Shown: positions 1 to 64,000 of the stretch, in pieces
Position numbering within the stretch: the stretch's first letter is position 1
Layout: each line of letters starts with the position of its first letter
NCBI GenBank assembly: GCA_905479075.1
Contig: CAJQLA010000001.1
Span: 62,001 to 126,000 of the forward strand
Direction: 5' to 3'
From: an uncultured Gammaproteobacteria bacterium
Lineage (GTDB): Bacteria > Pseudomonadota > Gammaproteobacteria > Nitrosococcales > Methylophagaceae
DNA: 64,000 nt
Notes under the pieces: generated by a model
What the model was told of the DNA's origin: nothing
The model's input: the letters and a program-made list of their open reading frames with translations, nothing else
The model's database searches: none
Program-made: the position numbers and the translations under genes

Positions 1-1944
1 CAGCTATCTTTAATAGATTGGAATGATGTTTTTAGTGATAAACCTTTAAGGCCTGATCGATCGCAGCGGCGTAAAGACGACGATATTTTATATCTGGTTA
101 AAGGGAAAGCTGGCATCAGTGATGATGGGGTTAAGCTCCCTACAGCTGTAGTACAAGGTCAGAAATTTGACTTGATTCTAAAAGCATTGACCTTACCGGT
201 ATCAAACGTTAACGATTTTGATTTGCTACCGATTCCATATCGTGCTGTTGCGATGGATATAACAACAGGCGAAGAAGTAGTTCTTAGTACGGGTGATTTA
301 TCAATTGCTATGCATGCCAGTATGGCTATTCCAGGCGCATTTTCACCTGTAAAACTGAACAGCAAACTACTAGTAGATGGTGGCGCGGCAAATAATCTAC
401 CTATTTCAGTGGTGAGAGAAATGGGTGCAGATATTGTTATTGCCATTGATATCAGTACACCGTTACTTAAGCAGGAAGACCTTGGAGGCGCTTTAGCTGT
501 CATTGATCAATTAACAGGAATTTTGACTCGTAGAAATGTAGAAACACAGATCAAGACCTTATCTGATCGAGATGTACTAATTGTTCCAGAGCTTGGCTCT
601 ATTGCAACAATGGACTTTGAGCAAGTTGATGAGGCCGTTGTTGTAGGGCGGGCTGCAGGAATGGCAGCTAAGCAACAGTTAGTGCAACTATCCGTTAATC
701 GACAGGCTTACCTGCAATATCAACAATCGCAGAGTAGGAAAGATCTCGAGCAACAGGTTATCGAGTTTGTGCGCTTTGACAATGATTCAAAACTGAGCGA
801 ACAGGTCTTAAGAGAGCATCTTAATGTTGAAGCTGGTGATGTACTTAATCTCTATAAAATTGAGTCAGGGATAGCTAATATTTATGGGTTAGATATTTTT
901 GAATCAGTGCGTTATAACCTTGTGAAGAAAGGTGAGGAAACAGGCCTTATTATCCATGCAAAACAAAAATCCTGGGGAACGGACTCATTACAAGCAGGGC
1001 TTGAGCTAAGCAGTGATTTGTCGGGACAGTCTTCATTTAACCTTGGTTTTGCATACACTAAACAACCTTTTAATGAATTAAATGGTGAGTGGCGAACAGC
1101 ATTACAACTTGGCGAAGAGCCTGCAATACTGACAGAGGTATATCAGCCATTGGATCCTGCAGCTAAATATTTCGCAGCAGCAGCGCTATCTTGGGATAAC
1201 AGAGATATAAGATCGTTTAGTGACTCAAGTGGGAGAGCAGATACCGAATATGAAGTGGCTCGTTGGGGGCTGCGCTTAGCACTAGGACGCAATTTCGGTA
1301 AATGGGGAGAGCTGCGATTGGGTTATCGTAGGTTCACTGGTAAAGCAGATCTGGCAGTAGGGGACCCATCGTTCAGGAGTTTTGATTTTGAAGATGGTCA
1401 AGCATTTATTAGAGCCAAAATGGATACATTGGATAACCTTAATTTTCCCAGACAAGGTTATTTGAATAGTATCGAGTGGAGTGTGGGAAAAGAAGAACTC
1501 GGTGCTGAAAATGATTACCAACAAGTTTTATTGAGTTTATCGGGCGCTAAAAGTTGGGCAGATGGCTCTTTAATAACAAGCCTACGATTGGGTAGTACAG
1601 TAGATGGTGATGCTTCAATTAACAACAGATACCGCTTAGGTGGCTTCATGAAGCTGTCTGGTTTAGAACAAAACCAGCTAGCAGGACAGCATATGGGGTT
1701 TGCATCTGTTGCTTATCAATATCGTGTGTATCGAAGTCAAGTTTTCCCGGTGTATGCGGGTGGTGCTTTGCAAGTGGGTAACACTTGGGAGGAGCGCAGT
1801 GATATCAGCTTACATGATGTCCGAGGTAGTACTTCATTATTTTTGGGGGCTGACACCCCCATAGGTCCACTCTACTTAGGTTATGGTTATACCGAGGGTG
1901 GTAATGATGCTGTCTACCTATTCTTGGGGCAACCATTTTTTTAG
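1..1944 (+). CDS. Patatin-like phospholipase / BamA-type outer-membrane protein, 5'-truncated by window
   Basis: The reading frame is open from base 1 and ends with TAG at 1942-1944, so the start and the GXSXG nucleophile motif lie upstream of the window. The N-terminal part is the end of a patatin hydrolase domain: the catalytic Asp motif VDGGAANNLP is visible with its Asp codon at 376. A POTRA-like linker follows, then a C-terminal surface-antigen/BamA-like beta-barrel with alternating aromatic strands and a terminal Phe. The family (RssA-like patatin fused to Omp85, type Vd-like) places a lipolytic domain at the outer membrane; whether the passenger is released here is unknown. Function as a lipase is inferred from the family only. 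Confidence 0.85.
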   Translation, partial: QLSLIDWNDVFSDKPLRPDRSQRRKDDDILYLVKGKAGISDDGVKLPTAVVQGQKFDLILKALTLPVSNVNDFDLLPIPYRAVAMDITTGEEVVLSTGDLSIAMHASMAIPGAFSPVKLNSKLLVDGGAANNLPISVVREMGADIVIAIDISTPLLKQEDLGGALAVIDQLTGILTRRNVETQIKTLSDRDVLIVPELGSIATMDFEQVDEAVVVGRAAGMAAKQQLVQLSVNRQAYLQYQQSQSRKDLEQQVIEFVRFDNDSKLSEQVLREHLNVEAGDVLNLYKIESGIANIYGLDIFESVRYNLVKKGEETGLIIHAKQKSWGTDSLQAGLELSSDLSGQSSFNLGFAYTKQPFNELNGEWRTALQLGEEPAILTEVYQPLDPAAKYFAAAALSWDNRDIRSFSDSSGRADTEYEVARWGLRLALGRNFGKWGELRLGYRRFTGKADLAVGDPSFRSFDFEDGQAFIRAKMDTLDNLNFPRQGYLNSIEWSVGKEELGAENDYQQVLLSLSGAKSWADGSLITSLRLGSTVDGDASINNRYRLGGFMKLSGLEQNQLAGQHMGFASVAYQYRVYRSQVFPVYAGGALQVGNTWEERSDISLHDVRGSTSLFLGADTPIGPLYLGYGYTEGGNDAVYLFLGQPFF

Positions 1945-1984
1945 AGTGTTAATGAACTTTTATTTTTAGTCCCTTGGAGGTTAT

Positions 1985-2338
1985 ATGACAATTAAATGGT
2001 CTAACGATGACAATATAATTGTGATTCGCGTATCAGGTGTTCTAACTAAACCTGAATTTGATGCTTGTCAGTTGGAAATAGAGCCAACCATTCAGAAGGG
2101 CCAGACTAAAATGCTGATATTGGTAACGGATTTTCAGGGATGGGGCAGTGCTGTTGATGATTGGGCAGATCTTTCTTTCCAAGAACGAAATGATCCCTTT
2201 ATTCGAAAAATTGCGATTGTAGTCGATAAAAAATGGCGTGACTTGGCGACTATGTTTGCTGGACAAGGCTTAAGGCCTTTCCCCATAGAATATTTCGCCT
2301 CCAACCAGGAAGAGTTTGCGCGTGCGTGGCTTGAATAA
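1985..2338 (+). CDS. SpoIIAA-like (STAS-related) family protein
   Basis: This 117-residue cytoplasmic protein matches the SpoIIAA-like family seen in many gammaproteobacteria. It opens with MTIKWSNDDNIIVIRVSG, has a central LILVTDFQGWG segment and ends in a helix with KKWRD and EEFARAWLE. The start is supported by a strong Shine-Dalgarno (ttggagg) about 5 bases upstream. Proteins of this fold resemble anti-sigma antagonists or lipid-binding STAS domains, but no partner kinase is adjacent and the role is unknown. It follows the patatin gene by 40 bp and may be co-transcribed with it. Confidence 0.75.
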   Translation: MTIKWSNDDNIIVIRVSGVLTKPEFDACQLEIEPTIQKGQTKMLILVTDFQGWGSAVDDWADLSFQERNDPFIRKIAIVVDKKWRDLATMFAGQGLRPFPIEYFASNQEEFARAWLE

Positions 2339-2375
2339 TGTATTAGCCTATTAATACTGGCTAAGAAGGTTATTA

Positions 2376-2777
2376 ATGTTGAATTATTCTAAATTGTTAT
2401 TTTTGTTTTTATCACTAGCCATTTTTGGTCTTGGAGGATGCTCGACTACATCGGTTAAAAAAGAGCTGACCTTTAATGCTTTGATTTTGGATAATAAATC
2501 GGGGTTAACATTAGAGCATGTAAGGATTGAAGCAAGGCAAACGAGAGCTTTTGCATCTTGTGGAACTATCCTTAGCGGTACGTCATGCTCGACTACCTTT
2601 AGAGTGAAAGTTTATCAAGGGAACACTGTTTATATATCATGGCAATCACATGGAAAAAAACAGGTTATTGGTCCATTGTATATTGAGCCTCCCGAAACAA
2701 GGCAGTATGACGCTCCTGCCCGCATTATGATCAGTTTTATGTCGGAGCATGATGTCTCTGCAAAATTCATCTATTAA
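2376..2777 (+). CDS. Small outer-membrane-type lipoprotein, unknown function
   Basis: The 133-residue product starts with a hydrophobic signal segment and a clear lipobox (LGGC, cleavage before Cys22), so it should be a lipoprotein. The mature part has two further Cys (in ASCGTILSGTSC) that may form a disulphide, and is predicted mostly beta by eye. An AAGG Shine-Dalgarno lies about 7 bases before the ATG. I do not recognise the family. It follows the SpoIIAA-like gene by 37 bp on the same strand and converges with the next gene. Confidence 0.7.
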   Translation: MLNYSKLLFLFLSLAIFGLGGCSTTSVKKELTFNALILDNKSGLTLEHVRIEARQTRAFASCGTILSGTSCSTTFRVKVYQGNTVYISWQSHGKKQVIGPLYIEPPETRQYDAPARIMISFMSEHDVSAKFIY

Positions 2778-2823
2778 GATAGTTTTCTTTGGTAATCCCT
2801 TCAAATGTCAATGACGGGTTTAT

Positions 2824-3411
2824 CTAATTTAGACATTCTGCTTTATGTAAATCAATAGCAGCTGAACGCCGCTGAGGCTTTCCTTTCAGGTTCTCAATAT
2901 TTTGAAACAATTGACGACAGCGCTCTGACGTTCGTGAAATTACCTTTTTACTGGTTACTGCACCTTGAGGTAGAGAAGCTTTATGTACGATGGATTGCGG
3001 CTGTTCAGTTGCGTTGTTTAGTTTAACTGTGGTGGTTTTACGCATACTTTCTTCAAACCATTTATTATCTTGCTTGCATAAATTAACTAGCGTGGTACTG
3101 GAGGTGTTTTCAGCAATATTAATAAATTGGGTATTTCGGCAAAGCATGCCATTTATTGTGTTTGTGGACAAAGCTGTGATATTGCCAGAATGGCCCGTTT
3201 CACTATTTAGCCATTCCTGAGTATCACCATCAGCGTCTTCGTTGAGTACTTTTCTAGCATGGGCTTTCATGGTGTCCCAATCACTATCACTGAACAGTGT
3301 TAATGCTGATTCTTCAGGCATATTTAAATTCAAGTCCATAGCTTTTACTGGAAGAGAAGACAGCATGATCAGGCCGGTGGTCAAAGTGATAGTCATTACA
3401 TTTTGACTCAT
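2824..3411 (-). CDS. Exported protein of unknown function
   Basis: I place the start at 3411 because aaggagaacaacc lies directly upstream and the product then begins with a normal signal peptide (MSQNVMTITLTTGLIML...VKA). The frame itself extends further upstream to 3462. The mature protein of about 170 residues has several Cys that may pair and a basic C-terminal half (RTSERCRQLFQNIENLKGKPQRRS). I do not recognise a domain. It converges on the lipoprotein gene and has a long gene-free region behind its promoter. Confidence 0.6.
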   Translation of the reverse strand: MSQNVMTITLTTGLIMLSSLPVKAMDLNLNMPEESALTLFSDSDWDTMKAHARKVLNEDADGDTQEWLNSETGHSGNITALSTNTINGMLCRNTQFINIAENTSSTTLVNLCKQDNKWFEESMRKTTTVKLNNATEQPQSIVHKASLPQGAVTSKKVISRTSERCRQLFQNIENLKGKPQRRSAAIDLHKAECLN

Positions 3412-4325
3412 GGTTGTTCTCCTTTTTAGTTTATATATTGAATATTTTCTATAGTGAGTCAACTTACGTAAAAAAGCAAAGAAATGTATCGTGTATGAAG
3501 TGCCCTAAGAGCAGTTAAAACATGTGGAGTACTTAATATATCATTGAGAGACTTTATTCAAATATCGTCTGCAAGCTAGACATTAATCATATTGTATTAT
3601 TAACCGAAACGGCTTCTAGTCAGAACTTGGTGGAATTGCCTACCTGTTAGGTTTCGCGTTAAACGAGTGATCGCTTTTGGCGGCACATTAGCGACATCCT
3701 TTTCAAAGGGCGGCGTTCAACCCAAAGTAGACACACTAGACGCAGTAAATAAATAATGGTGCGTCCAGTATTTTTATTACGTATTCAGGCGGTAATAATT
3801 TTATTTAACACTTTCCTTTTGATATAGAGTAATAGAGTGGGGCAGGCATAAACATGGATCACAAACTGACCCATTAAATAGCTTTCATGACATTAAGTTT
3901 ATTCACTCTTTTTACTATTCATAAACTTCTACTCATCAAATGTATTTCTTAAAAATATTACTAAAGCCTTCACCTTTAGTGTTCAGACTCTTAATTTCCA
4001 TGCATTAAGGAGATTAATTCTCATCTAATCTCATTCGCTTGGCCAGAAATCTCATTTTGTTTGTCCTTTTGCGTTTCTGTTCATGATCGTGCTTCTTCAC
4101 CCATTTACATATATTCGCATAATATATATTATGTTAAATGGAATGTTAACATGTAAGTTCCTTTCAGGTAGTGTGTCCTTACTAACATTATTAACGCTTC
4201 TATCCTATTAATCTTCAAATTTTAAAATCTGACTGCATTAGCACTGTCAAGATTGCCTTATTGTAAGATTCAACATTTGAAATATTAAGGTGATTTGTGA
4301 ATCTAAAAAGCCCAGAAAAATGTGA
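3412..4325. other. Gene-free 914-bp interval
   Basis: No frame of useful length or recognisable domain is present on either strand. The central part (about 3600-3760) is less AT-rich than its surroundings and could be debris of an old gene, but its short translations carry many stops and I recognise nothing. The only structured element is a palindrome at 4118-4133, listed separately. The interval separates the promoter of the exported-protein gene from the 3' end of the slipin gene. Confidence 0.6.
4118..4133. repeat. Perfect 16-bp palindrome CATAATATATATTATG
   Basis: The two 8-base halves are exact reverse complements, and CCATTT (4101-4106) with AAATGG (4136-4141) forms an outer inverted pair. 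It lies inside the gene-free interval. It could be an operator or a cruciform-prone site; in DNA this AT-rich chance occurrence is also possible. Confidence 0.35.
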
Positions 4326-5078
4326 TTACTTATTGATCACTGTCTTAAGTGAACCAAGAAAATCGCCTGGCAATGGGAAAACAATGGTCGATGATTTGTC
4401 TCCAGCAATTTCTGTTAGTGTTTGCAAATAACGTAACTGAATTGCTTGAGGTTGTTTTGATAATATCTCTGCTGCTGCAAGTAATTTTTCAGATGCTTGC
4501 AACTCACCTTCAGCATGAATAATTTTAGCTCGTCGTTCTCGTTCTGCTTCTGCTTGTTTTGCTATAGCCCGAATCATACTTTCATCTAAGTCAACATGCT
4601 TTATTTCGACATTTGCAACCTTAATTCCCCAAGCATCAGTCTGAGTATCTAGTAAAGTTTGTATATCGATATTCAATTTGTCTCGTTCAGCGAGCATTTC
4701 ATCCAATTCATGTTGTCCTAGAACTGAACGTAATGTGGTCTGTGATAATTGACTAATGGCATCGTAAAAACGCTCTACTTGGATTATTGCTCTTTCTGGA
4801 TCAATGACACGGAAATAGACAACGGCATTTACTTTCACTGATACATTATCTTTAGATATTACATCCTGTGTCGGTACATCCATTACAATCGTTCTTAAAT
4901 CGACCCTAACCATTTGTTGGATAAAGGGGACGATGATGATAAATCCCGGGCCTTTTACGCTGTAAAATCGACCAAGTAGAAAAACCACACCACGTTCATA
5001 TTCACGTAAAATTCGTATTGCACTAAAAACTAAAGCTAATGTCGCCAGTGCTAGTATTGAAATAAATGATAATGTCAT
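4326..5078 (-). CDS. Slipin (stomatin/SPFH family membrane protein)
   Basis: The 250-residue protein has one N-terminal membrane segment (about residues 3-20), an SPFH domain (about 20-190, with [11 protein letters not shown] and [10 protein letters not shown] typical of slipins) and a coiled-coil region rich in Glu, Arg and Ala ([14 protein letters not shown]). Slipins oligomerise at the inner membrane and form scaffold cages. It starts 14 bp behind an NfeD-family protease gene, the usual slipin/NfeD pairing, in which the protease cleaves the slipin C-terminus in archaeal homologues. Two-gene operon with 5093-6478 is inferred from spacing. Confidence 0.9.
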
Positions 5079-5092
5079 GACAGCCTCTCCTT

Positions 5093-6478
5093 TTATTTGT
5101 CAGGCCTTACTTTTACAATCAGTCCATCTATATCCTCTACCCTGCCTCGATCACCTTTTTTCATTGGTGATATTGCAGTCGCCATCCATAATTCACTGTG
5201 CACACGTACCCTTCCTGTGGTTTCAAAATCATCAATGGCTTCACATTCAGAACCAACCATTTGTTCATGTCCTGAAACAATTGGATTACGCCTAGCTTTA
5301 AACACAAGACCCAATGCTAATATGAAAAATGCGGCAGTTGATATTGTAAAACCAGCAATAACACCAATATCAATGCCGTACCCCGGCAGATCTGTATCAA
5401 TCAATATTAATGAACCAGTAGCAAAACTGATGACGCCACCAATGCCAAGCACACCAAAGCTTGGCTGAAAGGCTTCTGCCACCATTAATGCTATCCCTAA
5501 GAGTATTAAGGCTAGACCTGCATAATTGATAGGTAATACTTGAAATGAAAACAAAGCTAAAAGTAAACAAATGGCGCCTACCGTTCCTGGTACTATTGCA
5601 CCTGGGTTAGCGAATTCAAATATCAAACCATAGATCCCAATCAACATTAAAATATAGGCAATATTAGGATTTGTTAATGTTTGCAAAACACTATTTCGCC
5701 AATCAGGTAATAGCTCATGTACGCTAAGTCCAACTGTTTCTAAAACTACTGGCGTGCCAAGGACTTCCACAGTTAGCCCATTCAGTTGTTTAAATAAATC
5801 TGCCTGACTTGTTGCGACAATATCAATAACATTTTCTTTTAATGCTTCTTCTGCAGATAAACTGGCTGCCTCTATAACTGCTTTTTTTGCCCATTTTTCA
5901 TTTCGACCATGCATCTTAGCTAAACTTTCTATGTACGCTACAGCATCATTTATTATCTTTTTACTTGAGGCATCATCATTTTTCATTGCCTTTGTTTGTG
6001 GATGAGTCGTTTTATCCGCCGCCTTTTCTGAGTCTTCACCTTTATGTTTATTAGTTTCATCTGGCGTCGTACCTGGCATTGGTATTAGTTGAATAGGTGT
6101 GGCTGCCCCAAGATTTGTACCTGGAGACATCGCAGCTATATGACTGGCATAGAGAATATAGGTGCCAGCACTTGCTGCACGAGAACCACCTGGCGCCACA
6201 TATGTCACTACAGGTATGGGAGATGTAATGATTTTTTTGATGATTTTACGCATCGATAAGTCTAGACCACCTGGTGTGTCCATTCTTAATAAGATGAACG
6301 CTGCGCTTGCCCTATTGGCTTTATCCATTGAACGCTCAAAATAATCGACCGTAGCAGGACCAATTACACCATTAATTTCTAATAGATAGACTTGTTTATT
6401 CGGGTTGTTTTCAGCAGATAAAGATACTGGCAGAACTGCCAAACAAAGCAATGTTAATACGATGAGTAACTTCTTCAT
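5093..6478 (-). CDS. nfeD: NfeD-family membrane serine protease (NfeD1b type)
   Basis: The 461-residue protein has a signal peptide (residues 1-22), a ClpP-class serine protease domain with the nucleophile Ser103 in RAASAGTY and the likely partner Lys at 173/174 ([13 protein letters not shown]), four or five membrane helices (about 265-400) and a C-terminal NfeD OB-fold domain ending in [11 protein letters not shown] low-complexity linker (about 140-168) separates motifs in the protease domain. Family members cut the hydrophobic C-terminus of the adjacent slipin, which is encoded directly downstream here. The catalytic dyad assignment is by similarity to the Pyrococcus PH1510 protein. Confidence 0.9.
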
Positions 6479-6571
6479 AATGAGTACTCCAACAGTATTT
6501 ATGTAAATACCTTTTGTTATGTATCGCTAGCTTTAAACTTCCAATATTGCCTTTATTATTAATAGCTTATA

Positions 6572-7396
6572 TTATCTATGGGATACTGCTGCAACAACAT
6601 TTAGCCATTCATCTTGTATTTTATTATTGAGTATTTCTATATCAGCCTTGTCCTTTATACTGGGCACTATCTGTAAGATCATATTCAAACCAATTAACAT
6701 GTAGTTAGCTGTTGACATCAACAAAGAGTGAATGCCATCAGTTTTGATATCGTAGGCCTTAATGCCTTCAATCGCATCAGTGGTTGGATTGATGATTAAA
6801 TCGGCTTCTAATGAATGGACTGTAGAATGAGTCGATTCGCTAAGTAAAGCATAAAGCGTTCGGTACTCGTTTAGCATGCCTGCTAAATCAGCTTTGATAA
6901 AGACTTTAAAGTCATGTCTATCAACATCTTCAGAGCTTGCAATTATTTTCTCTAATTCTTCAATCTCTTCGTCTGAATAAGTATCAAGTGTTTCCTGCTG
7001 CTCTCTAAGAGCTTTTAAAAATGCCAGCCTTTCATTGCTGTCACCCAAGATCAACACATCGAAAAACTCGTGATGATGATGGAAAGCAGCTAAATCGAAT
7101 AAGGTTTCAAGAAGTGATCGTAAGATGATTTCAACCTGATGAACCATACCACGTCGAGCCAAAATAAGAGCGGCTTGATAGTGTGATAACATCCGCTGAA
7201 AATACAGCATGGCATAAACTTCTTTTCTGTCGTCAGGGTGAATGACGATATGGTTGAGTACTGTTTGTGCTGCTCGGTTCAGGTTCTCACAGATCTTGTA
7301 ACAGTCAGAAGAGCTAATTTGCTGCAATGCAGGGTTTGTTAGATATTCGCTGGATAGAAAGCCAATATCATTAAATGAGGTTTTATTCATGTTCAT
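6572..7396 (-). CDS. DUF5677 family protein, complete copy
   Basis: The 274-residue, probably all-helical protein shows the family hallmarks: a helix with QAALILARRGM, then VEIILRSLLETLFDLAA and a later STHSTVHSLEAD segment with conserved Ser/His. No membrane segment is evident. The ATG at 7396 has GGGAG seven bases upstream, whereas the second ATG (7390) is too far from it. Function is unknown; relatives occur in defence-like and accessory contexts. Its first ~50 codons are duplicated at 14878-15048, next to the intact gcvP, so it originally lay directly downstream of gcvP. Confidence 0.75.
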   Translation of the reverse strand: MNMNKTSFNDIGFLSSEYLTNPALQQISSSDCYKICENLNRAAQTVLNHIVIHPDDRKEVYAMLYFQRMLSHYQAALILARRGMVHQVEIILRSLLETLFDLAAFHHHHEFFDVLILGDSNERLAFLKALREQQETLDTYSDEEIEELEKIIASSEDVDRHDFKVFIKADLAGMLNEYRTLYALLSESTHSTVHSLEADLIINPTTDAIEGIKAYDIKTDGIHSLLMSTANYMLIGLNMILQIVPSIKDKADIEILNNKIQDEWLNVVAAVSHR

Positions 7397-7644
7397 GATG
7401 CGTCTCCCAATAGTGAGACTTCTATATCTTTTATTCTACTCCTCTTTCAGCGACAGATAAAACAGGTACTTTTATGGGCAACAACACGCTAAGTGCTGAT
7501 CTCCATAGACCTCATCAATTCTTCCTACAGCAGGCCAATATTTGTCATCATGTTGTTGCTGATTAGGAAAAAAAGCCTGTTGCTTAGAGTAAGGAAAAGT
7601 CTAATTCTCAATCAGGAAGTTGTGAGTATGAGGTGCATTCCTTA
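7249..7644. repeat. Direct repeat copy B: DUF5677 5' end + gcvP 3' end
   Basis: This ~396-bp segment matches 14907-15294 in the same orientation, with roughly 15 substitutions and two indels (one of about 9 bases in the gcvP/DUF5677 intergenic spacer), that is about 95 % identity by eye. It contains the first ~50 codons of the DUF5677 gene, its leader and the last ~57 codons of gcvP. Both ends of the match are abrupt. Confidence 0.9.
7472..7644 (-). pseudogene. gcvP: gcvP 3'-end fragment
   Basis: This stretch repeats the last ~57 codons of gcvP, including the unusual terminal Cys-Cys-Cys-Pro and the stop, with about nine substitutions. It has no start or upstream gcvP sequence: similarity stops at 7644 and unrelated DNA follows. 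It is a dead remnant produced by the event that brought in the 7.6-14.9 kb block. Confidence 0.9.
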
Positions 7645-7923
7645 TGTCTCCGAGTCGTCAACTCGCTGCTTTTTAAATTCTCCAGCATCATCAGTTTAAC
7701 CAAATTACTTAAGCTTGGATAGCTTAGTTATTTACGGCTATTGATAAGGGCATAAGCATGAAGCTAACCTACAAACAAGTCGAATCCATGAATAGAACTT
7801 AACAAATGCCGAGTAAGAAAACTACGAGTATGCATTAGTTTGATTATTACAATGGCGGTCACATCACTGCAGTATTTTGTCAGCAAAAAGAGTGCATGAT
7901 ATTTTCAAAAAAAATTATTGTAC

Positions 7924-8460
7924 TCAGGAATGTTTAAGGTGATTTTTTATATATCTATCAGCAGAAAACGAAAAAACAGGCATTAAGTCCCTTTTTTCCC
8001 CTGCGATATAAGTTTCGTTTGATAAGTTGTCTAAGATTACAGGTTGGTTGTGTCTTTTTAGGAAAAACCCCAAAACAATGTGAGGACTATTCATAGTTCT
8101 GTTGACGGTGTAAAAAACTTTAAGTTGATTTTCGCTAACGTCACAAGATAACAAGACAAAATATTTTATAATTAACTTCGTTTCATCATCATATTCAAAC
8201 CTTGTATTAACGAAGTTATTTATGAACGCTATTTTCTGTATAGTTGATTTAAAGGGAGTGCGCTCTAGCTCATTCAATACTTTTTTAGTTGCCTGTACCT
8301 GCCATTCTTTGTCAACTTGGACCTTGCTTATATGAAGGCTGCTTATTGTTAACTTTACTAGAATTGCCATTACGCTTACTAGAAAAAGAATTGATAAAAA
8401 ATACCGATATCTATGGTTTCTTAAGATTTTACCTAAAAGACGGTAGTTATGGGTTAACAC
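7924..8460 (-). CDS. LapG-like periplasmic protein lacking the catalytic Cys (pseudoprotease)
   Basis: The 178-residue protein has one N-terminal membrane helix (about residues 20-40) and a bacterial transglutaminase-like cysteine protease fold. It aligns with the LapG encoded at 29951-30613: shared features are W53, FVNT followed by DD, IIKYF, His127 (SPHIVLGFF), Asp144 (ILDNL) and KRDLMPVFSF. Between the DD and IIKYF about 23 residues are missing in frame, exactly the segment holding the WATP motif and nucleophile Cys (GDCEDY). Cys106 does not align with the nucleophile. It should be a tethered non-enzyme, perhaps a sensor or competitor. The gene overlaps the receiver gene by 14 bp and ends the operon. 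Confidence 0.7.
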   Translation of the reverse strand: MLTHNYRLLGKILRNHRYRYFLSILFLVSVMAILVKLTISSLHISKVQVDKEWQVQATKKVLNELERTPFKSTIQKIAFINNFVNTRFEYDDETKLIIKYFVLLSCDVSENQLKVFYTVNRTMNSPHIVLGFFLKRHNQPVILDNLSNETYIAGEKRDLMPVFSFSADRYIKNHLKHS

Positions 8461-8827
8461 ATCTACTCTCAGTTTTAAGTGTTTCTAACAATGACATAAT
8501 CTGGAAAGGCTTAACGAGATAGGCATCTGCATCAACCAAGCCTGCTGCCTTTAAGTTTTCCACCCCCGATAATGCAGACAGTAGAACAACTCTAATATGA
8601 GATGACCACTGACTTGATTTGATTAACCGGCATACTTCAAGCCCATCAATAGGGCCTGGCATCATTATGTCAAGCAAGATGACGTCGGGCTTTTTATAAA
8701 ATACGGTTCCTAATGCTTCTATTCCGTTCTTGCTTTCATAAATCTCATAGTCACTCAAATCTAAGGTTTTTTTTATTAATAACCTAATCTCTGGATCATC
8801 ATCTGCTATGAGTAGTTTTTTTATCAT
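8447..8827 (-). CDS. Single-domain response regulator
   Basis: The 126-residue protein consists of one receiver domain and no output domain. The acidic pocket (ADDDPE), phosphoacceptor Asp53 in LLDIMMPG, Ser84 and Lys106 (YLVKPFQ) are all present, so it should be phosphorylatable. It follows the other receiver gene by 23 bp and overlaps the LapG-like gene by 14 bp, which suggests translational coupling. It probably relays signals from the large histidine kinase, possibly to a target outside this operon. Confidence 0.88.
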   Translation of the reverse strand: MIKKLLIADDDPEIRLLIKKTLDLSDYEIYESKNGIEALGTVFYKKPDVILLDIMMPGPIDGLEVCRLIKSSQWSSHIRVVLLSALSGVENLKAAGLVDADAYLVKPFQIMSLLETLKTESRCVNP

Positions 8828-8850
8828 GTTTCTTACCCTAAATTAGATGT

Positions 8851-9279
8851 TTAAATTATTGTACTGCCAGTCTCAAACGTAATTGCACACGACACTTCTT
8901 GAGTGTGAGCCCCCTTTTCTACTTCACCAATTAGTTCTAATGGGCTAAATGGCTTAACAAGATATGCATCACATATAGCAGATAGTCCCTTTTGGATATC
9001 TCTTTCTTGCCCCTTTGCTGAGAGCAAAATCACATACATCCATTTCATTTCAATTGAACTTTTAATTTGTCTGCATACTTCAATTCCATCTGTTTTTCCT
9101 GGCATCATCACATCAAGAATAACTATTTGGGGGTACTCTTTTGTTATAACTTGTAGCGCCTCTTCTGCATTTTTTGCCTCATAAACTGCAGCATCTAAAT
9201 ACGATAACGTCATCCGTACAAGTTTCCGCAAATCAGGGTTATCATCAACGATTAAAATTCTTAGCTCATTGCCACTCAT
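8851..9279 (-). CDS. Single-domain response regulator
   Basis: The 142-residue protein is a receiver domain with a short C-terminal tail of about 20 residues. The pocket (VDDNPD), Asp56 in ILDVMMPG, Ser87 and Lys109 (YLVKPFS) are intact. Its start overlaps the stop of the histidine kinase gene by 4 bp. It resembles the neighbouring receiver (both have MMPG, DG-EVCR-IKSS and YLVKPF), so the two probably arose by duplication. No DNA-binding or enzymatic output domain is present. Confidence 0.88.
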   Translation of the reverse strand: MSGNELRILIVDDNPDLRKLVRMTLSYLDAAVYEAKNAEEALQVITKEYPQIVILDVMMPGKTDGIEVCRQIKSSIEMKWMYVILLSAKGQERDIQKGLSAICDAYLVKPFSPLELIGEVEKGAHTQEVSCAITFETGSTII

Positions 9280-12200
9280 TTTCCACCTTCCTCTTTTATC
9301 AAGATAGAATTACTAAATGTTGGTAAACAAATTTTTATAGTTGACCCCTCGCCATAAGATGAGTCGATATCTATGCTACCTTTATGCCTAGCAATAATTT
9401 CTTTAACAATCGTCATCCCCAAACCTGTGCCAGGGATATTTCCAGATTTTTCTGCGCGGTAGAATCTCTCACCTACCCGTGCCATTTCTTCTTTCGTCAT
9501 CCCTATACCTTCATCGCGGACAGCAACACAGATTTCAGAGCGACCTACTGTCAGCAATATATTCACGGTAGTACCGTTATCGCTATACTTGATAGCATTG
9601 CTTACTACATTAGTTATAGCTTGACCTAACTTCTCTTTATCTCCGTAGATATACGCAGGTTTTTTTACTTCAATATTGTGATTTAGCGTTATTTGTTTTT
9701 CTTTCGCCAGAATTGACATATCGGTAGATACGCTAGTCACAACATCTTTTATATCAACCTTATTCATACTATAGAAATCAGTATTATTAGCTTCAATTTT
9801 TGCAAGATCCAGTAACTCGTTGAGCAATGTTCTTAAGTTTAGAGATTGCCTATTAATGATATTGAGCAGCTCATCTTGTTCGACCTCGTCATATTTATTT
9901 CTGAGTAATAAATCACTAAACCCCAAGATACTTGCTAATGGTGTTCTCAATTCGTGCGCTGCCGTAGACAGAAATTCACTTTTCATCTTATCGACCTTTG
10001 TTTCATGAGTAACATCACGTAAAAACCAGACAGATCCAAATGTCGCGTTTTTATTCTTTATAAGTTTCGAAGTAAGACTTAGAGTAACGGGTTGAGGATG
10101 GTTTATAGAGAAGCGCAAGTCAGTAACTTCTTCATTGTCTTTTATATTCAATAATTGAGCTTTATTTTCAATACAGTTTTGGACTAAAAGTTGCTTGAAA
10201 CCAACTAAGTCTATGTCCGTATATTGCTTTCCGTCGTAACCAGTTAACCTAGTAAAAGCTGGGTTAGCAAAAACAATCTGGCTTACGTCGTTTATAACCA
10301 CATAGGCATCTGGACTCAGGTTGAATATTGTATTGAGTTGACTCTCTTTTTGTTTAGCAGCAAGTTTACTTTTCTTTCTATAGTCGTCTATTTCCGTAAT
10401 ATCTTGTCCTATAAAAATAACAGTTTGGTTATTTTGTTCGTCAACTGAAACTACTGAAACCAATATAGTGAGTTCTCTATTTGTTTTCGATTTGAGTCTT
10501 AATTCATACTTTGTGTTTCTAACCTTTTGTAGGAAATGCTCAAAATTGCTAGCCAGTTCCGGTTCTAGGTTTATGATTGAGCTAATATTAATGCCTGTTA
10601 TTTCTTTTTTATTCCAACCTGTTAAGTCCTCAACCGACCGATTCCACTGGATAATATCCCCTTGAGTATTAACACTAAATATCGGATTGTTTGCCTTTTC
10701 TATCAATAATTCATTTTCTTTTCTTACAGCATTATATTTCGCTTCATTTGCTTTTTTAATTGAGATATCTTTGACAATCAGCAACTGTTTTAGCTTGTTT
10801 TCAAAGGTGATCGTTTTAGCAATTAGCTCAACTGGGAAAGGTCTACCAGAGTTGTTTAGGCATCGACACTCAATACTTGTTTCTTCTCCAGCCTCGATAT
10901 ATGTTGATAACGTTGCAGGATCTTCTAAATTTACAAGCTCAAAAATATCTTTTCCTATGATCTGGGCCTTCGAATACCCGAAGAGTTCAATTGCAATATC
11001 GTTGAAGTCAACTACTTTATAATTATCATAAAATAAAATGGCATCAGTACTTGCCGCCAAAAACTGAGCCATCCTCCTATTGGCTTGATGGAGTTGAGAT
11101 TCATATTCCTTCTTCAACGAAATATCACGAATAACGGCTATGAAGTTAACTTCATTCTGAAGAACAAGTTTGGAAACACTAATGTCAATATCTAGTGTTT
11201 TGCCTAATTTTGTTAAGCCCTGTGCTTCCACAGAGCCGTGGTTAACAAATTTACTTTTTTGGGTTTTGTTGTACCTTTTTATACCGTTATTATGAGCGTC
11301 TTTGTATGCATGTGCGCTTAGAGTGGAGCTAGGTGTGCCTACTAGTTCTTCCATTGAGTAACCGAAAATAGTACTAATTTTTTGATTTACTGACTTTATA
11401 ACGCCATTCACATCACTAACAACAATTCCATCATTAATATTGTCTAAAACTTCAGTTATGTACAATTCATTATTTAATGACTGTCTGGCAGCTTTTTTAT
11501 AGTCTCCGTTCAGGGCTAAAAGCTTTTTCTTTTCTTCGTTAATAATGGATAGAAGATGTGCAAAGCTGACTAATAGTGGGGTTAAATCTGAAGGTTCATT
11601 GCCAAACTTAATTACAGAACTGTGCGTTTTATCTATGGTAAGGGTATTTAGCATCTGTGACCATGCTGCCAAGTAAGTTTCAAACTTGTTCGAAACGAGT
11701 TTTGCCATCAATACCAATAGTAAGATAATAACTAAAGTAAAAAGTAATGTATCTCCATAAGATTGTTGTACTTTTGATGTAAGCTCTACCGTTGGCTGAA
11801 GTAGACGAAATGTTAAATCCGTTAAATTGATGAACTTAAGATCTACAAATAAATAACTTTGGTTCCAGCTCCCGATTTTTGATAAATCTTCTTGTAAATT
11901 TGGTTCAAGAAAAAGTCCAGTTTCGTCAATACTATGCGTCTCATGAATGTCGCTAAGTTTACTAAGGCCACCTAAAGATATAACTTTAGCATCAGGTGAT
12001 AAAAATAAAATATCGACCTCGGCGTTGTGGTGAGAAAGTGCTTCATTTACTATCTCGTGGATAGCTTCGACAGGGTAAATAGTAAGCACTCTCCTTGAGC
12101 GCTCATCCATATCGACTAATGAATAAAAGAATTTGCCATCTACAGAAAAAGATAGCTTATTTTCGGGCTCAGAAAATAACTTCTTAAGTACTTCGTCCTG

Positions 12201-13079
12201 AATCATTTCTAGTGTATTATCAGAGTGAAACAAGTATTTTTCTACACCGTTTTCTGCATTACCTGCTACGACTACGGGAGTAATAGCATTAACCTCTCTT
12301 AACAGTTCATTTCTGTTTTTTGTCTCTTCTTGTCCAGAATCAAAATAAAGTTTTGCAAGATACTTAGCCTCATTAATGTGGTTATTTATGGAGCTAGAAA
12401 GGTGGGCTTCAACATAATTACCTGTTTGGCTTATGTATTCTCTTTCCTCTTTTAAAATTGACTCATAATTGGATTTATTGATAGCAATCAATACGACCAT
12501 TAACGGAATTAATGGGAATATAATTAGTAGGGTTCTTAAAAGCTGACTTAACTGCCAATGCTTGTTAGCACATAGAGCTTGTAATAGTAGAGAGTAATGT
12601 TTGTAATTTAGTAGGGCTATATATAGGAGTACCGAAATCACTGTATTTACGACACCGTTGACGGTTTGTTTCAGTGCAATGATCTGTACAACACTAGTTT
12701 CTAGGCTCAATACATTTTTGTAACAGAAAAAAACGACAGGAAACCCAACGAATAGCCAAAATAAAATGTCAGCAATCACATAGTCTTTAATTTTTGTTTT
12801 ATAAACTAAAAAGCCAACAACAAGTGCCTCTAGAAAAAAACTCACTATTGCATAAGGGTGCCCCCACAGATAAAAAGTATAACTACTGATAATAAGCCCG
12901 GTTAAGGCGCCAACTTTCCAGCCTAAAAACCTTAAAGCGAGCATCGTAAAGACACTGCCAAAAAGGTAGTCGATACCAAAAAATAGTGTTGGGCTAAAAA
13001 TATTTCCTAACAAGCCCAAAACAACCATCAAAAAGAAAAATTTTATGCTTACACTCCGAGTTGTTACTTCATTAGTCAT
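9276..13079 (-). CDS. Membrane multi-PAS sensor histidine kinase
   Basis: The 1267-residue kinase has an N-terminal polytopic sensor of MASE type (about six helices, residues 10-160), another helix at about 185-203, a periplasmic Cache-like segment (about 205-440), a helix at about 442-462, four PAS domains (about 540-660, 670-785, 793-900, 915-1015), a HisKA domain with phosphoacceptor His1042 (AAHELRTP) and a HATPase domain (NVVSNAIKYS, DEGIGM, GTGLGM). It has no receiver of its own; two separate receivers follow. Such a double sensing module (membrane-embedded plus periplasmic) with PAS repeats suits redox, light or small-molecule input, but no cofactor motif is evident. It starts 4 bp after the 353-residue gene. 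Confidence 0.9.
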   Translation of the reverse strand: MTNEVTTRSVSIKFFFLMVVLGLLGNIFSPTLFFGIDYLFGSVFTMLALRFLGWKVGALTGLIISSYTFYLWGHPYAIVSFFLEALVVGFLVYKTKIKDYVIADILFWLFVGFPVVFFCYKNVLSLETSVVQIIALKQTVNGVVNTVISVLLYIALLNYKHYSLLLQALCANKHWQLSQLLRTLLIIFPLIPLMVVLIAINKSNYESILKEEREYISQTGNYVEAHLSSSINNHINEAKYLAKLYFDSGQEETKNRNELLREVNAITPVVVAGNAENGVEKYLFHSDNTLEMIQDEVLKKLFSEPENKLSFSVDGKFFYSLVDMDERSRRVLTIYPVEAIHEIVNEALSHHNAEVDILFLSPDAKVISLGGLSKLSDIHETHSIDETGLFLEPNLQEDLSKIGSWNQSYLFVDLKFINLTDLTFRLLQPTVELTSKVQQSYGDTLLFTLVIILLLVLMAKLVSNKFETYLAAWSQMLNTLTIDKTHSSVIKFGNEPSDLTPLLVSFAHLLSIINEEKKKLLALNGDYKKAARQSLNNELYITEVLDNINDGIVVSDVNGVIKSVNQKISTIFGYSMEELVGTPSSTLSAHAYKDAHNNGIKRYNKTQKSKFVNHGSVEAQGLTKLGKTLDIDISVSKLVLQNEVNFIAVIRDISLKKEYESQLHQANRRMAQFLAASTDAILFYDNYKVVDFNDIAIELFGYSKAQIIGKDIFELVNLEDPATLSTYIEAGEETSIECRCLNNSGRPFPVELIAKTITFENKLKQLLIVKDISIKKANEAKYNAVRKENELLIEKANNPIFSVNTQGDIIQWNRSVEDLTGWNKKEITGINISSIINLEPELASNFEHFLQKVRNTKYELRLKSKTNRELTILVSVVSVDEQNNQTVIFIGQDITEIDDYRKKSKLAAKQKESQLNTIFNLSPDAYVVINDVSQIVFANPAFTRLTGYDGKQYTDIDLVGFKQLLVQNCIENKAQLLNIKDNEEVTDLRFSINHPQPVTLSLTSKLIKNKNATFGSVWFLRDVTHETKVDKMKSEFLSTAAHELRTPLASILGFSDLLLRNKYDEVEQDELLNIINRQSLNLRTLLNELLDLAKIEANNTDFYSMNKVDIKDVVTSVSTDMSILAKEKQITLNHNIEVKKPAYIYGDKEKLGQAITNVVSNAIKYSDNGTTVNILLTVGRSEICVAVRDEGIGMTKEEMARVGERFYRAEKSGNIPGTGLGMTIVKEIIARHKGSIDIDSSYGEGSTIKICLPTFSNSILIKEEGGK

Positions 13080-13083
13080 AAAA

Positions 13084-14145
13084 TTAGTCTTTGAAGCTCA
13101 GCCCATGAAATTGGCATTTTTTGGTTAACTGAGCAAGATCCATAGCATAACGTTCTAACTGTTCCCATTTAGGAGCAGCTATAGAAGCATGAGTCAATTT
13201 AGAAACATCTTTTGCATATAGATCTAGTTGTTTCTGACTCAGTTTAGTACTTTCCAACTCACCCGTATCACTTATAGGGATTTGAATAAGAATTAGACTA
13301 CTTTCGCCTATGCTGGAACAATCGATAAGGCCACCATGCAACCCTATAAAGATATCAACTAAAAACCAATTATCGGGGAACCGATGAAGAGTGGTTGTTT
13401 CTTTTTGTTCTTGAGCCGAGTTTAGATCGTTAAATAAAATGATATTTAAAATATTATTACTCTGCTGAAGCTCAACATAGATTCTATTTTCTGATGAGGA
13501 ACTGGCAATTAAAGTTTGTAAGCAGGACGTTATCGCAAAAGATAATTGATCAATATTGCCTTTAAATTCTAGTTTCGGTGTTAAGGTATTAAACTGAACA
13601 TCAGGTCCCCACGAACGTTGTCTAACGTTATTTTTAACTGTTTCTATTAGGCCTTTTACACATACCAATTCCCTATCAGACGTTTTATAATTCATTAGAT
13701 AGTCATAGAATAATGATATTTCCTCAGGGAACTTAATTTTTCGCTCACTACTGTTCGACGCTACACCTTGTTTTAATAATGGTTGTAGGTGAGTTAATAA
13801 AAGTTGAACTGGTTGCAAAACTTCTCTAAAAAACAGTTCTTCAGCCGTAATAAAGGTGTCACTGATATCTAAGGTTTCCTGAGCGTATACTAATTTATAA
13901 TTGCCCATTATATTTGTTACAAGAACCTGAAGTTTTTCAGATAAATATATTTTTATCGGTGTTTCTATATGTTCATCTATAACAGCAGTAACTGCATTAG
14001 TTAATAGTTCTGTTCTCAAACCATCATTTAGATTAGCCCCAATAGTTTTTTTAGCCTGTTCATTAACATACAAAGTTGTACCATCTGCATTTAAAATCAA
14101 AACACTTGACCCTTCTTGCTTCGATACTTTTACTTCTGCTGACAT
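13084..14145 (-). CDS. Degenerate kinase-like protein (PAS-like + HATPase-like), unknown role
   Basis: The 353-residue soluble protein starts with a PAS-like segment (SVLILNADGTTLYVNEQA) and later has a region whose layout resembles a histidine-kinase ATPase domain (about 165-295, including a GSLI-like LHGGLIDCSS strand and SLILIQIPI end strand). The phosphoacceptor HELRTP box is absent and the N, G1 and G2 boxes are not recognisable. It may be a non-catalytic kinase partner or adaptor. Spacing of 5 bp to the upstream MerR/REC gene and 4 bp to the kinase gene places it firmly in the operon. The domain reading is tentative. Confidence 0.55.
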   Translation of the reverse strand: MSAEVKVSKQEGSSVLILNADGTTLYVNEQAKKTIGANLNDGLRTELLTNAVTAVIDEHIETPIKIYLSEKLQVLVTNIMGNYKLVYAQETLDISDTFITAEELFFREVLQPVQLLLTHLQPLLKQGVASNSSERKIKFPEEISLFYDYLMNYKTSDRELVCVKGLIETVKNNVRQRSWGPDVQFNTLTPKLEFKGNIDQLSFAITSCLQTLIASSSSENRIYVELQQSNNILNIILFNDLNSAQEQKETTTLHRFPDNWFLVDIFIGLHGGLIDCSSIGESSLILIQIPISDTGELESTKLSQKQLDLYAKDVSKLTHASIAAPKWEQLERYAMDLAQLTKKCQFHGLSFKD

Positions 14146-14150
14146 TCGTT

Positions 14151-14723
14151 TTACCCTAAAGTAATAGACTTTAACTTTTCAAACGGTACTGGTTTTGGAA
14201 ACACATGAAACCTAGAATTTAATGGTCCCCTCAACTCTATTTCATCCGCACTTAGTCCTGTTACGATAATAATCTTGGTATTTGCTAGTGCATTTCGTCC
14301 TGACAGGGTATCCAACATATGAAAGCCATCGAGGTTGGGCATTTTTAAATCTGTAATAATTACATGTGGGGTCTTTTCACCAATCATTATGAGAGCTTCG
14401 TAGCCATCAGCAACACAGGTGGTTTTTATATCCTTACCCCATGATGCTATTTCCATTTCATATAGCTTTTGTAAATCTAAATCGTCTTCTACTATTAAGA
14501 TATCCAACCTTGGCTGGATTACCTCCCCCTTGGGTAAGGGCATTTCGCTTAGCTTTCCTAGCAGCCGTTTTACTTCATAAGTATGTATTCTCCGATGCCC
14601 TCCAGGAGTCTTCAACACCTTAATCAGTCCCATATCCGACCATAACTGTATTGTCCTTGCGCTAACACCAACAATTTTTGCTACGTCCTGTGTCGTATAT
14701 AATTCTTTAATTTTTTTATCCAT
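14151..14723 (-). CDS. MerR-type HTH fused to a response-regulator receiver
   Basis: I start at the ATG 14723 (190 residues); an upstream TTG at 14744 adds seven residues but has no better ribosome site. Residues 8-55 form a MerR/BldC-type winged HTH (YTTQDVAKIVGVSARTIQLW followed by GGHRRI). Residues 72-188 are a receiver with acidic pocket (VEDD), Asp125 (ITDLKMPN), Thr155 and Lys177. The order HTH then REC is reversed from the usual response regulator. It lacks the long MerR dimerisation helix, so dimerisation probably depends on the receiver. It is the first gene of the operon and sits just downstream of five 9-bp repeats, so autoregulation is plausible. Confidence 0.85.
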   Translation of the reverse strand: MDKKIKELYTTQDVAKIVGVSARTIQLWSDMGLIKVLKTPGGHRRIHTYEVKRLLGKLSEMPLPKGEVIQPRLDILIVEDDLDLQKLYEMEIASWGKDIKTTCVADGYEALIMIGEKTPHVIITDLKMPNLDGFHMLDTLSGRNALANTKIIIVTGLSADEIELRGPLNSRFHVFPKPVPFEKLKSITLG

Positions 14724-14762
14724 ACACTCGCTTCTATTCTCCAACTTCTAATACCATTGGGG

Positions 14763-14807
14763 TTTCCGGTATTTCCGATATTTCCGATATTTCCGATATT
14801 TCCGATT
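14763..14807. promoter_or_regulatory. Five tandem 9-bp repeats upstream of the MerR/REC operon
   Basis: Reading the plus strand, the unit tttccgata occurs five times head to tail (14763, 14772, 14781, 14790, 14799), with one change in the first and last units. It ends about 40 bp before the MerR/REC start codon. The position and iteron form fit an operator for cooperative binding by the HTH protein, though a slippage-prone microsatellite is the simpler alternative. Confidence 0.6.
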
Positions 14808-14877
14808 TAGCGCATCATACAGTAGAAAATTGGTTTGTCAATAAGATTGCCTTCAGATAGGTATGTTTGAGTTGACC

Positions 14878-15048
14878 TTACGAGAAAAGACTATGTTCGT
14901 GATCTTTATGGTTGAGTACTGTTTGTGCTGCTCGGTCCAGGTTCTCACAGATCTTGTAACAGTCAGAAGAGCTAATTTGCTGCAATGCAGGGTTTGTTAG
15001 ATATTCGCTGGATAGAAAGCCAATATCATTAAATAAGGTTTTATTCAT
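14878..15048 (-). pseudogene. Truncated 5' copy of the DUF5677 gene
   Basis: From the Met at 15048 this copies the first ~47 codons of the complete DUF5677 gene with few changes, then runs at 14907 into unrelated sequence and stops at 14878. The first start codon of the intact gene is changed here (ATG to ATT), leaving only the second. It directly follows the intact gcvP, as the complete gene would have done before the insertion. Confidence 0.85.
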
Positions 15049-15294
15049 GTTAATGATGCGTTTCACCAATAGTGAGACTTCTATATTTTTTATTCTATTC
15101 CTCTAGATAAAACAGGTACTTTTATGGGCAACAACACGTTAAGTGCCGATCTCCATAGACCTCATCAATTCTTCCTACAGCAGGCCAATATTTGTCATCA
15201 TGTTGTTGTCGATTAGGGAAAAAAGCCTGTTGCTTAGAGTAAGGAAAAGTCCAATTCTCAATCAGTAACTTGTGAGTATGAGGTGCGTTCCTTA
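14907..15294. repeat. Direct repeat copy A: DUF5677 5' end + gcvP 3' end
   Basis: The partner of 7249-7644 in the same orientation. Here the gcvP portion belongs to the intact gene and the DUF5677 portion is truncated, the reverse of copy B. The spacer is about 8 bases shorter than in copy B. Confidence 0.9.
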
Positions 15295-18001
15295 ATAAGT
15301 TATTTTGTAGGTCTGCCCTTCCTTCTTCTATCTCTTTAATCTCTTTTCTAATACTTATCATGGCATCACAGAAGCGATCTATTTCTTCTTTGTCTTCACT
15401 TTCTGTAGGCTCTATCATTAAGGTTTCAGCCACGGGGAATGAAACTGTTGGCGCATGAAAACCATAATCAATCAGTCGCTTAGCGATGTCATTTACAGAG
15501 ATTTCACAGTTAGATTTAAAGCTGCGACAATCAATAATACATTCATGAGCGACCCAGCCATTTTGACCCGTAAAAAGAATCGGGTAGTGATCTTCTAATC
15601 GCTTGGCGATATAGTTAGCATTTAGAACTGCATTTAAGGTTGCTCGTCTGAGACCTGCTGCTCCCATCATTGCAATATAAGCCCAAGAGACTGTTAATAT
15701 CAAAGCCGATCCCCAAGGTGCTGAAGAAACACTACCGACTGTTCCTTGTTCGCTTTTATATGGGTTTACACCAGACACCACAGAATTCTCAGGTAAATAA
15801 GACCTTAAATGCATACCAACCCCTATCGGCCCTACACCAGGACCACCACCACCATGAGGAATACAGAATGTTTTGTGTAAATTTAGGTGTGCTACGTCTG
15901 CACCAATTCTTCCCGGTCTGCTCAAACCAACTAATGCATTAAAATTAGCACCATCAAGATAGACTTGTCCGCCAGACTCATGGATAAGCTCACAAATTTC
16001 AACAAAGGCTTGTTCGAACACACCATGTGTTGATGGATAGGTAATCATTAATGCTGCCAATGTGTCCTGATAATCCATTACTTTTTGTTTCAAATCTTCC
16101 AAACTAACGTTACCGTGCTCATCGCATGCTAATACAACCACTTCCATACCCGCCATAACTGCACTAGCAGGGTTTGTTCCATGCGCTGAGGAGGGAATAA
16201 GGCAGATATTACGCTGCCCTTCCCCGCGCATTTCATGGTATTTTTTTATGACTAACAGACCCGTATATTCGCCTTGCGAACCTGCATTAGGTTGAAAAGA
16301 AAACGCGTCAAATCCTGTAATATCACATAACATGTTTTCCAGTTCATCAAATAATTGCTGATATCCTAATGCTTGATCGAGTGGTACGAAAGGATGGAGA
16401 GCATGAAACTCATAATAAGAAATAGCCTGCATTTCGGTTGCTGAGTTTAACTTCATTGTGCAGGAACCGAGCGGGATCATACTTCTATCTAAGGCAATAT
16501 CTTTTCGAGCTAACCTTCGCATATAACGCATCATCTTGGTTTCAGAATGGTAGTTGTTAAAAACCTCATGCTGTAAAAAACTATCCTGGCGTAGTAATTC
16601 ACTCGGAATACATTCTCTAATACGCATATCCAAGGCATTAATATCAGGTAAATCATCGTTGATATTGGCAAATATTCGCCATAGTTTACGAAGTGTTTGT
16701 CTATTGGTTGTTTCGTTTAATGAAATGCCCACATTATCTTTGTCGATAATTCTTAGATTAATAGAGACTTCTTGCGCCATATTAGCCATACGTTTTGCAC
16801 GACCAGGTAAATTAATTGTGAGGGTATCGAAATAGTGCTGTGTATTAATTTCATAGCCTAATTCCACCAAGCCCATAGCTAATATTTGGCTATATCTGTG
16901 AACACGATTAGCAATTAATTTTAAGCCTTTCTCACCATGATAACAGGCATAAAAACCCGATATGACCGCTAATAAAACTTGTGATGTACAGATATTACTC
17001 GTCGCTTTGTCACGACGAATATGTTGTTCTCTTGTTTGCAAAGCCATTCGGTAAGCGAGATTGCCCTGATTGTCTTTTGACACACCAATAATTCGCCCAG
17101 GTATAGATCGTTTATGGGCTTCTTTGCTTGCAAAAAAAGCAGCATGAGGACCACCATAACCCATTGGTACGCCGAAACGTTGTGAATTACCAACGACAAT
17201 ATCGACATCAAATTGTCCTGGTGGCTTTAGTAAGACTAGACTTAAGATATCTGCTGCAACAGTAACAAACGCTGATTTTTCATGGGCAATACTGACCAAC
17301 TCAGTCAAATCATGCACCTCACCTTTCGATCCTGGATATTGCACCAGCAAAGCAAAGAAGTCCTGTTGTTCAAGATCCAGATAAGGGTCAACTATCAGCA
17401 CATAAAAACCGAGTGAACGTGCTCTTGTTTGAATAACAGAGATAGTCTGAGGATGACAATCCTTATCCACAAGTACCGTGTTAGATTTGCTTTTAGCCAA
17501 CCGTTTAGACATAGCAACAGCTTCTGCGGCAGCAGTCGCCTCATCTAATAAAGAAGCATTGGCCAGCTCCATTCCAGTTAAATCAATGACCATCTGTTGA
17601 AAAGTTAATAATGCCTCTAAGCGGCCTTGACTAACTTCAGCCTGATAAGGCGTATAAGCTGTATACCAGCCTGGGTTTTCTAGCACATTCCGCTTAATGA
17701 CATCTGGCATGATGGTATCGTTATAGCCCATGCCAATAAGTGATGTAAAAACTTTATTTCGTTGACGCATTTTCCTTAAATGTTTGATAACAGCACGTTC
17801 ACTAATCGTTTCTGTCAGCTTTAAAGGCTCTTGTTCTAAAATATTTTCGGGGAAAACTTCTGTAATTAACTCCTCTATTTTATCTAGCCCTAAAGCCACT
17901 AGCATTTCAGCTATTTGTTCTTGATTACTACCGATATGACGATGAATAAAATTACCTGGTGTTTCGAGCTTCTTAATTGATGCTTGCAACAAGTCTTGCA
18001 T
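15122..18001 (-). CDS. gcvP: Glycine dehydrogenase (decarboxylating), P protein
   Basis: The 959-residue, full-length fused P protein decarboxylates glycine using pyridoxal phosphate and loads the aminomethyl group on GcvH lipoate. The PLP lysine is at about residue 710 in LNLHKTFCIPHGGGGPG. The N-terminal half begins with the typical FIHRHIG...M signature, and both halves of the alpha/beta-type duplication are present. It starts 2 bp after the gcvT stop, so the two are one operon. The C-terminus ends in three consecutive Cys and Pro, which is unusual. Its 3' end is duplicated at 7472-7644. Confidence 0.97.
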   Translation of the reverse strand: MQDLLQASIKKLETPGNFIHRHIGSNQEQIAEMLVALGLDKIEELITEVFPENILEQEPLKLTETISERAVIKHLRKMRQRNKVFTSLIGMGYNDTIMPDVIKRNVLENPGWYTAYTPYQAEVSQGRLEALLTFQQMVIDLTGMELANASLLDEATAAAEAVAMSKRLAKSKSNTVLVDKDCHPQTISVIQTRARSLGFYVLIVDPYLDLEQQDFFALLVQYPGSKGEVHDLTELVSIAHEKSAFVTVAADILSLVLLKPPGQFDVDIVVGNSQRFGVPMGYGGPHAAFFASKEAHKRSIPGRIIGVSKDNQGNLAYRMALQTREQHIRRDKATSNICTSQVLLAVISGFYACYHGEKGLKLIANRVHRYSQILAMGLVELGYEINTQHYFDTLTINLPGRAKRMANMAQEVSINLRIIDKDNVGISLNETTNRQTLRKLWRIFANINDDLPDINALDMRIRECIPSELLRQDSFLQHEVFNNYHSETKMMRYMRRLARKDIALDRSMIPLGSCTMKLNSATEMQAISYYEFHALHPFVPLDQALGYQQLFDELENMLCDITGFDAFSFQPNAGSQGEYTGLLVIKKYHEMRGEGQRNICLIPSSAHGTNPASAVMAGMEVVVLACDEHGNVSLEDLKQKVMDYQDTLAALMITYPSTHGVFEQAFVEICELIHESGGQVYLDGANFNALVGLSRPGRIGADVAHLNLHKTFCIPHGGGGPGVGPIGVGMHLRSYLPENSVVSGVNPYKSEQGTVGSVSSAPWGSALILTVSWAYIAMMGAAGLRRATLNAVLNANYIAKRLEDHYPILFTGQNGWVAHECIIDCRSFKSNCEISVNDIAKRLIDYGFHAPTVSFPVAETLMIEPTESEDKEEIDRFCDAMISIRKEIKEIEEGRADLQNNLLRNAPHTHKLLIENWTFPYSKQQAFFPNRQQHDDKYWPAVGRIDEVYGDRHLTCCCP

Positions 18002-18003
18002 GT

Positions 18004-19086
18004 TTAGCCTCTATGATATCGGTGTGAAACAAATGGTAATGTCGTCTTATGTAAGTTGATTTTATGTTGCCTAATTTCTGCAACAAAATGTTTATTTTGA
18101 CTTTGGTTACTTTCAATTAACGCCAAGGCGATAGGTTTGCTTAATGTTGGCGAGTAGACACCACTAGTGATATAGCCGACTTCCTTGCCATCGCTATTTT
18201 GTATAATAGCCCCTGCCCTAACTGGGATTTTGCCATCAACAAGTAAGGCCACTTTTTTTCTTTCAGCGCCACTAGTAAGTTGCGAGGCAATTTTATCAAT
18301 ACCTAAAAAGCGACCTTCTTTATTTAACAACCAACTCAAACCCGCTTCAACGGGACTGATTGTCTCTGATAATTCCTGCCCATATAGGCTTAAACCTGCC
18401 TCTAATCTCAAAATATCTCTAGCGCCTAACCCAATGGGCATCACTGCATCAAATGACAGTAGCAGGTCTGCTAGTGCAGGTGCATCTTCATTAGCTATAG
18501 CTATTTCAAAGCCGTCCTCACCGCTATAGCCACTGCGACTAATAATGCAGGGCCAATTATTGATCTTGGTTTCCACTGCGTTCATAAAGTTGAGTTCACA
18601 CGCTTGCGAACACAATTTGCTCATTACTTGAGCTGACAATGGTCCTTGTAACGCCAGTAATGCTCTATCGCTTAGCAGCTCGAGTTGTGACTTTGGAGAT
18701 AGGTGAGTGGATAAATGCCCGATGTCTTTTTGTTTGCAAGCACCATTCACTACCAGTAAGAGTGATGATGATAATTGAGTCAAAATAACATCATCCACAA
18801 TACCGCCCTGTTCATTTGTCAGTACGCTATAAATTTGCTTGCCTGTTTGGAGTGAAGATAAATCACTGGCCAGTAGCATCGACAGTTCTGGTAATGCCCG
18901 TAATGAAAATGCTATCTGTCCCATATGAGATATATCAAATAGACCAGCACTATGTCGGCAATGATGTACTTCTTTAATAATGCCTGAGGGAAATTGAATG
19001 GGGAGCAAGTGGCCAGCAAACTCGACCATTTTTGCATCGAGATTAATATGAAGATCGTAAAGCGAAGTCTTACTTGCCATGGGCAT
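18004..19086 (-). CDS. gcvT: Aminomethyltransferase (glycine cleavage T protein)
   Basis: The 360-residue protein shows T-protein signatures from the start (KTSLYDLHINLDAKMVEFAGHLLPIQF) through HCRHSAGLFDISHMGQI, SGYSGEDGFEIAI and GLGARDILRLEAGLSLYGQEL. It transfers the methylene group to tetrahydrofolate and releases ammonia. The start may be 19086 or the ATG two codons later. gcvH, normally between gcvT and gcvP, is absent here and must be elsewhere. I see no glycine riboswitch in the upstream 330 bp. Confidence 0.95.
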   Translation of the reverse strand: MPMASKTSLYDLHINLDAKMVEFAGHLLPIQFPSGIIKEVHHCRHSAGLFDISHMGQIAFSLRALPELSMLLASDLSSLQTGKQIYSVLTNEQGGIVDDVILTQLSSSLLLVVNGACKQKDIGHLSTHLSPKSQLELLSDRALLALQGPLSAQVMSKLCSQACELNFMNAVETKINNWPCIISRSGYSGEDGFEIAIANEDAPALADLLLSFDAVMPIGLGARDILRLEAGLSLYGQELSETISPVEAGLSWLLNKEGRFLGIDKIASQLTSGAERKKVALLVDGKIPVRAGAIIQNSDGKEVGYITSGVYSPTLSKPIALALIESNQSQNKHFVAEIRQHKINLHKTTLPFVSHRYHRG

Positions 19087-19139
19087 AATCCATCATTTTG
19101 GCTTAATAGCCGTTATAGGTTCCACTCTAGCGAAAAACT

Positions 19140-19327
19140 ATGAACTTTAATAGTCTCTTTTCATTACATATTATTTTTATTATTTCTCACCTGTTTTCTC
19201 TGTATGTGTTTCTGATTGTTATCTACAGCTGGCAGAACATGACATTGCATTTTGGTTAGTGTGTCTTATTTGTATTGTGTTTGGTTTGAGTATCATTGGC
19301 TTGTTCAAGTATTTAAAATGGCTATGA
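19140..19327 (+). pseudogene. Probable C-terminal fossil of a CorA/ZntB-type metal transporter
   Basis: Two overlapping hydrophobic frames can be joined by one frameshift near 19225-19240. The first (from 19140) encodes a membrane-helix-like segment ending in IYSWQNM, where CorA proteins have the GMN motif. The second encodes LAEHDIAFWLVCLICIVFG followed by FKYLKWL and stop, which resembles the last helix and basic-aromatic terminus of CorA/ZntB. No upstream domain remains. The region lies in the 331-bp gap between gcvT and the pterin dehydratase gene; nothing else is visible there. Confidence 0.35.
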
Positions 19328-19417
19328 CTAACTGTCAGTCACTACCAATATTACTTACTTGCAAGTCATCTTTAATATCGCTAATCTGGTTATATCTATT
19401 AACCTAAGGAGATTCTC

Positions 19418-19801
19418 ATGGCTTGGCGAGAAACGAAAGATGAAAAAACCTATAGCAATGAGGAAGTAGAGGCAAAATTAAAATCACATCTCCCTCACTG
19501 GTATCTAGAAAACGGTTGGATTCGGCGTAAATATAAAACAAGTGGTTGGAAATCAACTTTAATGGTTGTCAACACAGTTGGTCATTTAGCAGAAGCCAGT
19601 TTTCACCACCCTGATATGACAATTTCTTATGCCTTTGTCATTGTCAAGTTAAAGAACCATGCAGCAAAAGGTATTACCGATAAAGATTTTGAATTGGCCC
19701 AAAAAATTGAAGATGTCATTATGTGGCAACCAGGTGAAGAGGATAGTGCTTTAGTTGGTACTCCAGATGACCCACGATTTAAATACATCAAATATGACTA
19801 A
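19418..19801 (+). CDS. Pterin-4a-carbinolamine dehydratase family protein
   Basis: The 127-residue protein carries the family signature: EASFHHPDMTISYAFVIVKL with the paired active-site His, a third His in LKNHAAKGIT, and DKDFELAQKIED. It has about 20 extra C-terminal residues beyond the usual fold. The start has an excellent aaggaga site. The enzyme dehydrates 4a-hydroxytetrahydrobiopterin, but no aromatic amino acid hydroxylase is near; in bacteria with unusual pterins the role may be in pterin or C1-cofactor metabolism. It leads a small plus-strand gene group. Confidence 0.85.
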   Translation: MAWRETKDEKTYSNEEVEAKLKSHLPHWYLENGWIRRKYKTSGWKSTLMVVNTVGHLAEASFHHPDMTISYAFVIVKLKNHAAKGITDKDFELAQKIEDVIMWQPGEEDSALVGTPDDPRFKYIKYD

Positions 19802-19830
19802 ATTTTATTGATTAGTTGAGGAGAAAAGCG

Positions 19831-20037
19831 ATGAACGAAGACACACTCAATATGGCGGTTAGAAAATTTTTAAAGAATGTTGGTATATCATCTCAACGAG
19901 AAATTGAACATGCCATTTTAAAAGCAGTTGAAAATGGGGACTTGAAGGGCGATGAAAGCTTGAATATTGATATGACTCTCAGCATGCCCGCTTTAGGTAT
20001 TAATCATAAAATAGAGGGTGAGATTTCTCTTGATTAA
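19831..20037 (+). CDS. DUF6494 family small protein
   Basis: The 68-residue protein begins MNEDTLNMAVRKFLKNVG and follows gaggag seven bases upstream of ATG 19831, so I reject the TTG 15 bases earlier. It matches the small conserved DUF6494 family (RKFLKxVGxxSQREIExAI, then a beta-rich end with GEISLD). Function is unknown. It sits between the pterin dehydratase and DUF2237 genes with gaps of 29 and 2 bp. Confidence 0.7.
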   Translation: MNEDTLNMAVRKFLKNVGISSQREIEHAILKAVENGDLKGDESLNIDMTLSMPALGINHKIEGEISLD

Positions 20038-20039
20038 AC

Positions 20040-20411
20040 ATGGATGAATCCCTCAATGTTTTTGGTGAGCAATTATTAAGCTGTAGTGAACAACCCTTAT
20101 CTGGCTTTTATCGAGATGGTTGTTGTAATACGGGTGAAGAAGACCTTGGTTCGCACACGGTATGCATAGAAATCACCACTACATTTCTCGAATATTCGCG
20201 TTTCAAAGGTAACGATCTTTCGACCCCTATTCCTGAATTCGGTTTCCCAGGTTTAAAGCCAGGTAATAGATGGTGCTTATGTGCTGAACGTTGGCTAGAG
20301 GCCTATCATCAAGGTATGGCACCAAAAGTATATTTGATGAGAACACATCAAAATGCCCTTAAGATCATTCCACTTGCCCTATTAAAACAATTTGCAATCG
20401 ATTTAAATTAA
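20040..20411 (+). CDS. DUF2237 family protein
   Basis: The 123-residue protein is a clear DUF2237 member: PLSGFYRDGCCNTGEEDLGSH, then a GNDLSTPIPEFGFPGL stretch and GNRWCLCAERW. The conserved Cys residues suggest metal or thiol chemistry, but no activity is established. It starts 2 bp after the DUF6494 stop and is likely translationally linked to it. Confidence 0.85.
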   Translation: MDESLNVFGEQLLSCSEQPLSGFYRDGCCNTGEEDLGSHTVCIEITTTFLEYSRFKGNDLSTPIPEFGFPGLKPGNRWCLCAERWLEAYHQGMAPKVYLMRTHQNALKIIPLALLKQFAIDLN

Positions 20412-20491
20412 ATTGTTTTTTCAATTAGTCACACAGCTAAAAGTTTAGCTTGTATGATCAATGCTTTCCGATAATGCAAGAGTGTCCTGAA

Positions 20492-20914
20492 ATGAGAGTA
20501 TGTGGCGTAGAGCTGAAAGCTAATGATGCAATTTTATCTTTAGTATCGCTTGATAATGGGTTGTACACCATGCTCGAGTGCCGTGTTAAAAAAATATCGA
20601 TTAGTGATGCTACAGATAACGAAGAATTGAAGAAGTTCCAGTTTTCGTTTGTGAAGCTAATGAATGACTATCAGATCGATCATGTTGTTATTCGCGAGAG
20701 AATGACAAAAGGTAAGTTTGCCGGAGGCGCTGTTGGCTTTAAGCTAGAAGCGGCCATCCAATTGAGCGATCTCGATGTATCTTTAATGTCATCATCTAAA
20801 GTAAAAGAAAGTTTAAAAAACAGTTCTTTTACACTCAATTATAAAGAGATGGGCTTAAAACAATTTCAGGAAAATGCATTTACAACTGCATTTGCTTATA
20901 TGGAAAACCTTTAA
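20492..20914 (+). CDS. DUF3010 family protein
   Basis: I start at the ATG 20492 because the family begins MR(V/I)CGVELK; a TTG 42 bases earlier would add residues unlike the family. The 140-residue product has a beta-strand-rich N-terminus, a VVIRERMTKGKFAGGAVGFKLEA centre (RNase H/RuvC-like fold in family models) and no signal peptide. Function is unknown. Its end overlaps the convergent yoaA gene by 4 bp. Confidence 0.75.
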   Translation: MRVCGVELKANDAILSLVSLDNGLYTMLECRVKKISISDATDNEELKKFQFSFVKLMNDYQIDHVVIRERMTKGKFAGGAVGFKLEAAIQLSDLDVSLMSSSKVKESLKNSSFTLNYKEMGLKQFQENAFTTAFAYMENL

Positions 20915-22824
20915 TTCGCTCTAGCATCAAAAAACGAAGCTACATCATCAATATTTTGGGTTATCGGCATCGCAGGCAGGCTGCGTAGAAACTGTTTACC
21001 ATAAGGCTTTGTTAAAAACCGTGGGTCACAGAGAACTAACACGCCATAATCATTACGGTCACGTATCAGTCGACCTATACCCTGCTTAAGCTGGATGACA
21101 GCAGAAGGTATTTGGATAGCCGAGAATGGATTACCCCCTCTTTCACGTAGGTTATCAATCTTAGCCTGCAAAATAGGGTCGCCTGGTGATGCAAAAGGTA
21201 TTTTATCTATCAATACACAGGACAAAGCCTCTCCCCTGACATCAACACCCTCCCAGAAGCTATTTGTGCCTAGCAGCACAGCATTTCCGTGACGTCGAAA
21301 CTCATCTAAAAGATTAGCTTTAGAAGCCGAACCTTGAATCATTAGAGGATAGTCGGAATCAGACAGGGCTTCAGCCACACCATTAAGAGCTTTATAACTG
21401 GTAAACAGTAAAAAGGTTCTACCTTTACTATGCTCAATAACGTCTTTGCTAATGTCGATAATATGATTTAAATACTCGTCATCGTTTGGCTCGACAGGGA
21501 TAGATGGCATATACAATAAACTTTGTTTCTCAAAATCAAATGGACTAGGCCAAATGACAGTGTGGGCATCCGAAATACCGAGTTGATTGCTAAAATTATT
21601 AAACCGACCTGCCACGGTTAAAGTTGCCGAAGTAAAAACCCAAGCACGATGTTCAACTTCTAGCCATTTTTGAAAATATTGACTGACATCATAAGGGGTT
21701 GCATTTAATACAACACCGTTTGCTCTGGTTTCAGCCCATAAAATCAAATTATCAGTCTCTGAGCCCCCCTCAAAAAAACTTAGTGTCTCAAGTAACAAAA
21801 GGCTACGGGCATGGCATTGCTCAAGACCTTTACCTCTAGATGCTGCTAATTCCAATTGTTCAGTAAGTTGTTCAAGGTTTTCGATAAGATCGGCCAGCTT
21901 AGCTTCAACACCTAGCTTTTCTAATAGTTGCTGCCAAGGTAAACGTTGTTCTCTATCCCCTAAGCTAAGGCGGAGCGATTTTATCGAGGACTCTACTTTT
22001 CCTGCATAATCACCAATTACCGCCATATCACTCGCATCTTTGCTCATTTCATTGATGCAGTCACGACAGAGCTCTTGTAGTTGATGACTACTGATTCGGC
22101 TACCTAAAAATTGTGTGGCAATTTCGGGTAATTGATGTGCCTCATCAATGATGTAAGCATCAGCACTCGGTAAAACTTCACCTTGGCCAGATGTTTTTAG
22201 GGCCATATCCGACATAAGTAAGTGATGGTTGATTACGACAATATCAGCTTCTTGTGCCTTTTTTCTCGCTTCGCTGATAAAGCACTCAGCATAATTTGGA
22301 CATTCCTGACCAAGGCAGTTATCAATTGTTGAAGTGACTTTAGACCAGATTGGCGAGACCTGCTCTAACAAATCACTTTCGCTTAAATCCCCTGTCGTTG
22401 TTTGCGCTGTCCAATCATCTAACTCATACAAAACATCAGCATATTGTTGTGCTAAAGGATCATTTTTAGCGTTATTAAGTCGATAATGACAGAGGTAATT
22501 ACTTCTACCTTTTAATAACGCTGCTCGAAAAGGGATAGATAAAGCTTTTCGTAATAATGGTATATCTTTACGAAATAATTGATCTTGTAGGTTTTTTGTC
22601 CCTGTTGAAATGAATACCTTTTGACCTGACAAAATAGCAGGGACCAAATAAGCGAAGGTTTTACCTGTGCCCGTGCCTGCTTCGGCGATTAATAGTGAAC
22701 CCTCAGCCAAAGTTGTTGCAATGGTTGAAGCCATTTCTTGTTGCTGTTCACGTGCTGCGTAAGCATCAATATGCTGTGATAATAAGCCACCATCACTGAA
22801 TATATGTTGTAATTGATGCTCCAC
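20911..22824 (-). CDS. yoaA: YoaA-type ATP-dependent DNA helicase (XPD/DinG family)
   Basis: The 637-residue superfamily 2 helicase has Walker A EAGTGTGKTFAYLVPA (about residue 50), an iron-sulphur cluster set (Cys in NYLCHYRL, then NCLGQECPNYAEC), the DEAH box IIDEAHQLPE, and the C-terminal motifs LLGTNSFWEGVDV and QGIGRLIRD. This is the YoaA rather than DinG layout. It acts in repair of replication damage in enterics with the clamp-loader subunit chi. It starts just after a GIDE-domain gene in the same direction (1 bp gap). Confidence 0.93.
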   Translation of the reverse strand: MEHQLQHIFSDGGLLSQHIDAYAAREQQQEMASTIATTLAEGSLLIAEAGTGTGKTFAYLVPAILSGQKVFISTGTKNLQDQLFRKDIPLLRKALSIPFRAALLKGRSNYLCHYRLNNAKNDPLAQQYADVLYELDDWTAQTTTGDLSESDLLEQVSPIWSKVTSTIDNCLGQECPNYAECFISEARKKAQEADIVVINHHLLMSDMALKTSGQGEVLPSADAYIIDEAHQLPEIATQFLGSRISSHQLQELCRDCINEMSKDASDMAVIGDYAGKVESSIKSLRLSLGDREQRLPWQQLLEKLGVEAKLADLIENLEQLTEQLELAASRGKGLEQCHARSLLLLETLSFFEGGSETDNLILWAETRANGVVLNATPYDVSQYFQKWLEVEHRAWVFTSATLTVAGRFNNFSNQLGISDAHTVIWPSPFDFEKQSLLYMPSIPVEPNDDEYLNHIIDISKDVIEHSKGRTFLLFTSYKALNGVAEALSDSDYPLMIQGSASKANLLDEFRRHGNAVLLGTNSFWEGVDVRGEALSCVLIDKIPFASPGDPILQAKIDNLRERGGNPFSAIQIPSAVIQLKQGIGRLIRDRNDYGVLVLCDPRFLTKPYGKQFLRSLPAMPITQNIDDVASFFDARAN

Positions 22825-22825
22825 G

Positions 22826-23737
22826 CTACATTCCTAACCGGACATTAAGCGCCCAAACAGCGATACCGCCGCTGATAAAAAATAATAATAAAGCACGCAT
22901 GGCACGCCATTTGTATTTTTTAACCAATTTTTGTTCTGAAATGGTCGACAAGATGAATGCCTGATCTTTTTGGGTGCTGCTACTTAAAATACTTAATTGA
23001 TCCAACTTTTCTTTATTTCCTTGCTCAAGCCTAACGTGGCTATCAGCCGCTTTTCTGGCATTTTCCCACTCATCAACCTGTAATTCACCATCACGATTAC
23101 TGTCATAGAGGTGAATTAGCTGGTTAGGATCGTTTTTCCATTGGCGCAATAGATGTGCAACTTGTTGACGAATTTTCTTGCTTTCAACTTCCGCTACTGT
23201 TTTAAATAAGCCGATAGCATAAAGTAATTCGCCTTCGATGATAAGTTCTTCTGTATAACGGCGTTGCGGGATGACATGACGTTTATGCCAAGTCTTTTTA
23301 TTTGTGGCAATGACATCGGCATTATCAGGATCAATAACGCAACGACCTGTGTCATCTTCAAGAATAAACAATTCTTCGCTTCGCTTTTGTTCAACGACTC
23401 GCCAATTTGAGTGACTGTTTTTATCACGACGGAAGCTGTTGACTCTTTCTTCTATTTTGTAACTATACCAAACACAAGAATTACCTGTCAGTGGTGAAAT
23501 GATAACAGGGCCATCCATCAGTTTAGTCCGGCCTGATAACTCAACATACCCTTGAGCAGCACTGCGAATTTTTGCTGTTGGTATATTTTCAATGATTCGT
23601 GCATGGCGGTACCACCATGACATTCGATAAAAAGCCCATAAACTTAAGGCACTAACGACGATGAAACCTATCCAAAATGTTGTTGAGGAGACTTGTAATA
23701 TATTGCCTTCAAGTGAGGCAATGATTGAATCAAACAT
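22826..23737 (-). CDS. GIDE-domain membrane protein with an EF-hand loop
   Basis: The 303-residue protein has an N-terminal membrane helix (about 20-38), a GIDE-like domain (about 45-180, with SPLTGNSCVWYSYKIEE) as found in eukaryotic MULAN-type proteins but without a RING, and a C-terminal helix (about 278-297). Between them is a canonical EF-hand loop D212-S-N-R-D-G-E-L-Q-V-D-E223 with all calcium ligands. It is linked with lemA (3 bp gap), a pairing seen in many bacteria and thought to concern the envelope. The EF-hand makes calcium response plausible but is inference. Confidence 0.8.
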   Translation of the reverse strand: MFDSIIASLEGNILQVSSTTFWIGFIVVSALSLWAFYRMSWWYRHARIIENIPTAKIRSAAQGYVELSGRTKLMDGPVIISPLTGNSCVWYSYKIEERVNSFRRDKNSHSNWRVVEQKRSEELFILEDDTGRCVIDPDNADVIATNKKTWHKRHVIPQRRYTEELIIEGELLYAIGLFKTVAEVESKKIRQQVAHLLRQWKNDPNQLIHLYDSNRDGELQVDEWENARKAADSHVRLEQGNKEKLDQLSILSSSTQKDQAFILSTISEQKLVKKYKWRAMRALLLFFISGGIAVWALNVRLGM

Positions 23738-23740
23738 GCA

Positions 23741-24319
23741 TTAATTATTAAATAATTCTTTAATATTAACGTCTGTTAATTCTTGCTCAGCAAACTCTAA
23801 TAGATTATGAGGACCAAAATTAAACATTCTGGCAATAATGACATCAGGAAATTGTTCTATTCTCACATTATTATTATTGACACTTTCATTGTAAAACTCA
23901 CGTCTATCCGCAATGGCATATTCTAGCCCTGTAATTCGGGCTTGTAAGTGTTGAAAGGTGGTATCTGCTTTTAGGTCTGGATAAGCTTCTGCTACGGCAA
24001 ACAAACTACCAAGCCCTAAGCGTAACGCCCCTTCTGCTTGACCTAACGCAGGAATATCACCATGCTGTTGTGCCGACGCTACTGAGGCTCTTGCATTCAT
24101 CACCTTTTCAAGCGTTTCTTGCTCAAACTTCATATACTGTTTACAGGTTTCGACCAGTTTAGGCAGTTCGTCATGACGCTGTTTTAACAAAACATCAATA
24201 TTTGCCCAGGCCTTACTAATATTATGTTTTAGAGAAACCAGGTTGTTATAAATTAAAATAACATAGCCAATCAAAACGGCTATAACACCCCAAAAAATAA
24301 AACTTGAAACAGCCATCAA
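23741..24319 (-). CDS. lemA: LemA family protein
   Basis: The 192-residue protein has one N-terminal membrane helix (about 5-25) and a helical-bundle domain with the family motifs YNNLVSLKHNISKAWANIDVLLKQRHDELPKLV and FHLQARITGLE-like segment, plus ERREFYNxSVNNNNVRIEQFPD. LemA proteins face the periplasm; their role is unsettled. It forms a tight operon with the GIDE gene and the 180-residue gene upstream. Confidence 0.93.
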   Translation of the reverse strand: MMAVSSFIFWGVIAVLIGYVILIYNNLVSLKHNISKAWANIDVLLKQRHDELPKLVETCKQYMKFEQETLEKVMNARASVASAQQHGDIPALGQAEGALRLGLGSLFAVAEAYPDLKADTTFQHLQARITGLEYAIADRREFYNESVNNNNVRIEQFPDVIIARMFNFGPHNLLEFAEQELTDVNIKELFNN

Positions 24320-24323
24320 TTCA

Positions 24324-24866
24324 TCACTCCCTTATTGAGTCGTTGTGATTATCCCATACATCTGCTTCTAAACCATCTTCTTTTGTCCAAACTAAAGTGC
24401 CAATAATTTTAAATTGAGCCACAGACATAGCCCCTCGTTTTTTACTTTTTCGTGTCGTTTTCCCTTCAAGGGCATCAGTAATGTCGTACATGCTTGCTTC
24501 ATACATTTCAACAGCCTGATATTCTTCATTGAGCAATACCATAACAACTGTATCCCAACGACCATCTGGGTTAAGCTGACCTAAACGTGGGTTTGATTGC
24601 GTATCCTCAAAAATAACACGTCCTTTGATAAGGATTTTTTCACCGTCTCGATCTGCTTGAGCTATTGCATCATAGCCAAGGGTCATATTTTCGATTAATT
24701 TTAGACCTAGTTGTTTGGCAGCATCAAAACGGGCAATCTCACCAGTCACAGGTAAAGTATTACCTGTTGTCTGTCTATATTTTGCTGCAAGTTGACGTGT
24801 TTCATGCATCAATCTATCGATAGAAAACAGATCGATTGAATGGTCGTCTGATCCTTGTTCTGCCAT
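24324..24866 (-). CDS. DUF6998-like / PD-(D/E)XK-like protein
   Basis: The 180-residue cytoplasmic protein contains AAKQLGLKL, then TLGYDAI and KILIKGRVIFED followed by DTVVMVLLNEEYQAVEMYEA. This resembles the DUF6998 layout, a fold related to restriction-enzyme-like nucleases in which D/E-X-K residues bind metal; here GYDA and IKGR would supply Asp and Lys. The resemblance is from memory and weak. It starts the operon with lemA (4 bp gap) and is separated from fae by a terminator. Confidence 0.5.
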   Translation of the reverse strand: MAEQGSDDHSIDLFSIDRLMHETRQLAAKYRQTTGNTLPVTGEIARFDAAKQLGLKLIENMTLGYDAIAQADRDGEKILIKGRVIFEDTQSNPRLGQLNPDGRWDTVVMVLLNEEYQAVEMYEASMYDITDALEGKTTRKSKKRGAMSVAQFKIIGTLVWTKEDGLEADVWDNHNDSIRE

Positions 24867-24970
24867 TACTGCCTCTTAATTACCCATGTTTGATTTTCAA
24901 AACCTAATATAACTTATAACGACCGCCATTCCATCATCATAAATCAACTTGTTTTATTATAATTAAGGAT

Positions 24971-25002
24971 AAAAAAACGGCCTATTAAAAAATAGGCCGT
25001 TT
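24971..25002 (-). terminator. Rho-independent terminator of the fae-like gene
   Basis: A perfect 12-bp stem (aaacggcctatt / aataggccgttt) with an AAAA loop lies 25-55 bases behind the stop of the fae-like gene. On the minus strand it ends in a run of seven T. It separates that gene from the downstream 180-residue gene. Confidence 0.9.
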
Positions 25003-25026
25003 CAAAGGTATCAAACAAGTTTAATA

Positions 25027-25572
25027 CTATTTTTTATCAAGTTCTTTTTGGTAATATTTATGTACTATTTTATCTTGATTTTCTAACAAGTAATCAATGC
25101 TTGGTTCATTGTTCATTGCTTTTTCAATCGCTTTCCGTGTTGCTTCGCGATGGATATTGAATAAAGCTTCATGATCCAAGTCTTCAACAGATGTGATTTG
25201 TGGATTCAACCAAACAGAAACGATAATACCTAAATCATTGGCTTTTTCTTTAGGAATAGTACCGTTACGTACTGCATCTAGAACACCGTTAGAAATAGCA
25301 CCTTGGACTGTTCCCATTAAGATAGTGGTATAGGCATTACTTTTTACAGTTACTTTACTGACCATAATGGTGGCTGGTCTCACCATCATATCTGTATTCA
25401 TCAGCGCTAACACACGAGTGTGGCCTTTAACCTGATCACCGATAAGGTTAGCAAAGGCAGTACCAAATGGGCCATCAAGTTCACCAATAACGACTTCAGG
25501 TTCAGCAGCAGTAAATGCAGGTCCACCTGCTAACAGACATTCCCCAGTACGCATTACGATTTTTTCACTCAT
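25027..25572 (-). CDS. Formaldehyde-activating enzyme (Fae) homologue without the canonical His
   Basis: The 181-residue protein is a Fae-family member: GECLLAGG, a PFGTAFANL region where Fae has SPAETAFCN, and VQGAISNGVLDAVRNGTIP like the Fae QDAVAEGIIP. True Fae joins formaldehyde to tetrahydromethanopterin with His17 as proposed catalyst; in my alignment Glu24 occupies that place. It is therefore probably a Fae2/Fae3-type paralogue of uncertain activity. A gene of its own with a good ggagaag site and a strong terminator, it is likely well expressed. Fae paralogues occur mostly in methylotrophs. Confidence 0.8.
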   Translation of the reverse strand: MSEKIVMRTGECLLAGGPAFTAAEPEVVIGELDGPFGTAFANLIGDQVKGHTRVLALMNTDMMVRPATIMVSKVTVKSNAYTTILMGTVQGAISNGVLDAVRNGTIPKEKANDLGIIVSVWLNPQITSVEDLDHEALFNIHREATRKAIEKAMNNEPSIDYLLENQDKIVHKYYQKELDKK

Positions 25573-25637
25573 GAGTTTCTTCTCCAGTGTAAAGTAAATA
25601 ATTTCAAAAAAAGCTTATACATGAGCAATCGGGTAAA

Positions 25638-25652
25638 ATGTTGTTGCAACAT
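25638..25652. promoter_or_regulatory. Inverted repeat ATGTTG-N3-CAACAT upstream of the fae-like gene
   Basis: The 6-bp arms are exact and 66-80 bases before the fae-like start codon. Size and position suit a dimeric regulator. It also lies 110 bp before the divergent haemoglobin gene, so either gene could be the target. No regulator is identified. Confidence 0.35.
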
Positions 25653-25764
25653 GAATAAAGTCTGCAATTATCCTTGTCTACTAAGCATGTAGCAAGTATG
25701 GATACTTTGCTAGTTAAGCAAAACACCGTTAAGATTTCACGCAAATTATCCGAATGAGTACGCA

Positions 25765-26151
25765 ATGTCTGAATTAAAAACCCCTTATGAACGTATTGGC
25801 GGCGAATCAGCTGTCCGTCAATTATGTAAAAACTTTTATGAAATCATGTCTGAAACTCCTAAAGCGAAAGGTATTCGCGACATGCACCCAGAGGATATAA
25901 CTATTAGTGAAGAAAAGTTATATTTATTTTTGACAGGTTGGTTGGGTGGCCCGTCGCTCTATACGGATAAATATGGACACCCACGTTTAAGAAGTCGCCA
26001 TCTTCCCTTTGCCATTGGCATTGAAGAACGCGATCAATGGCTTTATTGCATGGCACATGCTCTAGCCAGATTGGAATTAGATCAACTATTCGCCGAACAA
26101 TTAATCAGTTCATTTGCCCAAACTGCAGACTTTATGAGAAACCAAGAATAG
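25765..26151 (+). CDS. Group II truncated haemoglobin
   Basis: The 128-residue protein is a trHb2: YERIGGESAVRQLC start, Tyr25 at B10, proximal His79 (RLRSRHLPF), and the group-II Trp92 (QWLYCM). Such haemoglobins bind oxygen or NO and usually serve in NO or oxygen handling. It stands alone with CinA-like 39 bp downstream on the same strand. Confidence 0.92.
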   Translation: MSELKTPYERIGGESAVRQLCKNFYEIMSETPKAKGIRDMHPEDITISEEKLYLFLTGWLGGPSLYTDKYGHPRLRSRHLPFAIGIEERDQWLYCMAHALARLELDQLFAEQLISSFAQTADFMRNQE

Positions 26152-26190
26152 AATAGGGCTTAGTTAAATAGAACTAAAGGTCTTATCAGC

Positions 26191-26940
26191 ATGAACATAG
26201 GTGCCCTTATTATTGGTGATGAATTGCTATCTGGAAAGCGGCAAGATCAGCACTTCAATTACCTGCAAAAGACATTAGCTAAGCGCGGCCTTGAGTTAAG
26301 TTGGACTATCATTGTTGGTGATGAAGCGGAACAATTAGAACGCTTTTTAAACTTTAGCCTTACCAGCCAAGATCTGGTGTTTAGCTTCGGTGGAATCGGT
26401 GCGACACCGGATGATCGTACTCGCCAATCTGTGGCCAAAGTGTCGGAGGTCGAGTTATACACTCACCCAGATGCACTAGCAGAAATTGAAGCCCAATTTG
26501 GAAAGTTAGCCTACCCTAACCGGATTTTAATGGCTGAACTGCCCAAAGGTAGTCGAATTATTCCTAACCCGATCAACCGTGTCCCTGGTTTTTCAATGGG
26601 CCATCATCACTTTATGCCGGGCTTCCCAGAAATGTCATGGCCAATGGTTGAATGGATATTAGAAACACACTACCCCAACCTTAAAAACTTATCGCCACAA
26701 CATGAACAAGTTATTTACATTAAAAATGGTAGAGAATCTGATTTAATTAAAGCTATGGAACAGATGCTTAAAGACTACCCTTCTGTACTGCTTTCCAGCT
26801 TGCCGCATTTGGGAGAAGTAAGCTATATCGAATTTAGTATCAGAGGTGATAAAAATGATGTTGAACGGGCAATGTCATTTATGAAAAAGGCCATTGAGCA
26901 AAGACAGCTCACTTGGTCGGATCAATTTGATAATAAATGA
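26191..26940 (+). CDS. MoCF-domain (CinA N-terminal-like) protein
   Basis: The 249-residue protein consists of the molybdopterin-binding MoaB/MogA-like domain (IGDELLSGKRQDQHF, then FSFGGIGATPDDRTRQSVAK) with a C-terminal extension. It lacks the PncC-type NMN deamidase domain of full CinA. Stand-alone versions are common in proteobacteria and are named competence/damage-inducible protein A, without good evidence for that role. Its last 19 bases overlap the convergent AEC transporter gene. Confidence 0.85.
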   Translation: MNIGALIIGDELLSGKRQDQHFNYLQKTLAKRGLELSWTIIVGDEAEQLERFLNFSLTSQDLVFSFGGIGATPDDRTRQSVAKVSEVELYTHPDALAEIEAQFGKLAYPNRILMAELPKGSRIIPNPINRVPGFSMGHHHFMPGFPEMSWPMVEWILETHYPNLKNLSPQHEQVIYIKNGRESDLIKAMEQMLKDYPSVLLSSLPHLGEVSYIEFSIRGDKNDVERAMSFMKKAIEQRQLTWSDQFDNK

Positions 26941-27839
26941 AACCACATAGGCAGTGTTAATAGACTACAAATAGTCGTTATTGTGACTGCCGCCGCATAA
27001 AGTTCACTATCCAGCTCATACCGTTCGCTTATGACCACACCAAATACCATTGTTGGCATAGCAGCAATGATAACCACTTCGGTAATCAGTTTCGTATCGA
27101 GCTCTATCAGATGACTTAAGACTAGAATAGCAAGCGGGACAACGAGTAAAGAAATAACAATAACAGGTGCTAAAAGTGGCACAAACCGAAAATGAAGACT
27201 TTGCCAACGGATACTCATGCCTAAAACAATGAGCATAAGTGGTACTACCCCACCGGCTAAAGTTGATAATGCAGTATGCAAAATTTCAGGTTGAGGGACT
27301 TCTAATAAATTGAGCATGACGGCAATAGCTACTGCCCAGAGTGGTGGCACCTTTGTAAGCTCTTTTACCGGGTGGGCGACAGGCGTATTACTACCGTAAT
27401 AACGCGCTAGTAACATACCAAATGATAATAAAATGGGCGTGCAAGCAAATAAGTCATATTGAATGACTGTGACTCTAGTGCTCGGTCCAATCACTTTATC
27501 AAGAACAGGTAAGCCTAGATAAGTTGCATTTGGAAACGCAGCAGCAAGTAATAAGGCCCCTGTTTGTGCATTTTCAGTTTTAATGAAACGTAATACTGTC
27601 TTCATCACCACTAAACCCGTTATGACACCGCTAATTGCCAACACAGAAATTTGGATAGAAGATTGTCCCAAAGGGGCGCGCCAGACAACATCTAATACCA
27701 TGGCGGGTAATAATAGGAAAAAGACTAAGTCTGTGATGGCTCGTCTATGTGCTAAAGCAGAAATATGAGCCGGCGCATGTGATTTCCAAAAACTACCACA
27801 AGCAACCAACAGGGACATTTGAATTAGGGCTGTAAACAT
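26922..27839 (-). CDS. AEC family (auxin efflux carrier-like) transporter
   Basis: The 305-residue inner-membrane protein has about ten hydrophobic segments in two five-helix halves typical of AEC carriers, with the unwound-helix Asn-Ala motif AAAFPNATYLGLPVL and a C-terminal PTMVFGVVISERY region. Family members export organic acids or amino acids; the substrate is unknown. It is transcribed away from lapD. Confidence 0.85.
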   Translation of the reverse strand: MFTALIQMSLLVACGSFWKSHAPAHISALAHRRAITDLVFFLLLPAMVLDVVWRAPLGQSSIQISVLAISGVITGLVVMKTVLRFIKTENAQTGALLLAAAFPNATYLGLPVLDKVIGPSTRVTVIQYDLFACTPILLSFGMLLARYYGSNTPVAHPVKELTKVPPLWAVAIAVMLNLLEVPQPEILHTALSTLAGGVVPLMLIVLGMSIRWQSLHFRFVPLLAPVIVISLLVVPLAILVLSHLIELDTKLITEVVIIAAMPTMVFGVVISERYELDSELYAAAVTITTICSLLTLPMWFHLLSN

Positions 27840-28045
27840 GTGGTTTAATCAATAGCAAGAAAGCTCAATCCTATCAACACCGACGTGAAAAGGATAATGC
27901 TATTTTATTCTTCTGTTTGTTTTGCCCGATAGCGATGTATGAAAGGCAAGTTTATTGAATGAGAACAAGCAATCTCAATGCTTGCGAATAATTAACGTCA
28001 ACGGTATTGTAGCGTTGTAATAAAGCACTGCTTTGAGGATCTGTT

Positions 28046-29938
28046 ATGTCATTGTCTAAACAATTATTAATTCTACTCAGTTTCGTCTTTTTTATTGTTT
28101 TCTCCGCCAGTTTTATTCTGAGTGTAGGTAACATTAAAAACTATCTAGAAGTACAGTCTGAGTTTCATGTTCAGGATACCGCCACCTCACTCGGCCTTTC
28201 TCTTAGCCCATACATGGTTGATGACCAAGACCCAATGCTCCGAACAATGATGAACGCCATATTCGATATGGGTTATTACAAAGAGATGCGCCTAGAAGAT
28301 ATCGATGGCAAAGAACTGATTAAACTTAGTAATACTGAGCAAATAGAAGGCGTACCGAGTTGGCTAATCAATCTAATGCCAATGGATGTGGCAACGGCCG
28401 TTTCTGAAATCAGTTCAGGCTGGAATATGTCAGGAACACTGTATGTCACGGCTAACCCTGGCTATGGCTATTTAAAGCTCTACGAACAAGCTAAAGCCAC
28501 GCTCACCTTTTCTTTACTTATTTTCTTAGCCGCTATTATTTTACTCATCATTATATTAAGACTGACACTTAAACCACTTAAAAATATAGAACAACAAGCC
28601 AATGAAATTTCAGCGGGTAACTTCATAACAACCCAAGATTTACCATGGACACTTGAAGTTAAAAATGTCGCTATTTCAATGAATAGCATGTCGAAGAAAA
28701 TAGGCGATATGATAGGCAGACTCAATGGTAAGTTAGAGTCGTTAAGCGAAAATTTAAAACAAGACCCTTTAACTAAACTGTTGAATCAGGCGACTTTTGA
28801 AGTCAACCTGAAACAAGCATCATCAAGTGGCGACAAAGGCTATGCCGCTATTATAAAATTTGATGATCTCGCATTCCTTACTAAGGATAAAGGCAATCAG
28901 GCCGTTGATGATTTACTCATCGAATTTGCTGCAATACTAAATAAACCTCAACAGGTTTTAGCTTATCGCCTCTACGGCTCTGAATTTGGTTTACTAATGC
29001 CCTCTTTCGGCAATAAAAAGATGCTAGAAACCATCGAACAGTTACAAGCTGGCATCGAACAGTTAGGCGGGAACTATCAATTAGACGACTTAGTGCACAT
29101 TGGTATTATTCACTTTGATCGCACTAGCGAATACAACAAGCTCTATCCAGCTATGATCGAGGCTTATGAACAAGCTAAAAATATTGGTCATAACGCTTAT
29201 TTTGTGAATGATAATCTTTCAAGCTCTATGAGTGATCTCGAGTGGAAAAAAGTGATAAAAGAAGCTATCGAAAATAATACACCAGAGATTACATTCACAG
29301 CACAAGCCTTTAATTATCAACATGATCCTGCACAAAAAGTCATGGAAGAAGCCTTTACAGTTATTCGAGATAGTGGTGGTAACTTATTGCCTATAGGTAT
29401 ATTTTTCTCTATGGCACAAGAATTTAATATGGTTGAAGCCTTAGATAAGTGTATCGTCAATAAAGTGATCAAGCTCATGGAAGAAACAAATACAGAGACC
29501 GCTATCACCATTAACCTTTCTATGGTATCTGTGTCATCACATGAGTTTACCAATTGGCTTAAGGCTCGCCTGTCCTCAACACATATCAACCCGACATTAC
29601 TGGCCTTTAGCGTCACAGCGTATTCAGCTATGAAAGATATTACTAGTTTTGCTAATTTTGCCAGTTTTGTGAAGTCGATAGGTGCAACCACTTTATTGAA
29701 GCGTTACTCTTCAGATATTATCGATGTTGAAATCCTAAAAGATCTCCATATTGATTATCTACGTTTAGCGCGAGATTTAACTATGGCTATTTCGAATAAT
29801 TCAGATAAAGCACAATTCTTAGATTTGATCCAAGAAGTTGGCAACTTACTGGAAATTAAAGTCCTAGCCGAATCGGTTGTTGACGATGAAGACTTTGAAG
29901 TCGTCAAAGCCACTAAACTATATGGTATTAGCCGCTGA
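28046..29938 (+). CDS. lapD: LapD-type c-di-GMP receptor
   Basis: The 630-residue inner-membrane protein has two membrane helices (about 8-28 and 150-172) around a periplasmic LapD/MoxY-type domain, then a HAMP, a degenerate GGDEF domain (GSEF in RLYGSEFGLL) and a degenerate EAL domain (TAQ instead of EAL). LapD binds c-di-GMP through the dead EAL domain and then holds LapG away from its adhesin substrate. It is followed by lapG after 12 bp. A GAGGA site lies six bases before ATG. Both domain degeneracies are as expected for a receptor rather than an enzyme. Confidence 0.93.
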   Translation: MSLSKQLLILLSFVFFIVFSASFILSVGNIKNYLEVQSEFHVQDTATSLGLSLSPYMVDDQDPMLRTMMNAIFDMGYYKEMRLEDIDGKELIKLSNTEQIEGVPSWLINLMPMDVATAVSEISSGWNMSGTLYVTANPGYGYLKLYEQAKATLTFSLLIFLAAIILLIIILRLTLKPLKNIEQQANEISAGNFITTQDLPWTLEVKNVAISMNSMSKKIGDMIGRLNGKLESLSENLKQDPLTKLLNQATFEVNLKQASSSGDKGYAAIIKFDDLAFLTKDKGNQAVDDLLIEFAAILNKPQQVLAYRLYGSEFGLLMPSFGNKKMLETIEQLQAGIEQLGGNYQLDDLVHIGIIHFDRTSEYNKLYPAMIEAYEQAKNIGHNAYFVNDNLSSSMSDLEWKKVIKEAIENNTPEITFTAQAFNYQHDPAQKVMEEAFTVIRDSGGNLLPIGIFFSMAQEFNMVEALDKCIVNKVIKLMEETNTETAITINLSMVSVSSHEFTNWLKARLSSTHINPTLLAFSVTAYSAMKDITSFANFASFVKSIGATTLLKRYSSDIIDVEILKDLHIDYLRLARDLTMAISNNSDKAQFLDLIQEVGNLLEIKVLAESVVDDEDFEVVKATKLYGISR

Positions 29939-29950
29939 TAGAGCAGCTTA

Positions 29951-30613
29951 ATGACTTCCCATCGACATCTTCGGCCGTTAGCATGCCTAATTATCATATT
30001 AGGCATGTTTTTGTCATGGCCGTTACTTGCTGAACTGAATATCACAGAACAGCTACTCAATAAAATTGAACTAAAATACAATAAATTTGCACGCAAACGC
30101 GTGGTTTCCTGGCAAGAACTGATAGACACGTCCAAAAACCTTCTTGAACCTGAAAAACTGGAAGCTGTTAACAAGTTTTTCAATACCAATGTTCAATTTA
30201 TTGATGATCGCGCCTTATGGCATAAAGAAGATTACTGGGCCACACCCATTGAAATGTTATCTATTGGTGCTGGTGATTGTGAAGATTATTCAATCGCAAA
30301 ATATTTCACCCTAATAGAGTTAGGCGTTGCTGAAGAAAAACTGAGAATTACTTATGTTAAAGCGATTGAGCTTAATCAAGCTCATATGGTGTTAACTTAT
30401 TTTGAAAACAGAAGGTCCATTCCATTAGTTCTAGATAATTTGATAATTGATATAAAGCCTGCCAATCAACGTAGAGATTTAGCACCTGTTTATAGTTTTA
30501 ATGGTTCTGGCCTATGGCTTGCTAAAGCTAGAGGTGAAGGACAGAGAGTCGGAAATGCTTCACGTTTATCACTATGGGAAGACTTAACCTTAAGGGTAAA
30601 AAACGGACTCTGA
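29951..30613 (+). CDS. lapG: LapG periplasmic cysteine protease
   Basis: The 220-residue protein has a signal peptide (about 1-27) and the transglutaminase-like protease triad Cys110 (GAGDCEDYSIAKY), His145 (NQAHMVLTYF) and Asp162 (VLDNLI), with the WATP motif before the Cys. LapG cuts the N-terminus of giant adhesins of the LapA type when LapD is free of c-di-GMP; no such adhesin gene is in the window. It is paired with lapD. A relative without the Cys is encoded at 7924-8460. Confidence 0.94.
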   Translation: MTSHRHLRPLACLIIILGMFLSWPLLAELNITEQLLNKIELKYNKFARKRVVSWQELIDTSKNLLEPEKLEAVNKFFNTNVQFIDDRALWHKEDYWATPIEMLSIGAGDCEDYSIAKYFTLIELGVAEEKLRITYVKAIELNQAHMVLTYFENRRSIPLVLDNLIIDIKPANQRRDLAPVYSFNGSGLWLAKARGEGQRVGNASRLSLWEDLTLRVKNGL

Positions 30614-30634
30614 TTCATTACTTGTGCAGATGAC

Positions 30635-33600
30635 TTAAGCCTCAAGTTGTTGCGGACGTTTATTATTTATTCTATCTGCAATACTCTCATGTACTGATAA
30701 TAAAGCAGGAATAACCAGTAATACTAGAACCGTAGCAAACATCAAACCGAACGAAATTGACACAGCCATTGGAATTAAAAACTGAGCCTGTCTCGATGTC
30801 TCAAATAATAATGGGGTCAAACCACCAATGGTCGTTAATGATGTCAAAAGTACTGCACGTAGGCGATGGGTTGCAGCGGTAATAATTGCCTCAGTGGTCG
30901 CCATCCCTTGCTCGCGCTGTTGCTTATAAAACGTCACGAGAATAATAGAGTCATTGACCACAATTCCTGACAAGCCAAAAATACCAAACAAGGATAAAAT
31001 AGTGAGATCAATACCCATCACTACATGGCCTAATAAAGCACCAATCAAACCAAAAGGTATTGCTGTCATAACAACCAAAGGCCAACCATAGGATGAAAAT
31101 ACCCAGGCTAGAATCAAATAGATAAGCACTAACGCTATTAACAAACCTTGCTTCATCTCACTCATTGTTTCAGCCTGATCTTCAGCACGCCCTTCAAATC
31201 CTGCTTTTACACCAAAACGTGAACTAATCTCTGGTAATACATCTCGCTTTAATCCTTCAATAATTTCATTGGCATTATTTAACTTACTATCAACATTAGC
31301 CGTTACATGAATCGCAAGTTGACTATTGGTATGACGTAATACATCAAAACCACGGCGTGATTCGAACTCAACAACTGTTGATAACGGCACACTCCCTCCT
31401 TGTGGGATTCGTACCATGAAATTATCTAGTGTCGCCATTGTATTGCGTTCACTGTCAGGCAGCATGACGCGTACTTCTACTTCATCATCACCGTCTTGGA
31501 AAATCTGCACTAAACGACCATCAAAAGCTGTACGTAATTGCTGCCCCACATTATCAACCGTCAGTCCTAAAACTTCTCCTTGTCCTTTTATTCTGTAGAT
31601 AAGCTGCTCTTGACCATAAGGCATATCATCTTCTATGGCATTAACTCCAGGTAATTGCTTTAAAGTCTCAGCGACTTCCTGACCAGCTTGTTTTAAAACC
31701 TCTGCTGTAGCGCCTGTTAGACGAATGTCAAGATCATTGCCCGGTGGCCCTGTACGTGATTCGGATAGGGTAAAAGTCTCAATCCCAGCAGGTAACTCTA
31801 TTCTTGATTGCCACTCTCGCATAAATTCTTTATTGCGCACTTCTCGAACATCAGGAGAAACTAACTCAACTTGGATAGACCCAAAGCGTTCTGATGTTTG
31901 TGCATCTTGACGTCCTGCGGTACTAGCACTCCCCAACCGTGTGACATCTAAAACGATTAAATCACCACCAAATGCTTCATTAGTTTCATCTAATGATTTA
32001 TTTAAAGCATCTAGGAACTCTGCAACGACAGGAGAAGGTGTCCCTGCAATAAAACGAGCATTTGCATAAACTTTTGGCCCTTCTGGAGAGGGGAAAAATG
32101 TAAATAGAATACGACCACCTGCCAATAAACCAATACATATAATCAATAAGCCAAATGTGGCTGCAATGGTCGCACCGCGATATTCGATGGCTTTAGTCAC
32201 AAGGGGTTTAAACCAATCATCCCGGAGATGCTTAAACTTATCATCAAGCCATTGCCTTACAGGCGGTGGTTTTTGATGATGTATTTTATGGAAAGCATGA
32301 CGCAAGTGACCAGGCAAAATTAGAAAGCTTTCAAACAATGATGCGACAATGACGCAAATAACTACGAAGGGTATATCAAACAATATGTTACCAATTGTTC
32401 CCCCAATCAACATCAGGGGCAAAAAAGAGGAAATAGTGGTCATTGATGAAGCAATAACAGGTGCAAGCATTCGCCTAGCACCGCCCTCTGCTGCCATCAA
32501 AGAACCTTCACCCATTTGATAGTGTGCTAGCCCATCTTCACCGACTACAATGGCATCATCAACGATAATACCCAATGCCATGATCAAGCCGAACAGACTA
32601 ATCATATTGATAGTGCCGCCTAAAAGGTACATAACGAAAAGCGTTGCCATGAAAGATACTGGGATACCAATAGCAACCCAAATCGCAACACGACCATGTA
32701 AAAATAAAAAAAGAATCCCAATGACTAAAACTAGGCCGCCTAAACCATTAGTCAGAAGTAAATTCATACGTTCTTCGATTAACTGCCAGCTAGCATCGTA
32801 AACCTTTAGTTTTACACCTTTGGGTAATGTCGGCCTTGTTTCTTCTAGCCACTGATCTAATATTTTTGCGGATTCTAATGAGTCGGCACTCTCCGTACGT
32901 TGTAAGCGGATTTCTACTGCGGGTCGCCCTTCATAAAACAAACGCTCCTGATCACGCATTGGCCGACGCTCTATATCGGCAACATCATCGAGTAGAATTA
33001 AATTACCAGCATAATCTGATTTTAATGGTAATTGAGAAAAGGCTTCAGCATCTCGACGTTGGTCAAGGCTTCTTAACTGACGTGCTGTATCGGCATTTCC
33101 TATCTCACCAGCAGGTAAATCACGGCTTAATTGCGCAATTCGATCTCGCACATCATCCAGACCCAATCCAAGGGATTCTAGTTTTTGTGTCGATAATTGA
33201 ATTGCCATCTCTTCTTCAGGGAGGCCCGTCACAGACACTCTCGAGATACCACTATCTAATAATTCATGTTCTGCTTGATGGACAAAATAGCGTAATTCAT
33301 CTAGTTCACCCTCTGTTGTTATCAATAGCCGTGCTATCGGTTCGTATGGGGTAACTAAACTGACTTTTGGCGTTTCAGAATCGCTAGGCAGATTACGCAA
33401 TTGGGCTATTTGTTCTTTCACTTGGTCTAGAGCAGAGCCCATTTCTGTGCCTTCTTCAAACTCAAGCGAGACAACAGAATTACCAAAAGAGGATGTCGAT
33501 GTCATTTTCTTAACAAAATCGACTGTACGTAGCTCCTGTTCTAGACGAGAAGAAATAGCGTCTTCGACATCTTCGGAGCTGGCACCACGCCATTCAGTTC

Positions 33601-33757
33601 GAACAGTAATGGTATCGAGCACAAAGTTGGGGAAAAACTGCGTATTTAACCGAGTTAATGAGACTAAACCCGTTAATAATAAAATCAACATCAACAGATT
33701 TGCTGCCACCTTATGCTGAGCAAATAAGCTGATGAAATCATGTTTCGTTTCAGTCAT
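30635..33757 (-). CDS. RND efflux pump, inner-membrane subunit
   Basis: The 1040-residue protein has the full RND layout: a helix at the N-terminus, two large periplasmic loops, and twelve membrane helices with GIIVDDAIVVGED in TM4 and ALGG-like glycine-rich stretches in the second half. The proton relay Asp-Asp pair is present. RND pumps of this group export hydrophobic compounds with an MFP and an outer-membrane channel; no TolC gene is adjacent. It overlaps the MFP gene by 8 bp. It converges on lapG with a 21-bp gap. Confidence 0.94.
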   Translation of the reverse strand: MTETKHDFISLFAQHKVAANLLMLILLLTGLVSLTRLNTQFFPNFVLDTITVRTEWRGASSEDVEDAISSRLEQELRTVDFVKKMTSTSSFGNSVVSLEFEEGTEMGSALDQVKEQIAQLRNLPSDSETPKVSLVTPYEPIARLLITTEGELDELRYFVHQAEHELLDSGISRVSVTGLPEEEMAIQLSTQKLESLGLGLDDVRDRIAQLSRDLPAGEIGNADTARQLRSLDQRRDAEAFSQLPLKSDYAGNLILLDDVADIERRPMRDQERLFYEGRPAVEIRLQRTESADSLESAKILDQWLEETRPTLPKGVKLKVYDASWQLIEERMNLLLTNGLGGLVLVIGILFLFLHGRVAIWVAIGIPVSFMATLFVMYLLGGTINMISLFGLIMALGIIVDDAIVVGEDGLAHYQMGEGSLMAAEGGARRMLAPVIASSMTTISSFLPLMLIGGTIGNILFDIPFVVICVIVASLFESFLILPGHLRHAFHKIHHQKPPPVRQWLDDKFKHLRDDWFKPLVTKAIEYRGATIAATFGLLIICIGLLAGGRILFTFFPSPEGPKVYANARFIAGTPSPVVAEFLDALNKSLDETNEAFGGDLIVLDVTRLGSASTAGRQDAQTSERFGSIQVELVSPDVREVRNKEFMREWQSRIELPAGIETFTLSESRTGPPGNDLDIRLTGATAEVLKQAGQEVAETLKQLPGVNAIEDDMPYGQEQLIYRIKGQGEVLGLTVDNVGQQLRTAFDGRLVQIFQDGDDEVEVRVMLPDSERNTMATLDNFMVRIPQGGSVPLSTVVEFESRRGFDVLRHTNSQLAIHVTANVDSKLNNANEIIEGLKRDVLPEISSRFGVKAGFEGRAEDQAETMSEMKQGLLIALVLIYLILAWVFSSYGWPLVVMTAIPFGLIGALLGHVVMGIDLTILSLFGIFGLSGIVVNDSIILVTFYKQQREQGMATTEAIITAATHRLRAVLLTSLTTIGGLTPLLFETSRQAQFLIPMAVSISFGLMFATVLVLLVIPALLSVHESIADRINNKRPQQLEA

Positions 33758-34985
33758 TTAATGCTTCAACTCTTAAGCCTGTCATTGCATTAGGTAACTG
33801 GGTTGTGACAATGTTATCACCATCTTTCAAATCATCGCTTCTGATAAGCAACTTGACGGTATCATCACTACTTTGATGCTCACCTATACGCTCAATACGA
33901 ACGGCTTCTAGGTAACCTTCTTTGATCCGATAAACGCGATTCAGACCATACAATGCATTAAAAGGTATCTCAACAACATCTTGTTCGCTTGTTAGTTCAA
34001 GAGATAGCTCCAAAAATGTACCTAAAGTAAGAAGGTGGCTGTTTCCTTTCAAGGTGAACAGACCGTCAACACCACCACTATCTTCACGCGTTTCTCCAGA
34101 TAGTCGTGTTAAAACAAAATCCAAAGTTTTATCATCAAGTACTGCCTTAGCATGTACTTCTTTACCTTGTTGTAAATTTTGACGAATTTCTTTCAAATAG
34201 CGCCCTGGAATTTGAGCGCGTAATTCCAGGTTGTTTAGATCATAAATAGACAACAATCCATCGCCGATCCTCACACGGTCGCCAATAGACACATCAAGCT
34301 TAGCAATACGGCCACTAAAAGGGGCTGTAATTTGTGACCGCGCGATATCTAGTTTCGCCTGGCCCAACAGTGCTTCTGCTCTGTTATATTTTGCTTTTAA
34401 TACAGCCAGTCGCGTCGGATGTTCAGCTATGTCATAGTTCAGGCGTTTAACTGTCACCACCTGTCTTTGCTTATTAGCAACAGCCTCGTCTAAGGACGAT
34501 CGGGTTAATAATCTTGTCTCTTCTAACTTTTTGGCGCGAGTGACAGCTTTTTCTGTTAAATCTAATAACTCATTTTCATGCACCAGCAATGTCTTATCAC
34601 GTTTATAACGTGTTTTTTCAGCAGAAATAGAAGCCTCTATTTCTGTAAGATCAGCTTCGCGCTGTTGTAACAATAGTTGGGCATCGCTGTCATCCAAGCT
34701 GATCAATATGTAACCTTGCTGAACTACGTCCCCTTCTAAGACATTAACTTGTTTAACATCAGCCGTAATAGCCGCATTTAAAGAAGCTTTCCTGGGTGTT
34801 TCAACGCGACCGTAGACAGTAATTTGAGGAGAAATGCTCTGAAACTCAACATCTACAGTATTTACTCGCCATACTTTTTCAGGTTTTTCTAATTTAGCCT
34901 TAACAGGCTTGGACTGCTTTAGAGCGATAAAGACCGAAATTGCAATCAAGATAATTGCAATTGGTAACACAACTCGTTTTAACAC
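33750..34985 (-). CDS. RND efflux membrane fusion protein (HlyD/AcrA family)
   Basis: The 411-residue periplasmic adaptor has an N-terminal anchor (about 3-22), a lipoyl hairpin split by a coiled-coil (about 85-205, with ADLTEIEASISAEKTRYKRD and KARKLEETRLLTRSSLDEA-type heptads), a beta-barrel with ITAPFSGRIAKLDVSIGDRV, and a membrane-proximal domain. It links the RND pump to an outer-membrane channel. Start overlaps nothing and a 190-bp gap without features lies upstream. Confidence 0.92.
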   Translation of the reverse strand: MLKRVVLPIAIILIAISVFIALKQSKPVKAKLEKPEKVWRVNTVDVEFQSISPQITVYGRVETPRKASLNAAITADVKQVNVLEGDVVQQGYILISLDDSDAQLLLQQREADLTEIEASISAEKTRYKRDKTLLVHENELLDLTEKAVTRAKKLEETRLLTRSSLDEAVANKQRQVVTVKRLNYDIAEHPTRLAVLKAKYNRAEALLGQAKLDIARSQITAPFSGRIAKLDVSIGDRVRIGDGLLSIYDLNNLELRAQIPGRYLKEIRQNLQQGKEVHAKAVLDDKTLDFVLTRLSGETREDSGGVDGLFTLKGNSHLLTLGTFLELSLELTSEQDVVEIPFNALYGLNRVYRIKEGYLEAVRIERIGEHQSSDDTVKLLIRSDDLKDGDNIVTTQLPNAMTGLRVEALND

Positions 34986-35175
34986 TCGTTTCTCCCAGAA
35001 GTCTTATAAAAGGCGCGATAAGACAAGATTCTACTTTAAAACACTTGCCTTTGTTAATAAATTCTAATGGTTCAAGCAGAAATAAATCTTGGTGAGGGAT
35101 ACATAAAACTCAACACTAGAAACTATAGGACATAATTAATAATTAAAAATATCCATTGATAGACCTTATTGAGCT

Positions 35176-36195
35176 TTATTCTGACAGTATTTTTGCTAAA
35201 GCAAGCCTTTCAGGAATCGACTTGGGTAGGTTTTGAATAGCTTCTATTTGTTCCAATCGCGTCAATAAACCACATTGATTGGCTATCTGAATACTTAGGC
35301 CTGGCCGTGCATTCATTTCTAACATTAAAGGGCCATGTTGTCGGTCTAAAACAATATCAACGCCAATATAGCCTAATCCCACAAGGTCATAACAATGTGC
35401 TGTCAGCTGTAAAATTCGCTCCCAATTTGGAATGGCTAGATCAGATATTAGATGTCCTGTGTCAGGATGATGAATAACGGTATGTTCATGCATAACACCC
35501 CTTAAGGTTTTACCTGTTTTAAGGTCAATGCCAACACCGATAGCACCTTGATGTAAATTTGCTTTACCATCTGATTCATGTGTCGGAAGTCTTAACATAG
35601 CCATTACAGGCACACCTTTCAATACGATTGTCCTAATATCAGGAACACCTTGATAACTGATATCCGCAAAAACCGGATCAAATTGCACGCGTTGTTCGAT
35701 AAGTGCGGTATCAGGTAAACCGCCGAGGCTATACATGCCACTTAAGATATTTGAAATATGATGAACCAGTCCTTGTTCACCTATAATTTGACCACTACTT
35801 TTTCGAAAGCCCTGACTAGTCTTTTTCATAATAACTAAAATGCCTTCGCCACCACTGCCGTGTGCTGGTTTAATGACAAAGTCACCTATAAGCTCTAGCT
35901 GTTCTACTAAGTCTGGAATTTCATGTTCCGTTTGGACTGTTCCATATAATTTAGGCACAGCTAAACCAGCATCTTCAGCCAGCTTTTTAGTTTTGAGTTT
36001 GTCGTCGACTAAGGGGTAATGGCGTCGTGAATTATATTTAGCAATATAATCACCATTACGTTTATTCATTCCTAAAATGCCAAACTTTTCTAATCGGCGC
36101 CAAGGCGTTTTGGCATCTAAACTTGCTAAAATAGCCATGCCTTTTGCTTTTTGTTCTAGCAGCAGTTCTTTATAGTGTTGTTTATCAAAAGTCAT
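35176..36195 (-). CDS. RimK-related ATP-grasp alpha-L-glutamate ligase-like protein
   Basis: The 339-residue ATP-grasp enzyme has KPAHGSGGEGILVI (ATP-binding strand), RLPTHESDGKANLHQGAIGVGIDL and the metal-ligand motif LEMNARPGLSIQIAN. It fits the TIGR02291-type ligase always found with an inactive transglutaminase/7TM protein and a retropepsin-like protein, here directly upstream. The group was proposed to ligate amino acids to peptides or proteins, but substrates are unknown. It begins 6 bp after the 7TM gene. Confidence 0.9.
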   Translation of the reverse strand: MTFDKQHYKELLLEQKAKGMAILASLDAKTPWRRLEKFGILGMNKRNGDYIAKYNSRRHYPLVDDKLKTKKLAEDAGLAVPKLYGTVQTEHEIPDLVEQLELIGDFVIKPAHGSGGEGILVIMKKTSQGFRKSSGQIIGEQGLVHHISNILSGMYSLGGLPDTALIEQRVQFDPVFADISYQGVPDIRTIVLKGVPVMAMLRLPTHESDGKANLHQGAIGVGIDLKTGKTLRGVMHEHTVIHHPDTGHLISDLAIPNWERILQLTAHCYDLVGLGYIGVDIVLDRQHGPLMLEMNARPGLSIQIANQCGLLTRLEQIEAIQNLPKSIPERLALAKILSE

Positions 36196-36201
36196 ACAGA
36201 A

Positions 36202-37749
36202 TTACTTTTTCAATACTTCCCGGAAACGCCACAGCTCTGTTACTCGATATCCTGTATAACGGCCTAATATCAAGATCATTGCTAAGATTATCAGTAAGAA
36301 CTCAGGGAAAACGAACACCATATGATTTAACACTGCATTACTCATGACTAAGAAGCCAAGAGAGGCGACCAGCAAACTGCCCAATCCTTGCTGAAGTGCT
36401 TCTGAAGGACCCTTTTCTTCCCATATTAATGACATCCTTTCTATTGTCATTGCCAATATAACCATAGGAAATAAAGCAATTGAAAGGCCATGCGTAAAGC
36501 CTAACTTATGACTGAACAAGGTGATCATCGTCATTAAGATAATCACAATAATCAATACCGCCGCCAATCGTGGCACCAAGAGGAGTTGCAAATACTCCAG
36601 ATAAAATCGTATTCCAAGACCTAAAGCAACAACTAGACTGAATAGCGCAATGCCCCATAATAGTTCTGTTTCTCGAAAGGCTAATGCAATCAAAATCGGC
36701 ATAAAGGTACCAAAGGTTTTAATACCGATGACATTTCGTAATATCACTATTAGAAAAGCCCCTAGAGGCACCATCAGCAGAATGCGATACATATTCTGCG
36801 TTTGTATCGGCAAGCTATAAAGCGAAAACTCCATCGCATGTGAATCTAACTTTCGAGCGCGTCGCTCAGCCAAAAAAATAGGTTCTTGGGTATGACGACT
36901 GATTGAAAAATCAACCATCGCATTTTTGCCACCGGTGACGTCCAATAAAGGTGAAGCGCCTACCTGCCATATAAAAGCATTATTTGGTAGTTCGGCTATA
37001 GAACCAGTAGGATCAAAGGACAGCCATTGTTTACCGTCATGGACTTGTAGCCAAGGTACTAACTTGCCATGCTTAATACCATCATGAAGAGATAGAACCA
37101 ATGCCATTCGAGACGGGATCCTCGCGCCTGCCAGCACGACTCGGAGAAGTTCAACTCTGGCTTTTTCGGTCTTAATATTACTCAGTAAAACTTGGACATT
37201 TTCATCAGGCTGTTCTGCATTAAAGCGGAGTAATAATTCGCGCGTAAATGTCTTAATATCTGCTGATTTCTGGCGGACTTCATCCAGTAACGCATTGACT
37301 ATTGTTGCTGTTGCTTCCGAATAGCCAGGTACCGAAGGAAAATAAACTCTTTGTGCATGTTTACTAGCAATATCAAGCTTTGGTGTTGAAAGGTCAGTAT
37401 CGTCTCTAGCTAATTGTAATTGGTAATAAAGAACTTGTTGCCCTCGAGCACGGCGTATGGCCCATTCAGCTACACGGTTGTTTGCCGAAGGCTCAACAGC
37501 TAAACCATATTTTCCTGATACATAGTTTTCATCAGCTATAACAAAACCTTCAGGTGAACTAGGTAAAGAAAAGCGTACTTTTACAGGACCCTCTTTAGGC
37601 TTAAAGGCAACACGCGCTTCAACGCTCCATACCTCAACTTCTTCACTAGGAAATAAAGGTAAATCGAGCATCGTGGCTTTATAGAAAATAAGGCTCGTTG
37701 CAAATATCAACAGGCCTATTGCTAATAGCTTGACATGTAAATCTCTCAA
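36202..37749 (-). CDS. Inactive transglutaminase domain fused to a 7TM domain
   Basis: The 515-residue membrane protein has a signal anchor (about 8-28), a periplasmic transglutaminase-like domain lacking the catalytic Cys, and seven C-terminal helices (about 315-495) with VILRNVIGIKTFGTFMPILIALAF, the family signature. It accompanies the ATP-grasp ligase and retropepsin-like protein in a conserved cluster. It is the third protein in this window with a transglutaminase-like fold and the second without the nucleophile. Gap to the upstream gene is 14 bp. Confidence 0.88.
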   Translation of the reverse strand: MRDLHVKLLAIGLLIFATSLIFYKATMLDLPLFPSEEVEVWSVEARVAFKPKEGPVKVRFSLPSSPEGFVIADENYVSGKYGLAVEPSANNRVAEWAIRRARGQQVLYYQLQLARDDTDLSTPKLDIASKHAQRVYFPSVPGYSEATATIVNALLDEVRQKSADIKTFTRELLLRFNAEQPDENVQVLLSNIKTEKARVELLRVVLAGARIPSRMALVLSLHDGIKHGKLVPWLQVHDGKQWLSFDPTGSIAELPNNAFIWQVGASPLLDVTGGKNAMVDFSISRHTQEPIFLAERRARKLDSHAMEFSLYSLPIQTQNMYRILLMVPLGAFLIVILRNVIGIKTFGTFMPILIALAFRETELLWGIALFSLVVALGLGIRFYLEYLQLLLVPRLAAVLIIVIILMTMITLFSHKLGFTHGLSIALFPMVILAMTIERMSLIWEEKGPSEALQQGLGSLLVASLGFLVMSNAVLNHMVFVFPEFLLIILAMILILGRYTGYRVTELWRFREVLKK

Positions 37750-37763
37750 GCTATTTTTCCCGT

Positions 37764-38321
37764 TTAATTATCAGTAGTGTTAGCAATATTCTTACACCTT
37801 TTTTCACTAGTAGACAAAAGGAAAGTTGCAGACGCGTCGACCATGATACCTTGTTTCAACACTCGCCTTCCCAGCAAAACAGGGTAATTAAACTGGTCTC
37901 TGTCCGCAAGACTAAATTCGCCTTTATAATGTTGACCATTTAAACAAAATTGTAATTCGACTACAGGGCGAATTGTTGCACCATTATGATGTGACTTTAT
38001 TTTGACATCACGTTTGATAGGCAACTCAATTCTTTTTATCGCACTATTATCTGTTTTTGCATGGGTTTGAAAACGTACCCAGGGCACACCATCTTGTTCA
38101 AAACGCTCAATATCAACAGCATGCAAGGAAGATGTTTTAGCACCTGTATCCAACTTTGCTCTTAATCTTATTTGCCAGGGCTCTAGAATGATTGTTTCTA
38201 ACCAACCCGCAATAATCGTTGTATGTTTATTGTCTTTTTCAATTGTTTCGCCAGCTTTTATGGTTACTGAAAAAGCCGCCAGACAGAGCAAAAATATATA
38301 ATGAAAGACCTTGTTTCGCAT
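37764..38321 (-). CDS. Retropepsin-like aspartic / putative zinc protease family protein (PF05618)
   Basis: The 185-residue protein has a signal peptide (about 1-22) and the motif LRAKLDTGAKTSSLHA, with the DTGA sequence typical of retropepsin-type aspartic peptidases, followed by RVVLKQG-like second hairpin (LLGRRVLKQGI). Periplasmic peptidase activity is predicted, perhaps acting on the product of the linked ATP-grasp ligase. It begins 2 bp after rapA, so the cluster may share the rapA transcript. Confidence 0.85.
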   Translation of the reverse strand: MRNKVFHYIFLLCLAAFSVTIKAGETIEKDNKHTTIIAGWLETIILEPWQIRLRAKLDTGAKTSSLHAVDIERFEQDGVPWVRFQTHAKTDNSAIKRIELPIKRDVKIKSHHNGATIRPVVELQFCLNGQHYKGEFSLADRDQFNYPVLLGRRVLKQGIMVDASATFLLSTSEKRCKNIANTTDN

Positions 38322-38323
38322 CT

Positions 38324-41164
38324 TCAGTCCTCGGTAACAATAGCGACTCGAACAGCATCCAAACGCAACTCGGCTTGTTCAATATGAGTTTGTAAAACCT
38401 GTTGTTTTTGTTCAATATAGCTTATTTCATCATCACGAATAGCTTTATTGACTTCTGCTAGACTCACTAAGCGGGTAAGCTCAGTCTGGAGAGACTTTGT
38501 CATCATAGCCAGTGAGGATTGAATAATTGCTTTTTGTTGCGTTTCCGCTAGTTTCTTGGCTTGCTCAACCAACGTCGTTATATTTGGCCTTGCTCTTTTT
38601 ACCAGTTCCTGTTTTGTAATGGTTGGAATTCGACCAGCAGATTCATTGAATGTATCTTCATCAAGTAACTCAGCCAAGTTATGACCTTGTTGATCCGTCA
38701 CAATGCGTAAATAAGAGCACGATAAATAACGTTCAACTTGTAAGTCTTTTGGTGCAGGACAACTCAGTTTAAATACCGCTTCTAATAATAAGCTACCTGC
38801 TTGTAGCGCTTCATGTTCAAGAGTACAAAAAGCGGTATTACCAAAATCACTATTGATGATCATATCAAGACTTCCCAATACCATTGGATGTTCCCAATTC
38901 AAGAAAGCCATATCTTCTCTCACCAGAGCACGATGACGTTTATAAGTCGCGGTTAAACCATCCTCAGGTAATGCTGGGAAATGATGGTGCAACATATGAC
39001 TACCAGGCTCAACAATAATACAGTCAGCACTATGTGTTTGCTGATCAACGCCATATTCATCAAAAACTTTATCCATAAAGGAAGCTAATTGATAACTATT
39101 TCCAGCTTCATCTATATCTGCAACGATGTCATTTGCTTGGGAAAAATTGCATGAATTCAGCTCTAATAAGCGATCACGTCCATTTTGTAGATCACTTAAA
39201 GTTTTATCTGTAAGCTCTTGTGTTTGTTTAATTAATTTACTTATACATCTGGTATCATTAGTGTTTAACATCGCATTATGTAGCGATTGTTTGAGTGTCT
39301 GATAAATTGCACTTCCAACCGGAAATACACGTTCCAGAGCATTCATACCTTGGTGATACCAATTTAATAATACGGCTTGAGCACTTTGTTCATAGTATGG
39401 AATATGAATTTGAATGGTGTGCTTTTGACCGATCCTATCTAGACGACCAATACGTTGCTCAAGCAAGTCTGGGTTCAAAGGTAGATCAAATAAGATGAGG
39501 TGATGTGCGAATTGGAAATTACGACCTTCACTTCCTATCTCAGAACAAATGAGAATTTGTGCCCCCTCTTCTTCATCAGCAAAATAGGCGGCAGACCGAT
39601 CACGATTAACTAAACTTAAACCTTCATGAAAAACAGAGCTACGAATACCTTTGTTGACTCTTAGGTATAACTCTAATGCCTGTGCCGTTTCTGCTTGCGA
39701 ACAAATCAACAAAACTTTATCTAATTTATGCCCACTTAACCAATCAACTAACCATTGAACCCGACTATCGATCTCAACCCAGTCGTCACCCAGAATATGT
39801 TCTGTTTGTAATAAATTATTCAAATCTGTTTCTTTTGCAGAAAGATATGAATGAGGGGCCGATAACGGATAACTATTCAAATGCCTTTCGGGGAAACCTT
39901 GAACAGCATCTCTGGTATTTCTGTACAAAATTCGGCCTGTGCCATGCCTGTCTAATAAGGCATCAATAATTTGCTGCTTTACTTCACTAAATTCCAAACT
40001 AAGGTCATAAGCGTCTGCGGATAAATAACTATCAATTTTATCTTTAGCGTCTAATAATTGGGTTAAATCACTACTTTCAACGATAGCTTCCACTAAATCA
40101 CTGACAGGGCGATAGGCAGCCTCTTCTTGTTTGAAAATCTCTAAATCATGGTAACGATCTGGATCAAGTAGGCGTAAACGAGCAAAATGACTTTCAACAC
40201 CGAGTTGTTCTGGCGTTGCCGTTAAAAGTAACAAACCTAAAACTTGTTTCGCTAATCCTTCAATACATTGATACTCAAGGCTAACCTTTTTTTCATCCCA
40301 CTGTAAGTGATGAGCTTCATCAACGATCATCAAGTCCCAGTGTGCATCACAGGCTGCATTATATATAGCCTGATTACCCGTCAATAAAGACAGGTTACAT
40401 AAAACGAGCTGAGCGCTTTCAAATGGGTTGATGTCATTGGTCTCGTTTATTGCCTGATATCGTTGTTGATCCATAATAGTAAAATGCAAATTAAATCGTC
40501 TCAGCATTTCTACTAACCACTGATGCAACAAACTATCTGGGACAACAATTAATAGACGTTCAGCTCGCCCCGTGATGAGTTGTTGATGGGCAATAAGTCC
40601 TGCTTCTATTGTTTTACCCAAACCAACTTCGTCGGCCAGTAGTACACGAGGGGCATGTCTTTGCGAGACTTGATGTGCGATGTACATTTGATGTGGTAGC
40701 AACTGTACTCTTGGGCCCATCAAACCAAAAATAGAAGACTGTTGTAAACGATGTTGATGGGATAAAGACTCTACTCGCAGTTCAAACTGCCTGTTTTTAT
40801 CGATTTGTCCCGCAAACAAACGATCTTGAGGCTGGCTAAATTGGACATGACTACTTAAATCCATTTCATGAATACTAACTTCATTACCTTCTGTGTCATC
40901 ACCTTGATAAATTAGGCAGCCATTGAGGTCATGTCGATCTGTGATAGTGAAGCTGTTATTTTCAATCGTTTTAACAGTATCACCAACAGAATATTGTACC
41001 CGGCTCAATGGTGCGTTATCAGCAGCGTAAGTACGATCTTCGCCAGCAGCAGGAAATGCCACTTCGACCCTACGACCTAAATTTTCTTTAACGATGCCTA
41101 AACCTAATTCTGCTTCGCTATTGCTGACCCAGCGTTGCCCTATTACAAAGGATGACTCTGACAA
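38324..41164 (-). CDS. rapA: RNA polymerase-associated SWI/SNF protein RapA
   Basis: The 946-residue Swi2/Snf2 ATPase has two N-terminal Tudor-like domains (about 1-105), Walker A DEVGLGKTIEAGLI, DEAHHLQW, and helicase C-terminal motifs SEGRNFQFAHHLILFD and QRIGRLDRIGQKHTI, then the RapA C-terminal domain. It recycles RNA polymerase. Its length matches family members. It is followed within 3 bp by the retropepsin gene. Confidence 0.95.
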   Translation of the reverse strand: MSESSFVIGQRWVSNSEAELGLGIVKENLGRRVEVAFPAAGEDRTYAADNAPLSRVQYSVGDTVKTIENNSFTITDRHDLNGCLIYQGDDTEGNEVSIHEMDLSSHVQFSQPQDRLFAGQIDKNRQFELRVESLSHQHRLQQSSIFGLMGPRVQLLPHQMYIAHQVSQRHAPRVLLADEVGLGKTIEAGLIAHQQLITGRAERLLIVVPDSLLHQWLVEMLRRFNLHFTIMDQQRYQAINETNDINPFESAQLVLCNLSLLTGNQAIYNAACDAHWDLMIVDEAHHLQWDEKKVSLEYQCIEGLAKQVLGLLLLTATPEQLGVESHFARLRLLDPDRYHDLEIFKQEEAAYRPVSDLVEAIVESSDLTQLLDAKDKIDSYLSADAYDLSLEFSEVKQQIIDALLDRHGTGRILYRNTRDAVQGFPERHLNSYPLSAPHSYLSAKETDLNNLLQTEHILGDDWVEIDSRVQWLVDWLSGHKLDKVLLICSQAETAQALELYLRVNKGIRSSVFHEGLSLVNRDRSAAYFADEEEGAQILICSEIGSEGRNFQFAHHLILFDLPLNPDLLEQRIGRLDRIGQKHTIQIHIPYYEQSAQAVLLNWYHQGMNALERVFPVGSAIYQTLKQSLHNAMLNTNDTRCISKLIKQTQELTDKTLSDLQNGRDRLLELNSCNFSQANDIVADIDEAGNSYQLASFMDKVFDEYGVDQQTHSADCIIVEPGSHMLHHHFPALPEDGLTATYKRHRALVREDMAFLNWEHPMVLGSLDMIINSDFGNTAFCTLEHEALQAGSLLLEAVFKLSCPAPKDLQVERYLSCSYLRIVTDQQGHNLAELLDEDTFNESAGRIPTITKQELVKRARPNITTLVEQAKKLAETQQKAIIQSSLAMMTKSLQTELTRLVSLAEVNKAIRDDEISYIEQKQQVLQTHIEQAELRLDAVRVAIVTED

Positions 41165-41187
41165 AATGTGACCTCTTACTCGATGTT

Positions 41188-42570
41188 TTAACGGATTTTA
41201 CGAACGCGAATACTACGCCCTTTCACCTTACCTTGCGATAGGTAATTCATAGCTTCACGTAATGCAGTACGTTCAATAGCGACATAACTAGATAGTTCGA
41301 AAATATCAATTTTACCAATCTGACTGCCCGCTAGCCCCGCGTCCCCTGTTAAAGCACCCAATATATCGCCAGGTCTTATTTTACTTTTACGCCCGGCATC
41401 AAGTTGAATTGTCACCATATTCGCCTGCAGACTAAAACCGCTATCTCGATCCAAAGATTCTGGTACATCACAAATGCTCGGCTTTTTCTGATAATCAGCA
41501 ATGGCATTAACCCTAACTTGCTCAGACGGTGTAAAGATGCTCAGTGCTATGCCCTTTTCACCGGCTCTGCCAGTTCGACCAATTCGGTGAACATAAATTT
41601 CAGGATCCCGAGGTAATTCATAATTAATCACGGCGTGTAATGACTTAATGTCAAGACCACGAGCAGCCACGTCGGTTGCGACCAAAACAGAGCAACTGTT
41701 GTTAGCAAAGCGAACGAGAACTTGATCGCGCTCACGTTGATCCAAATCGCCATGAATAGCAAGGGCATCAATTCTATTGTCACGTAGAAAATCAGCGACT
41801 TCATCACATTGCTTCTTGGTGTGACAGAAGACGACAGTTGTTGCGGGTTGATAATGCTCAAACAAGGCCAGTAAAGTGTTATTTCGCTGATGTTTCTTAG
41901 CCTCATAAAACAACTGTTCAATAATAGCAGGCTTATGTTCTGACTCAACCGTCACCATGACAGGTTTACGTTGAATCGAGCGACTCATCTTTTCAATGCC
42001 ATCCGGATAAGTAGCTGAAAATAATAGCGTCTGCCGATCTTTAGGCGTTTGATTAATGATGTCGTTCATCACCTCAATAAAACCCATATCTAACATCCGA
42101 TCAGCCTCATCTAGAACAAGTACTTTTAGACCAGATAAGTTCAGGGTTGATTTACGTAGATGGTCTTGTACCCTGCCAGGGGTACCCACAACGATATGTG
42201 CGCCATGTTCAAGCGAACCAACTTGTGGACCAAATGGCTTACCACCACATAATGTGACTAATTTGATATTAGCTGTTGCTCTAGCAAGTCGACGTATTTC
42301 TTTAGCAACTTGATCAGCAAGTTCACGTGTAGGACATAACACCAGTGCTTGCACGCCAAAAAATCGTGGGTTTATTGAGTTCAACAAAGCAAGACCAAAA
42401 GCGGCTGTTTTACCACTTCCTGTTTTTGCTTTAGCAATAACATCCTTTCCTTTTAATAATAAAGGTAAAGATTGTGCCTGAATCGGCGTCATTTTTTTAT
42501 AGCCAAGCGATTCAAGATTTGCGATTTGGGCCTTGGACAGGGCCACAGAAGAAAAACTATCACTAGCCAT
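41188..42570 (-). CDS. dbpA: ATP-dependent RNA helicase DbpA
   Basis: I start at ATG 42570 because DbpA proteins begin just before the Q-motif region (LESLGYKKMTPIQAQSLPLLL); a TTG at 42597 is less likely. The 460-residue DEAD-box helicase has AKTGSGKTAAFGL, DEAD in VLDEADRMLD, SAT, HRIGRTGRAG and the C-terminal DbpA RNA-binding domain ending SRKVKGRSIRVRKIR-like, which targets 23S rRNA hairpin 92. It functions in 50S assembly. Confidence 0.94.
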   Translation of the reverse strand: MASDSFSSVALSKAQIANLESLGYKKMTPIQAQSLPLLLKGKDVIAKAKTGSGKTAAFGLALLNSINPRFFGVQALVLCPTRELADQVAKEIRRLARATANIKLVTLCGGKPFGPQVGSLEHGAHIVVGTPGRVQDHLRKSTLNLSGLKVLVLDEADRMLDMGFIEVMNDIINQTPKDRQTLLFSATYPDGIEKMSRSIQRKPVMVTVESEHKPAIIEQLFYEAKKHQRNNTLLALFEHYQPATTVVFCHTKKQCDEVADFLRDNRIDALAIHGDLDQRERDQVLVRFANNSCSVLVATDVAARGLDIKSLHAVINYELPRDPEIYVHRIGRTGRAGEKGIALSIFTPSEQVRVNAIADYQKKPSICDVPESLDRDSGFSLQANMVTIQLDAGRKSKIRPGDILGALTGDAGLAGSQIGKIDIFELSSYVAIERTALREAMNYLSQGKVKGRSIRVRKIR

Positions 42571-42703
42571 AAGATTGTTCACCACGAATGAAAGCAAAGG
42601 ATCATACCAGAGCCTTGTGAAACCAACAGATCATTAACAAGGTTAAAGTAAAAAGGTTTATCTAGATCAAAAATACAATGAGGCTATATGGTAAATTAAG
42701 CTC

Positions 42704-43285
42704 ATGTCTAAGCCACAACTCATCATTCAACAAGCAGCTCAGATAGAGTATGAAGTTAAAAAATCTCGCTTTATTAGCGCGATAATGCCTTGTTCAACTG
42801 AACAACAAGCGCTGCAGCAATTACGGACATTAGCCAGCGAAAACCCCACCGCTAATCATCTCGCTTTCGCTTGGCGAATTCGTCAAGTAGATGGCATGAT
42901 AAATGAACGCTGCCACGATGCAGGGGAACCATCAGGTACAGCAGGTCGGCCAATTCTGAACCCTTTAGAAGGTAATGGGTTAATTAATACTGTGGTGGGT
43001 GTGATTCGTTATTTTGGCGGTGTAAAACTAGGCACTGGCGGCTTGACTCGTGCTTATGGTAATGCCGCAAAAATGGCAATTGAAGCGGCGACACTCGTGC
43101 CTTGGGTTGAGATGACGCAACTAAGTTTGACCATTGACTATGCAGAATTGCAATCACTACAATATCAACTCAAGAAATCTAACGGTGAAATTGTTCAACA
43201 ACAATTTAACGAACAAGTTGATGTTGTTATAAGCCTGCCTGCTAAAGAGAAAGATCAAATAGAACAACAATTTTCAGGCTATTAA
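42704..43285 (+). CDS. yigZ: IMPACT family protein YigZ
   Basis: The 193-residue protein shows the family signature NERCHDAGEPSGTAGRPIL, then VIRYFGGVKLGTGGLTRAYG, and a C-terminal DUF1949-like part. The role is poorly known; homologues relate to translation regulation or proline peptidase-type activity claims that are unsettled. It is divergent from dbpA with about 130 bp between them and converges on the PilZ gene. Confidence 0.93.
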   Translation: MSKPQLIIQQAAQIEYEVKKSRFISAIMPCSTEQQALQQLRTLASENPTANHLAFAWRIRQVDGMINERCHDAGEPSGTAGRPILNPLEGNGLINTVVGVIRYFGGVKLGTGGLTRAYGNAAKMAIEAATLVPWVEMTQLSLTIDYAELQSLQYQLKKSNGEIVQQQFNEQVDVVISLPAKEKDQIEQQFSGY

Positions 43286-43302
43286 TAGTAGGCTTTAAAC
43301 AT

Positions 43303-43563
43303 CTAAAAAGTAACGGCAAAGCCAGCATTTTCTTCAATACGAACGACCGAAGCTCTAAGAATAGGGGCATCATCCATTTCCAGTGTTTGCACTGTTATTT
43401 CATCCCCCAATTTTATAACCTGAGTATCTTCGCATAATACAAACATGCCACCTTCTGAAAAATCACGCATATCAAAGGTATATGTTTTACCAGAACCCGA
43501 GCAAACGCGAATAGATGCTGAGTGTTTGAGCCGCTGATGTTTTCTATTACTTTTACTCATCAA
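43303..43563 (-). CDS. PilZ domain protein
   Basis: The 86-residue protein is a lone PilZ domain with the RxxxR-type c-di-GMP loop (RKHQRLKH) and the DFSEGGMF motif. It should bind c-di-GMP and act as an adaptor. It may be connected functionally with the LapD and GGDEF/EAL proteins of the window, but no genetic link is visible. The start may be the second Met (43560). Confidence 0.88.
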   Translation of the reverse strand: MMSKSNRKHQRLKHSASIRVCSGSGKTYTFDMRDFSEGGMFVLCEDTQVIKLGDEITVQTLEMDDAPILRASVVRIEENAGFAVTF

Positions 43564-43708
43564 ATCATCCTGAATTACTAGCCTCCTTCTTGATTTTTAC
43601 TAGTAATAAATTGGTTTAATATAAAGTGTTAAATTTCAGTTTACGAAGTATAACGCAAATAGTGGTAATTGTAATAGTTGACTATTTTCAGATAGGTACA
43701 GCATAAAG

Positions 43709-44431
43709 CTATAATGGAAGTTGACTTGTTATCAAGCCTATAAGTCCACCAAAAACGCCACCCCAAACAACGAGCCAACCCAAATGCTGACGGATCATTG
43801 TTTGAATAATGTCTTTGACCATCTGTGGCGTTAATTCGTCGAGTCTTGCCTGTACAATTTGTTCAACTTGCTGATGGATATCCTGCTCGACAGAGGTGCT
43901 GGTTAACTTTTCTCTAACACTTTTTTGAAAAGAATCACTATGTGCTATGTCATTCAAAGATGTTTTCATCTTGCTAATGAATGGTTCTTTCAACGGTAAA
44001 ACAGCCGCTTCACCACCGGCCATCGCTAACACGCCACCAAAAGATGATTCCATGATGGTTTCAAGCAGTCCGTCGAAGGCAGGAGTCAGATCTGTGGTTT
44101 CAATAACCTGTTTGAAGTCTAGTTGGTGTTCAGGATCTTCATTTACAATTTCATCAAAAAACCTATCTAAGTTTTCTTTACTAAAAAACTGTTGCATAAC
44201 CAATTCATGGATACCAAACTTGAAATCTTCAAAATGAGCAGTGATAACTCCCGAACCATATAACCCAGGGACTTTTTCAAATAACATATGTATAGCTATC
44301 CAGTTAGTCACACCGCCCGCAAGTGCAAATAAGCCAATGGATAAAACAACTTCTTTAAACGCTACTTCGGTTAATAGTCCAACTAAAACAAGTGCCAATG
44401 CAATAAGGTTAGTGATAACACTTTTATTCAT
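43709..44431 (-). CDS. DUF445 family membrane protein
   Basis: The 240-residue protein has two N-terminal helices (about 8-50) with TNWIAIHMLFEKVPGLYGSGVI, the DUF445 signature, a helical soluble middle and one C-terminal helix (about 215-235, LVVWGGVFGGLIGL). Function is unknown. It overlaps the preceding 94-residue gene by 8 bp. Confidence 0.85.
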   Translation of the reverse strand: MNKSVITNLIALALVLVGLLTEVAFKEVVLSIGLFALAGGVTNWIAIHMLFEKVPGLYGSGVITAHFEDFKFGIHELVMQQFFSKENLDRFFDEIVNEDPEHQLDFKQVIETTDLTPAFDGLLETIMESSFGGVLAMAGGEAAVLPLKEPFISKMKTSLNDIAHSDSFQKSVREKLTSTSVEQDIHQQVEQIVQARLDELTPQMVKDIIQTMIRQHLGWLVVWGGVFGGLIGLITSQLPL

Positions 44432-44708
44432 TTGTCCACTTAGTTAATGCAGCGATAATACTTTCAGCTTGAGCTTTACTCGATATATTAAATTTAGAGC
44501 GTTGGCTATATTCACCATTTCTTTTTTGGTAACGACGTATTGTGTATTTATCGGGGCCAAAGTCACCTGATTTACGATCTAGATCTTTATACCGGAACAT
44601 CAATGTCGCCCATGCACCTTTAGTCAAAACGATTTTATCAAGTTCTTTAACCGTCATTTCATCGCCTTCCATATACTCAACGGTTAATTCATCTACTGTT
44701 TCAGCCAT
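44424..44708 (-). CDS. Conserved small protein, unknown function
   Basis: The 94-residue protein is acidic at the N-terminus (ETVDELTVEYMEGDEMTVKEL) and basic in the middle (RYKDLDRKSGDFGPDKYTIRRYQKRNGEYSQRSKFN), without membrane segments. A good aaggagttaac ribosome site precedes ATG 44708. I do not recognise a domain. It overlaps the DUF445 gene by 8 bp and follows the aminopeptidase gene by 21 bp, so these three are probably one transcript. Confidence 0.7.
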   Translation of the reverse strand: MAETVDELTVEYMEGDEMTVKELDKIVLTKGAWATLMFRYKDLDRKSGDFGPDKYTIRRYQKRNGEYSQRSKFNISSKAQAESIIAALTKWTNE

Positions 44709-44729
44709 GTTAACTCCTTACTCTAATTT

Positions 44730-46019
44730 TTATTGATTATAAAATTGTTTAATTACTTTATTGAGTCTGTAGCTATCTTTGCTGCCTGCCATTTCCCTAA
44801 TCGAATGCATCGCATAGGTCGGCACCCCAATATCTAATGTCTTAACACCTAAATTACTGGAAGTAATAGGACCAATAGTGCTACCACAGCCCATATCACT
44901 ACGCACAACAAAGTCTTGTACTGGAACATCTAATTGTCGACATAAATTTCTAAAAATCGCGCTAGTTTCACTATTAGTGGCATAACGTTGATTAACATTC
45001 GTTTTAATCACTAAGCCACCATTTAATTTTGGACCATGTTCTGCATCATGTTTATCTAAATAATTTGGATGAATAGCATGGGCATTGTCAGCAGAAATCA
45101 TCATCGATTTTTGCATCATTCGATGATAATCATCATTACTTGCAGTTAAGCGCCTTAGAACAGATTCTAGGAAAGACCCTTGTGCCCCTGATGCAGATAC
45201 ACTACCCACTTCTTCATGATCATTACAAACTAATAAGCTTGCATGGTTACTATCACTTTCTATAATCGCTGTGAGCCCAGCAAAACAACTCAATAAATTA
45301 TCTAGCCTCGCTGAGGATATAAAATCTTCATTAAGCCCCGTTAAACTAGCTTTTTGTACGTCATATAAACTAATTTCATAATCTAAAACGCTAACAATAT
45401 CTAGAGTACTATTTTGTTCGATCAATTGGCTTTGCAGCATTAATCTGAAATCAAAATCATTGTCTTCATTTTCTATCATTAAAACAGGAGGCAAATGTAA
45501 CTGTTTATTGACGGTTCTATTTTTATTAGCCTCTCGGTCAAGATGTATAGCTAAGCTAGGAACCACTGCAATAGGCTTAGTAAAATTGATCAAAGCTGAT
45601 TGAATCGTATCATGTGAATCTAGATAATTTACCCTGCCGGCTAATGACAAGTCGCGATCAAACCAAGGGTTTAATAAGGCACCACCATAAACTTCAACTC
45701 CAAGCTGAACTAACCCAGCAGCCATCTTCTCAGGATTGGGTTTTACTTTTAGACAAGGACTATCCGTATGCGCACCGACCATACGGATACCCGCTGTAGC
45801 TAATGATTCAGCAGGTAGTTTAAAGGCAATAATAGAGGAATCATTACGAGTAACGTAATAACGACCTGGTTCTATATTGAACCAGCTATCACTTTCAGCT
45901 AATTCACGGAAGTTAGCTGCTTTCAACCGGTTTTTCATTTCTAAAACAGCATGAAACGGCGTCGGTGAACGATCTAAGAAGTCACAAAATGCTGTATTAA
46001 AATCTATATTTTCAGACAT
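44730..46019 (-). CDS. apeB: M18 family aminopeptidase
   Basis: The 429-residue zinc peptidase has [13 protein letters not shown] (first metal His/Asp), [18 protein letters not shown] (Glu-Glu), [13 protein letters not shown] (metal Asp/His) and [11 protein letters not shown] near the end, the M18 pattern. It cleaves N-terminal residues, often acidic ones, from cytosolic peptides and forms a dodecamer in known members. It is followed by the small 94-residue gene. Confidence 0.95.
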
Positions 46020-46087
46020 GGGTAGTTATCTATATTTATTAATTGTTGGCAATAATACCGAATATTGCTGAGTACTATTGCTATTTA

Positions 46088-46510
46088 TTACTCGTCTTGG
46101 TCAATTTTTTTCTTACGTATCCGCCTTGCCAAGCCCCCGTGAACCCGACATCTATCCGCTAAACAACCACGGTCCCACCCTTCTGGAGGACGAATAGCTA
46201 CTGAATTTTTACAACGCTTACCATTGGTTAACTGCGCACCACATTCAGGTCTATATCGTTTTGCTTTTTCCCAGCCTTCTAAGACTTGATGTGCACGTCT
46301 AATTTGCTTAGCCAACTTCATAGAAACAGCAGATTGGTCTATAGGTTTCTTTTCTTGATCTGATTCACGCCACCAATAGCGAACAACAGGAACAGGTAAG
46401 CCAAAACGTCTAGCAAGATCATCTGGCTTACGAAAGACATCACTCTTTAATAAAAACAAGGCTGCTTTTTCTAGACGTGATGTTAACGCCTTACTTTCTT
46501 CAGGCTTCAT
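46088..46510 (-). CDS. HTH-like plus Cys/His cluster small protein
   Basis: The 140-residue basic protein has an HTH-like segment (about 25-50: [20 protein letters not shown]) and a C-terminal cluster with Cys90, Cys100, Cys116, Cys121 and His124 in [11 protein letters not shown] and CRVHGG. The CGA...G..C.....RC..HGG pattern recurs in phage and plasmid proteins of unknown function and probably binds zinc. The tail is strongly basic (RRIRKKK). DNA binding is likely but unproven. It overlaps ycgN by 11 bp, an odd association for such a protein. Confidence 0.6.
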
Positions 46511-46979
46511 CAGAATCTGCTTTCATCACATCTAACAAGGCAATAACCTCATCAGCCAAATCATCGACTTCTTCTTCGGGCTTCGCCAAGTCTCTAACTG
46601 ACACACCTGCGTCAATTACACTTTGAGAATTGCCAGTAATTAAGGGATGCCAAGAAGGTAAGCTTTCACCTTCTGCTAACAATCGGTAAGCACAGCTATT
46701 AGGCAGCCAATCGAAAAATTGCGCTTGTTTAACGCTCAACTGCAAACAATCAGGGACTATTTGCTGCCTATTTTGATAGTCTTTACAACGGCATTGTTTG
46801 ATATCTAATAACTGACAGGCCACACGAGTGTAATAGACTTCACCATCGTCGGCATCTTCTAACTTATGCAGACAACAGCGACCACAGCCATCACACAAGC
46901 TTTCCCATTCTTGGTGATTCATTTCACTAAGCTTTTTTTGTTCCCAGAATGGTTTGGATGTTTTATCCTGTTTATTCAT
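46500..46979 (-). CDS. YcgN family cysteine-cluster protein
   Basis: The 159-residue protein has the YcgN/UPF0260 features: [14 protein letters not shown] near residue 29, [17 protein letters not shown], and a further Cys in PDCLQL. The Cys cluster suggests metal binding of the FeS or zinc type (YkgJ/YcgN superfamily). Function is unknown. Its start is only 10 bp from, and divergent to, the start of the gene at 46990. Confidence 0.9.
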
Positions 46980-46989
46980 GAGTGTATCA

Positions 46990-47451
46990 ATGGAAATATC
47001 AAAAATTATTTTACCGTTTATTCGAGAGTTTCAAGCCAACTCAGTTCTAGTGGCGGGTGAAATTGCAAATGAAATTATTCAACAAACAAACGATACCAGA
47101 TACATTGAATTGAAGACACCATTTAGCTTATCTCAATTTACTGATATTGAGATGATAGATCTCGCTGTCGTGAGTGATCTAGTCGAGTCTGTCAGTAAAC
47201 AAGAAGCGACACAATGGTTAGGCTTATTAAAAAATCGTTATACACCGCATATTATTTTAATGGTCAACGAGCAAGCAGAAAATAATAACTGGCAGCTTGA
47301 TGATTATTTAGCGCTAGGTTTCAAGCATCGTGGCCAATACCAGTCATACACATTCTTTAGTTACGCTATCGAAAGCTATCAGTTTAAACGTGATTGGCTA
47401 AATAGTCGTTATTGGGCGAACCCAGAAAATTTTGATAAATTTCGTTGGTAA
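46990..47451 (+). CDS. DUF6231 family protein
   Basis: I start at ATG 46990 (153 residues, [14 protein letters not shown]); an earlier ATG at 46978 would overlap ycgN start and neither has a clear ribosome site. The protein has a Rossmann-like alternating pattern ([31 protein letters not shown]) and a C-terminal [24 protein letters not shown] that is typical of DUF6231. Function is unknown. Confidence 0.7.
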
Positions 47452-47479
47452 ACCACTCCCTCATCCACCACAAAGAAAA

Positions 47480-47515
47480 TTGTCACTTATCTGTCATCTA
47501 AATTTGTCATACTAT
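47480..47515 (+). promoter_or_regulatory. Pho box and -10 element of ppk1
   Basis: Two 7-bp units, TTGTCAC (47480) and CTGTCAT (47491), are 11 bp apart, separated by TTAT, as in PhoB sites. A third, TTTGTCAT, follows at 47503 with looser spacing. TACTAT at 47510-47515 is a fair -10 box. With usual spacing transcription would begin at or next to the ATG 47522. Confidence 0.75.
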
Positions 47516-47521
47516 TAGCTT

Positions 47522-49615
47522 ATGAACACACAAATTAATGAATCAACCAGACTCGATGATCCTAAACTCTATCTTAACCGTGATTTAAGTCTTTTAGAGT
47601 TTAACTGGCGTGTATTACAACAAGCTCTAGATCCTAATGTGCCTTTGCTTGAACGCCTTAATTATCTTTGTATTTCAAGCACTAATTTAGATGAATTCTT
47701 TGAAGTTCGTGTCGCTGGATTAATCCAACAAGTTGAAATTAGTGATCCTTACTTAGAAGCAGATCAAATTCCAGCAGCTGAGTCGCTACAACATTTATCT
47801 ATTCGCGCCCACGAATTGGTTGAAGAACAATACAAAACACTCAATGATGTACTTTTACCAGAACTGGCAAAAGAAAATATCAATATCTTACCGAGGACAA
47901 ATTGGACTGAAGACCAAGCGCTCTGGCTTAAAAATTATTTTTTAGAAGAAATATCCCCCATTCTTAGTCCGATGGGTTTAGATTCAGCGCATCCTTTTCC
48001 ACGAATTTTAAACAAAAGTTTAAATTTCATTATTTCCTTAGTTGGTAAAGATGCATTTGGTCGCAATCGTAGCTCTGCGATATTGCAAGCACCTCGTTCA
48101 TTACCTCGCGTTATCTTGTTACCAGAAGAGCTGGCAGAACCTGGCGGTTATAATTTCGTTTTTCTATCCTCCATAATCCATACCTTCGCTGATGACTTGT
48201 TCTATGGGATGAAAGTAAAAGGTTTTTATCAGTTTCGAATTACCCGAAACAGTGATTTGGCCATAGATACTGAAGAAACCAGTGATTTACTCGTTGCTAT
48301 TTCAGACGAGTTAACACATCGAAATTATGGTGATGAAGTCCGTCTTGAAATTGCTCATAACTGTCCAGAAGACATGGTTGAATTTCTTCGTATTGAATCA
48401 GGTATGGATAAAGAAAATGTTTATCTTGCTAATGGCCCGGTCAATTTAAGTCGGCTTCAAGCCATCCATTCTTTGGTAAAACGTCCCGATTTAAAGTTCA
48501 ATCCGTTTACGCAAGGAAGGCCAGCAGCCATACCTTCAGATAGTGATGTTTTTGCTGTCATAAAAAAACAAGATGTTTTATTACATCACCCTTATCAAAC
48601 ACTAACGCCTGTTATCGACTTAATTAAACAAGCAGCAAGCGATCCAAGTGTATTAGCAATCAAACAAACTTTATATAGAACAGGTGCTAAATCGCCTATC
48701 GTTGATGCCCTTGTTTCAGCTGCACTTGCTGGCAAGGAAGTCACCGTCGTTATCGAACTACGTGCGCGTTTTGACGAAGAAGCTAATGTATTATTAGCTG
48801 AGCGTCTACAACAAGCAGCGGTCCATGTGGTTTATGGCATTGTTGGCTATAAAACCCATGCCAAAATGTTGCTCATTTTAAAACGTGAAAACAATAAACT
48901 TCAGCATTACGTCCACCTTGGTACGGGTAATTATCATCGTAGTACTTCCCGCCTCTACACTGACTATGGCTTCCTAACTTCGAATAAGCAAATTGGCGAA
49001 GATGTCAGTAATTTATTCATGCAGCTAACTAGTCTTGGCAAGATCCCAAAGATGCATAAATTATTGCATGCTCCTTTTACCTTGCAAGAAGGGTTGTTAG
49101 ATCGAATAGACAGAGAAATCAGCCATGCTCAGCAAGGCAAGCCCGCGCACATCATCATCAAGGTCAATGCGCTTGTTGAACCAGAGATGATCCAGTCTTT
49201 TTATAGTGCTTCGATGGCTGGTGTAAAAGTTGATTTAATTATCCGGGGCATATGCTGCTTAAGGCCTGGCATTCCAGGCTTATCTGACAATATCCAAGTG
49301 CGAAGTATTATTGGCCGCTTTTTAGAACATACCCGCGTGTTTTATTTTGAAAATAATGGCAACCCAGAAGTTTGGGCAGGTAGTGCTGACATGATGAAAC
49401 GTAATTTATTGCGTCGTGTTGAAGCCTGCTTCCCGATTGAAGCTAAAAAGCTTAAAAAGTCAGTCATTGACGACTTAAACACTTACTTGGCTGATAATAG
49501 CCAGGCTTGGCTGTTATCTGAAAATGGTCGCTACCAACGCGTGCAACGTCCTGAGGGAGAGGAAGTTATCTCAGCACAGGCAAATTTATTGTCAGATATG
49601 GCTAAGGTTTATTAA
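47522..49615 (+). CDS. ppk1: Polyphosphate kinase 1
   Basis: The 697-residue enzyme polymerises ATP gamma-phosphate into polyphosphate. It has the N-terminal signature YLNRDLSLLEFNWRVLQQA, DPSVLAIKQTLYR, the phosphohistidine region YKTHAKMLLI (E. coli His435), HLGTGNYH, and a second conserved His in FLEHTRVFYFEN. No Shine-Dalgarno is visible before ATG 47522, and the predicted promoter ends almost at the ATG, so a leaderless message is possible. The upstream Pho box implies induction by phosphate starvation. Confidence 0.96.
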   Translation: MNTQINESTRLDDPKLYLNRDLSLLEFNWRVLQQALDPNVPLLERLNYLCISSTNLDEFFEVRVAGLIQQVEISDPYLEADQIPAAESLQHLSIRAHELVEEQYKTLNDVLLPELAKENINILPRTNWTEDQALWLKNYFLEEISPILSPMGLDSAHPFPRILNKSLNFIISLVGKDAFGRNRSSAILQAPRSLPRVILLPEELAEPGGYNFVFLSSIIHTFADDLFYGMKVKGFYQFRITRNSDLAIDTEETSDLLVAISDELTHRNYGDEVRLEIAHNCPEDMVEFLRIESGMDKENVYLANGPVNLSRLQAIHSLVKRPDLKFNPFTQGRPAAIPSDSDVFAVIKKQDVLLHHPYQTLTPVIDLIKQAASDPSVLAIKQTLYRTGAKSPIVDALVSAALAGKEVTVVIELRARFDEEANVLLAERLQQAAVHVVYGIVGYKTHAKMLLILKRENNKLQHYVHLGTGNYHRSTSRLYTDYGFLTSNKQIGEDVSNLFMQLTSLGKIPKMHKLLHAPFTLQEGLLDRIDREISHAQQGKPAHIIIKVNALVEPEMIQSFYSASMAGVKVDLIIRGICCLRPGIPGLSDNIQVRSIIGRFLEHTRVFYFENNGNPEVWAGSADMMKRNLLRRVEACFPIEAKKLKKSVIDDLNTYLADNSQAWLLSENGRYQRVQRPEGEEVISAQANLLSDMAKVY

Positions 49616-49639
49616 TTTAAACCAAAAGGTTTTTTAAAC

Positions 49640-51835
49640 TCAGCTTTTCGATATAAGCCAACAGCTATGTATTTTTTCATTACGTTTAAAATCGAGCGGT
49701 AATGTTTTATGGCTTATATTCTCTATTGAAAGCCCGCTCAATGATGCTGAATCGAGTTTAAAATCACGTCGGTTTGTAGAAAATATTAACTCCCCATCGG
49801 TTGTTAATAGCTCGCTAGTGAGCTTGATCAATGAAACATGATCTCGCTGTATATCAAAGACCCCTTCCATTTTTCTTGAGTTAGAAAATGTCGGTGGATC
49901 TAAAAAAATAAGGCCATAACGCTGTTGGTTTTGTTGTGCCTCTTGTAACCACTCCAAGCAATTAGCTCTGATGTAATTATGACGCTCATCAGTGAACTGG
50001 TTTAAAGTCATATTATCTTGCGCCCAAGATAGGTAGGTATTTGACATATCAACCGTTGTGGTCGATTTTGCTTGACCTGCTGCTGCATAGACTGTCGCGG
50101 TACCGGTATAAGCAAATAAGTTTAAAAAGTCCTTATCTTTTGCTTTATTGAGAATAATTTGTCTTGTTGTTCGGTGATCTAAAAACAGCCCTGTATCTAA
50201 ATAATCTGTTAGGTTTACCCAAAAGTTCAAACCTGACTCTGCTACTTTAAAACGCTGTTTTTGAGATGAATGCGCTTCATATTGTTGGTTGCCGCGTTGT
50301 TTTTGACGTAATTTCAAAACAATCTGTGATTGAGGCAAGCCAAGTACCGTTGGTGTTATTTTCATAACATCATTGAGTCGCTGTATCGCTTTCTCAGAAT
50401 CTATAGATTTGGGTGGTGCATATTCTTGAACATGAATATGTTCACCATAAATATCGATAGCGACCGCATAATCGGGTAAATCTGCATCATAAAGCCGATA
50501 GCATTCAATACCTTCTTTTTTAGCCCATTTTAGACGGTGTTTAGCATTCTTTTTTAATCGATTGGCAAACATTTCTGCATGTTCTGAAAGTTCATACTCT
50601 GTTTGTGCTATTTCAGTATCTAGTTTTTGCGGTTTACTTCTTTCTAATTGTTGCCTATTAGCTGATAAAGGCCTTGGTGCACGATAATGAAGAACTTGAC
50701 AGGCAATCGGACCGTTATCGAAGGGCATAGCTTCAAATAATGTCAAACCGGTATATTTGGCTAAATTATCGTTATCTGTGATCAGGGTTGTTCGCCATGC
50801 TGGAAAAGCCTCAGTAACGATATTACCCAAACTCTCATACAAGTGGTGTAGTTGAGATTGTTCGCCCATACGTTCACCATACGGCGGATTACACACGATA
50901 ATGCCCATATCAGGTAAGTCTTTTGCTTGTGATGGCCAATCTAATAGATCTCTTTGCTCAACTTTGATTCTGTCTGTTAAGCCTATTTCAGCAATATTTA
51001 TTTTAGCCGCAGCAACAGCTTTAGCATCGCGATCACCGCCAACAATCATTGGCAAACGTGCTAAACCACTAAACTTGCGTCTCTCAGCTTCTGCTTTTAA
51101 TTGCTTCCATGCATCACGGTCATGTTGTTTCCAATACAAAAAACCAAAATAATCTCGGTGGCTCCCGGGTGCTATATCAGCTGCTATCATTGCAGCTTCA
51201 ATTAGAAAAGTACCCGAGCCACACATTGGGTCAATCAAGCCCCACCCTTGTTTAGCCAACTTAGGCCAGCCTGCAGTCAATAAAATAGCAGCAGCAAGGT
51301 GTTCTTTTAGTGGTGCCGGTGTTGTTTTTTGTCTATAGCCACGTTTATGTAAACTATCTCCAGATAAATCCACGCTGACAATAGCTTGGTTGTGTTTTAA
51401 ATAAACATTGATTCGTAAGTCAGGCTGAAACAAATCAACGGAAGGTCTTTCTCCGGTACGTTCACGGAACCTGTCTACAATGCCATCTTTGACGCGCTGT
51501 GCACCATATTGCGTATGATGTATTTTTGAACGAAAGCTATTAAAATCAACCGCAATGGTCGATTCCGATTCATCAATATGATCTTCCCATGCTAAAGCTT
51601 TGACACCTTCATATAATTCATCTGGTGTTTGTGCCGAAAAGTGCGCTATCGGCATAAGAACACGAATAGCAACCCTAGACCACAGGCAAACACGGTAAGC
51701 ATCCTCTAAACTGCCTGTAAAGCGAACATTACCTTGTTCTTGCTTAATAGTGCCTATGCCCATTTCTTTTAGTTCTTGAACTAAAATTGGCAACATGCCT
51801 CTCGCAGTGGTAACGGTAAACTTATGATGTGTCAT
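49640..51835 (-). CDS. rlmKL: 23S rRNA m2G2445 / m7G2069 bifunctional methyltransferase
   Basis: The 731-residue fusion has an N-terminal THUMP domain (about 45-155), the RlmL methyltransferase with DPMCGSGTFLIEAAMIA and CNPPYGER, and the C-terminal RlmK methyltransferase with FAYTGTATVYAAAG and FLDPPTFSNS. It modifies helix 74 of 23S rRNA. Length and order match the gammaproteobacterial fusion. It diverges from yhbY (about 50 bp). Confidence 0.95.
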   Translation of the reverse strand: MTHHKFTVTTARGMLPILVQELKEMGIGTIKQEQGNVRFTGSLEDAYRVCLWSRVAIRVLMPIAHFSAQTPDELYEGVKALAWEDHIDESESTIAVDFNSFRSKIHHTQYGAQRVKDGIVDRFRERTGERPSVDLFQPDLRINVYLKHNQAIVSVDLSGDSLHKRGYRQKTTPAPLKEHLAAAILLTAGWPKLAKQGWGLIDPMCGSGTFLIEAAMIAADIAPGSHRDYFGFLYWKQHDRDAWKQLKAEAERRKFSGLARLPMIVGGDRDAKAVAAAKINIAEIGLTDRIKVEQRDLLDWPSQAKDLPDMGIIVCNPPYGERMGEQSQLHHLYESLGNIVTEAFPAWRTTLITDNDNLAKYTGLTLFEAMPFDNGPIACQVLHYRAPRPLSANRQQLERSKPQKLDTEIAQTEYELSEHAEMFANRLKKNAKHRLKWAKKEGIECYRLYDADLPDYAVAIDIYGEHIHVQEYAPPKSIDSEKAIQRLNDVMKITPTVLGLPQSQIVLKLRQKQRGNQQYEAHSSQKQRFKVAESGLNFWVNLTDYLDTGLFLDHRTTRQIILNKAKDKDFLNLFAYTGTATVYAAAGQAKSTTTVDMSNTYLSWAQDNMTLNQFTDERHNYIRANCLEWLQEAQQNQQRYGLIFLDPPTFSNSRKMEGVFDIQRDHVSLIKLTSELLTTDGELIFSTNRRDFKLDSASLSGLSIENISHKTLPLDFKRNEKIHSCWLISKS

Positions 51836-51884
51836 GGATGCTTCCTGATATAATTAACCTATTTTAATACAGGTACGCTCCTCC

Positions 51885-52178
51885 ATGGCAGTTAATGATA
51901 AACAAAAGCGTTATTTACGCGGCTTAGCTCATCCACTTAAACCCGTTGTGATGATCGGTAATAAAGGCTTAACAGATTCTGTCATAGCCGAAGCTAATAA
52001 TGCTTTAGAACACCATGAGTTGATAAAGGTACGTGTCAGCGGTGCTGATAAAAAACAGCAAAACGATATGCTTAGCGCCATCGCAGATGAAACCCAATCA
52101 GATATTGTTATGGTAATCGGTCATATTGGTGCGCTTTATCGTGCGGCAAAAGAACCAACAATTCAATTACCCAAATAA
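51885..52178 (+). CDS. yhbY: YhbY-family RNA-binding protein (CRM domain)
   Basis: The 97-residue protein is a single CRM domain: KQKRYLRGLAHPLKPVVMIGNKGLT, HHELIKVRVSG and VIGHIGALYRAAKEP. It binds ribosomal precursors of the large subunit. It is followed 42 bp later by hrpA on the same strand. Confidence 0.93.
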   Translation: MAVNDKQKRYLRGLAHPLKPVVMIGNKGLTDSVIAEANNALEHHELIKVRVSGADKKQQNDMLSAIADETQSDIVMVIGHIGALYRAAKEPTIQLPK

Positions 52179-52219
52179 CTTAACACCTCAAAACCACCGC
52201 TTTTGTTAGTTGAAACACC

Positions 52220-55200
52220 TTGAATAAAAAGCTTGTTCACTTTGAAATGATGATCGATAAAGCGATGCTTTACGATCAGTTTCCTCTCAAAAGGCGCATT
52301 CAATCGTTTATCAAATCAGGAAAGCTCACTGATAAACAATTTGCTGATCTAGAGTCAAAATTACAATCATCAATAGAAACGCGGCAAAGGCGGCACGACA
52401 ATCGGCCAAAACCTGGTTTTGAAGCCGACTTACCCGTTATTGAACGGCGTGACGAAATAGCTAAAGCCATTCAAGATAATCAAGTCATTATTCTCAGCGG
52501 CGAAACGGGTTCAGGCAAAACAACACAATTACCCAAAATATGTCTGGAATTGGGACGTGGCGTCAGTGGCCTTATTGGTCATACTCAGCCACGACGTATT
52601 GCAGCAAGAACAGTTGCTACACGCATTGCTGAAGAGCTTAAAAGCCAGTTAGGTGATGTCGTTGGCTATAAGGTGAGGTTTCATGACAAGGTCAGTGCCG
52701 AACGTAGCTATGTCAAGTTAATGACTGACGGCATATTATTAGCAGAAACCCAAAACGATAAATTTCTCAATCAATATGACACCATCATTATTGATGAAGC
52801 CCATGAGCGTAGTCTTAATATTGACTTTTTATTGGGCTATCTAAAACAATTACTACCCAAACGCCCAGATTTAAAAGTGATTATCACCTCAGCTACGATT
52901 GACACTGAGCGTTTTTCAAAACATTTTAATAACGCACCAGTTATAGAAGTTAGTGGCCGTACCTACCCTGTCGAAATTCGTTATCGACCTCCTGCCGGTG
53001 ATGATGAAGAGCAGCGTGATTACGATATGATTCGAGGGATTATCGATGCTGTCGATGAACTGTGTCGTGCAGGTCAAGGAGATGTATTAGTCTTTTTATC
53101 TGGGGAACGTGACATCCGTGATGTATCTGAAGCCCTACGAAAACATCACCCACCACAAACAGAAGTGCTTCCCCTTTTCGCAAGACAATCAGCTACTGAG
53201 CAAAACCGCGTATTTAAAACGGGTGGTAAGCGTCGAATTATTCTGGCGACTAATGTCGCTGAAACATCGTTAACCGTTCCCGGGATACGCTATGTCGTTG
53301 ATCCCGGTTTTGCCCGTATTAGCCGTTATAGTGTTCGTAATAAAGTTCAACGACTGCCCATTGAGAAAATTTCTCAATCCAGCGCTAACCAACGTTCTGG
53401 TCGTTGTGGCCGTGTCGCAGCGGGTATTGCTATACGCTTATATGACGAAGATGACTTTAAAAACCGTAATGATTTTACCGATCCAGAAGTATTAAGAACC
53501 AATCTGGCGTCGGTGATTTTACAAATGTCGGCTTTGCGTATGGGGGACCCTGCTAAGTTTCCATTTATTAATCCACCGCCACAAAAAATGATTAATGATG
53601 GTTTTCGGCTATTAGAAGAATTGGGTGCGGTTAATAAACAACGTCGATTAACTGACACAGGAAGACAATTAGCCAAGCTGCCCATTGATCCAAGAATTGC
53701 TCGAATGATACTGGCGGCTAAGCAACTTAATTGCTTAACAGAAGTGCTTGTTATTGCCAGCGCTTTAAGTATTCAAGATCCCCGTGAACGGCCAATGGAT
53801 AAACAACAAGCTGCTGATCAGGCACATGCCAAGTTCAAAGATGAACGTTCAGACTTTCTCGCTTATCTCGCATTATGGGAACATTATCACGATAAGAAAA
53901 AACATCTGAGTCAAAATAAGCTACGCAAATATTGCCGTGAAAACTTCTTATCCTTTTTACGATTACGTGAATGGCACGATATTCATCAGCAATTACATGT
54001 TCAAGTCAGTCAAATGGGCTTCAAACCCAATCAACAAGTTGCTGACTATAGAGAAATTCACCAAGCTTTATTAGCAGGTTTATTGAGCAATATTGCCACC
54101 AAAACAGATAAATCAGAATATACAGGTGCTCGCAATATCAAAATGGCTATCTTTCCCGGTTCAGCACTTCATAAGAAAGGGCCAAAATGGATCATGTGTG
54201 CAGAGCTTGTCGAAACAGGTCGGCTTTATGCGCGTATCGTCGCTAAAATTGAGCCTGAATGGATAGAGCCAGTAGCGGATTCACTGATAAAAAAACAATA
54301 TTCTGATCCCCATTGGGAGAAAAAACCGTCACAGGTGATTGCTTTTGAACAAGTGTCACTTTACGGCTTACCTATTATTCCAAAACGACGTGTTCATTTT
54401 GGGCGTATCGATCCTGAATTATCTCGTGAAATTTTTATTCGTGATGCACTAGTCCAGAGTGATTGGCATTGTCGCGCCACTTTTTTCAAGCATAATCAGC
54501 AATTAATCCAATCTATCGAGTTACTCGAGCAAAAATCAAGACGGCGTGACGTTCTAGTTGATGATGAAGTGCTATTTCAGTTCTATGACCAACGTATCCC
54601 TTCATCTATCGTTAATGGTGCTGGTTTTGAAAAGTGGCGAAAAACTGCTGCACAAAAAGACGCAAAATTATTGTTCCTAAATCGTGATGATTTAATGCAA
54701 CACCAGGCTGAACATGTCACTGTTGATGACTTCCCCGACCAACTCTTAGTTAACCGTGTTCCACTCCCCTTAGAGTATCATTTTGAGCCAGGTAAACAAC
54801 AAGATGGTATTACACAAACCATTCCGATTTCCTTGCTCAATCAAGCTAATCCAGAGGTCTATGAGTGGCTTATTCCAGGCTTACTTCGAGACAAAATTAT
54901 TTTCCTCATAAAAAGCTTACCTAAGTCGCTACGTAGACATTTCATTCCTGTCCCTAATTATGCAGATCAATGTCTTCAAGTCTTATCAGCAGAGTCTGGC
55001 GCTTTAATCCCTGCTTTATCAGAGCAGTTACGAAAATTGACGGGGATTGAAGTCGGTTTGTCTGATTGGAATACCAGTGAGCTACCAAATTATCTGCAAA
55101 TGAATTTTCGCTTGGTTGATGAAAATGAAAAGCTACTTGAAGAATCAAAAGATTTAGTCCAATTACAACAAAATTGGGCGACAGAAGCCGCCGCTAGTTT

Positions 55201-56116
55201 TAAGCAAATACCTAATAGTGAGTTTGAAAAACAAGGTTTAACCAAATGGGATTTCGGCGAGTTACCTGAGCAGATAATACTAAAACAAAATGGTTTAGAA
55301 ATGACGGCCTACCCTAGTCTTATTGACCGAGGTAATAGCGTCGATCTGACGCTCATGGATACCGCTAATCAGGCCACTACACAAACCAGAAAAGGGTTGC
55401 GTCGTTTATTTATGCTCGTCCAAAAAGACAGTGTTAAATATTTAGATAAACACCTTCCTAATATTCAACAACTGTGTCTTCACTACGCCAATGTCATGGA
55501 ATCACCCTATCAAGACATCAGCCATAATAAAAACCTATCGCCGTGTGAACAGTTAAAGCAAGACATTATTGATTTAGCTTTTGATCGCTGTTTTATCCTT
55601 GAGCAAACAGCTATTCAAAGCCAACAACAATTTGAACAACGCTTAAAGGATAAAAAGAGCAATTTGATTGATATAGCCAATGAACTAGCTAAACAACTCG
55701 CTAAACCATTAGAGGAATATCATAAGATTGCTAAGCGACTTAGTTCAAAATTACCACTATCAGCTATACATGCTGTAAAAGATATAAGAGAGCAATTAAA
55801 CTTTTTGGTTTATCAAGGCTTTGTCCAGCACACACCCGATACGATACTGCATCGTCTGCCTTATTATATGCAAGCTATCGGGCAACGCTTAGATAAAATA
55901 GTAATAGACCCTGCTCGTGACAAGCAATGGTCGAATGAGGTTAAAACTTATTGGCTACGCTACCTTGATCATCAATCAAAGATAACATCACAAGAGTTCG
56001 AACATTTTCGTTGGATGATAGAAGAGTTTCGAATTTCATTATTTGCCCAAGACATAAAAACTGCTTATCCCATTTCAGCGAAGCGTTTAGATAAACAATG
56101 GGCTCTTTGTCGATAG
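52220..56116 (+). CDS. hrpA: ATP-dependent RNA helicase HrpA
   Basis: The 1298-residue DEAH-box helicase has GETGSGKTTQLP (about residue 94), DEAH in IIDEAHERS, SATIDTERFS, the QRSGRCGRVAAG motif VI, then winged-helix, ratchet, OB and the long C-terminal domain ending in KTAYPISAKRLDKQW. Length equals that of enteric HrpA, which rescues stalled ribosomes. The start is uncertain: TTG 52220 or ATG 52247, as neither has a good ribosome site. Confidence 0.95.
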   Translation: MNKKLVHFEMMIDKAMLYDQFPLKRRIQSFIKSGKLTDKQFADLESKLQSSIETRQRRHDNRPKPGFEADLPVIERRDEIAKAIQDNQVIILSGETGSGKTTQLPKICLELGRGVSGLIGHTQPRRIAARTVATRIAEELKSQLGDVVGYKVRFHDKVSAERSYVKLMTDGILLAETQNDKFLNQYDTIIIDEAHERSLNIDFLLGYLKQLLPKRPDLKVIITSATIDTERFSKHFNNAPVIEVSGRTYPVEIRYRPPAGDDEEQRDYDMIRGIIDAVDELCRAGQGDVLVFLSGERDIRDVSEALRKHHPPQTEVLPLFARQSATEQNRVFKTGGKRRIILATNVAETSLTVPGIRYVVDPGFARISRYSVRNKVQRLPIEKISQSSANQRSGRCGRVAAGIAIRLYDEDDFKNRNDFTDPEVLRTNLASVILQMSALRMGDPAKFPFINPPPQKMINDGFRLLEELGAVNKQRRLTDTGRQLAKLPIDPRIARMILAAKQLNCLTEVLVIASALSIQDPRERPMDKQQAADQAHAKFKDERSDFLAYLALWEHYHDKKKHLSQNKLRKYCRENFLSFLRLREWHDIHQQLHVQVSQMGFKPNQQVADYREIHQALLAGLLSNIATKTDKSEYTGARNIKMAIFPGSALHKKGPKWIMCAELVETGRLYARIVAKIEPEWIEPVADSLIKKQYSDPHWEKKPSQVIAFEQVSLYGLPIIPKRRVHFGRIDPELSREIFIRDALVQSDWHCRATFFKHNQQLIQSIELLEQKSRRRDVLVDDEVLFQFYDQRIPSSIVNGAGFEKWRKTAAQKDAKLLFLNRDDLMQHQAEHVTVDDFPDQLLVNRVPLPLEYHFEPGKQQDGITQTIPISLLNQANPEVYEWLIPGLLRDKIIFLIKSLPKSLRRHFIPVPNYADQCLQVLSAESGALIPALSEQLRKLTGIEVGLSDWNTSELPNYLQMNFRLVDENEKLLEESKDLVQLQQNWATEAAASFKQIPNSEFEKQGLTKWDFGELPEQIILKQNGLEMTAYPSLIDRGNSVDLTLMDTANQATTQTRKGLRRLFMLVQKDSVKYLDKHLPNIQQLCLHYANVMESPYQDISHNKNLSPCEQLKQDIIDLAFDRCFILEQTAIQSQQQFEQRLKDKKSNLIDIANELAKQLAKPLEEYHKIAKRLSSKLPLSAIHAVKDIREQLNFLVYQGFVQHTPDTILHRLPYYMQAIGQRLDKIVIDPARDKQWSNEVKTYWLRYLDHQSKITSQEFEHFRWMIEEFRISLFAQDIKTAYPISAKRLDKQWALCR

Positions 56117-56119
56117 CTT

Positions 56120-58495
56120 TTATTCTTTTTTAGAAAAAGCCCATTGTTTTGGCGGCCCATTCCAATAACCTTGAGCATAATCAACATCAATTTCACCTAA
56201 TTTAGCAAAAATTTGATCATTTTCAACAAACTCAGCGATTGTTTTTAGCCCCATCACATGACCTATACTATTAATTGATCTAATCATTTCCAACTTTACA
56301 GGATCATTTAGACAATCTTTCACAAACATACCATCTATTTTTAAGAAATCGATTGGCATTTTTTGTAAATAGGCATAGGAAGATAAGCCGCTGCCAAAAT
56401 CATCGAGCGCAAATAAACAGTTTACAGCTCGTAACTCATTAATAAAATATAAAGCCGCATCCATATTTTGAATCGCAGCTGTTTCAGTAATTTCAAAGCA
56501 AATATAGGCATTAGATCCCAACAAGCTACTGTCTTTTATTTTCTGGATTATTTTTTCGTAAAACCTCAGATCACCTAAAGATTGACCTGACAAATTAACG
56601 CCGTATACACCCCTAATATCTTCACCACTCTGGCGTGCTTTTATTAAGCTATCAAGCACTGTTTCAACTACCCACGAGTCAATCGCTGACGCCAAATTAT
56701 ATTGTTCTGCAGCAGGAAGAAACACACCTGGCGGTATAATATTTCCGTCCTCACCTTGCATTCTGATAAGTAGTTCACAATGAGGTAATGTGTCCTTAGC
56801 CTCAATATGCACTATCTCCTGGCTATATAATAAGAACTTACCTTCTATTATCGCTTGTTGGATCCTCACAACCCAAGACATATCTCCTTGTCTCTGTTGT
56901 AAGTATAAATCGTCTGATCGATAAGCTGTCAGTCGATCTCGGCCTGCTTCTTTTGAGGCATAACAAGCACTATCAGCCTGTTTCAGTACTTCTGTTTGAT
57001 TACTATTTCGATCAAAGCTGGCAAGGCCGATACTGGCTGTCGATGCTATTTTAGAATTCTTATATTCGAAACGATATTCACGCAAAGCATGAAGTAAACC
57101 TTCCAAATGTGTCTTTGCTTGATCAACAGAACAGCTAAACATGATCAAGGCAAATTCATCACCACCCAATCGTGCTAATAAATCAGATTTCCGAGTATTC
57201 TTTTTAAATAGTGAAGCCAAACTTCTGAGGAACTCATCCCCAATCATATGACCGAAAGTATCATTCACTACTTTAAATTGATCTAAATCGATATAACAAA
57301 GCACATGCTGACTTGGCTTACTGTCATCCTGTCGCTGAACAAATAGGGTTCCCATACGCGTCTCAAAGGCATAACGATTCAATAAGCCTGTCAAGACATC
57401 GTGATTTGCTTGATAACTAAGCTTTTTAGTCAAGCGATATTCTTGGCTCATATCTTGTATATGGACAATAGCGTATTGGAACTCACCCTTTTCAATCACT
57501 GCCGATATTGTTTCTTGTACCCATATATCAACACCATCCGAACGGATGTAACGCCTTTTAACATTAATTCTTTCTTGTCTGCCATCAATCATGTCAAGTA
57601 ACATTCGACGGCTTTGTTCTTGCTTATCTTTCGATAGTAAATCAAAGAACAGCAAACCATTTAACCTATCACCATCGTAACCTAATAAAAGACAAGCTTC
57701 TTTGTTCACCCTGAAAATAGATAGGCTTTTATTAACCAATATCATCGCCACACCTGCTTCATCAAAAGCACCGCTAGACAACTGTTCACTATCGTGTAGT
57801 TTTTCTAATAGTTGACGTAACTCATTATTGTGTTCTGTTAACTCGTCAACTAATTGCTCATTAACAAACTTTAATTTTAAACTCTCAGTAAATAGTTCAT
57901 TAACCCTTTTTATTAACACGACCAATAATACTAGGTATATTAAAACCATGATTGCAGCCAGTAACATGGCTTGCTGATAAAAAATGTAAATAAGCGGTAG
58001 TAGGACGGGGAAAATAAAGCTGTAGTAACAACTTCGACTACTCAAATTTGAAGCGATGGCACCAGCTGTTATACCTGCGGCTAAAAAAGGGATAATAAAC
58101 TGAGTAACTAGTGGCCAACTTGTTGAGAACAAAAAACTGAGACTACCATAAACCATCCCGCTGCTTAGTGAACCGGCAATACAAACACGCTCATACTTTT
58201 GTATTAGAATTTGATTGTGAGGTGACTCAGCATTGGCTATCTTTACGCGTAAATATTTAACGCTGATTAAGCGCAATAAGCTAATTAATGAAACTACAGA
58301 AAACCAAGTAATCAAGAAGTTGTGAGAGACAACATCCCAGAGGAAAAATATTGTCAAGCTGCCTAATAACAAATTGCTAATGACAGCAAAAGGTATTTGC
58401 TGAATTAAAACCTCTATTCGAGCTAATTCAGATGCCCCATCATCTGCCTTAATATTTATTTCCCTATTTGATGTCTTCAAACTTAATTTTTCCAA
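56120..58495 (-). CDS. Membrane PAS-GGDEF-EAL protein
   Basis: The 791-residue protein has about six N-terminal membrane helices (about 30-200), a coiled-coil (about 205-235), a PAS domain (about 240-350), a GGDEF domain with intact GGDEF (LARLGGDEFALI), and an EAL domain with ELL in place of EAL (CELLIRM) and intact DDFGSG and KIDGMFV. Diguanylate cyclase activity is likely; the EAL may still hydrolyse. It converges on hrpA, stop codons 4 bp apart. Confidence 0.93.
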   Translation of the reverse strand: MEKLSLKTSNREINIKADDGASELARIEVLIQQIPFAVISNLLLGSLTIFFLWDVVSHNFLITWFSVVSLISLLRLISVKYLRVKIANAESPHNQILIQKYERVCIAGSLSSGMVYGSLSFLFSTSWPLVTQFIIPFLAAGITAGAIASNLSSRSCYYSFIFPVLLPLIYIFYQQAMLLAAIMVLIYLVLLVVLIKRVNELFTESLKLKFVNEQLVDELTEHNNELRQLLEKLHDSEQLSSGAFDEAGVAMILVNKSLSIFRVNKEACLLLGYDGDRLNGLLFFDLLSKDKQEQSRRMLLDMIDGRQERINVKRRYIRSDGVDIWVQETISAVIEKGEFQYAIVHIQDMSQEYRLTKKLSYQANHDVLTGLLNRYAFETRMGTLFVQRQDDSKPSQHVLCYIDLDQFKVVNDTFGHMIGDEFLRSLASLFKKNTRKSDLLARLGGDEFALIMFSCSVDQAKTHLEGLLHALREYRFEYKNSKIASTASIGLASFDRNSNQTEVLKQADSACYASKEAGRDRLTAYRSDDLYLQQRQGDMSWVVRIQQAIIEGKFLLYSQEIVHIEAKDTLPHCELLIRMQGEDGNIIPPGVFLPAAEQYNLASAIDSWVVETVLDSLIKARQSGEDIRGVYGVNLSGQSLGDLRFYEKIIQKIKDSSLLGSNAYICFEITETAAIQNMDAALYFINELRAVNCLFALDDFGSGLSSYAYLQKMPIDFLKIDGMFVKDCLNDPVKLEMIRSINSIGHVMGLKTIAEFVENDQIFAKLGEIDVDYAQGYWNGPPKQWAFSKKE

Positions 58496-58623
58496 ATATC
58501 AAAACTTAATACCTTATACGTGTTTATTGCCCTTCGATGCAAATCATATAACAAATTATTCATCTTCTATTCATTTAATACTCGCTAATCTGTATTTAAA
58601 AGAACCTAAAAAAGGAGACTAAA

Positions 58624-59178
58624 ATGAAACTTATGATAACCACTTCGACCCTGGCAGCTATCCTAACATTATCGTCACCATCGGTTTTCGCTGATAAGTC
58701 ACATTACAAAAACAAGAATCATCAATATCAAAATAGTGCATATGTTACGCATGTTGAACCTATATATAAGTATGCTAGGACTAACACTCCATATAGAAAC
58801 TGTGGAGATCAATATATCAATGGACAAAATAGGTATTACAAAAACAATTACACACCCGCTATTATCGGTGGTCTTGTTGGCGGTGCAATTGGTAATCAAT
58901 TCGGTGATGGTAGTGCAAAAATAGCTACTACCCTAGTAGGGACTGTTGTCGGCGGTGTGATTGCCCATAAGCTTGATTATAATAATCAGTCATATTACGG
59001 TTATAAAGACCCGTCTGATTGTCGTATCAACCGACGCCATCATAACAAGCAGCAAATCGATAGTTATAAAGTCACTTATAAATACCAAGGTAAAAAATTC
59101 ACCACTATAATGGATCATCATCCAGGCAAACGGATCCCAATTTCTGTGTCCGTTCGACCATTGACACGTTATTATTAA
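58624..59178 (+). CDS. Glycine-zipper (2TM) exported protein
   Basis: The 184-residue protein has a signal peptide (about 1-23), a Tyr/Asn/His-rich linker (about 24-75), a glycine-zipper segment (AIIGGLVGGAIGNQFG and VGTVVGGVIAHKL) and a beta-rich tail (YKVTYKYQGKKFTTIMD then HHPGKRIPI). It resembles the 17-kDa antigen / SlyB-like envelope family but has no lipobox. The ribosome site is aaaggaga. Role unknown, probably outer-envelope structure. Confidence 0.8.
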   Translation: MKLMITTSTLAAILTLSSPSVFADKSHYKNKNHQYQNSAYVTHVEPIYKYARTNTPYRNCGDQYINGQNRYYKNNYTPAIIGGLVGGAIGNQFGDGSAKIATTLVGTVVGGVIAHKLDYNNQSYYGYKDPSDCRINRRHHNKQQIDSYKVTYKYQGKKFTTIMDHHPGKRIPISVSVRPLTRYY

Positions 59179-59316
59179 CAGTATCTTTATAAGGATGTCA
59201 TGATTTGCTATCTTGAACTCACTAAGTCAATATAATGTCCTAGCAGTAATGCACCACTATTTATTTGGGCATGATCGTTCGAATAAAACAGAGTTATTTA
59301 TTGGAGATTTTTCAAA

Positions 59317-59712
59317 ATGTTTAAAACACCACTTATCATACTAAGTACAGCTATAAGCTTAATATTCGCGACTAGTATTTTAGCTGAAGGTCATGCAGGG
59401 TGCTGTCATCAGGGTACAAAAGCTCACCAAACAGACCATGCGCCAAAAGTAAGTCATGGACATGGTAAAAGCTTACATCAACAATGGTGTATTCGTTGTC
59501 ACGGTAGTATCCAAGGTGAAGGATTGTTAGGACCTAACTTAACAAAAAGTGTAGAAACATTATCTAAAGTAGAATTTGTACACATTGTGACAGAAGGTAA
59601 AAAAGGCCCAGCTGGGCGTATGCCAGGATGGAAATCAAACCCTCGGGTCATGAAAGGCATGGACAAACTTTATGCATTTCTAGTAGCAAATTCTAGTAAA
59701 TCAGAGCAATAA
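59317..59712 (+). CDS. Small c-type cytochrome with His/Cys-rich N-terminus
   Basis: The 131-residue exported protein has a signal peptide (1-23) and one haem site C58-I-R-C61-H62 with Met102 (GRMPGW) as likely sixth ligand. Between them and the signal is a 30-residue segment rich in His and Cys (Cys29, Cys30, His26, 31, 37, 41, 47, 49, 54), unusual for the family. It may bind copper or other metal. A ggag site precedes the start. The PepSY gene follows 11 bp later and a two-component pair after that. Confidence 0.9.
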   Translation: MFKTPLIILSTAISLIFATSILAEGHAGCCHQGTKAHQTDHAPKVSHGHGKSLHQQWCIRCHGSIQGEGLLGPNLTKSVETLSKVEFVHIVTEGKKGPAGRMPGWKSNPRVMKGMDKLYAFLVANSSKSEQ

Positions 59713-59723
59713 GAACGACCATT

Positions 59724-59987
59724 ATGTTACTTATTAGGCACTTTCTCCTATCCTTCACCCTGATCCTGGCATGGCCTAGCTATGCCAATGATGACATTGG
59801 ACTCCCTTTAACTAAAGAGTCTGCAGCCAATCTGATTCAACAGAAAACGGGGGGGCAAGTCCTATCTGTCGATACAGAAAGTGAAAATGGAAAAACACTT
59901 TATCGCATCAAAGTACTTCATGAGTCAGGCAAAATAAAAATATACAATCTTGATGCCCAAACAGGCAAAAAGCCAAGTAAAGGATAA
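59724..59987 (+). CDS. PepSY domain protein
   Basis: The 87-residue protein has a signal peptide (about 1-21) and a single PepSY domain (SAANLIQQKTGGQVLSVDTES, then LYRIKVLHESGKIKIYNLDAQTG). PepSY proteins of this type often precede PhoP/PhoQ-like systems and may modulate the sensor. Here it sits 9 bp before the response regulator. Confidence 0.88.
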   Translation: MLLIRHFLLSFTLILAWPSYANDDIGLPLTKESAANLIQQKTGGQVLSVDTESENGKTLYRIKVLHESGKIKIYNLDAQTGKKPSKG

Positions 59988-59996
59988 CCCTTCAGC

Positions 59997-60692
59997 ATGC
60001 GCGTCCTGCTAATCGAAGATGAACAACTCATTCGCGAGCAAACTTGTCAGAAACTCCAACAGAAAAATTTGACTGTCGATGCTGCTGCTGATGGTGAGGA
60101 AGGACTTTATCTTGGAATGGAGTATCCTTATGACGTTGCAGTGATTGATCTTGGTTTACCTAAATTGTCTGGCATTGAAGTTATTCAACGTCTTCGCGCC
60201 GCTGAAAAAGACTTCCCCATATTGATTCTCACTGCACGTGGTAGCTGGCAGGATAAAGTTGAGGGCTTGGAAGCCGGAGCAGATGATTATTTGGCCAAAC
60301 CATTTCATTACGAAGAACTGATTGCTAGGATCAACGCCCTATTGAGAAGAGCTTCTGGCTGGGCAGCGCCTATTCTAAAATGTGGACCTATATCACTTAA
60401 CCCGACTAGCCAAGATGTCAGTATTAATAAACAAGGCATCACACTAACAGCATATGAATATCGCCTACTCCATTTTCTAATGCTACATACTGGACAAGTC
60501 GTTTCTAAAACAGAATTAATCGACCATATTTACGAGCAAGATCATGATCGTGACAGTAATGTCATAGAAGTATTTATTAAACGGCTTCGCCAAAAGCTAG
60601 ATCCTGATAAATCCTTAAACCCGATAGAAACAATGCGCGGACGTGGTTATCGCTTAACACTAGAACGTAGTAGTGAATCGACTATCTCTTAG
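59997..60692 (+). CDS. OmpR/PhoP-family response regulator
   Basis: The 231-residue regulator has a receiver (Asp51 in VIDLGLPK, Lys101 in LAKPF) and a winged-helix output domain (TAYEYRLLHFLMLH, SNVIEVFIKRLRQKLDP, RGRGYRL). It resembles PhoP. It overlaps the sensor kinase by 20 bp and follows the PepSY gene by 9 bp, so all form one operon with the cytochrome gene probably included. Confidence 0.94.
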   Translation: MRVLLIEDEQLIREQTCQKLQQKNLTVDAAADGEEGLYLGMEYPYDVAVIDLGLPKLSGIEVIQRLRAAEKDFPILILTARGSWQDKVEGLEAGADDYLAKPFHYEELIARINALLRRASGWAAPILKCGPISLNPTSQDVSINKQGITLTAYEYRLLHFLMLHTGQVVSKTELIDHIYEQDHDRDSNVIEVFIKRLRQKLDPDKSLNPIETMRGRGYRLTLERSSESTIS

Positions 60693-62022
60693 TAATCGAC
60701 TTTTTATCACGGTTAGCTTTGTACTGATTGCCTTTCTCAGTATCTCAGCCTTTAGTCTGAATACTGCCTTTCAGGCAAGCGCCGATAGTACCCAACAGAA
60801 ACGACTGAAAAATTATGTCTACAGTCTGTTAACAGCAGCCCAATTTACTGAGTCTGGTGAAGTTAAAATGCCTGACACACTTGCTAAGCCCGAATTTTCA
60901 CTACCGAACTCTGGGCTTTACGCTTTAGTGAGTGATGAAAAAGGAACTGTATGGCGCTCTAAGTCACTATTAGGTCTCGTTATAGACCCTCTTCTTATAT
61001 CCCAAAATACAGAAACTGAACATTATTCGACTATTGAACTAAGCTCTGATACTCAAGTTTTAAATCTTGCCTACCGAGTGATTTGGGAAAATAGTATCGG
61101 TCAGCAGTATATTTTTATATTTAATGTAGCGGAGGATCTCGCCACCTTAAAGCAACAAAAAATGGGCTTTGAACGGAACCTTTGGTATTGGCTCGGCGGC
61201 ACAGGTATCGCTCTGTTACTTGTACAACTTATCATTTTACGTTGGAGTCTTCGTCCGCTGAATAGTGTAGCTAACGATCTCCGAGCTATCGAAAGCGGTC
61301 TCCAACAGCGTTTATCGAATGACTATCCAACAGAACTGAAGCAACTCACTAAAAATATAAACGCATTATTAGATCACGAAGAATTTCGTCGAAAACGGTA
61401 TCAAAACTCTTTGGCAGATCTGGCACATAGTCTCAAAACACCGCTTGCTGTGTTACGTAGCGATATCCAGAGTACTGCGGATCTTCAGACATTACAACAA
61501 AATAGTAGTAAGCAATTAAAACAAATTTCAGATCTAGTCCATTATCAATTACAACATGCTTCTACTGAGGGTAAAACCAGTTTACAAGCCCCTCACAATA
61601 TTAAAGATATTATCAATAAACTCACGGCCTCTTTGCAAAAAGTCTATCTCGCAAAACAGATTAAATCACATATTGATATTAAAGATGACATCATAATCCA
61701 CGCTGATGAAGGTGACTTATATGAACTGCTCGGCAACCTACTTGATAACGCGTTTAAATATTGCCGAAACCAAGTTAAAGTCACCGTAGAACACCATGAG
61801 GATGTCACTAAAATTAAGATCGAGGACGATGGCCCTGGCATTCCCAGTGAGTTACACAAAGATGTGCTAAAACGTGGTAGACGTCTTGATACACAAATGG
61901 AAGGTCAAGGTATTGGTTTAGCGATTGTAGGCGATATTGTTGATGCTTATCAGGGTGAAATTCAGCTCAGTCATTCGCAAACACTTGGTGGTGCTGAAAT
62001 AGTTATCAGTCTTAATCAATAA
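60673..62022 (+). CDS. PhoQ-like sensor histidine kinase
   Basis: The 449-residue kinase starts with GTG 60673 inside the response regulator gene. It has helices at about 10-30 and 168-188 around a periplasmic sensor, a HAMP (about 190-240), phosphoacceptor His252 (LAHSLKTPLAVLRSD, the PhoQ pattern) and an ATPase domain with NLLDNAFKY, EDDGPGIP and GQGIGLAIV. The signal is unknown; PhoQ relatives sense divalent cations or peptides. Confidence 0.93.
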   Translation: MNRLSLSNRLFITVSFVLIAFLSISAFSLNTAFQASADSTQQKRLKNYVYSLLTAAQFTESGEVKMPDTLAKPEFSLPNSGLYALVSDEKGTVWRSKSLLGLVIDPLLISQNTETEHYSTIELSSDTQVLNLAYRVIWENSIGQQYIFIFNVAEDLATLKQQKMGFERNLWYWLGGTGIALLLVQLIILRWSLRPLNSVANDLRAIESGLQQRLSNDYPTELKQLTKNINALLDHEEFRRKRYQNSLADLAHSLKTPLAVLRSDIQSTADLQTLQQNSSKQLKQISDLVHYQLQHASTEGKTSLQAPHNIKDIINKLTASLQKVYLAKQIKSHIDIKDDIIIHADEGDLYELLGNLLDNAFKYCRNQVKVTVEHHEDVTKIKIEDDGPGIPSELHKDVLKRGRRLDTQMEGQGIGLAIVGDIVDAYQGEIQLSHSQTLGGAEIVISLNQ

Positions 62023-62040
62023 AACAATTTTTTATTGATT
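62014..62040. terminator. AT-rich inverted repeat between convergent genes
   Basis: AATCAATAAAA and TTTTATTGATT form an exact 11-bp stem with a 5-base loop and span both stop codons. U/A-rich arms would give a T-run in either direction, so bidirectional termination is possible, but low GC makes the stem weak. Confidence 0.45.
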
Positions 62041-62523
62041 CTCTTGGCATTCTTGCAAATATTTAAATAATAAACGAGCTGACTTTGGAGGCTTATTATT
62101 TGCTGCTTCTTTCTTGGCGTTTCTGACTAATTGTCTGACATATTGACCATCAAATTCGCCAAACTGGTGGTGTAGTAACGTCATCATCTCATCATTGCCC
62201 TGTAACAAATCATCTCGCCATTGTTCGAGTTGGTGAAATTGCTTTACCTCGCCATGGTGTACTTGTTTTAGCTTAGCTAGTTCTTGCTGAATAATTTCAT
62301 AATCGTCATGCGCGATAATATTACCAATAAAACCAACTTGTCTCTTAAGCGCACCGTGAGACATAGCTTTGGCAGCTATAACAGCATCTAATAGATTTTC
62401 GGATAGCACCATTTTATTTAAATCTTTCGTCGGTAATGCTATCAACTCACGACCTAAGTCTTTTAGCTCTTGTAATTCACGCTTAATTTGCGATTTACTT
62501 TTTTCTTCTTCAAATTCAGTCAT
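62032..62523 (-). CDS. darP: Ribosome biogenesis factor DarP / YjgA (DUF615)
   Basis: The 163-residue helical protein has SKSQIKRELQELKDLGRELIALP near the N-terminus, GALKRQVGFIGNIIAHDD in the middle and ARLLFKYLQE at the end, the YjgA pattern. It associates with late 50S precursors. It converges on the sensor kinase gene with a 9-bp gap. Confidence 0.93.
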   Translation of the reverse strand: MTEFEEEKSKSQIKRELQELKDLGRELIALPTKDLNKMVLSENLLDAVIAAKAMSHGALKRQVGFIGNIIAHDDYEIIQQELAKLKQVHHGEVKQFHQLEQWRDDLLQGNDEMMTLLHHQFGEFDGQYVRQLVRNAKKEAANNKPPKSARLLFKYLQECQENQ

Positions 62524-62589
62524 TCTTAGCTTAATTCTTATCTAAATATCAGCTAGCAACTATACCTTATTTGCCTACACTAACCCTAT

Positions 62590-63216
62590 TCATATATCGT
62601 TTACCTGTAGATAACGTCTCCAGTCTTTAAAATTATCTACATCCCACTGACTTCTTGTCTCAAAATGTGACAGTTTCAACTCTTTTATTTTGCATTTTGT
62701 TTGAGATAAAACAAGATCACTACCCCAAGCGATATCTTGAAATAATTGTTGATACAATTTTGACATGCCAATTAAGACATAGCCGCCATCTTCAGCTGGC
62801 CCTAAAGCAACATCATCGCCTTCTACTAAGGCTTGTATAGCCTGCTCAAGATCAGAATAAACAAAGGAAGGACAATCAGTGCCTACCAAAATCACCTGTT
62901 GTGCGTGTTTTAAACCAGAGCAAATAGCATCATGCATCTTAGTGCCAAGATCACCTTCACACTGCTGGTATAAATCGAGCTTATATTTTTTAGCACATTG
63001 TTCAAAGTAAGTGTGCTGAGTATCAGGGCTGCACCATAATTGGATCGGTGCAAGCTGTGATGAAGTAACTAGATCCAAGGTACGCTCTGTTAATTCAACA
63101 TGTGCATCAACAGCCTGTTGTGCTGTCAAATATGGCATTAAGCGCGTTTTCACATGATGAACTATCGGCGCCTTACAAAAAACTATGATTAATGCGTTGG
63201 GATAACGACAACTCAT
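62590..63216 (-). CDS. TIGR04282 family glycosyltransferase (DUF2064)
   Basis: The 208-residue protein has a nucleotidyl/glycosyltransferase A fold: VFCKAPIVHHVKTRLMP, ILVGTDCPSF and GPAEDGGYVLIGMSK, typical of TIGR04282, first named for arsenosugar biosynthesis. The substrate here is unknown. It overlaps the following-upstream hydroxylase gene by 4 bp, suggesting a shared operon, perhaps in lipid or glycolipid modification. Confidence 0.88.
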   Translation of the reverse strand: MSCRYPNALIIVFCKAPIVHHVKTRLMPYLTAQQAVDAHVELTERTLDLVTSSQLAPIQLWCSPDTQHTYFEQCAKKYKLDLYQQCEGDLGTKMHDAICSGLKHAQQVILVGTDCPSFVYSDLEQAIQALVEGDDVALGPAEDGGYVLIGMSKLYQQLFQDIAWGSDLVLSQTKCKIKELKLSHFETRSQWDVDNFKDWRRYLQVNDI

Positions 63217-63998
63217 TTTTTAGATCTAAAAGGCATTGTTATTAACGCTTTTAAATCTACATCATAACCATGTCTGTAATCGGCTAAACCTATCGTCATT
63301 ACTTGATGCCCACACTTAGGTTCTTCAGTATACGTACCAAACAATCTATCCCAAATGCTTAAAGAGAAACCATAATTACTGTCCGTTTCTGTTGGAATGA
63401 CAGAGTGATGAATACGATGCATATCCGGCGTCACAATTAATTTTCTTATCCGAAAATCCCATTTTTTAGGCAATAAAACATTGCCATGGTTGAATAAAGC
63501 TGTGCTGCTTAAAATAACTTCAAATGCAATCACAGCAACAGCATTAACACCTATAATATAGATTATAAAAACCTTGTAAATCATTGATATTAATATCTCT
63601 ACAGGATGAAACCTTATCGCTGTAGTCACATCAAAATCAAGATCAGTGTGATGAACTTTATGTAATCTCCACAACCACTTCCATTGATGAGAAGCGACGT
63701 GCTGACCATAAATCGCTAAATCAAGTAACAGCAGACTGATACCTATTGATAACCAATGCGGAAGGTCAAATTGATTCAACAAACCAATATTGTTATCTGT
63801 TGCTGCTATCGCTGCAATATAAGCAGCAGCACCAATGGTGAAACGGACAAGTAATAGTCCTAAAATTGATAAACTGAAATTGATGCCCCAGCGTTGCCAG
63901 CGCGAATACAATAATTGACGACGAGGGGCATAAATTTCCCACAAAATCATCAAAACTAAAAAGCCAACAAAGGCTGACAGTCTGATTATCGCTTCCAA
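63213..63998 (-). CDS. Fatty acid hydroxylase / sterol desaturase family membrane protein, possibly 5'-incomplete
   Basis: The 261-residue membrane protein has four to five hydrophobic segments and the three His boxes of the family: HVASHQW, HKVHHTD and MHRIHHSV, which hold a di-iron centre. The frame reaches the window edge; the only start seen is a TTG at 63998, so the true start may lie outside. It would oxidise a lipid chain or sterol-like substrate. It overlaps the TIGR04282 gene by 4 bp. Confidence 0.88.
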   Translation of the reverse strand: MEAIIRLSAFVGFLVLMILWEIYAPRRQLLYSRWQRWGINFSLSILGLLLVRFTIGAAAYIAAIAATDNNIGLLNQFDLPHWLSIGISLLLLDLAIYGQHVASHQWKWLWRLHKVHHTDLDFDVTTAIRFHPVEILISMIYKVFIIYIIGVNAVAVIAFEVILSSTALFNHGNVLLPKKWDFRIRKLIVTPDMHRIHHSVIPTETDSNYGFSLSIWDRLFGTYTEEPKCGHQVMTIGLADYRHGYDVDLKALITMPFRSKK

Positions 63999-64000
63999 AA

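Follow-up and report, generated by a model that had tools for sequence, protein, structure and literature searches.

What a LapG-like protein that lacks the catalytic cysteine could do for its host is the question raised by pLapG, an ORF in the window (the whole 64,000-nucleotide stretch of DNA analyzed here; features in Table 1). We show that pLapG is a homologue of LapG which has lost the nucleophile, carries a predicted membrane anchor, and is encoded last in an operon lying within an insertion. Its singleton status and the operon-carrying insertion are the strongest new facts; neither the operon nor the 7.3-kb insertion with its flanking direct repeat was part of the preliminary description of the gene. 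We consider it probable that pLapG is a functional non-enzyme of some kind. Should it prove functional, the Lap pathway would have a pseudoprotease among its regulators. pLapG also raises a testable question, namely whether a dead LapG can bind LapD and thereby release LapG.

Table 1. Features of the window discussed in the text
Feature	Coordinates	Strand	Description
Direct repeat copy 1	7249..7644	.	5' end of intact DUF5677 gene and decayed gcvP 3' end (with stop)
Insertion, 7.26 kb	7645..14906	.	Carries the operon with pLapG; relatives lack it at their gcvP-DUF5677 junction
pLapG, LapG-like pseudoprotease	7924..8460	-	178 aa, GTG start, N-terminal TM helix ~16-44, LapG-like domain 51-178
Junction codons 91-96 (DDETKL)	8173..8190	-	~25 LapG residues absent here; position computed from ORF start 8460
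RR2, single-domain response regulator	8447..8827	-	Overlaps pLapG start by 14 bases
RR1, single-domain response regulator	8851..9279	-	
Histidine kinase	9276..13079	-	1267 aa; several TM helices, PAS repeats, HisKA, HATPase_c
353-aa protein	13084..14145	-	Weak PAS similarity
MerR-type HTH fused to receiver domain (MerR-RR)	14151..14744	-	First gene of operon
Direct repeat copy 2	14907..15294	.	Intact gcvP 3' end and orphan DUF5677 5' fragment
LapD	28046..29938	+	Sole LapD_MoxY_N protein found in genome; candidate partner
Canonical LapG	29951..30613	+	Next to LapD

A LapG homologue without a nucleophile

The 178 codons of pLapG are open throughout, with no internal stops, and encode a basic N-terminus, one TM helix (residues 16-44 in the model), and then a LapG-homologous domain. 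Because basic residues precede the TM helix, the domain is likely to be periplasmic and tethered to the inner membrane. The gene is presumably expressed.

BLASTP aligned pLapG with the canonical LapG of the window (E 1e-16; 26% over 187 columns). The alignment has a single gap, 25 residues long, into which the WATP and GDCEDY motifs fall. With a profile built from 139 LapGs, pLapG scored 89.5 bits in two blocks, skipping model positions 114-139. The His and Asp of the triad are present as His127 and Asp144, and both columns are invariant in the alignments made. The preliminary description had thus been right to report an intact frame, an added membrane anchor (here a predicted TM helix), and retention of His127 and Asp144, and its loss of about 23 residues holding both motifs agrees with the approximately 25 found by BLASTP and the profile, the edge of the gap being aligner-dependent.

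Pfam Peptidase_C93 (PF06035) did not match pLapG, and the NCBIfam LapG model gave a weak match (51.5 bits; cut-off 320). A search of the genome itself found pLapG and two normal LapGs; these real LapGs lie above the PF06035 cut-off yet below the NCBIfam LapG cut-off. The canonical LapG of the window reaches 258 bits with the NCBIfam model, and annotation pipelines may leave it unnamed. A Pfam match of pLapG to SieB was below cut-off, lay over the TM region, and was dismissed.

The residues missing from pLapG correspond to W..DYWATPxE..GxGDC of LapG. In BLASTP and the HMMER profile alignment the whole DCED is deleted, and the latter takes YDDET of pLapG as the end of the strand preceding the lost loop. 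MAFFT and phmmer alignment to 4fgo paired D91-D92-E93 with D-C-E, that is, Cys is replaced by Asp92. The Ca2+ ligands flanking Cys (D and E of DCE) would be D91 and E93 according to MAFFT and are absent in the profile alignment. In the AlphaFold2 model the central helix begins at D92, seven residues before K99, which is the Cys-to-Lys spacing of LapG, but the input alignment of the model is of the same kind as the MAFFT/phmmer pairing. Judged from its sequence, pLapG has no nucleophile under any alignment. In the model Cys106 lies beyond the far end of the central helix (92-105), and on this evidence it does not stand in for the lost nucleophile. pLapG has also lost the C-terminal helix of LapG (GLWLAK..RLSLW region).

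With 41 aligned rows, AlphaFold2 predicted pLapG with a mean pLDDT of 89 (94-97 over most of the domain) and a pTM of 0.70. Six PDB entries matched the model at E 0.001 or better, all of them LapG (4u65 and 4fgo among them), and superposition on 4fgo, at 2.5 Å rmsd over 139 columns, supports a LapG-like core. When the model was run without an alignment, the helices through residue 105 recurred and residues 122-178 had pLDDT below 50; the fold assignment of residues 122-178 therefore rests on homology.

pLapG is a singleton

The 21-25 residues of the gap region were present in 139 of 139 aligned LapG homologues, and the catalytic Cys in all but one of them. The exception, L100 (G330:C183), comes from another gammaproteobacterial genome and has GDSEDF for GDCEDF. 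About 1,200 genomes, viral contigs, phages, plasmids, and a scan of one genome per species yielded no loop-less LapG copy, and searches across the family, the order, the class, and the phylum and in genome contigs yielded no loop-less homologue either. Collecting homologues for comparison of the Cys loop, as proposed earlier, gave the loop in every LapG found, but none of these is close, the nearest reaching no more than 33% identity over the core. pLapG is thus a singleton and not a demonstrated family, as no orthologue sharing the lesion occurs among the sequences searched. Of the functional non-enzyme proposed in the preliminary description, sequence and model support a protein that is anchored, has an unbroken frame, and is not an enzyme, whereas a distinct pseudoenzyme family is not shown. 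The functional non-enzyme reading is plausible and is drawn from one gene in one genome.

In the tree, the end branch of pLapG measures 9.95 changes per column and has no supported neighbour. pLapG is about equally distant from every LapG, which rules out a recent in-genome duplicate of LapG. The clean loss of the nucleophile loop that had been suggested does not describe a change to a LapG of this genome, given this equidistance, the extremely long branch, and the inserted operon; nor was the loss confined to the loop, as the C-terminal region is gone too.

Several candidates and relatives came up during these searches. L119 and L232 looked loop-less by alignment lengths but contain the loop. 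The Vibrio megaplasmid matches H1 and H2 also seemed loop-less, but the loop is present with Ser for Cys. This Vibrio relative (V. vulnificus and V. parahaemolyticus records; L115:6016-6546, L116:5785-6315, L114:6049-6546) has GDSEDF for GDCEDF with His and Asp kept, and is a candidate for another inactive LapG. In the collection of papers searched by full text, no inactive LapG relative is described. In L199 (935-1621), what appears to be a biotin synthesis cluster ends with a second LapG that looks active and has a lipoprotein-type signal (VGCSS), and the same arrangement is seen in L200.

An inserted two-component operon

The genes gcvP and DUF5677 are directly adjacent in the relatives L208 (G010) and L211 (G021), and L208, where the NfeD gene is next as well, represents the empty site. 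Together with the direct repeat that flanks the segment, this adjacency identifies the segment as an insertion. The repeat (0.39 kb, 397 columns, 94% identical by BLASTN) spans the gcvP 3' and DUF5677 5' ends. The GC content of the insertion is 35.5%, compared with 38.9% for the window, and no integrase gene is present among its six genes. Single-crossover integration of DNA bearing the same junction is one possibility for the mechanism. The two dead copies have accumulated nine nonsynonymous changes, one stop, and two synonymous changes, which fits neutral decay after duplication and dates the insertion to approximately 0.04 substitutions per site. The case also shows a sensor operon that carries, within an insertion that can be dated, an accessory gene for a predicted periplasmic protein. 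A short tandem array with a 9-10-base unit (TATTTCCGA) lies at 14770-14808, just upstream of the MerR-RR gene and inside the insertion.

The operon is ordered MerR-RR, PAS-like, histidine kinase, RR1, RR2, and pLapG. Since pLapG is co-encoded with the kinase and its start is overlapped by the end of RR2, it might serve as an accessory sensor that modulates this kinase by binding its extracytoplasmic region (about residues 205-455, predicted by eye) or else a peptide or Ca2+ signal. Related kinase operons in the family do bear other extra genes: those of L074, L079, and L081 encode an HD-GYP protein, and those of L075, L076, L079, and L080 a secreted protein that looks binding-protein-like (PhnD type; names by eye). 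DvhG has been modelled binding the dCache domain of DvhD (PMC13090378). However, the closest operon, L074, with a kinase 30-43% identical, is without pLapG, and the extracytoplasmic part of the kinase has no sensor domain recognized by Pfam, so we regard a role of this kind as somewhat unlikely.

The L074 operon (3056-8100) is located before mraZ and has its HD-GYP gene between two response regulators. A pLapG orthologue was looked for in the G015 operon and is absent.

Constraint or decay

pLapG retains 18 of the 24 columns that are conserved at 95% or more in LapG, compared with 3 of the 38 columns conserved below 40%, which indicates that it was constrained over most of its divergence. Taken with the confident LapG-like core of the AlphaFold2 model, this retention argues that pLapG was long selected as a folded protein. 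For the period since the insertion, the chance of an intact frame under neutrality is about 0.11 at the measured rate and 0.33 at half that rate, so that the open frame is suggestive of constraint in this period, not proof of it. Codon bias in pLapG is not above the composition null (z 0.35, against 3.2 for LapG).

These figures bear on whether pLapG is instead a decaying passenger of the inserted segment, a divergent LapG without its active-site segment and C-terminus that serves no function and is free to drift. The singleton status, the codon bias indistinguishable from the null, the shortened C-terminus, and a frame that could have stayed open by chance are all compatible with such decay. 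It is harder to reconcile with the conserved columns retained, the lack of any stop or frameshift, the tight overlap with RR2, and a well-formed TM anchor. Nor does a hidden C-terminal remnant follow the stop codon: the DNA there belongs to the gcvP repeat and codes for the decayed gcvP C-terminus. We therefore take decay to be a real possibility but on balance doubtful. No terminator-like site was found just 3' of pLapG on its own strand.

LapD and a possible mode of action

LapG binds c-di-GMP-bound LapD via strand 4 and neighbouring residues, and A169, Y176, V205, and Y206 of P. fluorescens LapG are cross-linking sites across this interface (PMC4359373). They align to P126, F133, V162, and F163 of pLapG, which are the same or conservative and lie in its best-kept segment; P and F at the first two sites also occur in intact LapGs. 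As the best-kept segment holds all four LapD cross-link positions, the preliminary idea of a competitor for LapD gains modest support.

pLapG would most likely act by docking, not cutting. We propose that it is a catalytically dead LapG fold, held in the periplasm by its inner-membrane tether and made as the last product of the inserted operon. By keeping the C-terminal lobe that LapG uses to bind LapD, it could occupy the single LapD of the cell, and the two real LapGs of this genome would then be freed and adhesin release promoted when the operon is on. Binding of pLapG to LapD and the resulting effect on LapG are what we would expect from these features.

That pLapG is a LapD decoy specifically is a tentative reading of the sequence, which we hold with less than even confidence. 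The existence of DvhG, a TM-anchored active LapG relative (PMC13090378), counts for it. Elements before strand 4 are also involved in the LapD Trp pocket (PMC4359373), and their possible partial deletion in pLapG counts against it, as do the lack of a found orthologue, the codon bias at the null level, the roughly one-in-nine chance (P ~0.11) of an intact frame if neutral, and the dependence of AlphaFold2 confidence on LapG rows. A LapD-like neighbour was seen within the fetched DNA for 64 of 80 named LapG loci, and pLapG has no LapD beside it. Because of this difference, and because related kinase operons carry accessory genes, binding to its own kinase appears nearly as attractive as the LapD decoy. 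The further proposal that a membrane-tethered decoy competing for c-di-GMP-loaded LapD would constitute a second, transcriptional switch for adhesin release, bypassing the c-di-GMP level, is a speculative extension that we think unlikely.

Alternatively, the dead domain could guard an adhesin at the membrane, binding its LapG site, shielding it from LapG, and so promoting attachment. LapG-type proteases touch their substrate outside the active site, and DvhG docks the retention domain of its adhesin (PMC13090378). However, the segment lost from pLapG lies next to the active site, and its loss should weaken contacts with the substrate in that area; no adhesin was identified in the genome. Such a guarding role seems very improbable. 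A DNA pattern resembling LapG cleavage sites, used to look for an adhesin, was uninformative.

Comparison with known systems

LapG (Peptidase C93/BTLCP; 4u65 from P. fluorescens, 4fgo from L. pneumophila) shares with pLapG the fold, the C-terminal lobe, the His and Asp of the triad, the PVxSF strand, and predicted periplasmic export. LapG has the catalytic Cys, the WATP loop, and the C-terminal helix, none of which are found in pLapG, and its cleaved signal peptide is replaced in pLapG by a TM anchor, encoded away from LapD.

DvhG of Desulfovibrio vulgaris resembles pLapG in joining an N-terminal TM helix to a LapG-like domain, but is an active protease with an intact C-H-D triad and Ca2+ site (PMC13090378). 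HvyA of Caulobacter crescentus, another BTLCP member, is a cell-surface regulator whose function requires the catalytic triad (PMC4241560). The Ser-for-Cys LapG relatives (Vibrio megaplasmids P0001-P0003 and L100) have a changed Cys (GDSEDF) and, like pLapG, keep His and Asp, but in these the loop is intact, the change is a point substitution only, and the gene neighbourhoods are different.
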